DNA from: a virus
Reading direction: 5' to 3' (one strand)
DNA length: 30,228 nucleotides
Virus record (IMG/VR): IMGVR_UViG_3300045996_000861
Location: 1 to 30,228 of that record
The notes beneath the pieces were generated by a model. The model was not told where the DNA came from, did no database searches, and saw only the letters and a program-made list of their open reading frames with translations. The translations under genes were made by a program, and so were the position numbers. Below are positions 1-30,228 of this stretch, one piece after another (the stretch's first letter is position 1; every line of letters starts with the position of its first letter).

Positions 1-245
1 TAAAAGTAATCCCAAACTAACACAGAAAAGAAGCACCAACTTATTGTTGTGATGCATTGGTATAGCAGCGATTGAGTAGTTAACTTATGCTTTTTATGCT
101 CCATGCCCAAACGCAACATGAACGCAAGTGCGACACATAGCCCGTACCACATCCACATTGAAGGATCTGCTATGATAGGCAAAGCAATCATTCTGATAAC
201 AACTACATCTGCAATGGCGTATACATATCTCATTACTATGTTCAT
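1..245 (-). CDS. Partial small membrane protein, candidate holin or lysis-associated (runs off left edge)
   Basis: This reading frame has no stop before the window edge, so about 81 residues of an incomplete protein are visible. It starts at the ATG at 245, which overlaps the stop of the preceding gene as ATGA, a sign of translational coupling. It is hydrophobic, with likely membrane segments near residues 8-26, 30-44 and 62-80 separated by a basic stretch (EHKKHK). The final gene of a leftward late operon, behind tail fibres and another membrane protein, is where holins usually lie. I recognise no specific holin family, so the function is inferred from position and hydrophobicity alone. A 61-residue frame overlapping it at 94-279 has a cysteine/histidine-rich, non-protein-like composition and is a shadow. 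Confidence 0.65.
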   Translation of the reverse strand, partial: MNIVMRYVYAIADVVVIRMIALPIIADPSMWMWYGLCVALAFMLRLGMEHKKHKLTTQSLLYQCITTISWCFFSVLVWDYF

Positions 246-580
246 GTTTTCTTAATTGCGCAGTGAACGACAAAACCAATTAACGTTAACCCCGCAATAT
301 GTGCAAATATAGGTGTATTAAACAGAGCAAACGACACGCCGAAGAGAATACAAGCCAAAACGTACAGGCCGCCGATTAATCCCGCAGCTGTTAAGTACTG
401 GAAAAACAGTGTTTCGCTAGGCGTGTTCGGCTTGCCTTTAAATAAGAAATAGCACAGGACTCCCACAAATAGAATTTGAACTGCTCTATCTATTCCAGAC
501 CATAGCGGCAACCCTGGTACGATCGGGGATAAATAAACGATTGTCCAAAGCATATAAAGGAATCCTGCGCAGATTTTCAT
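242..580 (-). CDS. Four-helix integral membrane protein, possible lysis-module component
   Basis: This 112-residue protein has about four predicted membrane helices (near residues 4-24, 34-48, 60-84 and 88-106) and a basic tail ending in KKT. Its ATG shares a base with the stop of the upstream 37-residue gene (TAATG), and its own stop overlaps the next ATG (ATGA), so the three genes form a coupled chain. Size, hydrophobicity and position after the tail-fibre genes suit a holin, antiholin or similar lysis accessory. No catalytic motif or family signature is recognisable, so this is a positional inference. An endolysin, if present, would lie beyond the left edge. Confidence 0.7.
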   Translation of the reverse strand: MKICAGFLYMLWTIVYLSPIVPGLPLWSGIDRAVQILFVGVLCYFLFKGKPNTPSETLFFQYLTAAGLIGGLYVLACILFGVSFALFNTPIFAHIAGLTLIGFVVHCAIKKT

Positions 581-693
581 TACTTCTTAGGCGCTTTAAC
601 TTTTTTCGGCTTCTTAGGCTTGTCAGTTGAAGCGATCCTGTTTCCTCCTTCGGGTTTACGGGGATCTTTAGGCTGTTCTTTGTCGTCGGGCAT
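580..693 (-). CDS. Small lysine/proline-rich protein (37 aa)
   Basis: This is a short gene of 37 codons running from ATG 693 to TAA 580. It starts with an acidic stretch (MPDDKEQPKD) and ends in a run of K-P-K-K repeats, so it is highly charged and probably disordered. Its stop is fused to the start of the four-helix membrane protein gene (TAATG), which supports it as a real, translated gene. It is the first gene after a recognisable promoter at 720-750. Nothing identifies its function. It could be a leader cistron for the membrane proteins that follow or a small lysis accessory. Confidence 0.55.
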   Translation of the reverse strand: MPDDKEQPKDPRKPEGGNRIASTDKPKKPKKVKAPKK

Positions 694-719
694 AGCTATA
701 AGATTAAGTTAACAATTCT

Positions 720-750
720 TAAAGGTAACAACTTCGATACATATAAACAA
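720..750 (-). promoter_or_regulatory. Leftward promoter for the putative lysis genes
   Basis: Read on the minus strand, TTG (748-750), a 20-bp spacer and TACCTTTA (720-727) fit the Bacteroidota pattern of a -33 TTG/TTTG and a -7 TAnnTTTG, with one mismatch. The bases before the -7 element (GTTGT) match those at the promoters near 11866 and 14624. It lies 26 bp upstream of the 37-residue gene. Confidence 0.6.
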
Positions 751-802
751 CCTATCATTTTTACCCCTACATTTAGTCATTCATTTATAGGTTATTTTGG
801 GG

Positions 803-840
803 AAGCCTGGTAAGGTGGATGCTAAACCAGGCTTTATTTA
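803..840 (+). terminator. Intrinsic terminator or attenuator in the leader of the 852 gene
   Basis: A perfect 9-bp stem (AAGCCTGGT at 803-811 with ACCAGGCTT at 826-834) is followed by a T-rich tract (TTTATTTA). It is a terminator for rightward transcription. No rightward gene lies upstream in this interval, so it sits in the leader of the small-gene island starting at 852. TAnnTTTG-like sequences at 768-775 and 792-799 lie just before it. It may be an attenuator, or end a very short RNA. Confidence 0.6.
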
Positions 841-851
841 AACAGGATGTT

Positions 852-1058
852 ATGAGCAAAACAGGATCAAAAATAATAGAAATAACAGGGTGTAAAGGCT
901 GCCCTTTTCAAAATATGCATTGGAATGCTGGCAAAATGGATCAGTGCAATTTAGGAGCGGGGCAAGACAATGAATTCGATTACATAAGAATTCCTGAATC
1001 TGGCATACTTGTAGACTGCCCTGTAAAAAATGGGTGCGTAACCGTAAAACTGAAATGA
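852..1058 (+). CDS. Small cysteine-rich protein, probable metal binder (68 aa)
   Basis: This is the first gene of a rightward island of five small genes. An ATG at 819 lies inside the terminator hairpin, so the ATG at 852 (MSKTGSKIIEI) is the better start. The 68-residue product has paired cysteines: GCKGCPF near residue 13, a single C near residue 32, and DCPVKNGC near residue 55. That spacing suggests a zinc site or disulphides. Small cysteine-rich proteins with a C-x2-CPF pattern are, in my experience, common in Bacteroidota phages, but I cannot name a function. The gene is separated by 11 bp from the next ORF, and its expression would have to pass the hairpin at 803-840. Confidence 0.65.
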   Translation: MSKTGSKIIEITGCKGCPFQNMHWNAGKMDQCNLGAGQDNEFDYIRIPESGILVDCPVKNGCVTVKLK

Positions 1059-1069
1059 TCTAATATAAC

Positions 1070-1153
1070 ATGAAACTAACTAACATACACATATGGCTTA
1101 TATCAATAACAATCGCAATCATTTTGACGGCCATAGGAATTTGCATAAAATGA
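1070..1153 (+). CDS. Single-pass membrane micropeptide (27 aa)
   Basis: ATG 1070 opens a 27-codon frame whose product is almost entirely one hydrophobic helix (IWLISITIAIILTAIGI) between short polar ends. Its TGA overlaps the next gene's ATG (ATGA at 1150-1153), which supports translation as part of the chain. Membrane micropeptides of phages can act in superinfection exclusion or host takeover, but nothing here proves that. It is small enough to be a chance frame, and the coupling is the main support. Confidence 0.5.
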   Translation: MKLTNIHIWLISITIAIILTAIGICIK

Positions 1154-1305
1154 AAACAGAAAAGGCAATTGTAAATTTCAGCAGGCTAAATAATAATAGT
1201 GGTGAATATGAAACTATCCATGAATGGGAAGTTGAAGTTATTCGCTTGAGTAGATTTTCCAGGATAAAAAACAGAATATTGAAATTTCTTAGGCTTAGAA
1301 AATGA
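1150..1305 (+). CDS. Small basic hypothetical protein (51 aa)
   Basis: The start is taken at the ATG overlapping the stop of the membrane micropeptide (MKTEKAIVNF). A longer frame from 1093 exists but would overlap that gene almost completely. The product is 51 residues, with a mixed middle and a strongly basic C-terminus (RLSRFSRIKNRILKFLRLRK), which could be amphipathic or nucleic-acid binding. It overlaps the following gene by ATGA. No family is recognised. Confidence 0.55.
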   Translation: MKTEKAIVNFSRLNNNSGEYETIHEWEVEVIRLSRFSRIKNRILKFLRLRK

Positions 1306-1505
1306 TCAAAGTAGAATTTACCAAGGAATACAAAGGCGTTACATCGATTGTGTGCGATCATCTGCAGACACATGAACTGTTGCTACCGAGATCAGAAATA
1401 AAGCAGGTGATTGCCGAGCTTTACATTCATAAAAGTAAAAAGCCGTTTGAAATCCCGGCTAACCTAATCAAACATATAAGTTCATTTAATCCATTGCCGG
1501 TATGA
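1302..1505 (+). CDS. Small hypothetical protein (67 aa)
   Basis: This 67-residue protein (MIKVEFTKEYKGVTSIVCDH...) has the composition of a folded alpha/beta domain: an opening beta-strand pattern followed by a helix (EIKQVIAELYIHK). Both ends overlap its neighbours by ATGA, so it is the fourth link of a five-gene coupled chain. The family is not recognised and no catalytic motif is visible. Confidence 0.6.
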   Translation: MIKVEFTKEYKGVTSIVCDHLQTHELLLPRSEIKQVIAELYIHKSKKPFEIPANLIKHISSFNPLPV

Positions 1506-1612
1506 CCGCACTAATTATCTCAGGCATTGTAATTGCCGTCCTGTTTATCTTCAAAGGCAAGATTTGCAGAAGTATTGAGTCTTGTAAAGAGGATGATTCT
1601 GATCTAATTTAA
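1502..1612 (+). CDS. Small single-pass membrane protein (36 aa)
   Basis: The last gene of the rightward chain starts at the ATG overlapping the previous stop (ATGA at 1502-1505) and encodes 36 residues. The N-terminal half is a clear membrane helix (ALIISGIVIAVLFIF), followed by KGKICRSIESC and an acidic tail. It ends at 1612 and overlaps the tail of the convergent fibre gene by 4 bp. No terminator is visible between the converging genes, so the two transcripts may overlap. The function is unknown. A role in excluding other phages is only a guess from size and topology. Confidence 0.55.
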   Translation: MTALIISGIVIAVLFIFKGKICRSIESCKEDDSDLI

Positions 1613-2844
1613 TGCACAATTTTCATGATGTCCCCGGTCCTGTACACAGACCCAACGGCTAAGCCTCCAGTAATTGCCGCTGCATTATCTGCATACTCAA
1701 CAACAGTGATTTTAGTCGTTCCAGAGAACGATGGCGATGCTAAAGGGGCGATTACAGCTGGGTCGATAGCAACAGTTCCTGATGTAGAAAAAGCACCCTG
1801 GATAGACATTCCATATCCCCTAACAACAGATGTTACCGTTCCTACTGTCCATGATCTATTTGTAGATAGGTCTTGTGTGACGCTGTTTATCGTTAAAGTA
1901 CGTGCCAGTGGTGTATAATAAGTATTGGCCCATGCACCGTTAACAATCTGGTTTGTGTTGATGTTTGAGGCAGGAGTTGGTACTATAGGAGTGCCAGAAA
2001 AAGTAGGTGAGTTCTGTAATACAACTGATCCGCTACCAGTAGCAGTAGTACTGCCTGTCCCTCCGTTTAAAATTGGCACAACCCCTGTACTAACTAAGTT
2101 TTTGCTTGCATCAGTGAACATAGGCAATGAGGCTGCTAGATTTGGAATATTAACCACCCCGCTTGTGGTGATGCTTAGATGTACAGCACTTCCGGATTTT
2201 ATCATAAAAGGGAACCTGGTAGCCGAGGCGTTTAACCCTAGCCCCCAATAGGAATTTGTGGCGTCGATAAACAATCCTGCCCTGGGATTGTTCGTTCCGT
2301 CCTCTATTTGAGTGGCTAAACCGGCCATACCAGATATGGCAGTAGCCCCAAACTTAGGAACAAAGGCGGTGCCTCCAGATGGTATTGTTTTAAGGGCAAC
2401 GTCTGATCCAATAACAGCGCCGGTAGTAAATACCGCCCCCGTACTCCATGTTTTCTTTCCGGATACTGTCTGAGCAGTGGTAGTATTAACTACCCCGTCT
2501 GTTTCTATCGAATCTATCCTATCCTTTTGAACATTTAAAAGATTCTTAACGCTTAAATCAGCAGAGTCAACCCTAGTTTTTGTATAGTAATCACCTAATA
2601 CTGTAGAGGTAAAGTTATTCCTTAGATTGGTAAGGGAATCCGTTAAATCAGTTATTCCTGCAAACTCTTTATAAAATGCACTAATGCCATTAGCGGTAAA
2701 CCGGCCAAATAGCCGGGTAGTGTCAAGATTTTTATAAACAAAGAACTGCTGAGAGGTAGCAGACTTTGTGCCAGACGGGGGTTGTTGCGCATAAACACCT
2801 ATTGTCAATACGCATAGAAATAAAATCAGATATATCTTTTTCAT
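1609..2844 (-). CDS. Fibre-like protein with N-terminal signal peptide
   Basis: This 411-residue protein begins with a classic Bacteroidota secretion signal: MKK, a hydrophobic core, then cleavage after VYA before QQ. The rest resembles a phage tail fibre. It is rich in T, S, G and N, has short repeats such as LNGGTGSTTATGSGSV and NSPTFSGTPIVPTPAS, a DYYTKTRVDSADLS segment similar to one in the upstream spike, and a compact C-terminal end (YADNAAAITGGLAVGSVYRTGD). It lies 5 bp downstream of the beta-helix spike gene, in the same operon. It is probably a virion receptor-binding or fibre protein. The export signal is odd for a part assembled in the cytoplasm, so it might instead be a secreted or surface protein. 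Confidence 0.75.
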   Translation of the reverse strand: MKKIYLILFLCVLTIGVYAQQPPSGTKSATSQQFFVYKNLDTTRLFGRFTANGISAFYKEFAGITDLTDSLTNLRNNFTSTVLGDYYTKTRVDSADLSVKNLLNVQKDRIDSIETDGVVNTTTAQTVSGKKTWSTGAVFTTGAVIGSDVALKTIPSGGTAFVPKFGATAISGMAGLATQIEDGTNNPRAGLFIDATNSYWGLGLNASATRFPFMIKSGSAVHLSITTSGVVNIPNLAASLPMFTDASKNLVSTGVVPILNGGTGSTTATGSGSVVLQNSPTFSGTPIVPTPASNINTNQIVNGAWANTYYTPLARTLTINSVTQDLSTNRSWTVGTVTSVVRGYGMSIQGAFSTSGTVAIDPAVIAPLASPSFSGTTKITVVEYADNAAAITGGLAVGSVYRTGDIMKIVH

Positions 2845-2849
2845 AAAAA

Positions 2850-5180
2850 TTAGTTTATAATTCTGTCTGCAACAGGAACATTACTTAATACATATATTGC
2901 TTTATCGGTAACTTCATCAACAACATGGAGCCTAGCAAACCCACCTGCTACAGAAATATCACCATTACCCGCAGCCGGAGCAGTGGCATTCTCAGTAACC
3001 TCACATCCATCAATCCACCATTCTGCAATATTTCCAGTAGTTCCACCCGCAGCAGAAGAAAGGTACATCCCTACTATAGATGAGTTTCTTGTTTTAACCC
3101 CACCCATAAAGCACTTAGTACCGCCAACATCCACAATATTGCCGCCGTCCTGATGGTCTGCATACATTCCCCCAAAACGATACCCGAAACAATCTTCATG
3201 CGATGTAGATCCCTGGTTATTCAAATCAGTCCTGTTAAATCCATTACGGGTTGCAATGCACCCTACTTCAATAAAGTGAGGCGATAACGTTGTCCCGCCA
3301 CCTAAAAGGTCATCCCCAAAGTGATAGTTGAATCCGTCCCTTGTACTCAAGCTCACCTCTGATTCGTCTGTGGAAATACACAGTCCAATATCCCTAATTG
3401 CAAGCCCGTTTTCTCTCACGCCCAACCATCGACAAGATTTATTATAAAACACACTATCTTCCCATACATTGCCGTCACCTTTTACAACAAACCTCGGCAT
3501 ACCCGTGAACGTTATACCCTCCATGTAAAGCTTATAATTCCCTGTAAAAGTTATCAGCATTTCATTGCCTATAGTCTCGTGAATAATGCTGATGTCTTTT
3601 GCCATAAGCCGACGTCCGTCAAAAGGGTGTAGCAGTATGCCGCCCCCAGACTCCCTATAGTAACTGCCAGGCGTAGAATCAACAAGGGCAACAGACCCTG
3701 CTAAAGTGTAAGTTTTAGGTGTTTGGTCTACCGTACGGCAATGCGTGTCCATTATTAATATAGGTGTGCCTTGTGCTTCTGTAGCCCTTCTCCACACATT
3801 CGTATATCCACCTTCTTTAGACCATGCGCCTTTTTGTGGTGTACCAGCTATGACAGGCCCACCTACTGCTATAATAGCTAAATCTTTGTTAATGGTCATT
3901 GAGGCGGCAAACTGAGACTGCCCCTGTAGCACGCCGGATTTTATGTAAATGATATCTGGATTTAAAGCCAATGCGTGATCAAATCTCTTTTTTGCGGTTG
4001 CCCACGTTAACCCGTCATTTGTGTTTGACGGGTCACCATTCGCAACATCAGGGTTAACGTATACAGCTTTGCTAACAAAATCCGCAATGGTTTCTGCCTT
4101 GTACACAGAAAGATCAGTTAATAAAGTGACATTTCCTGCTGAATCTTTAAAATACCTCATTACTCCGGCCCTATGTCCAAAGTTTGGCGTTGTGTAGTAT
4201 CCGCTCCTATAGCTCACCCCCTTTCCTACTCTCCATCCGTAAGACAAGGAAGGGACATCGCTTGATATTACATTTTTAGTTGCAGTCCATGGCAGGTTAT
4301 ATAGCATTCGTACGGAGCCAGATGTATAGGGCGCGGCTTTCCATAATATGGTTTTATCGGAGCCTATGTTTGAGTTGGCATCTAATCCAGCGTAGCCGCT
4401 ATTTTGATCTTTCTCTGATTTGTTTTGCTTGATTAAATCAAGCTCATCATACAGCTCACCAGTTATATCTATAGAACTTCCAGCTACACCCTGAGCAAAC
4501 AATATTCCTGATTCCGTTAATCCGTTGTAAACGATTTCAACTAAATCTCCGCTTGTGTCATAAACTCTTTGTTCCGAATACCCGTTAACCTTATTAAAGG
4601 TATCATCACCGTTATCGGTCATGGGTGTGAGGGTAGGGTTATTGCCAAATAAATTTCTACGGCCCGCTGTCCATTCTATTGAAATGTCGCTTTCTGAACC
4701 GCCATAAGGTATTTTTAAAAATGATAGCTTAGCGTCTATTTCCCCGTATGAGTATGCCCCAACCTGAGAGGCTGTAACTTCATGGGGATTACTTGTGTCG
4801 GAAATATGCTCAGAAATAATTGTATTTATTCCTAGCAGGAAATCATCTATCTGTATTTTGGTATAGTACGGCGTTAAATCAACACTATTCGTTTTCAGTA
4901 CTAAATTGCCGTTCGCTGTGCCATCTTTATACCAATAAGCATCATTAACGCCGCCTGTAATTACACCATTCAATAAGGTACCACCTGTATTTATAATCAC
5001 ATCAAAAGTTGGGTCACGATAAGAAAGGATGTTGAAATAGCTGTTAACCTCAGCAATATTTAAGAACGGCCTGAACTTAAAATTTACTGCATCATAGAAT
5101 AAACTTTTGGCATTCAAAGGACTGTCCGACGTTGCGAAAGGGATGTTTTGAGCTTTGAATAAAGATGGGTTATAAGCCAT
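2850..5180 (-). CDS. Tail fibre/spike protein with right-handed beta-helix domain
   Basis: This is a 776-residue structural protein. Residues about 1-170 look like a fibre shaft and attachment region, including the motif DTSNPHEVTASQVGA typical of phage fibre repeats. From about residue 365, YVNPDVANGDPSNTNDGLTW followed by WATAKKRFDHALA marks the start of a pectate-lyase-like right-handed beta-helix of the kind used by tailspikes to bind or cut surface polysaccharide. The later N/G/V-rich stretch (IKDISIIHE, LYMEGITFTGM) continues that pattern. Catalytic residues cannot be identified. Its start overlaps the upstream gene's end by 11 bp. The role is host recognition at the tail tip, with possible depolymerase activity as an inference. 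Confidence 0.8.
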   Translation of the reverse strand: MAYNPSLFKAQNIPFATSDSPLNAKSLFYDAVNFKFRPFLNIAEVNSYFNILSYRDPTFDVIINTGGTLLNGVITGGVNDAYWYKDGTANGNLVLKTNSVDLTPYYTKIQIDDFLLGINTIISEHISDTSNPHEVTASQVGAYSYGEIDAKLSFLKIPYGGSESDISIEWTAGRRNLFGNNPTLTPMTDNGDDTFNKVNGYSEQRVYDTSGDLVEIVYNGLTESGILFAQGVAGSSIDITGELYDELDLIKQNKSEKDQNSGYAGLDANSNIGSDKTILWKAAPYTSGSVRMLYNLPWTATKNVISSDVPSLSYGWRVGKGVSYRSGYYTTPNFGHRAGVMRYFKDSAGNVTLLTDLSVYKAETIADFVSKAVYVNPDVANGDPSNTNDGLTWATAKKRFDHALALNPDIIYIKSGVLQGQSQFAASMTINKDLAIIAVGGPVIAGTPQKGAWSKEGGYTNVWRRATEAQGTPILIMDTHCRTVDQTPKTYTLAGSVALVDSTPGSYYRESGGGILLHPFDGRRLMAKDISIIHETIGNEMLITFTGNYKLYMEGITFTGMPRFVVKGDGNVWEDSVFYNKSCRWLGVRENGLAIRDIGLCISTDESEVSLSTRDGFNYHFGDDLLGGGTTLSPHFIEVGCIATRNGFNRTDLNNQGSTSHEDCFGYRFGGMYADHQDGGNIVDVGGTKCFMGGVKTRNSSIVGMYLSSAAGGTTGNIAEWWIDGCEVTENATAPAAGNGDISVAGGFARLHVVDEVTDKAIYVLSNVPVADRIIN

Positions 5181-5856
5181 TTCTTGTAAAAATTATATTG
5201 TTAGTTTCTTCGTCTAATATAATAGGGGTGCGGGATAAATAGTAATCATTACCGTTAACAGCGTTCATATCGTACCATCTGAAGGAGGGTATTTCCCCCT
5301 CATTAGTTTCATTTATAAAATAGTGGTCAAAAACGGTTTGTCCTGACGGCACTTCAAAGAAAAGATATTTACCGGATGCCGCTAGTGGAAAAGGAATGGT
5401 AAGTGAACTAAACATGCTTGCAACCTGCATATCGAATTGAAACGGGATGTTTTCCTCATCGCCTATGTAATCGGTATCGGAGTACCCATATCGTATTGTC
5501 AGCACTGATGAGATAGTTCGTACTATGGGATCGCTTGTTATAGCTGTAATGGTCAGTTTTTGAACATACGGATAGTCCGGAACGCAATTGGTAATAGTAA
5601 GCCATGCGCCCCGGTATTTTATCAGCATGTTAGGCTTTACCGTTTTGTCGTTACGGTCGCTGATCTCGAAAGTAAATGCAGGCTGGAATATTTCTTGTGC
5701 CTGGCCTAAGTCACGTCTTGCCGCTATTGGCCTTACATGAGCTGTTGTAGCCCAATATACAACCGAGTTAGGAATAACGCCGCCTGAACCGTCCTTAATA
5801 TCCTGGTCTGAATATATCTCTATTCTCTGATTGATAAGGCCGGACGGTGTTCTCAT
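5170..5856 (-). CDS. Head-closure/head-tail adaptor-like protein with extra C-terminal domain
   Basis: The first ~115 residues match the SPP1 gp16/HK97-type head-tail joining family: RIEIYSDQDIKDGSGGVIPN, then WATTAHVRPI, QAQEIFQPAF, and a VKPNMLIKYRGAWLTI segment for the small beta-barrel. These proteins normally close the portal channel and dock the tail. The remaining ~110 residues (YGYSDTDYIGDEENIPFQFD onward) are not part of that fold and look like a beta-rich accessory domain. The gene is misplaced: such adaptors usually lie between the gp6-like connector and the gp10-like gene, which here overlap at 13831 with no room for it. The start is ATG 5856, only 4 bp after a TACATTTG element. 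It may be a relocated adaptor, or a fold reused as a tail-tip adaptor for the spike. Confidence 0.6.
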   Translation of the reverse strand: MRTPSGLINQRIEIYSDQDIKDGSGGVIPNSVVYWATTAHVRPIAARRDLGQAQEIFQPAFTFEISDRNDKTVKPNMLIKYRGAWLTITNCVPDYPYVQKLTITAITSDPIVRTISSVLTIRYGYSDTDYIGDEENIPFQFDMQVASMFSSLTIPFPLAASGKYLFFEVPSGQTVFDHYFINETNEGEIPSFRWYDMNAVNGNDYYLSRTPIILDEETNNIIFTRNGL

Positions 5857-5860
5857 ATGT

Positions 5861-5868
5861 CAAATGTA
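5861..5868 (-). promoter_or_regulatory. Leftward -7 element before the adaptor/spike/fibre genes
   Basis: On the minus strand this is GTTACATTTG, the same extended -7 element seen at 11866, 14624 and 23019. No good TTTG is present 20 bp upstream (AAAA on the plus strand). The ATG follows after 4 bp, so a transcript from here would be nearly leaderless. Confidence 0.5.
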
Positions 5869-5936
5869 ACACATTTGTTGCGTACGATAAAATATTTATT
5901 TGTTACGTTTACATAAACAATTAAAAATAGCGAAAC

Positions 5937-6308
5937 ATGAAAACATTAACATTACTTGAACAACCAGACTTAGAGTTTATTGATAGGCACTTATCTTATT
6001 ATTTACAGGGGGATAAAAACTTTTTTCAGAGAAAAGATAAAGACATGCCTAATTATTTTCACTCGTTTAATGATGGTACGTTTATAAAAGCCGCAAAAAT
6101 AATAGAGTCAGCCACAAAAGAAGATTATGAGGATATAAAGTCTCATGTATGCAAGAGGCTTGATGGCCTTAGAAAGGATCTTTTAGAGTCACAAAAAAAG
6201 ACTGAAAGACTTATAAATGAAATAGGCGATACTAAAGATGTTTTAAAACTGATTGCCGATAGCAAAGATTTCAATTCGGCTATTTACGCTATATTAGATA
6301 CTCGTTAA
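5937..6308 (+). CDS. Hypothetical coiled-coil protein (123 aa), rightward island
   Basis: This single gene runs against the surrounding operon and encodes 123 residues. The N-terminal half is mixed, and the C-terminal half (about residues 70-112) is a long charged helix (LDGLRKDLLESQKKTERLINEI) likely to form a coiled coil. Its leader carries TACGTTTA, close to TAnnTTTG, 23 bp before the ATG. A strong terminator follows directly, so it is an independent transcription unit. This is the layout of a moron gene, that is, an accessory gene added to a phage structural operon. No function can be assigned from sequence. Confidence 0.75.
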   Translation: MKTLTLLEQPDLEFIDRHLSYYLQGDKNFFQRKDKDMPNYFHSFNDGTFIKAAKIIESATKEDYEDIKSHVCKRLDGLRKDLLESQKKTERLINEIGDTKDVLKLIADSKDFNSAIYAILDTR

Positions 6309-6335
6309 GTTTTTCGCTATTCTTAGCGATTGATT

Positions 6336-6366
6336 AGGCCGGGCTTTACTGTTCCGGCCTTTTTTA
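6336..6366 (+). terminator. Terminator of the 5937-6308 gene
   Basis: The stem AGGCCGG (6336-6342) pairs with CCGGCCT (6354-6360) and is followed by a T tract, which fits rightward termination. The minus-strand reading has no T tract, so it serves the rightward gene only. A smaller hairpin (CGCTA/TAGCG) lies just upstream. Confidence 0.85.
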
Positions 6367-8592
6367 TTACTCATAGATCTCAACCTGTTCAATAGACTTT
6401 AAAGACACTGTTTCGCTCAATGCTTCGGCTATCTTTAAATCATGATGACCTTCTTTAAGATGGAATGTGCCGGATAAGAAAATGAACTGTTTGTCATCGA
6501 TCAAATCCATTGATATTAAGCTAAGAGGCGTTACATCGGCTCTGTACGCATTCATAAACACGCCCTCAAATATGCTGTATGGTTTTTGATGGTTGATTAA
6601 CTGGCTGTTGGCGATGATGAACAGCAAAGACCTGTCTAAAAATTCCTCCCCGACATATACCGGCCTGTACCATACTGAACCAGCTCCAGCGCCAAGGTCT
6701 GTATCTATTACGATACCTGAAGTACGCTGCGTGTCTAAAGGCTCATCGTTATGCAGTATTTCTATAGCGTCACGAGTGTAATTTATGTTGCGATATGAGG
6801 TCTGCTTGTGTTCAATGCCTATCCCCGGTTTAATCACCGCATTTGAAATGCCAGTGCTTATAGTCGTGTTGTTTACCTGTAATTCATACCTGTCAGCGCC
6901 ATAACTTGCCCTGTTATCAAGATTTCTTATGCCAAATTGCAATTGATAATCTGCATCCTGGCCCGGAATGTCTATTGACGTAGTTACCTGGCTTTGAAGG
7001 TCAGCCCTGTTATACCTCACATCAAAAGTTCCGAACACAGTCGGCGCAGTCCATCCATCCCCGGTAAAATACCTGTCATTAGTTACATCGTAAATTATGG
7101 CCTGTATATACGCATACTGACCAAGCGCATTCCATGCCGATGGAGCATACCAATCAAATGATATAGTCGCTTTGTCTGTTGCCCTTACCTGAGCACTTGT
7201 GTCATTTTGTGCATACCCTGTTGCTGAATCATCTGCTATAATAATATAGTGATCGGTGGTATCAACCCCATCTACCTGCCTTGTTCCGGTTGTTACGGTT
7301 ACGCCACCTTGCGCTGACCATGAATCAGGAAGTCCGGTTGGATTTGTAGTCCATATATCGAAATTCCCGTTATAAAACTCATTGCTGAAATAGCCGTATT
7401 TGTACCTTACCAAACTGCTTTTCATTCCTTTGGCGATTGACATTGTGCCTACTGGCTGAGTATCCCTATCCACACCTCCAGCGAAAACAGTATTCCCGAC
7501 TGTTACATCTGAATTGTAGCTACCATCTTCATTGAATAATGTACCCGCAATTGTTCCGAAAGATTGCTCCAGAACATTCACCAAATACCAAACGCCATCC
7601 CATTGAAATAAACGGCACGACCATCTGTCTACAATTGACCTTACTACCTCATAAGTTGACACCGGAACACCGTCCTCATTGATAAAGCCGTTACCGTTAA
7701 TGTATACCCGGATTAAAGGGGACTGATTAGATCCGAAAGTACTCATACTTTCTTCCCTGGTAGTTACAGCGGTAATCATTTTAAGATTGAGCCCTGTTTT
7801 CAGTAATGCCAGTCTTAAAAACTCCTGATCGGTGTAAGTCTCTATGTAGTTGGTTAAATCATCCCTTTGAAATAACACGTCTTTTAGCGTACCTGTTCGA
7901 TCCGTTGCCTGTATCTCTACATCATACGGCTCACTACTGTAAGGTTCACTACAGCTATCAGGAATCACAAACCCTGACCAATTCCAAGCGCCGGACAATA
8001 CAACCTGCCACTCCGTTTCTGATTCGGTGTATAATGATGATAACTGAAAACCGTTTACAGCTTTAATACGCAAAACACATTCGCTACCGATAACAGGAGA
8101 TTGTTTGTATTCGCCATCATCTTTGTAATCTACGCTTATCGGATCTTCGCCTGAAAATATGATGTCTGCAACAACCGGATCAGGATCACCAGCCCTAAGT
8201 AGCCTTTTAATGTCAATGTTTATCGTGTCCCCGTTCTTGTCGCATATTTCCCCATGATAAAAATCCTTATAAACCAGGGCGTCCGGATCAACAGGCTCAC
8301 TACCATCAAGTAAAGTAATGGTCTGAGGTATTGAATAACTTGGAACAAAATCACCGGACGGTTGCATACGGGCGTATGTTACGTATTCACCCGCACCAAG
8401 CCCTGTATATGTTTTATAGTTCAGATATCCGTTAACCTGAAAGCTAGATCCGTTGTTTATGGTAAAATAACGGAATGTCGTAGCCAAATCAGGCGGGATA
8501 GGATCAACGCTTTGAATAATGATGGTGATACTGCCATCTGTTAAACCGATGCCGCTTGGATTTACATAAGAAATATAGACATTTATTGTCAT
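6367..8592 (-). CDS. Tail tip / baseplate-hub-like protein
   Basis: This 741-residue protein is encoded directly after the tape measure, with its start overlapping that gene's stop (ATGA at 8589-8592). In siphoviruses this position holds the distal tail or hub protein. The N-terminal ~100 residues look like a beta-sandwich. The centre (VDYKDDGEYKQSPVIGSE, then SLYTESETEWQVVLSGAW and YDVEIQATDRTGTLKDV) resembles hub domains of Bacteroidota phages. Around residues 400-490 (GNFDIWTTNPTGLPDSWSAQ, ISFDWYAPS) there is a jelly-roll, carbohydrate-binding-like module. The role is inferred from position and domain character. No enzymatic motif is visible. It forms the tail end that carries the adaptor and spike encoded next. 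Confidence 0.65.
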   Translation of the reverse strand: MTINVYISYVNPSGIGLTDGSITIIIQSVDPIPPDLATTFRYFTINNGSSFQVNGYLNYKTYTGLGAGEYVTYARMQPSGDFVPSYSIPQTITLLDGSEPVDPDALVYKDFYHGEICDKNGDTINIDIKRLLRAGDPDPVVADIIFSGEDPISVDYKDDGEYKQSPVIGSECVLRIKAVNGFQLSSLYTESETEWQVVLSGAWNWSGFVIPDSCSEPYSSEPYDVEIQATDRTGTLKDVLFQRDDLTNYIETYTDQEFLRLALLKTGLNLKMITAVTTREESMSTFGSNQSPLIRVYINGNGFINEDGVPVSTYEVVRSIVDRWSCRLFQWDGVWYLVNVLEQSFGTIAGTLFNEDGSYNSDVTVGNTVFAGGVDRDTQPVGTMSIAKGMKSSLVRYKYGYFSNEFYNGNFDIWTTNPTGLPDSWSAQGGVTVTTGTRQVDGVDTTDHYIIIADDSATGYAQNDTSAQVRATDKATISFDWYAPSAWNALGQYAYIQAIIYDVTNDRYFTGDGWTAPTVFGTFDVRYNRADLQSQVTTSIDIPGQDADYQLQFGIRNLDNRASYGADRYELQVNNTTISTGISNAVIKPGIGIEHKQTSYRNINYTRDAIEILHNDEPLDTQRTSGIVIDTDLGAGAGSVWYRPVYVGEEFLDRSLLFIIANSQLINHQKPYSIFEGVFMNAYRADVTPLSLISMDLIDDKQFIFLSGTFHLKEGHHDLKIAEALSETVSLKSIEQVEIYE

Positions 8593-10667
8593 TGCCTGTT
8601 TAGTTTAGAATTGCCATCTTTTACCAGAATAGCCAGCTGTTTTGAGTTGGCAATAGGGATCAATACCGGGGCAAAAGTGTCTCGGCCAAGCATTCCTTTC
8701 AGTTTGTTTAACGGAGCGACTACTTCCGGATTGTTTCTAGCTCCGGCATATTCCCCGATCAGTGCATTGGTAGGCCCTGATACGATGCCTCCGTTTGCAA
8801 AGGCTGTAACGTTTGGCCCGCCACCACCTTTGATATTACCCCCTATACTCGATGCCTTGCCCTTAAAGAATGACCCTAAAGCTACCAAAGCCACACCCGC
8901 AGCAATTGCAAGCACTGGATTCAATGATTCAAGAGAGGCTTTGATAGCAGTCAATCCTACGCCTATCCCGATTGCCATTTCTCCAAGCTGAACCAGAACG
9001 CCGCCTAATGATTGTAAAAGGCTTTGTCCTATTGCCTGGAATACATTACCACCATTTGCAAGGGCTGAACCCATCGCCTCAGCAAGACCGCCAATAGCAT
9101 TTGTAAACCCGCTTGTAGTGATTTCTGAGAATTGCTCATTGAAAGCAATAGCATTTTCAATCATCCTGGTTTGTGCAGCCGTCAATGTCCCTTCAATTGC
9201 TTTTATCCCGGTTTGATAAGCAGTTAAAGACCGTAACAACTCCCTGAATCCCTCAGCTTGCCTGAATGCCATTGTGGGATCAATAAAATTAATACCCCCG
9301 GTTGAATCGCCAATATCTGATTTTGGGAACATCACCCCTTTAGCCGCTTTTTCTGCTTTAGCTGTAAAGTCCGCAAGATCAGCTCCGTTATTCTTTATTT
9401 CATTTCCTATGCTTTTAGTAAGATCGACGGCTCTTTTGTCTATAATTAAGCTATCTGATTTTAAGTTTGTTATTTGTTTAGCAAGTTCAGCCCTTTTCTC
9501 ATCCCAAAAAGTAAGATTTCGTGCGGCCTCACCTCTTAATCCTGCTGTTTCCCTGTCGCCTGCTACCTCTGTTTCTGTGTTTACCCTTTTCTGTGCTTGT
9601 GCCTGATTTCTAAGCGCCTCCGTATACTCATTCCTTAGCTTTATGAGCTTTGACTCATTTTCTAACTGCCTGGTTTGCCCCTGAACTAAAAGATCCTGTG
9701 CAGCCCTTGCCCTAGCGGTTGCAATGATTGACTGTGACAGACTATCGTAAGCGGATTTAGCTTGCCCTGCAAGTATAGTCTCGTCTTTGATGTTTTTAAA
9801 GTACTTAGGGTATTGCTCCTGTAATTTATCAACGGCATCCTTACGCTGTTTGTAGGCGTATGTTGTGTCTGTAGCAACGGCGTATAGTGTTTTTAGCTCT
9901 GTCAGCTCTTTTGCTGCGTTCTGAGCGCCTTTTAACTGAGCCTGAGATACGACATCTAGCGATTCGGCATAATCTTCGCCTGACAATTTAGCTGCATCAA
10001 CAGCTTTTTTGTTTTCGCCTAAACCCCTTGTCCATGCTCCTGTACCTACCTGGGCAAAAGTAAGGGCAGATACGACCGCAGAAAAGGCAAGACCAGCCAA
10101 GCCAACAGAAGGGATAAGTTGAGTTAAGTTATTTTGAATACCAGCAAGCCCGAAAGGTAGATCCTGCAATACCCTGCCCATTTCTAAGTAATTCGGGGTT
10201 GTCCTTCTTGCGGCCTGACCAGAAGCTACAACCGCCTGAGTTGTCCTATTGATGGCTTGTGGCACACGAGCAGAAGCAGCGGCAACCTGATTTAAGGACT
10301 GAGTCGCTACTGCAGCCTGCCTTTGTATATTTGTACCAAAACTAAAACGAGGATTTGTAAGTAAAGAGAACGTTCTTTGAGCAGGGACAGCCATAGCCTG
10401 CACCGCTTGCGTTGCTATAGTCGCCTGCCTGGATGCGTTTACACCAAAGTTAAAAGGGGGATTAGCAACAAGGCTAAACGACCTCTGAGCGGATGCGGCG
10501 AATTGAGAAACAGCAGTTCCCGCAGTTCCAGCCTGCCTGTCAATAGATCTAAGGCTGTTATTTATAGACTTTGCCGCATCATCGGCAATCTTAGCCGAAT
10601 CAAGCATATTTCTTCTGAACTCATTTAATTGAGCATCGAGAACCGCAGATATTTTATAGTCTGGCAT
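8589..10667 (-). CDS. Tape measure protein
   Basis: This 692-residue protein is rich in A, Q, S and T with long helices, typical of a tail tape measure protein. It lies downstream of the two tail assembly chaperone frames, as expected. Residues 60-131 contain two consecutive copies of a ~36-residue unit (AQRSFSLVANPPFNFGVN and AQRTFSLLTNPRFSFGTN). A hydrophobic stretch occurs around residues 560-600 (GIGVGLTAIKAS, VLAIAAGVALVALGSFF), the segment thought to enter the host membrane during DNA injection. If the rough rule of 1.5 angstrom per residue holds, the tail would be about 100 nm. It ends by overlapping the tail-tip gene. Confidence 0.85.
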   Translation of the reverse strand: MPDYKISAVLDAQLNEFRRNMLDSAKIADDAAKSINNSLRSIDRQAGTAGTAVSQFAASAQRSFSLVANPPFNFGVNASRQATIATQAVQAMAVPAQRTFSLLTNPRFSFGTNIQRQAAVATQSLNQVAAASARVPQAINRTTQAVVASGQAARRTTPNYLEMGRVLQDLPFGLAGIQNNLTQLIPSVGLAGLAFSAVVSALTFAQVGTGAWTRGLGENKKAVDAAKLSGEDYAESLDVVSQAQLKGAQNAAKELTELKTLYAVATDTTYAYKQRKDAVDKLQEQYPKYFKNIKDETILAGQAKSAYDSLSQSIIATARARAAQDLLVQGQTRQLENESKLIKLRNEYTEALRNQAQAQKRVNTETEVAGDRETAGLRGEAARNLTFWDEKRAELAKQITNLKSDSLIIDKRAVDLTKSIGNEIKNNGADLADFTAKAEKAAKGVMFPKSDIGDSTGGINFIDPTMAFRQAEGFRELLRSLTAYQTGIKAIEGTLTAAQTRMIENAIAFNEQFSEITTSGFTNAIGGLAEAMGSALANGGNVFQAIGQSLLQSLGGVLVQLGEMAIGIGVGLTAIKASLESLNPVLAIAAGVALVALGSFFKGKASSIGGNIKGGGGPNVTAFANGGIVSGPTNALIGEYAGARNNPEVVAPLNKLKGMLGRDTFAPVLIPIANSKQLAILVKDGNSKLNRQ

Positions 10668-10669
10668 AG

Positions 10670-11370
10670 CTAATTAGGATTAATTGTTTTTTCTAAAAGA
10701 GCTTGCCGCCTTGCTTTATAAATAGCTATGTTAGTCTCCATTTGCTTTTTAGTAAGCAACGTCACCCTCCCGTCTCCCTCCATTGGCCACAACCGCTCTA
10801 TGCCTGGGGCATTACTACCTAAATGCGGGGCCATTGAAAACCATGCTACTTTACGAAACATTGACTCTTCATTTTTCATCTTTCGTTTAAATCCTTCACA
10901 CTTAAGATCAAAATCAAACAAAGTGAATGTGGCTAAATCATCCGGTGTCATCCCCATGAACCCGTAAGCGTACTCCAGAGTAGCCCTAATATTTTCTTTT
11001 ACTTGCTTGGCTGTAGGTTGTCTAGTTCTTTTTTTTTACCTGAAACCCTTATCATTTCTGAACCAATTGCGCTTTCGCCCCAAACTTGCCACATTTTTTC
11101 AGTGTCGGCAATAAAAGTTTCTTCTGCGCCAAACAAATCAAACAGATCCATCGCCTCCTCGTGTGTAGGACATGGTTTTTTAGACCGGAAACACTCACCG
11201 TATATACCGCAATAAAACAACTCACCAAGCAAAAGGATATTACTTTCTGTTGAGCCTGCTTTTGCTTTTGTTTCTGCCATAAAGGATTGAAACAGCAATG
11301 CAGCAGGCATATTGAAACGAAGCCTTAATAACTTGCCGTCAACCGTAATATCTAAAACCCCGTTTGTCAT
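10670..11370 (-). CDS. Tail assembly chaperone long form (gpGT-like), made by -1 frameshift
   Basis: The short chaperone frame (10999-11370) and the following frame (10670 onward) can be joined by a -1 ribosomal slip at a run of nine A (11029-11037 on the plus strand, read as AAA AAA AAA G). After the slip, reading continues as AGA ACT AGA CAA CCT (RTRQP). The downstream frame is open exactly back to the slip site, where a TAA closes it. The joined product would be about 233 residues: 114 from the first frame, then RTRQPTAKQVKENI and the 95-residue segment starting MGMTPDDLATFTLFDFDLK. This matches the G/G-T arrangement before the tape measure in most siphoviruses. The long form bridges the tape measure and tail tube during assembly. 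The slip itself is inferred. Confidence 0.75.
10999..11370 (-). CDS. Tail assembly chaperone short form (gpG-like)
   Basis: This 123-residue protein sits between the tail tube gene and the tape measure gene and starts 3 bp after the tube gene's end. It is mostly helical with a beta-type opening (GVLDITVDGKLLRLRFN) and an acidic centre (EEAMDLFDLFGAEETFIADT). The last residues after the slippery site read ELDNLQPSK when no frameshift occurs. Its location and its overlap with a -1 frame identify it as the chaperone that coats the tape measure. There is no sequence motif beyond this context. Confidence 0.75.
   Translation of the reverse strand: MTNGVLDITVDGKLLRLRFNMPAALLFQSFMAETKAKAGSTESNILLLGELFYCGIYGECFRSKKPCPTHEEAMDLFDLFGAEETFIADTEKMWQVWGESAIGSEMIRVSGKKKELDNLQPSK
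11029..11037 (-). other. Slippery A9 site for -1 frameshift
   Basis: Nine A residues on the coding (minus) strand give an A-AAA-AAA slip heptamer in the chaperone frame. The alternative -1 frame is open from this point to 10670. A long A run also favours slippage by RNA polymerase, so transcriptional slippage is an alternative to ribosomal frameshifting. I did not find an obvious downstream pseudoknot. Confidence 0.7.
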
Positions 11371-11372
11371 AA

Positions 11373-11837
11373 TTAGGTTGTTTCTGGTTCGGTATAAACT
11401 TCTCCTGTTCCGGTAATAGCGATGCTAAACCCAAATACGGTATTATTTTCAGCAGAATCATTATAGTTGTTGATCCATCCCGTGCCCTCTACATATCCCT
11501 CCGGACTGTCAGTAGCGTTTGTACGTCTCCACCATACGGTAGTTTTGTTTTTAGTCAGGTTTTTTAGCGTTACACTGTTTACCCTTGTGGCTTCCTCCGA
11601 CAATTCCAGTGATGTAACGTGACCATCGCTGTTCATGCTCCAGGACAATTCCCCAGGCTGAGACTCTTTGTTACCGTCACTACATTTATTAGATGTGGTT
11701 TCCTCGGCAACAGACATATCGAATCCATCCGTTACTGTACAGGCAACCAATTTATAATTTGTACCGTCTGGCCTTTCGGTTAAAGGCGTGACGGTGTCAA
11801 CCTCTAAAAAATATCCAGTTCCTTTTTGAGTCTGCAT
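11373..11837 (-). CDS. Major tail (tube) protein
   Basis: This 154-residue protein is encoded between the tail completion protein and the tail assembly chaperones, the standard position for the tube subunit. It is beta-rich with short polar loops, as in the TP901-1-type major tail protein family: LVACTVTDGFDMSVAEETTS, a central ELSWSMNSDGHV strand pair, and a C-terminal NTVFGFSIAITGTGEVY. It starts at ATG 11837 behind one of the recurring leftward promoters, which suits a highly expressed virion protein. Identification is by context and general character, not a diagnostic motif. Confidence 0.75.
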   Translation of the reverse strand: MQTQKGTGYFLEVDTVTPLTERPDGTNYKLVACTVTDGFDMSVAEETTSNKCSDGNKESQPGELSWSMNSDGHVTSLELSEEATRVNSVTLKNLTKNKTTVWWRRTNATDSPEGYVEGTGWINNYNDSAENNTVFGFSIAITGTGEVYTEPETT

Positions 11838-11865
11838 GGCTTTTAAGTTTTAATGTTTATAAGTG

Positions 11866-11897
11866 TAAATGTAACAACATTGGTACACAAATGCAAA
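11866..11897 (-). promoter_or_regulatory. Leftward late promoter for tail genes
   Basis: The minus strand reads TTTG (11894-11897), a 20-bp spacer and TACATTTA (11866-11873), matching the Bacteroidota -33/-7 pattern with one mismatch. It is half of a 51-bp divergent module (11866-11916) that recurs at 14624-14674. Confidence 0.7.
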
Positions 11898-11908
11898 TAG
11901 GAAATTAT

Positions 11909-11916
11909 TAGCTTTG
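11909..11916 (+). promoter_or_regulatory. Rightward -7 element TAGCTTTG
   Basis: This is an exact match to TAnnTTTG, ending only 3 bp before the ATG at 11920. A transcript started here would be leaderless or nearly so. No TTTG lies 20 bp upstream, but the position matches the equivalent TAGTTTTG in the sister module at 14667. Confidence 0.5.
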
Positions 11917-11919
11917 AAT

Positions 11920-12126
11920 ATGAGCGAAATAAACACAGAGGTTAGATATGTATGCGAATGTCACGCTTACTGTAGAGGTACAGCGGCGTTCAGAATTAAA
12001 GAGGGTAATTCCGGTGTATGTGAAATAATTCATATTGATTGCCAACGTACAGAAAGTAGTTTAGGCCATTTTAATTCTAGAGATTTGGATGTTCTGATTG
12101 AAACAATTAACCAGCATAGAAGATGA
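11920..12126 (+). CDS. Small hypothetical protein with N-terminal cysteines (68 aa), rightward island
   Basis: The frame could start at a TTG at 11914, but the ATG at 11920 (MSEINTEVRYVCECHAYC) is preferred. The 68-residue product has four cysteines (C-x-C-x3-C near residues 12-18, then further single cysteines near 34 and 41) and ends with a helix (DLDVLIETINQHRR). It could bind a metal. The gene runs against the surrounding tail operon, and its stop overlaps the next gene's ATG (ATGA at 12123). Its neighbourhood marks it as an accessory gene. The family is not recognised. Confidence 0.6.
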   Translation: MSEINTEVRYVCECHAYCRGTAAFRIKEGNSGVCEIIHIDCQRTESSLGHFNSRDLDVLIETINQHRR

Positions 12127-12311
12127 AAGTAAACATATTCATCTGCTTTTTACTGTTATTCTGCAAAACAAAGTTTGTCGTTTGGACTTGTCCATATGAT
12201 TTTATGGATTACAGGAAGTCATATAAAACTATATTCGGCAAAGAGTATTACGTTAAGATTGATTGGCTTGGGCCAAAACATTGGAATTACAGGTGTTCAA
12301 TTGGCTCTTAA
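12123..12311 (+). CDS. Small secreted or membrane-anchored protein (62 aa)
   Basis: This protein is translationally coupled to the preceding gene (ATGA). The first ~18 residues are a basic start and hydrophobic core (MKVNIFICFLLLFCKTKF), a signal peptide or membrane anchor. The rest is aromatic-rich (WTCPYDFMDYRKSYKTIFGKEYY, split here by composition only) and ends with a cysteine. Small exported phage proteins like this can alter the host envelope or block further infection, but this is only inferred. No terminator follows, so transcripts may run antisense into the tail completion gene. Confidence 0.5.
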   Translation: MKVNIFICFLLLFCKTKFVVWTCPYDFMDYRKSYKTIFGKEYYVKIDWLGPKHWNYRCSIGS

Positions 12312-12447
12312 CCCACTTTTCCCGCTGCCATTTAATCCGCATCTGCTTATATGCACATGCTTTCTCAGGCATAGGAAACAATAACTCCGCTTGCTGTTCT
12401 AAGCTGATTGTTCGATCTGAGCTGTTATCAATATGTTTTTCATCCAT
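12253..12447 (-). CDS. Doubtful small ORF at the end of the tail completion gene (64 aa)
   Basis: This frame overlaps the last 48 bp of the tail completion gene and the last 59 bp of the convergent rightward gene. The middle (LEQQAELLFPMPEKACAYKQ, then a basic helix with WQREKWVKSQ) has a protein-like composition. It would fill the gap between the two genes in the leftward direction. It has no recognisable family and its start codon is poorly defined. It may be real, or simply the interval between converging transcripts. Confidence 0.3.
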   Translation of the reverse strand: MDEKHIDNSSDRTISLEQQAELLFPMPEKACAYKQMRIKWQREKWVKSQLNTCNSNVLAQANQS

Positions 12448-12866
12448 ATGCGATCCGTAGAATCTTGATAATTAATATTTCGTTCGCTTTCCTTGCTCAT
12501 ATTCCAGACGTGAAAAGGCGACTCAATAGGCATTTCAAATTCATTGCCAATCGGGAATAGTATTTCCAGTATCAGATCTGCAATATTCTCAGCGTGTTCA
12601 TAGCTTCCTGAATTGGCGTTATAAGCAACCCTTACCTGTATCTGAATTGAATTTAAATCATTCCTGTGACATTTAGGGCTGTTATCATCTGAGGTCTGGT
12701 TTGTTAATTGAATCCATGCCTTAGCCTGTTTGTTGTTGCCGATGTTTAATATGGCAGGCGTTGAGTTCGCGTACTCTGAGGCTACCGGAATTAACTCACC
12801 TAAGTAAGTGACGTTTTTTATAGCGTCATAAACGGAAGTACGGAAAGGCTTAGAGGTGGATCTCAT
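12399..12866 (-). CDS. Tail completion protein (DUF3168-like)
   Basis: This 155-residue protein starts TSVYDAIKNVTYLGELIPVA, then has a beta strand (KAWIQLTNQTSDDNSPKCHR) and later a helix (HAENIADLILEILFP), the pattern of the tail terminator/completion family often labelled DUF3168. These proteins cap the tail tube where it meets the head. The position between the gp10-like protein and the tube protein fits. It is preceded by a TATATTTG element (12887-12894, minus strand) 20 bp before the ATG. It is separated from the gp10-like gene by the rightward RNA gene, so it needs its own promoter. Confidence 0.7.
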   Translation of the reverse strand: MRSTSKPFRTSVYDAIKNVTYLGELIPVASEYANSTPAILNIGNNKQAKAWIQLTNQTSDDNSPKCHRNDLNSIQIQVRVAYNANSGSYEHAENIADLILEILFPIGNEFEMPIESPFHVWNMSKESERNINYQDSTDRIWMKNILITAQIEQSA

Positions 12867-12886
12867 TGTAACTAAATTGGTACATT

Positions 12887-12894
12887 CAAATATA
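12887..12894 (-). promoter_or_regulatory. Leftward -7 element for the tail completion gene
   Basis: The minus strand reads CTATATTTGAATG, an exact TAnnTTTG, about 20 bp before ATG 12866. The same string occurs before the MuF-like gene at 20579-20586. It faces a rightward TATATTTG 11 bp away. Confidence 0.55.
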
Positions 12895-12905
12895 GTAAAT
12901 AGTTT

Positions 12906-12913
12906 TATATTTG
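12906..12913 (+). promoter_or_regulatory. Rightward -7 element for the RNA gene
   Basis: TATATTTG on the plus strand is an exact match to the Bacteroidota -7 element. No protein gene follows in this direction. Transcription would begin near 12918 and run through the structured region to the terminator at 13293-13326. A conserved TTGGTACA lies about 26 bp upstream, as in the divergent promoter at 11866-11916. Confidence 0.55.
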
Positions 12914-13056
12914 ATTATTCTTTGTTCGGTCATAGCAGGCAAATGGGATTACCATACCGTAGGACGTCCCCCCGAAGCATTTACCGGGTAATCATAGGCA
13001 AAACAATTGTCTAGTTAAAATGTAAAATAGTGACAGACCGGAAAGACGGTCAATTT

Positions 13057-13222
13057 GAACAGATGGCGAAATTGGTAGACGCAACTGAGAGCGGGTGTAA
13101 ATTAAAAGGAAAAGGCGAGTGTCCAAAGCGATAAGTCCAAACCTACCTCCTGAGGGCCGGAAGGTACCCGAGAGCAATATCAGGCAAGTTAATTTGTGAG
13201 GGTTCGATTCCTTCTCTGTTCA
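13057..13222 (+). tRNA. tRNA-Leu-like element lacking a normal anticodon arm
   Basis: The acceptor halves GAACAGA (13057-13063) and TCTGTTC (13215-13221) pair perfectly and are followed by A at the discriminator position. The D arm is GCG-loop-CGC (13066-13082) with the conserved TTGGTAGA. The T arm is GAGGG-TTCGATT-CCTTC (13198-13214). A class-II variable arm, GCAAG/TTTGT (13184-13197), is typical of Leu/Ser/Tyr tRNAs. Position 27-31 ACTGA can pair with TCAG (13180-13183), but 91 nt lie between them instead of a 7-nt loop, and no standard U33-anticodon loop is visible. Inside the insert CGGGT (13092-13096) can pair with ACCCG (13166-13170). CCA is not encoded. It is probably not a decoding tRNA in this form. 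Confidence 0.55.
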
Positions 13223-13292
13223 CTGGGGGTATGATCGATGACGTATTTTATTGATGCACCAATAAAGTAAAGAGAGACTCCCCAAAGTATTT

Positions 13293-13326
13293 AGCCCTGT
13301 CATTAATTTGATGGGGCTTTATTATA
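13293..13326 (+). terminator. Rightward terminator of the RNA gene
   Basis: A 10-bp stem, AGCCCTGTCA with TGATGGGGCT (two G-U pairs), a 6-nt loop and a following TTATTATA tract. The minus-strand reading lacks a T tract, so it ends rightward transcription. No rightward protein gene precedes it, which supports an RNA gene here. Confidence 0.8.
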
Positions 13327-13831
13327 ATCTCAATTCTGACATTGCTTTCTTTAAGTCAGCTATGAATTTAGGTTCGTTTCGAAGGATTGCAGGAAGTAAA
13401 AAAGGTTGCGCGGTAATTTGTCCAAGGCCATTTATATAGAATTTTCTTGCAGTCGCTTTCCATTCTGGATCTTTATCAGCAAGATAAGCAGCAGCACTTT
13501 GACCCGTGCCAAATTCCACGTAGGCAGCCAATTCACCAGCCGATTGCTCAACGTAAATCGTGCCTGACATGCCGTTGTTAGTAATTATATAGCCAATTGC
13601 CTGAGCAATCGGAACACCATTACCTTTCCTTTTTTCGCTGATCTGATCCTGACTTATTGATCCGCTTTGAGTCCTTATCCTGTCACCACCTCCAGGAGCT
13701 GCCCTGATAGCCTCAATCTCTATTTCTCCGGCGTAGTATTCTATCAACTCCTTAACCTCGGTTTCAAGTTTAGACTCCAAACGTCTAAGTCTGGCCCCCA
13801 TATCCCTGAAATTACGATCAACACCGGACAT
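13322..13831 (-). CDS. HK97 gp10-like head-tail junction/tail component
   Basis: This 169-residue protein has the layout of the HK97-gp10 family: an N-terminal helix (LRRLESKLETEVKELIEYYA), then AIRAAPGGGDRIRTQSGSIS, a central IYVEQSAGELAAYVEFGTG, and a C-terminal QPFLLPAILRNEPKFIADLK, all characteristic of this group. Members work at the head-tail joint during tail completion. The start codon overlaps the connector's stop (13831). The gene's stop lies within the tail end of the RNA-gene terminator on the opposite strand. Confidence 0.85.
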   Translation of the reverse strand: MSGVDRNFRDMGARLRRLESKLETEVKELIEYYAGEIEIEAIRAAPGGGDRIRTQSGSISQDQISEKRKGNGVPIAQAIGYIITNNGMSGTIYVEQSAGELAAYVEFGTGQSAAAYLADKDPEWKATARKFYINGLGQITAQPFLLPAILRNEPKFIADLKKAMSELRL

Positions 13832-14436
13832 TACAAAATCAGATTACGGGAATAGCCTTTAGCCAACAACAAAGCCTGTTCACTCACTAAAGAGTTATCG
13901 GGCATGCCTTGCTGTTTAAACATATAGTCAATTTGGGTTAATATACCCTGTTTAAGCGACTTTGGTAGCTTTCCTGCCTCATAACCTGTAACGTACACGC
14001 ATGCATAAGCATCATCAGCACAAAGGTTATTTACCGGCCATGACCATAATGATACTGACTGATCGATGTGATAAAAGAACTCAAAGCCATCGTAACCACA
14101 AGCCGATTTAACCATGATTGATTTTGCCTGGTTTGTACTTACTTCATACTCATCAGTAGTAAGTGTATCGCCGTCTTTGTTCTTAACCGATGTTATAGCA
14201 CCTGTAGGCGAATAAGGCATTTCAACAGGGCAACCATTCCATTGAAGCTCTAAAGTACGAGGTGCAAAGCCTATGTTCGTTTCCTGCTCCAGTAATTCAC
14301 GAGCTGATGAAATCAATAGATTTAACTGCGCATCATCAGACACATAGTCATCATCTATCCTGCACCATGCTTTAACCTCAGCAAGTGTTACCGGTTCAGT
14401 AGCCACATCAGTAATTACCTTAATCTGATACGACAT
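13831..14436 (-). CDS. Head-tail connector (gp6-like)
   Basis: This 201-residue protein has a typical N-terminus for the phage gp6-like connector family: TEPVTLAEVKAWCRIDDDY, then DAQLNLLISSARELLEQETN and LELQWNGCP. The C-terminal part (GYEAGKLPKSLKQGILTQID) is the usual helical end. These proteins form the ring below the portal. It starts inside the end of the upstream 60-residue gene (17-bp overlap) and overlaps the gp10-like gene by one base, so no head-closure gene lies between them, unlike in most relatives. Confidence 0.85.
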   Translation of the reverse strand: MSYQIKVITDVATEPVTLAEVKAWCRIDDDYVSDDAQLNLLISSARELLEQETNIGFAPRTLELQWNGCPVEMPYSPTGAITSVKNKDGDTLTTDEYEVSTNQAKSIMVKSACGYDGFEFFYHIDQSVSLWSWPVNNLCADDAYACVYVTGYEAGKLPKSLKQGILTQIDYMFKQQGMPDNSLVSEQALLLAKGYSRNLIL

Positions 14437-14602
14437 CTTTTTTGGTCTTAGCTTCTTTTACGTATTCAGCCCGCTTAGTCTTAACGATCTTTTCAGCGTC
14501 ACCTTCCGAAGCACTGAATATCTGGCCTACCGTTTTAAGTCCCGAACCATAGGTAAAGTCCTTTAACGCTTTTAACTTAACTGATTTTATCTGTATGCCC
14601 AT
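14420..14602 (-). CDS. Small hypothetical protein upstream of the connector (60 aa)
   Basis: The longest frame starts at 14638, but the ATG at 14602 (MGIQIKSVKLKALKDFTYGS) is favoured because the promoter -7 element lies at 14624-14631. The 60-residue product is basic with a lysine/alanine helix at the end. Small proteins in this position are common before phage connectors and may be head or connector accessories, but there is no motif to support that. Its end overlaps the connector start by 17 bp. Confidence 0.6.
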   Translation of the reverse strand: MGIQIKSVKLKALKDFTYGSGLKTVGQIFSASEGDAEKIVKTKRAEYVKEAKTKKDVVSD

Positions 14603-14623
14603 GATTGAATTTTTAAGTATAAT

Positions 14624-14655
14624 CAAATGTAACAACAATGAGACACAAACGCAAA
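14624..14655 (-). promoter_or_regulatory. Leftward late promoter for connector genes
   Basis: The minus strand reads TTTG (14652-14655), a 20-bp spacer and TACATTTG (14624-14631): a full match to the Bacteroidota consensus and the best promoter in the window. The ATG follows 21 bp later. It is part of the divergent module repeated at 11866-11916. Confidence 0.8.
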
Positions 14656-14666
14656 TGTTAAATTGG

Positions 14667-14674
14667 TAGTTTTG
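14667..14674 (+). promoter_or_regulatory. Rightward -7 element TAGTTTTG
   Basis: An exact TAnnTTTG ending 3 bp before the ATG at 14678, with the same geometry as the module at 11909-11916. A transcript from it would be leaderless. Confidence 0.5.
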
Positions 14675-14677
14675 GGT

Positions 14678-15025
14678 ATGGAGATTATAGAAGAAATAAA
14701 ACCCTGCATGTTCATGAATGACGATGACGACGAGACGTACGACATTGACATTTTAGCTAAACATGGATTTACGGTTACGCCAATACACAGAGGATTTTTT
14801 ATATTTAAGGAGATTGATAATGTTTTGTATTTCTGCTTTATGACTGAGGCAAATGGTAATTACGAGGGAGAAAGATTCGGTAATGTGTTTTGGCATGGGT
14901 ACGGAATGACAGGCTCATTAAGGGAGCTAAGGCATTCTTATTTTGTTGAATATGCTTTCTACATACCAACTAGATTTATTCGTGAATGCTGCGATATTAT
15001 GGACACTTATTTTGATGAATGTTAA
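14678..15025 (+). CDS. Acidic hypothetical protein (115 aa), rightward island
   Basis: An ATG at 14663 exists, but the -7 element at 14667-14674 lies inside that longer frame, so the start at 14678 is chosen. The product has an acidic N-terminal stretch (MNDDDDETYDIDI) followed by an alternating hydrophobic/aromatic region (GFFIFKEIDNVLYFCFM) that suggests a small beta sheet, and a C-terminal helix with two cysteines (FIRECCDIMDTYF). The acidic character could suit DNA mimicry or protein binding, but this is speculation. The next gene follows immediately. Confidence 0.6.
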   Translation: MEIIEEIKPCMFMNDDDDETYDIDILAKHGFTVTPIHRGFFIFKEIDNVLYFCFMTEANGNYEGERFGNVFWHGYGMTGSLRELRHSYFVEYAFYIPTRFIRECCDIMDTYFDEC

Positions 15026-15026
15026 T

Positions 15027-15251
15027 ATGAAAATAGAAACAGGATGGGTAAACGATGACTTTGTAAAATGTCTGCACACTATCAAGGTAACTATGCCGCA
15101 TTTAATTGTGGTGTTTAAAGCTTCTGATAGGTATGAAAATGTAAGTGCCGATCTTCATGGTAGGGTGATTATTTATAAGATGACCAATAGGCTGAAAACA
15201 ATAATTTCATCAGGCGCAACAGGTGTGGTAAATTGGGGGGAAGTGCTATAA
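15027..15251 (+). CDS. Hypothetical protein (74 aa), rightward island
   Basis: The start could be 15015 or 15027; the latter (MKIETGWVNDDFVKCL) lies 1 bp after the previous stop and gives 74 residues. The product alternates strands and short helices (HLIVVFKASD, DLHGRVIIYKMTN). It is the second gene of the two-gene island and ends just before a bidirectional terminator. No family is recognised. Confidence 0.6.
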   Translation: MKIETGWVNDDFVKCLHTIKVTMPHLIVVFKASDRYENVSADLHGRVIIYKMTNRLKTIISSGATGVVNWGEVL

Positions 15252-15254
15252 AAC

Positions 15255-15285
15255 AAACCCGGTCTAAATCAATAGCCGGGTTTTT
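15255..15285. terminator. Bidirectional terminator between converging genes
   Basis: The 7-bp stem AACCCGG (15256-15262) pairs with CCGGGTT (15276-15282). T-rich tracts follow in both directions (TTTTTGG rightward, TTTGTTTT leftward). It separates the rightward island from the glycosyltransferase gene ending at 15288. Confidence 0.8.
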
Positions 15286-15287
15286 GG

Positions 15288-15872
15288 TTACATAGACAAG
15301 CCGTCGTGATTTTCCCTAAGTCCTGGAGGCTTTGGCGGTACAGGCCTTAAATGCTCCCTGTACGTTTTAGGGCTGTCCTGATTCCACCTGTATAAATGAA
15401 GTAAATACAACCCCTTAGCCAGTCCAATCTTACCACCTGAAGCAATTACCTTCTTACTGAATATCTTGTCAAAGAATATGCTGTTTTCCTCAAACTTGTG
15501 TTTTTGCCATACTGATTTATGGAATATCATCAGCATTCCAGGGGCTATGTGCGTGTCGATGCATTCAGTTCCGTGTTGATATTCAATAGCCAATGCCATT
15601 GTTATGTGTGCAGATATTGATTCTATATCAAACATGCCAGCTACACAATGCTCTTTTATCCCGATCCGGTTTGTCATGCAGGTGATAACGTCGTATTGTG
15701 GATTGGCCTTTATGATTTGCTCAATTTGGTTGCCGTATTTAGGCGTTAGAAACATCGTATCTCCATCCCTAGCTACAATATAGCAATCATCTGGCAACTT
15801 ATTTATAATTTCATTTAAGCTACCACCGATATTTAAAGCAGATGACCAGGGTTCTATAAATCTTAATTTCAT
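15288..15872 (-). CDS. Glycosyltransferase-like protein (GT-A type, 194 aa)
   Basis: The frame is open to 15986, but the ATG at 15872 (MKLRFIEPWSSALNIGGSLN) lies 1 bp past the stop of the larger glycosyltransferase and is the natural start. The motif CYIVARDGDTMFLTPKYG carries a D-x-D signature like the metal/sugar-nucleotide site of GT-A enzymes. Later, GTECIDTHIAPGMLMIFHKS and GGKIGLAKGLYLLHLYRW resemble acceptor-side segments of family-2-like enzymes. It probably works with the neighbouring enzyme on one modification. The target (capsid, host surface or other) is unknown. Confidence 0.65.
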   Translation of the reverse strand: MKLRFIEPWSSALNIGGSLNEIINKLPDDCYIVARDGDTMFLTPKYGNQIEQIIKANPQYDVITCMTNRIGIKEHCVAGMFDIESISAHITMALAIEYQHGTECIDTHIAPGMLMIFHKSVWQKHKFEENSIFFDKIFSKKVIASGGKIGLAKGLYLLHLYRWNQDSPKTYREHLRPVPPKPPGLRENHDGLSM

Positions 15873-15873
15873 A

Positions 15874-17262
15874 CTACTTGTGGGAAAACCAACTATTCGA
15901 TTTATTCTCCGCATCAAAGGCCTTGAATACGGTATTAACTTTACGTCCTGAGATAATCTTTCCTGCGCCAATCTTAAAGTAAACAAGGTAGTTCAGAGCA
16001 CTCATATCTGTCATCTGCTCAATTCCTTTTGTCTCAGCGTAGAAGTCAATCATTAGCTTTAGAAAGTGCATCACATCGGCTCTAAATCCACCGACTACCC
16101 CGGCATTGAATAACTGCCTTTGACTGTATGTGTAGTACATCGGGTTAAATACCGGGTTTTTATGGTGCTTCTTTAGCCAGGTGTTATTTATAGTGCTTGG
16201 CTCGTCACCTACATACAACACACCTGAACGCATGTTCATAAACGGGTTAATCTTCATTTCCACATCAGTTGCGTCTACCATGAATATCTGTTCTATCTCT
16301 GGATGAGCGACTAAGTAATCATAGTACAACTGCCATCTACGGAAATAAGGATTAGTCTTGTAATCTGGTTCAACCCTTACTGAATCTAAATGGCCGTCGT
16401 TTGCTTGCTCGAAACAATCACTTATCATAGCTACTTTAGCTTTGTTTTCTGCACACGACACAAACAGAGGAACTACTGAGCTAACATCAACAGTGAAATT
16501 TTCGTTTCTCTGCGGGTCTTTTGCTGCAGTTAGGTATGATGTAAGCACGATTGAATTTAGGGGCTTATATGGGATGAAATGGCTGGATTTAGCGTTTCTT
16601 TCACGTTCATATTTAGCCTTGTTTCCTTGAATATGCGCAGATCTTATCGAAGGGTCAACACTTCTTTTTGTAGTCTGATCAAAGTCGTATGAATAAAATA
16701 GATCATTAGAATTAACCACGTCTATAAACGGTTGTGGTGTCAGTCCTGCATGATGTATTCGCATAGAGTGCCCAACATGCTCATATCCCCATATACCGTA
16801 ATCCGGATCCATGCCGCCGACCTTCTCAATAGCTTCACGAGTGTAAAAGTTCATACAACCGCATGGTTCAGCCCAATATGAAAACTTATGATCTTTCCTT
16901 ACCAATAATCTTCCATTCTTTCTGCCATTGGAAAAGTTGCCGAAAGTATACTGCATATGATTAAGTCCAGACTCGATGTAAGGCAAATGCCAATCTTTTA
17001 CCTTTGGAAAAATATCATCGTCAAAGAGGAACACATAATCGCATCCGTCCAATAATTCCAGGCATTTATTTTTAGCAATAGCGATACCTTGCGCCTGGTT
17101 AAATCTGAAATCTGCATTCTTAATTTTGACAGTAGATCCGTCATCTACAACGACGATTTTAGCTCCTTTAGGTTTGAACTGTTTGATCTTTTTGAGTGTT
17201 TCCTTAAATACTTCCGGCCTATTATGCGAAGTTAAGCCAATCCCAATTTTATATTTTTCCAT
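15874..17262 (-). CDS. Two-domain glycosyltransferase (GT2-like N-terminal domain)
   Basis: The frame extends to 17304 but that part lies in the capsid-gene terminator, so ATG 17262 (MEKYKIGIGLTSHNRPEVF) is chosen, giving 462 residues. Domain one (about 1-235) is a GT2/GT-A fold: a nucleotide-sugar N-terminus, VVVDDGS near residue 38, the metal-binding FLFDDDIFP near residue 77, and GGMDPDYGIWGYEHV typical of the acceptor loop. Domain two (about 245-462) is a second GT-A-like unit with IFMVDATDVEM. Such bifunctional enzymes build short glycans. The cassette is bounded by terminators on both sides and sits between capsid and connector genes, consistent with acquired morons that may decorate virions or alter the host surface. 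Confidence 0.8.
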   Translation of the reverse strand: MEKYKIGIGLTSHNRPEVFKETLKKIKQFKPKGAKIVVVDDGSTVKIKNADFRFNQAQGIAIAKNKCLELLDGCDYVFLFDDDIFPKVKDWHLPYIESGLNHMQYTFGNFSNGRKNGRLLVRKDHKFSYWAEPCGCMNFYTREAIEKVGGMDPDYGIWGYEHVGHSMRIHHAGLTPQPFIDVVNSNDLFYSYDFDQTTKRSVDPSIRSAHIQGNKAKYERERNAKSSHFIPYKPLNSIVLTSYLTAAKDPQRNENFTVDVSSVVPLFVSCAENKAKVAMISDCFEQANDGHLDSVRVEPDYKTNPYFRRWQLYYDYLVAHPEIEQIFMVDATDVEMKINPFMNMRSGVLYVGDEPSTINNTWLKKHHKNPVFNPMYYTYSQRQLFNAGVVGGFRADVMHFLKLMIDFYAETKGIEQMTDMSALNYLVYFKIGAGKIISGRKVNTVFKAFDAENKSNSWFSHK

Positions 17263-17286
17263 AAGCGTAAATATACACGATTGCAA

Positions 17287-17317
17287 TAAAAAAGCCTGTA
17301 ACATTTCTATTACAGGC
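17287..17317 (-). terminator. Leftward terminator after the capsid gene
   Basis: On the minus strand, a perfect 8-bp stem GCCTGTAA/TTACAGGC with an 8-nt loop is followed by six T (17288-17293). It ends the capsid transcript before the glycosyltransferase genes, limiting read-through. Confidence 0.85.
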
Positions 17318-17339
17318 CTCTGTGATTATGAGTTAAAGA

Positions 17340-18731
17340 CTAGGTAGTCTCTTCCATTGACGCAATCGCATCAGCAAACACACCTTGTACAAACGCATTC
17401 ACATGGTTTGTTTTGATGTAATGAACTGCCCTCATCTCCGCTAAGATGGTCACTAAGTTTTTAGTGAAGTCATCGTTAACATAGCCAATCTGAATGTTCA
17501 CTTCCTCTCTGATGGCAAGGTTTGATTTTTTGAAATCACCAACCAGGAACGTTCCTGCAGTTACACCGTTGTTAAACACAACACGTAAACCTGCAATCCT
17601 CATGCCGCTGTCATCGATAAATATCGGGCGGTTATAAGTGTTCTCAGCATTTTTTAGCAACATCATTGAATAGTAATCCTGAGGATTAATTACAACGGTG
17701 TCAGCCTGGAAATTAGCAGCAGCGATTTGAGCAATAGCAGCTACGATAACATCGTATTTATTTGCTCCCGGTACTGCGCCGGCAAATGCCGCTCCAGCTG
17801 CGAAATCAGGCGCATACTCCAGAATACCTTTAAGGTTCGGGCTTGTTCCGTTACCAGACAAGATTTGCTCATCCAATTTCAGATCAACCAATTCACGCAA
17901 TTCAGTATTGATTTCTGATTGCAGGAATTTAATATCAGCCAGTGCCTCTTTCGATACTTTAATCCACACTGCGATTTTCTCAACTTTTGCAGAACGCTCT
18001 ACAATGTCAAAATCAGTTTGCGGCTTAGCTGCGCCCTCTGCAACCATACCAGCAACGCCCGGATCAGGGTTTGCCTGTTCAGCCCATGCAATGTAAAGGT
18101 TGTCAGTTGACAATACCCTTACCAATTCACGCATGAACGGTTGACGGCGCTGAACACGTGCAAATTGACTATCCCAGGAAGTCAGCCCTACTGTGCCACC
18201 TGAATAGTTGGTGCTGATGAGCATTGTTCCGGCTGCTTTGAAAATTACGTTTTTACTCGCATCTTCTTTCATTGCAGCAAGCCCGGCTTTTTGCTCTTCC
18301 AGGTTTTTCTTCAATTCGTTTTCAAACGATTTAACAGTCGGTGCATTACCTTCAACAAGGTCTTTTACAAGTTTAGCAACTTTATCGTGCTGATCCTGCA
18401 TTTCCTTAATGATGGTTTTAAGAGCGGTTTCTTTGTCGCCGTCCTCTTTTATCAGATGATCGCCAATGCTTCCAACTGCTTCTTTAGCAATCTCAGCAAT
18501 CAAAGCCTTGGCTTCTTTTGACCCGACTTCGGTTTTTAATAGTTTACCGAGATTATCAGCCACATAGCGATGAGCTACATCTTCGGCTTTATCTTCAACA
18601 ACTTTTAATGCTGCAGCTTTTTCTTCGGCTGTAGCTGTTCCGATGGCAGGGTCTAATTGTGCCCTGAAAAAGCGAGAAGCAGAAGCAGAACCCGCACCCA
18701 TCACCAACGATGTAATAAGTAATTTTTTCAT
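17340..18731 (-). CDS. Major capsid protein with fused N-terminal scaffold domain (HK97-like)
   Basis: This 463-residue protein has two parts. Residues about 1-165 are alanine/lysine/glutamate-rich, with coiled-coil segments (LKTIIKEMQDQHDKVAKLVK, FENELKKNLEEQKAGLAAMK), the scaffolding delta domain normally cut off by the protease. From about 170 the HK97 fold follows: TSWDSQFARVQRRQPFMREL, IAVWIKVSKEALADI, VVINPQDYYSMMLLKNAEN, RIAGLRVVFNNGVTAGTFLV and a C-terminal EMRAVHYIKTNHVNAFVQGV. The protease gene is 4 bp upstream, and a strong terminator follows. The extreme N-terminus (MKKLLITSLVMGAGSASAS) looks like a signal peptide but probably belongs to the scaffold. It forms the head shell. Confidence 0.9.
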   Translation of the reverse strand: MKKLLITSLVMGAGSASASRFFRAQLDPAIGTATAEEKAAALKVVEDKAEDVAHRYVADNLGKLLKTEVGSKEAKALIAEIAKEAVGSIGDHLIKEDGDKETALKTIIKEMQDQHDKVAKLVKDLVEGNAPTVKSFENELKKNLEEQKAGLAAMKEDASKNVIFKAAGTMLISTNYSGGTVGLTSWDSQFARVQRRQPFMRELVRVLSTDNLYIAWAEQANPDPGVAGMVAEGAAKPQTDFDIVERSAKVEKIAVWIKVSKEALADIKFLQSEINTELRELVDLKLDEQILSGNGTSPNLKGILEYAPDFAAGAAFAGAVPGANKYDVIVAAIAQIAAANFQADTVVINPQDYYSMMLLKNAENTYNRPIFIDDSGMRIAGLRVVFNNGVTAGTFLVGDFKKSNLAIREEVNIQIGYVNDDFTKNLVTILAEMRAVHYIKTNHVNAFVQGVFADAIASMEETT

Positions 18732-18735
18732 GTCT

Positions 18736-19515
18736 TTAGTTTAAAAATAATGAGTAAAATGATTTTGACTGCTCATTTGGCGGGTCTGTATTTAAACTGC
18801 CCGTAGGCGGGTTATAAATTCCTGTTAATTCGTTAGATCCCTCAGTCACACAACTGATCTCTAACAATTTCGCTTCCTTGATAAAAAAAGCATATCCTTT
18901 TTCGGTTGCCTTTTCAGGGTTACCGATAAGCGGGAAATATTTGTTCCATGTTTCAAATTCTTCCTTGTACTGCTTGTCATTAACACCTAGGAACATTTTA
19001 ACGTACATCATACCAACTGAATGTTGGTCAATGCTTCCGTCTTTATAGTCCTCAAATATCAGCTGATTGTACATTTTCCTAATGGCAGAATCACCAAGTA
19101 AAGCCATTGTCTGACCTACTTTATTAACGCCTACATCGGTCCAGTTAACAACCTGTTCATACACTCCTGAAAACTTGCCAACCTTAGCTGTAAGCTGGTT
19201 TATGTGGTCATGCTGATGCCTGATCTTTAATCCCCGGTCTTTTATGGATTGAGAAAACAAGTTATTCAAGTGGACGTCATCATGTGAATCCATCCAGTTA
19301 TACGTATTACCAACAATAGTGCGGTAAATAGTATCTTCAGTATCTTGCGTATTTGCAATAGCTTTCGATACAAAATTACTGTCACTCACCAAGCCACCAA
19401 AAGAATCCGCTTCTTTAGTAGCTGATTTTTTAAGATCAATAATATCCTCCTTATTTTTAACCAGGTAGTCTATCAGTTCCCGCTTATCGGTAAATTGTGG
19501 AAGTTGAACCCTCAT
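18736..19515 (-). CDS. Prohead protease (HK97-like serine protease)
   Basis: This 259-residue protein is upstream of the capsid gene, as in HK97-type phages. DSHDDVHLNNLFSQSIKDRG followed by LKIRHQHDHINQL corresponds to the region with the catalytic histidine. IKEAKLLEISCVTEGSN near residues 215-230 matches the LxEiSxVtxxxN motif with the serine of the assemblin-like fold. It would mature the prohead by cutting the scaffold domain of the capsid protein. Its first codon overlaps the stop of the 41-residue gene (ATGA). The family assignment is fairly firm; the third catalytic residue is not identified. Confidence 0.75.
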   Translation of the reverse strand: MRVQLPQFTDKRELIDYLVKNKEDIIDLKKSATKEADSFGGLVSDSNFVSKAIANTQDTEDTIYRTIVGNTYNWMDSHDDVHLNNLFSQSIKDRGLKIRHQHDHINQLTAKVGKFSGVYEQVVNWTDVGVNKVGQTMALLGDSAIRKMYNQLIFEDYKDGSIDQHSVGMMYVKMFLGVNDKQYKEEFETWNKYFPLIGNPEKATEKGYAFFIKEAKLLEISCVTEGSNELTGIYNPPTGSLNTDPPNEQSKSFYSLFLN

Positions 19516-19637
19516 TTGTAAATCGGTTTATTATTGTATTCTTGTTTTTTCTCAACAGCCTTTTTTACATTGTCAGGTAAATCCTTTTTATCTGGCTTTA
19601 CAGATGTTTGTTGATGTGGTTTTTCCTGTTTACTCAT
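19512..19637 (-). CDS. Small lysine-rich protein before the protease (41 aa)
   Basis: This short gene of 41 codons starts at ATG 19637. The product is charged and probably disordered (MSKQEKPHQQTSVKPDKKD, then NVKKAVEKKQEYN). Its TGA overlaps the protease ATG, and a recognisable promoter lies 23 bp upstream, so translation is plausible. The function is unknown. A leader role for the protease/capsid transcript is an inference. Confidence 0.55.
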   Translation of the reverse strand: MSKQEKPHQQTSVKPDKKDLPDNVKKAVEKKQEYNNKPIYK

Positions 19638-19659
19638 TGTAAAATCTTTGTTACTTGTT

Positions 19660-19689
19660 CAAATGTACAAAATAAATCATTAATACAAT
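19660..19689 (-). promoter_or_regulatory. Leftward late promoter for protease and capsid
   Basis: The minus strand reads ATTG (19686-19689), an 18-bp spacer and TACATTTG (19660-19667). It is another copy of the recurring late promoter, though with a shorter spacer, placed upstream of the genes likely to need the highest expression. Confidence 0.6.
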
Positions 19690-19713
19690 ACCTTGTGAAA
19701 TAAAAGCAAATTA

Positions 19714-20559
19714 TTATACCACACGACCGTTTTGGATCCTGTCACGCTTCAACAGCTGGTTATACCGATTCTGACTCATAAGGCTCTGGCTGCACCTACA
19801 ATTTATTATTTCTTTGGCTGGCAGTGATGTATCTCCGGGACGTAAAGCTAATGAGCCCCCAACAGTATAAAAATCATCAATCGGTATGATCACATTGTTA
19901 ACATGCATATGTGAATTACGTTCCCGTTCATCTTCCCTGCCAAGCCACATTTTATAGCCTCCACCGCCCTGTTCATCAATCCATGACCTTGCGCCAATCT
20001 CTTTACCTAAGTTGCTTGTCCTTGTCGCCTCTGTCCTGCTGATGTTTAACGATCTGGTACGCATCCGGTCTTTAATCTCTTTAATAAACCATCTTACCCG
20101 GCCAAGCGCATCCAGTTCGAGTGAACCAGACTCACCTAAAGCACGTTTGATGATCTCGGCTGTATAATCATTGAGCTCTGTTGCGATATTCGATGAGTAG
20201 TTAGCCGCAAAGTCTTTTAGCTTGCCAATCCACACATCAATTAAAAAACCTATCCCAAAAGCCTTTTCTTCAGCCTCAGCAAATCCCTCTTCTTTGCGCT
20301 GATGGTAGTACTCACGCCTGGCAAACTTTACCCCTATCTCATTAAACGCCCTTTGATAAACAGGACCCCAAACATTACGGTTGATCAGGATTTCAGGATC
20401 TAAGCCATCTAATCCGAAGCTATCAGCCCAATTGATGACCGGATGAATAGATTGCATTAAAGCACGTCTGAACATAGGCAATAGCTGCCTCTCAGCTATT
20501 TTATGCTGCTTTGCGTAATCAATCCGCTCCTGGTTAAATGGTTTCCTCGTCTTGGCCAT
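19714..20559 (-). CDS. MuF-like minor head protein
   Basis: This 281-residue protein belongs to the phage Mu gpF/SPP1 gp7-like head morphogenesis family. The helix RTEATRTSNLGKEIGA, the following GYKMWLGREDERERNSHMHV, and the terminal INCRCSQSL are the standard markers of its C-terminal domain. Such proteins sit inside the head near the portal and help early assembly or DNA ejection. Its N-terminus (MAKTRKPFNQERIDYAKQHK) is basic. It is separated from the portal gene by a rightward methyltransferase island and so has its own leftward -7 element at 20579-20586. Confidence 0.85.
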   Translation of the reverse strand: MAKTRKPFNQERIDYAKQHKIAERQLLPMFRRALMQSIHPVINWADSFGLDGLDPEILINRNVWGPVYQRAFNEIGVKFARREYYHQRKEEGFAEAEEKAFGIGFLIDVWIGKLKDFAANYSSNIATELNDYTAEIIKRALGESGSLELDALGRVRWFIKEIKDRMRTRSLNISRTEATRTSNLGKEIGARSWIDEQGGGGYKMWLGREDERERNSHMHVNNVIIPIDDFYTVGGSLALRPGDTSLPAKEIINCRCSQSLMSQNRYNQLLKRDRIQNGRVV

Positions 20560-20578
20560 GTATCAAACTTGTTGCATT

Positions 20579-20586
20579 CAAATATA
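20579..20586 (-). promoter_or_regulatory. Leftward -7 element for the MuF-like gene
   Basis: The minus strand reads CTATATTTGAATG, an exact TAnnTTTG about 20 bp before ATG 20559. Its sequence and distance to the ATG match those of the element at 12887-12894. Confidence 0.55.
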
Positions 20587-20598
20587 GGTAATTGGGTT

Positions 20599-20606
20599 TA
20601 TATTTG
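20599..20606 (+). promoter_or_regulatory. Rightward -7 element for the methyltransferase
   Basis: TATATTTG on the plus strand lies 23 bp before ATG 20630. Back-to-back with the leftward element at 20579, it forms a divergent promoter resembling that at 12887-12913. Confidence 0.6.
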
Positions 20607-20629
20607 GAGATACTTAAAACAACGAGAAA

Positions 20630-21226
20630 ATGAAAATATTAATAGCATGCGAATACAGCGGAACGGTAAGGGACGCTTTTATTAAAAAAGGACATGACGC
20701 AATAAGCTGCGATTTATTGCCAACGGACAAAACCGGGCCACACTATCAAGGCGATGTATTTGATATTATAAATGATGGATTTGACCTAATGATTGCACAC
20801 CCGCCTTGCACTTACTTAACGGTATCGGCTAATAAGTGGTATAAAGATCAGCCGGAAAGAAAGTCAGGTACATTGGTAGGGGCCCGGCGAAGAGAAGCCA
20901 GAGAAGAATCTATTGAGTTTTTCTTAAAGCTATATAATTGCGGTATTCCTAAGATAGCTATTGAGAATCCGATAGGGGTTTTAAGTAGCCGTTTCAGAAA
21001 GCCGGATCAGGTATTGCAGCCATGGATGTTTGGCCATGGCGAAACAAAGGCGACATGCTTATGGCTAAAAGGATTGCCGCTATTAACTCCAACAGATGTA
21101 GTTGATGGCAGAGAACAAAGATTACATTACCTGCCTAAAACTGAAGATAGGTGGAAAATAAGAAGTGTTACATTTCAGGGTATTGCTGATGCAATGGCTG
21201 AACAATGGGGAAATGTTCAACACTAA
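20630..21226 (+). CDS. Cytosine-methyltransferase-like SAM-dependent enzyme
   Basis: This 198-residue protein has the ordered motifs of a C5 cytosine methyltransferase in compact form. Motif I is ILIACEYSGTVRDAF with D at the end of strand 2 (AISCDLLP), motif IV is DLMIAHPPCTYLT with the PPC cysteine, and motif VI is IAIENPIG, ENP rather than the usual ENV. The C-terminal segment WMFGHGETKATCLWLKGLPL is typical of the phage subgroup. The large target-recognition domain of full-length enzymes (usually over 300 residues) is absent. It could methylate phage DNA to evade restriction, but activity and target are unproven. It lies on a rightward island between MuF and portal genes. Confidence 0.75.
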   Translation: MKILIACEYSGTVRDAFIKKGHDAISCDLLPTDKTGPHYQGDVFDIINDGFDLMIAHPPCTYLTVSANKWYKDQPERKSGTLVGARRREAREESIEFFLKLYNCGIPKIAIENPIGVLSSRFRKPDQVLQPWMFGHGETKATCLWLKGLPLLTPTDVVDGREQRLHYLPKTEDRWKIRSVTFQGIADAMAEQWGNVQH

Positions 21227-21241
21227 AATAAAAGAATTATT

Positions 21242-21370
21242 ATGAAACGAAAAATAAAACTGGCGCTACACAACATTATTGGTCATCCAGTTATGGAAAT
21301 AGCCTACATCTTCGGATTAAGAAGGCTTGGTAACTGGATACATAACGATCTATTTAAAATAGACCACTAA
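21242..21370 (+). CDS. Small conserved phage-type protein (42 aa)
   Basis: This gene was found by direct reading of the interval after the methyltransferase: ATG 21242 to TAA 21370. The product (MKRKIKLALHNIIGHPVMEI, ending RLGNWIHNDLFKIDH) resembles a small family I associate with phages, marked by HN-x3-HP and a final LGxxIH. The basic N-terminus followed by a hydrophobic stretch suggests membrane association. It lies 15 bp after the methyltransferase and ends just before a hairpin, so the two form one rightward unit. The function is unknown. Confidence 0.65.
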   Translation: MKRKIKLALHNIIGHPVMEIAYIFGLRRLGNWIHNDLFKIDH

Positions 21371-21397
21371 CACAAGGCTCATGAAAACAGCCTCAAA

Positions 21398-21454
21398 AAC
21401 CCGATGTCATAGCCCTGCTGACTGTATTAATTTACGGAGCAGGGTTTCGGGGTG
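21398..21454 (-). terminator. Hairpin terminator between converging transcripts
   Basis: A long stem between 21413-21443: CCCTGCT pairs with AGCAGGG, with an outer CCCGA/TCGGG pairing. In the leftward direction it is followed by GGGTTTTTG. It ends the portal transcript leftward and probably blocks rightward transcripts as well. Confidence 0.65.
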
Positions 21455-21610
21455 CTACACTTCCTCATCATCCTTTTCAATGCTGATATTACACACGTTC
21501 AATACGCTTTCCAGTTCATCGTAATCAGTATGCACGATTAAAAAAGCCGTGCCTATAGCAGTTCTCATCAGCTTTATATACTCATCCGGGCTAAACTGAA
21601 ACAATGCCAT
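21455..21610 (-). CDS. Small acidic protein after the portal gene (51 aa)
   Basis: The frame starts at ATG 21610, 2 bp after the portal stop, and ends at 21455. The 51-residue product (MALFQFSPDEYIKLMRTAIG) is acidic at its end (EKDDEEV) and has a helical N-terminal half. It is the last gene of the terminase-portal unit, directly before a hairpin terminator. Its close spacing to the portal gene supports it being real. No function is recognised. Confidence 0.6.
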   Translation of the reverse strand: MALFQFSPDEYIKLMRTAIGTAFLIVHTDYDELESVLNVCNISIEKDDEEV

Positions 21611-21612
21611 GA

Positions 21613-23013
21613 TTAAAGATTTACCGGGTTTTCGTTTCCTGCCTCATCGAAAGGGTCAGCTAAAATATCCTGAACCCTAACAAGGCCTGAAGGAACTAAA
21701 TAAGCTGTTCCGATTTCACCGCCTATCTCATCATAGTTATAGATTTTACGCCTTTCATCTTCTGATAACAGCGGGCCTTTATCTCTGCTGAATACCTCAG
21801 CCATTAACTTAAGATCAGGCGCAAGCTCTGTAAACTCAGTCAGATCGTGCATAGCAACTATGCCGCCCTCCCATGTTTGAGCGATCTTAGTCATTTTGCT
21901 GTCGAACTCTCTCAGTAGCGATATGATAAGGTTTGTAACTAAGGCTTTGTAACCTGCGGCAATGTTGTTATCTGTGGCGGCTGTTGTAATAGGAGCTAAT
22001 GACCAAGGAATGCCCAATACAGCAAAAATAGCTTTCCAGTTGTTTTCCTCTGCCTGTATTAGCTCCATTTCGGCTATGGTGTCACCGTATGGCGTAACAA
22101 CCAATTCGCCATTAGTAAACACCCGGCGCTGATTGTTGTGAGCTCCGGACATGTCCTGCTGAACAGTCTTTTCGATCTTCTGGATTTGCTCAGCTGTCAT
22201 TTTACCAATAGCCTTGCCTGTTGTGCTGTTTACATCAATCTTAGAACTAAACGCTACACCACGGCCACCGTTAACATATCCTGCGCCCTGAGCCGTATTA
22301 TTAGCGTTATTCAATGAAATATCCATTGCGGCAATAACATCAACGCCTAAGCCTTTTAACTGACCGTAGTTTGGATTCCATTGTTTAAGGTGTAGTATTT
22401 CGTTTGCCTCTATGCGTATAATCTCCCCGTTTAAAGCGGTGTAATTGTAATAAGCAATTGGATTAAACCTGTCATTGGATTGTACAGGCTCTACCCTGTT
22501 TCGTGCAAGTGAGTAGCATTTATCTGGCTTGGCATTACGTGACAATTCTCCAAGGCCAGGGAAGTATAAATAACCATCGCCTAAGATGTGGTTATACCAA
22601 AAGTCCTTCATCAGCTCAATGCGTGACTGAAAGTTATTCGGGTTATCAAACAGTTTATTTAGCCAGTGATCATCCTTAAGCTCTTCCAATTGAGTAGCCT
22701 TAAGCATAACCCGCTTTTCGTTGCTGATCGACTGAGAATATAGACGGTCTATTTTACGTGAACTGATGGCCGTTGCTCCTTTTGATTTACTGAACGTAAT
22801 CGGAACCTCAGTAAGTTTTCGAACCAGGATATTAGCCCCTGCATAAAATATCTTGTTATTGTATGCCTCAGATCCGTTTATCAGCCATGAAAAGCGATTG
22901 CCGGACAACATTGACCATCCAGCCCCCCAAGCAGGGAAAGCATTAGACAGTGACTTAATGACAGGGGCAAGAACTGCACCGGCCACGCTTTTGATGTACT
23001 GTTTTACTTGCAT
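21613..23013 (-). CDS. Portal protein
   Basis: This 466-residue protein lies directly after the large terminase and before the MuF-like and protease/capsid genes, the canonical portal position. Sequence character agrees: LIISLLREFDSKMTKIAQ in the C-terminal helical region; GDGYLYFPGLGELSRN and LARNRVEPVQSNDRFNPIAY in the wing; ILHLKQWNPNYGQLKGLGVD and MDISLNNANNTAQGA in the stem region. It assembles the dodecameric ring through which DNA is pumped. It has a promoter immediately upstream (23019-23049), only 5 bp from the ATG. Confidence 0.85.
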   Translation of the reverse strand: MQVKQYIKSVAGAVLAPVIKSLSNAFPAWGAGWSMLSGNRFSWLINGSEAYNNKIFYAGANILVRKLTEVPITFSKSKGATAISSRKIDRLYSQSISNEKRVMLKATQLEELKDDHWLNKLFDNPNNFQSRIELMKDFWYNHILGDGYLYFPGLGELSRNAKPDKCYSLARNRVEPVQSNDRFNPIAYYNYTALNGEIIRIEANEILHLKQWNPNYGQLKGLGVDVIAAMDISLNNANNTAQGAGYVNGGRGVAFSSKIDVNSTTGKAIGKMTAEQIQKIEKTVQQDMSGAHNNQRRVFTNGELVVTPYGDTIAEMELIQAEENNWKAIFAVLGIPWSLAPITTAATDNNIAAGYKALVTNLIISLLREFDSKMTKIAQTWEGGIVAMHDLTEFTELAPDLKLMAEVFSRDKGPLLSEDERRKIYNYDEIGGEIGTAYLVPSGLVRVQDILADPFDEAGNENPVNL

Positions 23014-23018
23014 GGTAA

Positions 23019-23049
23019 CAAATGTAATTAATATGTTACATATTACAAA
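23019..23049 (-). promoter_or_regulatory. Leftward late promoter for portal
   Basis: The minus strand reads TTTG (23046-23049), a 19-bp spacer and TACATTTG (23019-23026), a full consensus match. The ATG of the portal gene follows after 5 bp, so the transcript would be leaderless. Confidence 0.7.
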
Positions 23050-23052
23050 TGT

Positions 23053-24573
23053 TTAATATGGCACCCATTCGTCGGATTGGTCAATGTGAAGATTAAATAT
23101 CTCCCTCATCATAAAAGCGTCCATTAAATCGGGTGAATCACCGTTAAGCATGGTTTTCATTTCGTCTTTACCAATGATCTTTAATTTGCCGTCAAAGTCT
23201 TTTTTAGCCTGTTTAATGGCTTTGCGCTCATACATGAACCTTTGTCTTACCGTCATCTTATCATCGTACATGGTATTTGCTACGTCCTCAGATATGCGAT
23301 ATTTGCCCAATGCTACGTTATCGCCAGACCTGTAATAACATTGCGTCTTGATGTTGAAATAGTTTTCAGGTAGAGGCTTACCGTTCTTATCTGTCATCGG
23401 CTTTTCAGGATTAGGATAAGGCGTACCTCCGTTATTAAATTCAAGCGCCCCTTCAATAAACCCATCAACGAAAGAACCCACTCCGTCATTATCGAAAGTG
23501 ATAAACCTGTTCTGACATTTCAATCTGGATGCCATTCCCTCGATAGAGGTAATAACCAATTTGCCATTCGATTTGTCAATGATCATTATATCAACAACCT
23601 CCCATCCATCCCATCCGAGTATTATGAGCTTATTTGATCCTTTCATGGCTATATCAGCCGTTATATAGCGTTCGCCATGCTCAACCTCAAACTTATTATT
23701 GAACATGCCAAGGAAAGCATGGTAGTTGTAAACATCGTTATCTGAAAGAATAACTTTCCAGTTACCATGAAGTAAAGCAGATTGAGTAGCCTCATCCTGA
23801 GCAAGCAGGTTACCTAAGTAAGCCGGGTCAACAGAAAGAAGTTCTTTATTCTGGTATATATCACCAGAAATAAATGTCAGAGATTTTATAAACTCATTTG
23901 GATCTAAGCCCGACTTCTTAATTACCGGATCAAGTATAAACGCCCCTTTCTCAATAACCTCATCCTTGGTATTTCCCCAAATGTAATTATCTCCGTTTAC
24001 TATGAAGTATCTTAATATCCCCTCCCTTTCCCTAATAGGAAAGCCGGTATCAGGATCAATCCACCATGATATAAGTTCAGCAACCCAACTATCCGGGTCA
24101 GGATTACAAGTAGCCCTTACCCTCGGCTTAACTCCGCAAACAGACCGATTCCGAGTAAGTAAGTAAAAGAACATTTTTTTTGTAAAGTGGGTAAGCTCAT
24201 CAAAACCTATAAGCGGTATTTGTGACCCCTGCCAATCAAATATGTTCTTTTCATATTCAAGATGGGAAAATTTAACCTTTGGCCCTTTTGGAAATATCCA
24301 TTCTAATGTTGACTCCCTTGGCACCGCCCCAACGTGCGGGTATAGTTGTTTTGATGTGTCCCATAAGCCGCCCTCGTTCCTTATCTGCGGATTAGTCCTC
24401 CTGAATATAACCGCTCCAAAACCAGGCATATGAATATCTGGCAACGGGTCTAACAACAAAGTAAACGTCTTACCAACACCGGCGCTAGCCCCTCCAACAA
24501 CAATATCAGCACTTGATGAGAGTGCCTCCATTTGATAACCTTCCTGTGGCCTAATTACTCTTATTTCTGCCAT
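23053..24573 (-). CDS. terL: Terminase large subunit
   Basis: The longest frame starts at 24588, but ATG 24573 (MAEIRVIRPQEGYQMEAL) is preferred. The ATPase domain has Walker A VVGGASAGVGKTF near residue 30, FRRTNPQIRNEGG after it, and Walker B IPLIGFDELTHF near residue 125. The nuclease domain follows with RYITADIAMKGSNKL (first acidic residue), RFITFDNDGVGSFVDG (second) and SPDLMDAFMMREIF (last). It is the motor that cuts and packages DNA. Length (506 aa) is usual. It overlaps the small-subunit gene by 23 bp. Confidence 0.9.
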   Translation of the reverse strand: MAEIRVIRPQEGYQMEALSSSADIVVGGASAGVGKTFTLLLDPLPDIHMPGFGAVIFRRTNPQIRNEGGLWDTSKQLYPHVGAVPRESTLEWIFPKGPKVKFSHLEYEKNIFDWQGSQIPLIGFDELTHFTKKMFFYLLTRNRSVCGVKPRVRATCNPDPDSWVAELISWWIDPDTGFPIREREGILRYFIVNGDNYIWGNTKDEVIEKGAFILDPVIKKSGLDPNEFIKSLTFISGDIYQNKELLSVDPAYLGNLLAQDEATQSALLHGNWKVILSDNDVYNYHAFLGMFNNKFEVEHGERYITADIAMKGSNKLIILGWDGWEVVDIMIIDKSNGKLVITSIEGMASRLKCQNRFITFDNDGVGSFVDGFIEGALEFNNGGTPYPNPEKPMTDKNGKPLPENYFNIKTQCYYRSGDNVALGKYRISEDVANTMYDDKMTVRQRFMYERKAIKQAKKDFDGKLKIIGKDEMKTMLNGDSPDLMDAFMMREIFNLHIDQSDEWVPY

Positions 24574-25066
24574 TGCTCGGTAGTTCAAATACCGTTATAA
24601 CATCTTGACCATCTTTATCGGTTATGCCTATTTCCTGCTTGTCTGCCCATCTTTGACCCGTATTAGGATCAATCCTGCCACGTCTATTTTTAAGCCAAAT
24701 GTTAATCGCTGCTGTATCTGGAGGGTAATACTCTTTGTAATCTACGATCAACGGAGAACCCTGATCGTTAAATATTTTAACAGCGTCTACATGGAAACCG
24801 TTAGCTTTCCTGTATAGGGAATAAGCTACATTTGCGTCCGCTTCTATCTTTCCTCTTTTTAAGGACTCCGAAAATTCAGGATGCTCTATCTTCCATAAGT
24901 TCAAAGTAGACTCAACAACATTAAAAAAATCTGCTAATTCTTTATCAGTAGCCCCTAACAAACATAGTTTAAATGCCTGTTCAGCGTAGTCCGGGCTATA
25001 TAATGACGGCCTACCTACAGGAGATTTGTCTTTCGTTTCTTTAGTTTCTTTAGTTTGCTTTTTCAC
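24551..25066 (-). CDS. terS: Terminase small subunit
   Basis: This 171-residue protein is encoded immediately before terL. After a basic, disordered start (KKQTKETKETKDKSP) it has a helix-turn-helix region (AFKLCLLGATDKELADFFNV, then ESTLNLWKIEHPEFSESLKR), the DNA-binding domain that recognises the packaging site. Later residues (VDAVKIFNDQGSPLIVDYKE and WLKNRRGRIDPNTGQRWADK) form the oligomerisation and motor-contact part. It overlaps the upstream 77-residue gene by 17 bp. Confidence 0.85.
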   Translation of the reverse strand: MKKQTKETKETKDKSPVGRPSLYSPDYAEQAFKLCLLGATDKELADFFNVVESTLNLWKIEHPEFSESLKRGKIEADANVAYSLYRKANGFHVDAVKIFNDQGSPLIVDYKEYYPPDTAAINIWLKNRRGRIDPNTGQRWADKQEIGITDKDGQDVITVFELPSNGRNKSN

Positions 25067-25283
25067 TTTTCCTGTCCTCCATAAGTTGATTAATAAACTG
25101 GATTACTTCAAGCAAACACTTAGTATCATAGATCGTATTGCATTCAGGCCAAAACGTATATTTTCGCCAATTTGAAAACCATGCAATCCGTCCAATCGGC
25201 TGATCGCTGTTCTTTGGAGTGATACTATAAACTTTTGTTTTGCCTGTATCGTGTATTTCAGTGAAGTCTAAGAAAGAACCCAT
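25050..25283 (-). CDS. Hypothetical small phage protein (77 aa)
   Basis: This is a 77-residue protein with a short beta-rich core: TKVYSITPKNSDQPIGRIAW, then WFSNWRKYTFWPECNTIYDT and a final helix (CLLEVIQFINQLMED). The W/F-rich centre with P-E-C-N-T-I is a pattern I associate with small proteins of Bacteroidota phages, of unknown role. It lies directly before terS and overlaps it, so it may be co-transcribed with packaging genes. Confidence 0.65.
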   Translation of the reverse strand: MGSFLDFTEIHDTGKTKVYSITPKNSDQPIGRIAWFSNWRKYTFWPECNTIYDTKCLLEVIQFINQLMEDRKSEKAN

Positions 25284-25292
25284 ACCCCAAAC

Positions 25293-25694
25293 TTACGAAA
25301 TTATTTGCAATTCCTCACCTGTTAGAAAGTAAAAGACATTTTGCAAATGATGAACTGTACATATTAAGTCACAAACGCCAATAAGACCATCGATAACATA
25401 TCCAGTTTTTTTAACAATTCCATCATTGCTAAATTCCACTTTAACAAGTTTAAGACCTGATTTCTCAAAGTAAAAAGGTTTACTCAGATCAAACGGCATA
25501 CAATGGGTAAATGAAAACTTCAACAACCAATCTTCGGTGAGGGGGATAGGCTTAAAGTCTTTTTCCTCATAAATTGCAATCGGGTTTGCGCCTATTCGTA
25601 TTTTTCCCCAATATGTGCCAATAACCTCCACCACTAGACCTTCGTGTCTGATTGAAGAAATCATGTTCCCGTATCTTAATTGCCTTACATCCAT
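25293..25694 (-). CDS. Hypothetical phage protein (133 aa)
   Basis: The frame is open to 25841, but the upstream part covers the preceding gene, so ATG 25694 (MDVRQLRYGNMISSIRHEGL), 1 bp after that gene's stop, is chosen. The sequence carries ATG-proximal beta strands, then FKPIPLTEDWLLKFSF and a C-terminal VHHLQNVFYFLTGEELQI. These two landmarks (IPLTEDWLxxFxF and HxLQNxxxxLTGEEL) recur, from my knowledge, in a family common in Bacteroidota phages with no known function. It is not a structural gene by position; it belongs to the early/middle block. Confidence 0.75.
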   Translation of the reverse strand: MDVRQLRYGNMISSIRHEGLVVEVIGTYWGKIRIGANPIAIYEEKDFKPIPLTEDWLLKFSFTHCMPFDLSKPFYFEKSGLKLVKVEFSNDGIVKKTGYVIDGLIGVCDLICTVHHLQNVFYFLTGEELQIIS

Positions 25695-25695
25695 T

Positions 25696-25893
25696 CTATT
25701 TAACCTTAATAAACAAATCGTTTTTATTAGCAACAGATATAATCCTGTTTTGAATATCATGGATATCCCTTGCCATTTCATCAACGTCACTCGGATGCTT
25801 GCAACTATTTTCGATGTCATAAAAGGTATTCCATAACTCAACAGTCAGGTTAATGCATTTATTTAGCTGTTGGTGTAGTTCTGTGTTTTTCAT
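25696..25893 (-). CDS. Small helical hypothetical protein (65 aa)
   Basis: This 65-residue protein is mostly helical (ELHQQLNKCINLTVELWNTF, then DVDEMARDIHDIQNRIISVA). It overlaps the RusA gene's stop by ATGA (25890-25893). The amphipathic pattern suggests a small coiled-coil or helical bundle. The family is not recognised. Confidence 0.6.
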   Translation of the reverse strand: MKNTELHQQLNKCINLTVELWNTFYDIENSCKHPSDVDEMARDIHDIQNRIISVANKNDLFIKVK

Positions 25894-26282
25894 ATCACTA
25901 ATGCTATAAATTCAAATTTACTATATTCTTGTCCTTTTGGCACTTTAACTTTGATCGAAGTCAATTCCCAAATCTGAGAATCATTGAACCAGTACTTTTT
26001 CTGCAACACGTCCAGAAGCGGCTTAACCGGATTATCTATGTCAGACTGAACATTTGAAACGCCAAACTCCAGTACAATCTTTAACTTACCCGGTGGTATA
26101 GCCAGCTTTGGCAGGATCAACAACAGATGTTTTTCGTATGCCTTGTACTCCGGCGTTTTAAACCGTTTACCTTGCCAACATTTATTAACAGACATAGGTT
26201 TAACAGGGATAGTAATTGGCGTTCTGTTTGGGATGCGGAAATTCAACTCCCTGAACTTCTCGGCTGTTAGCGTTTCGGTCAT
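25890..26282 (-). CDS. rusA: RusA-family Holliday junction resolvase
   Basis: This 130-residue protein is of typical RusA length. It has the expected order: IPVKPMSVNKCWQGKRFKTP at the N-terminus, a central GVSNVQSDIDNPVKPLLDVL with the acidic cluster (D-x-D-N) that binds metal, and KKYWFNDSQIWELTSIKVKV with the second acidic site. It would resolve four-way junctions made during phage recombination or packaging of concatemers. It starts by overlapping the upstream 78-residue gene (ATGA). The assignment is firm by motif. Confidence 0.85.
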   Translation of the reverse strand: MTETLTAEKFRELNFRIPNRTPITIPVKPMSVNKCWQGKRFKTPEYKAYEKHLLLILPKLAIPPGKLKIVLEFGVSNVQSDIDNPVKPLLDVLQKKYWFNDSQIWELTSIKVKVPKGQEYSKFEFIALVI

Positions 26283-26515
26283 GCCTCATCCTCCATGTTA
26301 ATCTTAAACCAATAAGAAAATTCCTGATCCGTCATGAGTATTGGTTCGATTTCAATTTTTGGCTTACCATATTCCTCATGGTCATTCGGGTCATCGTCAA
26401 GAAAAGCAATTTCTGCTGCGTCTATCTGATTTGATACATCAATCCACTCACAAATAGTATAATCGTAATCAAGACCACAATTATAAAAACTTATTTTAGC
26501 GTAATTCTTTTCCAT
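26279..26515 (-). CDS. Acidic hypothetical protein (78 aa)
   Basis: This protein of 78 residues (MEKNYAKISFYNCGLDYDYT) is strongly acidic (DDDPNDHEEYGKPKIEIEPI). It sits directly before RusA with an ATGA overlap. It may be part of the recombination unit or a small inhibitor; acidic phage proteins can mimic DNA, but that is not supported by anything specific here. The family is unknown. Confidence 0.6.
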   Translation of the reverse strand: MEKNYAKISFYNCGLDYDYTICEWIDVSNQIDAAEIAFLDDDPNDHEEYGKPKIEIEPILMTDQEFSYWFKINMEDEA

Positions 26516-26606
26516 CTTTCTTAATTTTACTTTTCTTCCAATTTTGATATTCCATCCAAGAAAAAAACTTTCTAATCTTGCTGCCTTTGACGTGTTGGAT
26601 TTGCAT
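26496..26606 (-). CDS. Small basic protein (36 aa)
   Basis: This is a 36-codon gene read from the interval between its neighbours. Its ATG shares a base with the stop of the 116-residue gene (TAATG), and it ends 20 bp inside the following gene. The product is very basic and aromatic (SKIRKFFSWMEYQNWKKSKI). The coupling supports translation. The function is unknown; nucleic acid binding is a possibility from charge only. Confidence 0.45.
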   Translation of the reverse strand: MQIQHVKGSKIRKFFSWMEYQNWKKSKIKKDGKELR

Positions 26607-26956
26607 TACTGAATTAATTTAAGTTCATTTAAATTGTAACTGTAAAATGATCGTGAACGCCTAGCACCAACATAAACACGCTTAATAGAACCATCAGGAT
26701 TAAATTCTACTGATCTTAATTTTCCGTCACGCCAATAAGCATGTTTAGCAATCAGTTCTTTTGGTAAATACCATTTGTCCGGCTTATATTCCTCAGAAAA
26801 ATATTCAAATGATTTGCTTTCATCGGCATAAGCTTCAGAAGTTTTGTACTCAGCCAATGCTTTATGATGATCATAGCTGAGGTATTGAAATTTACCACCG
26901 ATCAAATGATGTGTCAAAACATCGGTAAGCGTTATTTCTATTGGTGTTGTTTCCAT
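26606..26956 (-). CDS. Hypothetical protein (116 aa)
   Basis: This 116-residue protein has an N-terminal helix (EITLTDVLTHHLIGGKFQYL), a charged aromatic centre (YADESKSFEYFSEEYKPDKW) and a beta-hairpin end (GKLRSVEFNPDGSIKRVYVG). It lies in the early block downstream of the ATPase unit, 50 bp after the previous gene. No catalytic motif or family is recognised. Confidence 0.6.
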   Translation of the reverse strand: METTPIEITLTDVLTHHLIGGKFQYLSYDHHKALAEYKTSEAYADESKSFEYFSEEYKPDKWYLPKELIAKHAYWRDGKLRSVEFNPDGSIKRVYVGARRSRSFYSYNLNELKLIQ

Positions 26957-27006
26957 GTTTTAAATTTACTCTTTATTTCCCAATCCGGTTAAACGTAGCG
27001 AAGATG

Positions 27007-27363
27007 TTACTTAAAGTCGAGTTGTTGTTGCAACTTTTTAATTATCTCATCTTGTTGACGTATTTTAAGCTCATTAGACGCAATAACGTTATTATATTGA
27101 TGCAATATATATCCAATCTCTAAATGTTTACCTGAGACGTTGTAAAATGTATCTACGGCTATTCTAAGAAGATCAATCATTGCCTGTTGTCTTTTAGTCT
27201 TTTCTGAATGACCGTTTTTCTTCTCGTGCAGGATAAGGTCTGCTTGCATTTGAACTATGATACCTTTTGCCAACATGATTTTAGTAACATGGTCTTTCGA
27301 GTTTGGGTCCTGGGCAGTGTATATCTCCGACATCTGCAGGAATTTCTTTTGCGTTTCTGTCAT
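27007..27363 (-). CDS. Coiled-coil hypothetical protein (118 aa)
   Basis: This 118-residue, largely helical protein has a C-terminal coiled coil (SNELKIRQQDEIIKKLQQQL). Its ATG shares a base with the stop of the DnaB-like gene (TAATG), so it is translated with it. A replication accessory such as a helicase loader partner would fit the position, but nothing in the sequence demonstrates it. Confidence 0.6.
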   Translation of the reverse strand: MTETQKKFLQMSEIYTAQDPNSKDHVTKIMLAKGIIVQMQADLILHEKKNGHSEKTKRQQAMIDLLRIAVDTFYNVSGKHLEIGYILHQYNNVIASNELKIRQQDEIIKKLQQQLDFK

Positions 27364-28379
27364 TAGAATAAATTATTTGGGGTTAACGCCGTATCAAATT
27401 GTTTATTTACATTCTCAAAAGTGAACTCATGTTCAAACGCAAATCGTTTCTCATTGTTGATTATCTCGTAATACCTGTTTTTCTGCCAATCGAAATGTAA
27501 TGACACTGAGCCTTTTTTAGCTGTGCCTTTTGGCTTGGCCTTTAATATCTTGATGATAACCTCATTTTCAAGAAACGGCGCGCCTGTTGAGGGATTAATT
27601 GTTAAATCAACTTTACCATTTACCCTGTTATGTTCCGGCCTCCACACTCCCACAACGTTAAACGCCCTACGTCCCCACACTGCACCACCGGCAAAGCTAT
27701 TCAAAGTAGGAACTGCAGTACAATAAACATCCTGTCCCAAAGTATCTTTTAAAACGATAGGCGGCAAGTCTTTAGCATGCGTTACGATTGAATTATGCCA
27801 GTTGTTAACCTTTGCTTTTTGCCGAACTTTTTTAAGTGCCCATGCTAAATATTTATCTTCCCTGTTACCGAATTTGGCTAAATCTTCATCCAAGTCATTA
27901 AACGGATCTAAAGATGTGGATTGAATTTTAATTGATAACTCTCTTTCTAGGCTTTCGCAGTACTGATAAAAGCTGTCAATTGTGTGATCAGTTTCATCTC
28001 CATTTATCGGATAAAAATGTTCATCAAGCCAAGCTAAAGCCTGGTAAACTTCTTTCTCTGTTGCGCAATACGGATTAGATTTAAAAAAGGGTTTACGCAG
28101 TCTTTTACTGACAAGCTCCCCTATAACATCTTCCATATTACCAATCTCTCCGCTCATAAAGCAATGTTTCCACCCGAACTTTTCAGATTGATTAAACATC
28201 ATCTCCATTTCAAATTCAGTTTTACCTGCTCCAGCAAATCCGATGTAAAATGTTGAATAGCCTAATTTGAAGCTGAGCAATTCATCAAGATTTGAAAATC
28301 CTGTGTCCTCACCTCTGCTTACCCCAGTTTCGTAATGGTTCATCACTTGGTCAGTGTATTCGAATATGCGCTTTCTCAT
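27363..28379 (-). CDS. DnaB/RecA-like replicative ATPase
   Basis: This 338-residue protein begins with a short helix and GEDTGFSNLDELLSFKLGY, then a Walker A STFYIGFAGAGKTEFEMEMM near residue 45, typical of the DnaB helicase C-terminal domain (RecA fold). KIQSTSLDPFNDLDEDLAKF near residue 150 is the likely Walker B region, and later HNSIVTHAKDLP and AFNVVGVWRPEHN fit downstream motifs. It lacks the N-terminal primase-binding domain of full-length DnaB. It is probably the phage's replicative helicase or a related ATPase. The start overlaps the upstream replication protein gene by ATGA. Confidence 0.75.
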   Translation of the reverse strand: MRKRIFEYTDQVMNHYETGVSRGEDTGFSNLDELLSFKLGYSTFYIGFAGAGKTEFEMEMMFNQSEKFGWKHCFMSGEIGNMEDVIGELVSKRLRKPFFKSNPYCATEKEVYQALAWLDEHFYPINGDETDHTIDSFYQYCESLERELSIKIQSTSLDPFNDLDEDLAKFGNREDKYLAWALKKVRQKAKVNNWHNSIVTHAKDLPPIVLKDTLGQDVYCTAVPTLNSFAGGAVWGRRAFNVVGVWRPEHNRVNGKVDLTINPSTGAPFLENEVIIKILKAKPKGTAKKGSVSLHFDWQKNRYYEIINNEKRFAFEHEFTFENVNKQFDTALTPNNLF

Positions 28380-29059
28380 TTAAACAAGTCTTTATTGTTT
28401 GATTGGTCTACTGCTCCATATATTTTAGGAGTTTTTGATTTGTTAAAATCACTACTTGCCCATCTCTTTAATCGTAATGAGGTGTCCCATGTTTTTTGGG
28501 TTTCCTGTTTGAACTTCGTTTTAGACTTATTGGGCTCAGTCCAATAGTCACAAAAATCCCTAATCATTTCTTTACCGTACAAACCAACAAAAGGAACGAG
28601 TGATTTAGAAAATTTTAATTTTCTATCATCTATACTATTTACTTCTTTAACTGTTACTGTATCTGTTACTGTAACAGCGATGTTTGCGATACTTTTTGGT
28701 CGCACTTCATCGGGTTGCGATACTTTGCGATCTTCTGCGATAGACAAAGCCTGATTCAAGTCCATCTTTTTATCGATCACCAATACGTATAAATCTAAAT
28801 GCCAACGCTTTAGGTTGCCTAAAATACCAGATTCACTTTTCTTTGTTTTTTCTTGTTCCCACTTAACTAAGTCCCTTTTAAGCTGATTTTTTATGCTTTT
28901 AAACATAAGGTTTGTAATTTTATCATCTGTTACTGGATTTTTATCTCGTACATAATCGCAGAAATGCTTAATTAATCTGCCCGCTTCTGCTTCATCAAGG
29001 TCATCGAAAATATCTCCCCAGTCAACGTACCATAGCACGCAATTTTTACCTTCAGCCAT
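28376..29059 (-). CDS. Replisome-organiser-like protein (DUF6291-like N-terminus)
   Basis: The 227-residue protein starts with LWYVDWGDIFDDLDEAEAGR and RLIKHFCDYVRDKNPVTDD, resembling a domain (I believe DUF6291) found on phage replication proteins of Bacteroidota. The C-terminal part (FVGLYGKEMIRDFCDYWTEP, then KFKQETQKTWDTSLRLKRWA) matches the end of phage replisome organisers, which recruit helicase at the origin. The neighbouring helicase supports this. No origin was identified; the repeated CTGTTACTGTA-type sequence within the gene (28650-28680) is worth noting. The coding region is otherwise ordinary. Confidence 0.65.
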   Translation of the reverse strand: MAEGKNCVLWYVDWGDIFDDLDEAEAGRLIKHFCDYVRDKNPVTDDKITNLMFKSIKNQLKRDLVKWEQEKTKKSESGILGNLKRWHLDLYVLVIDKKMDLNQALSIAEDRKVSQPDEVRPKSIANIAVTVTDTVTVKEVNSIDDRKLKFSKSLVPFVGLYGKEMIRDFCDYWTEPNKSKTKFKQETQKTWDTSLRLKRWASSDFNKSKTPKIYGAVDQSNNKDLFK

Positions 29060-29247
29060 TACAATAACTCTTTCAGGTGTTCAATAAAATCTTCAACTTC
29101 TGATGTGTCTTCAAACACATATACATGGCAGTCATACTGATCGTTAATAGACTCTATAACAATTACTGGTTTACCGGTTGTATTCCAGTGGGCACGCATC
29201 CTACATGGTGCGGGTTCTTCAGTGTTCTCGAAAACTGTGCTTTTCAT
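29059..29247 (-). CDS. Small hypothetical protein (62 aa)
   Basis: This 62-residue protein (MKSTVFENTEEPAPCRMRAH) has a beta strand (PVIVIESIND) and a C-terminal helix (EVEDFIEHLKEL). It is the first gene of the replication unit and shares a base with the start of the next gene (29059). It begins 8 bp after a hairpin and T-run that would terminate most transcripts, so expression may depend on read-through. No family is recognised. Confidence 0.6.
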   Translation of the reverse strand: MKSTVFENTEEPAPCRMRAHWNTTGKPVIVIESINDQYDCHVYVFEDTSEVEDFIEHLKELL

Positions 29248-29254
29248 AAGAAAT

Positions 29255-29289
29255 AAAAAAGCCCCGGCCGTGAGAAGTTTGACCGAGGC
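29255..29289 (-). terminator. Leader terminator or attenuator before the replication unit
   Basis: On the minus strand, GCCTCGG pairs with CCGGGGC (one G-U pair), followed by six T. It lies between a -7 element (29311-29318) and the ATG at 29247, so it can attenuate that transcript. It may also end a short RNA or the upstream early transcript. Confidence 0.7.
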
Positions 29290-29299
29290 AATTTAACGA

Positions 29300-29313
29300 T
29301 TGCTAATTAGCAA
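29300..29313. promoter_or_regulatory. 14-bp perfect palindrome at the start site, candidate operator
   Basis: TTGCTAATTAGCAA is a perfect palindrome overlapping the downstream end of a -7 element. A repressor bound here would cover the likely transcription start. No regulator gene is visible in the window. Confidence 0.45.
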
Positions 29314-29318
29314 AGATA
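29311..29318 (-). promoter_or_regulatory. Leftward -7 element TATCTTTG
   Basis: An exact TAnnTTTG match on the minus strand. No TTTG is seen at the usual 19-20 bp upstream, so strength or activator dependence is unclear. Transcription would start inside or next to the palindrome at 29300-29313. Confidence 0.5.
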
Positions 29319-29404
29319 CTGCTTCTCACTTCAATATCTATGCCCTTTATATAAAACGAATATACGAAATTAAGGCGAGTTTGCAAAAAGTGAATGTAAC
29401 ATTT

Positions 29405-29717
29405 TTAGAACAATCTAACCTGTGAAATGTGATTGTTAATGCGCTTCATTGCTGCAGCGTAATAATCAGGATCTAACTCGCAAGCTGTTAAATCAAAACC
29501 GTAGTCATGGCATGCGATTGCTATTGATCCTGAGCCGAGGTGAGTATCTAAAATTTTATCTCCAGTTTTAGCGTATTTATCGATAAGCCACTTATATAAT
29601 GCGACTGGCTTTTGAGTAGGGTGGACTCTAATTTCTTTGTTTTTCATGTCTGGCTGAATCATTCCATGCCAAGACAATTCAACAAAGTCAACCTTCTTCG
29701 TTAGTTATTGTTAGCAT
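29405..29717 (-). pseudogene. Remnant of a DNA adenine methyltransferase with internal deletion
   Basis: The C-terminal 90 residues are clear: LSWHGMIQPDMKNKEIRVHP leads into the HPTQKP motif, then KILDTHLGSGSIAIACHDYG, a motif-I-type SAM site. In full-length phage enzymes of this type (about 200 or more residues) the DPPY catalytic motif comes first. Here the upstream frame ends at a TAA after only five codons. One base after the stop of the upstream gene, an ATG (29717) begins MLTITNEEG and then meets TGA (29688). That resembles the usual start of the same enzyme family. The simplest reading is a deletion of several hundred bp joining the first few codons to the last third, out of frame. 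Confidence 0.65.
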
Positions 29718-29718
29718 C

Positions 29719-29883
29719 TTAAAATAATTCTAATTGTTTATTAACATTTTTAACCATTTTTTCCCGCCGTTCAAGTTGTTCAGGTGAAAGTACAAGCCGG
29801 ACAAGTCTTTCTCTTTGCTCAATTAGGGTTTCTTCGCCCCATTCCAAGCCGTCTGCCCAGGATTCAAAGGGGGTCATATTCAT
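29719..29883 (-). CDS. Small coiled-coil-like protein (54 aa)
   Basis: The frame is open to 29991, but that part overlaps the upstream zinc-finger-like gene in another frame and is a shadow. A start at ATG 29883 or 29877 (MTPFESWADGLEWGEE) gives 52-54 residues with an ordinary short overlap. The rest is a charged helix (RERLVRLVLSPEQLERREKM). No family is recognised. Its stop is followed after 1 bp by the methyltransferase remnant. Confidence 0.55.
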   Translation of the reverse strand: MNMTPFESWADGLEWGEETLIEQRERLVRLVLSPEQLERREKMVKNVNKQLELF

Positions 29884-30208
29884 CAGGGATATCACTATTA
29901 CAGCAGGAACAAAATGAATGATTACCATCAAAAGGTTCTTCCAAGTGAGTTCCTTCTTGATTTGAGTCGTATAAATCCCCACAAACATCACATCTTTCTA
30001 TGTTGTCTGGGAGCACCCGTAAGTGTTCCTGAAGAAACCAAATAACTCTAAATGCTTCTGTGTCGCTTAATTTTATGCCACTTGTATTGGGTATACCTGA
30101 TTCTTCTGGTAAGGGTTTATTCTGCAAATAATCGTATAATTCATTACACCATTCGAGATCTGTTAACTCCCTTTTATCATTGTGATTATTACCTGATATT
30201 ATTCCCAT
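29864..30208 (-). CDS. Zinc-finger-like early protein (114 aa)
   Basis: This 114-residue protein has a helical N-terminal half (DLEWCNELYDYLQNKPLPEE, then EAFRVIWFLQEHL) and a C-terminal cluster ERCDVCGDLYDSNQEG...HSFCSCCNSD: a C-x2-C followed by C-x2-C after about 25 residues, the pattern of a treble-clef or zinc ribbon. It could bind nucleic acid or protein. The start at ATG 30208 lies only 20 bp from the window edge, so its promoter is not visible. The exact role is unknown. Confidence 0.65.
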   Translation of the reverse strand: MGIISGNNHNDKRELTDLEWCNELYDYLQNKPLPEESGIPNTSGIKLSDTEAFRVIWFLQEHLRVLPDNIERCDVCGDLYDSNQEGTHLEEPFDGNHSFCSCCNSDIPDEYDPL

Positions 30209-30228
30209 GATTTTCTATTTTAATGGGC

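Follow-up and report, generated by a model that had tools for sequence, protein, structure and literature searches.

The window analysed in this work (i.e., the whole stretch of 30,228 nt, IMG/VR record IMGVR_UViG_3300045996_000861) is a virus record of 30 kb, in which genes for head, connector and terminase are found. Between the neck/tail-completion gene and a tail gene lies a stretch of 455 nt that holds a tRNA-Leu-like element. In most relatives these two genes abut or nearly so (0–20 nt), and in others an HNH-type ORF or small ORFs are found between them; since its contents vary in this way among relatives, from nothing to an HNH-type ORF or small ORFs, the gap looks like a cargo site. 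One relative (L253) has a tRNA-like of its own elsewhere in the genome. Capsid relatives are numerous in IMG/VR, and the single relative that turned up in GTDB genomes sits in a Flavobacterium MAG, which suggests a Bacteroidota host for the phage. The features of the stretch are the following:

12867–13321 (+): cargo stretch of 455 nt, flanked by two minus-strand genes (tail; neck/tail-completion)
13032–13051 (+): leader hairpin (U)GACA-GACCG-GAAAGA-CGGUC, 5 nt upstream of the tRNA body, missed in an earlier note on this DNA
13057–13063 (+): acceptor stem, 5′ strand GAACAGA, pairing 7/7 with 13215–13221
13066–13082 (+): D arm GCG-AAATTGGTAGA-CGC, Leu-type, with A14, A15, G18G19 and A20a
13085–13183 (+): replaced anticodon arm, CTGA (13085–13088) and TCAG (13180–13183) around a 91-nt insert
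13184–13197 (+): variable region GCAAGTTAATTTGT, 14 nt, class-II-like, with a 3-bp CAA/TTG stem and ending in T48
13198–13214 (+): T arm GAGGG-TTCGATT-CCTTC, five pairs, one of them G-U
13215–13222 (+): acceptor stem, 3′ strand TCTGTTC, and discriminator A73 (13222)
13293–13318 (+): terminator-like hairpin AGCCCTGTCATTAATTTGATGGGGCT followed by TTATTATA, a candidate transcript end (1 found vs 0.5 expected by chance)

Architecture of the element

Read base by base, positions 13057–13222 (+) bear out the tRNA-Leu scaffold proposed in the earlier note: the acceptor stem is paired throughout, the D arm is of Leu type, and a T arm with TTCGATT and A73 are in place. The class-II variable arm claimed there is also found, as a 14-nt region with a 3-bp stem, and the replacement of the anticodon loop, put at about 91 nt, measures exactly that (13089–13179), as against the 7-nt loop of a normal tRNA. 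What is left of the anticodon stem is four pairs (CTGA/TCAG), so that the combination of 5-bp anticodon stem, 7-nt loop and U33 is absent from the element. No CCA is encoded after A73, the next bases being CTG. With bacterial tRNA-Leu the element shares the acceptor, D and T arms, A73, A15-U48, G18G19 and A20a; it differs in having the insert for an anticodon arm, no U33 and no decoding loop unless spliced.

Default ARAGORN calls no tRNA on the element, and a search of the window against Rfam returned neither tRNA nor any known RNA family at this position. A further stem within the insert had also been proposed. Its letters are there (CGGGT at 13092–13096, ACCCG at 13166–13170), but as a structure it is unproven, because the element (MFE z = +0.97) and the insert (z = +1.4) fold no better than their shuffles. 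The acceptor sequence GAACAGA recurs at another locus (L071, 3014–2776, minus strand), where it is accompanied by an extra insert in the D loop.

Distribution among phages

In a blastn search, the surroundings of the element matched a stretch of Bacteroides phage BS-TP2 that takes in both the upstream hairpin and the D arm. This phage has, in an unannotated gap before NinG, a tRNA-Leu-like body of 107 nt without canonical anticodon arm, and BF1-TP2 has a 115-nt element of the same plan; both phages have been sequenced, and their Bacteroides hosts are cultured. An exact pattern scan through IMG/VR, with the leader hairpin followed by the Leu D arm as the pattern, gave 62 stretches in all, corresponding to 54 distinct sites, 47 of which could be resolved to T arm and acceptor (hereafter the window subclass). 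Across the 54 sites, the hairpin follows the plan UGACN-[4 bp]-G-GAAAGA-C-[4 bp]. Its top pair is formed in all of them (CG 25, TA 18, GC 6, AT 5) and the next three pairs in 53, 51 and 48, a pairing that the search pattern did not demand; the leader hairpin therefore covaries across the 54 sites, linked to Leu-type bodies. Among the 47 resolved members, whose elements span 85–196 nt, the acceptor stems covary in 25 different sequences and position 48 is always a pyrimidine (T or C), whilst U33 is found at chance level (11/47) and a canonical 5-bp anticodon stem in just two.

Similar bodies emerged from wider scans. A strict scanner, which demanded a 7/7 acceptor, a T arm and a D arm, was run on 2.1 Mb of viral loci gathered by the Leu D-arm pattern and by the hairpin pattern, and found 69 elements of at least 95 nt (52 of 95–199 nt and 17 longer), some of which are tandem tRNAs or intron cases. 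The same scanner found none in shuffled sequence, and the tRNA-body architecture is not due to chance. Adding a T-arm pattern brought in many more elements, often several in one phage. The latter is also frequent in a second set, built on the scaffold AGTCAGG/CCTGACT and comprising 138 distinct elements with inserts of 19–140 nt. A canonical arm (5-bp stem, 7-nt loop) is present in 7/138 of these vs 335/398 other tRNAs of the same loci, and U33 in 31% of them vs 99% of the normal tRNAs, with a pyrimidine at 48 in 98% and A73 in 96%. Since what the scanners demand is acceptor and T-stem pairing, Y48, A73, U33 and the hairpin serve as independent tests. A15-T48 occurs in 166/177 tRNA-likes. Anomalous elements were also found on bodies of other isotypes (L150, L168, L240), and the idea of a class exclusive to Leu was dropped on account of these and of the baits, which were of Leu type and in part produced the Leu bias of the collection.

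The window element, with its leader hairpin, paired acceptor, Leu D arm, Y48 and T arm and its want of a canonical anticodon arm, is a member of what is apparently a large and undescribed class of anticodon-less tRNA-likes in many phages. That such a class exists, and that it has lost the canonical decoding arm, can be read from the sequences themselves; in the open-licence literature we found no description of it. A cellular origin was considered and rejected, the exact pattern occurring in 0/396 genomes at the order level and in 2/395 at the phylum level, both of the latter being long extended anticodon hairpins. Two Bacteroidota genomes (L448, L449) have tRNA-Leu-like genes of 109–110 nt in which the anticodon arm is extended to a long hairpin, similar in both.

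Genes flanking class elements lie in the element's orientation in 70/82 cases, which fits release by tRNA processing. No partner is constant among the neighbours examined, which include NinG, RusA, endonuclease VII, HNH and an RNA ligase. The more general form of the hairpin (UGACNG-stem-GARAGA-stem) is very common in phages, where it precedes ORFs, tRNA-likes and ordinary tRNAs, and sometimes lies downstream instead (L195, L227); Rfam holds no match to it. The name 'Skipping-rope', a guess for the leader hairpin, was rejected, as hairpin-bearing loci match nothing in Rfam except tRNA and a literature search brought nothing of use.

Inserts

Inserts differ among elements, the majority (131) being singletons, that of the window included, and no dominant motif is shared across the class. 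Several nevertheless recur in different phages, and RNAalifold finds 1, 1, 3 and 5 pairs changed on both sides in four recurring groups (F1–F4). One gut-phage element (L483) has a homologue of 86% identity, insert included, with a compensatory change in the acceptor. Compared with shuffles, the inserts are on average slightly more stable (mean z −0.67, n = 156). The start of the insert pairs with the segment upstream of the T stem at a frequency of 0.36 vs 0.22 when shuffled (4-bp stems), an excess from which we take it that part of the class, the window element included, keeps a closing helix. Insert lengths in the AGTCAGG set show no strong 3-nt phase. Antisense action of the window insert on the phage's own DNA was considered and gave no signal. 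A candidate pseudoknot common to the inserts of the window and of BS-TP2 can be drawn by eye.

Discussion

On balance, we favour a reading of the window element as a non-decoding, tRNA-bodied phage small RNA carrying an exchangeable RNA domain. Since the element belongs to a large class spread over many phages, its conserved tRNA body is probably a carrier rather than a codon reader. Whether such a body would be charged depends on the synthetase, and the statement of the earlier note that LeuRS does not need the anticodon agrees with a review (PMC9976931), according to which leucylation can do without the anticodon arm, whereas editing needs it. The window element keeps A73, A15-U48, G18G19, A20a and the D/T-loop contacts described in that review, and so has the full identity set of bacterial LeuRS. 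With these positions kept and the anticodon arm dispensable, leucylation by a bacterial LeuRS is plausible.

The same identity set, and the several copies per phage, would also suit a decoy or sponge, i.e., a non-decoding Leu-type body that titrates LeuRS, EF-Tu, the CCA-adding enzyme or a host defence attacking tRNAs. Such a defence would read the acceptor or the elbow, and the insert would merely abolish decoding. A bare decoy, however, has no need of conserved, covarying and structured inserts, nor would it account for different inserts within one phage or for bodies of other isotypes, and we consider it an unlikely explanation.

We find it quite improbable that the element is an intron-bearing tRNA-Leu, the insert of which is spliced out to leave a decoding tRNA; a short intron was among the earlier suggestions. 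In intron mode, ARAGORN does call a tRNA-Leu(CAG) with a 91-nt intron in the window (score 125). Of 1000 shuffles of the insert, 732 also give a call and 86 (8.6%) one with as high a score, and only 6 (0.6%) combine a high score with Leu. Across the window subclass, on the other hand, calls are no more frequent than in shuffles (39/47 vs 410/470) and their scores no higher (mean 54 vs 61). Leu anticodons are enriched among these calls (13/39 vs 54/410), which may reflect ancestry from tRNA-Leu or real splicing, and for this reason the intron reading is retained at the low level given. The product of the proposed splicing would have an anticodon stem paired at 4/5 positions and would lack a long variable arm; splice sites and anticodons vary between class members, with U33 at chance, and inserts range upwards from 19 nt without a common core. 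The tRNA-Leu of cyanobacteria is interrupted by a group I intron at the anticodon loop. The window element resembles it in the place of interruption, but its insert is much shorter and without conserved intron core, and no group I or II intron is matched by Rfam in the window, even with E values as high as 10 allowed across the element.

A Leu-type body that does look split by a homing-type intron, and that speaks for the intron reading, is that of Dulem virus 42 (L127, 1510–2126), where the apparent halves of the anticodon loop are about 530 nt apart and a NinG/HNH-type ORF, annotated as NinG, lies between them. At another locus (L465, 1916–3260) a tRNA-like follows the end of an RNA-ligase gene at a distance of about 110 nt, an arrangement that could be relevant to splicing or to the repair of RNA.

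A degenerate, functionless tRNA-Leu gene, a reading to which the near-normal anticodon arms of some class members and the poor folding of the window insert lend themselves, is disfavoured and in our view highly improbable, given the covariation of acceptor and hairpin, the invariable Y48, the retention of A15-T48 and the conservation of inserts with compensatory changes. The tmRNA-like device once suggested is not supported: ARAGORN -m finds none, the D arm is full and no tag reading frame was identified. The window element and tmRNA are alike in coupling a tRNA-like body with a large non-tRNA domain, whereas the signals of the window element are of LeuRS rather than AlaRS type.

If the element is indeed a non-decoding carrier RNA, its life could run as follows. 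RNase P would cut just 3′ of the leader hairpin, RNase Z would trim the 3′ end, and CCA would then be added. The L-shaped body would make for a stable RNA, probably leucylatable and useless for codon reading, and the insert, differing between elements, would do its work by binding RNA or protein partners in the course of infection. Phages would thereby employ one tRNA body as a general-purpose carrier and exchange the insert. Processing, charging and function are here inferred. The hosts of these phages are reported to lack Hfq.

A broader proposal, which we put forward tentatively and hold with rather less than even confidence, is that of a modular carrier system in phages, many of them of Bacteroidota, in which leucylatable non-decoding bodies bear interchangeable functional RNA domains, a genome often has several of them, and the conserved leader hairpin serves as a processing or loading signal. 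Default tRNA finders miss these elements, and a sizeable class of phage RNA seems so far to have gone unnoticed. Were the body charged yet non-decoding, tRNA identity would be separated from decoding in nature, and the element would be a natural counterpart of the engineered tRNA scaffold.

Such engineered scaffolds, too, place an RNA where the anticodon stem-loop was, for the sake of stability (e.g., PMC3753655); the phage elements, however, are natural, their inserts are diverse and partly conserved, and they come with a leader hairpin. Unusual cloverleafs are likewise known from allo-tRNAs and other non-canonical tRNAs of bacterial and metagenomic sequence (PMC7609411), which differ in that the anticodon arm is kept and decodes, and phages go unmentioned in that review. 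In two large-phage contigs (L044, L089) we also observed a tRNA with an extra hairpin in its anticodon loop.
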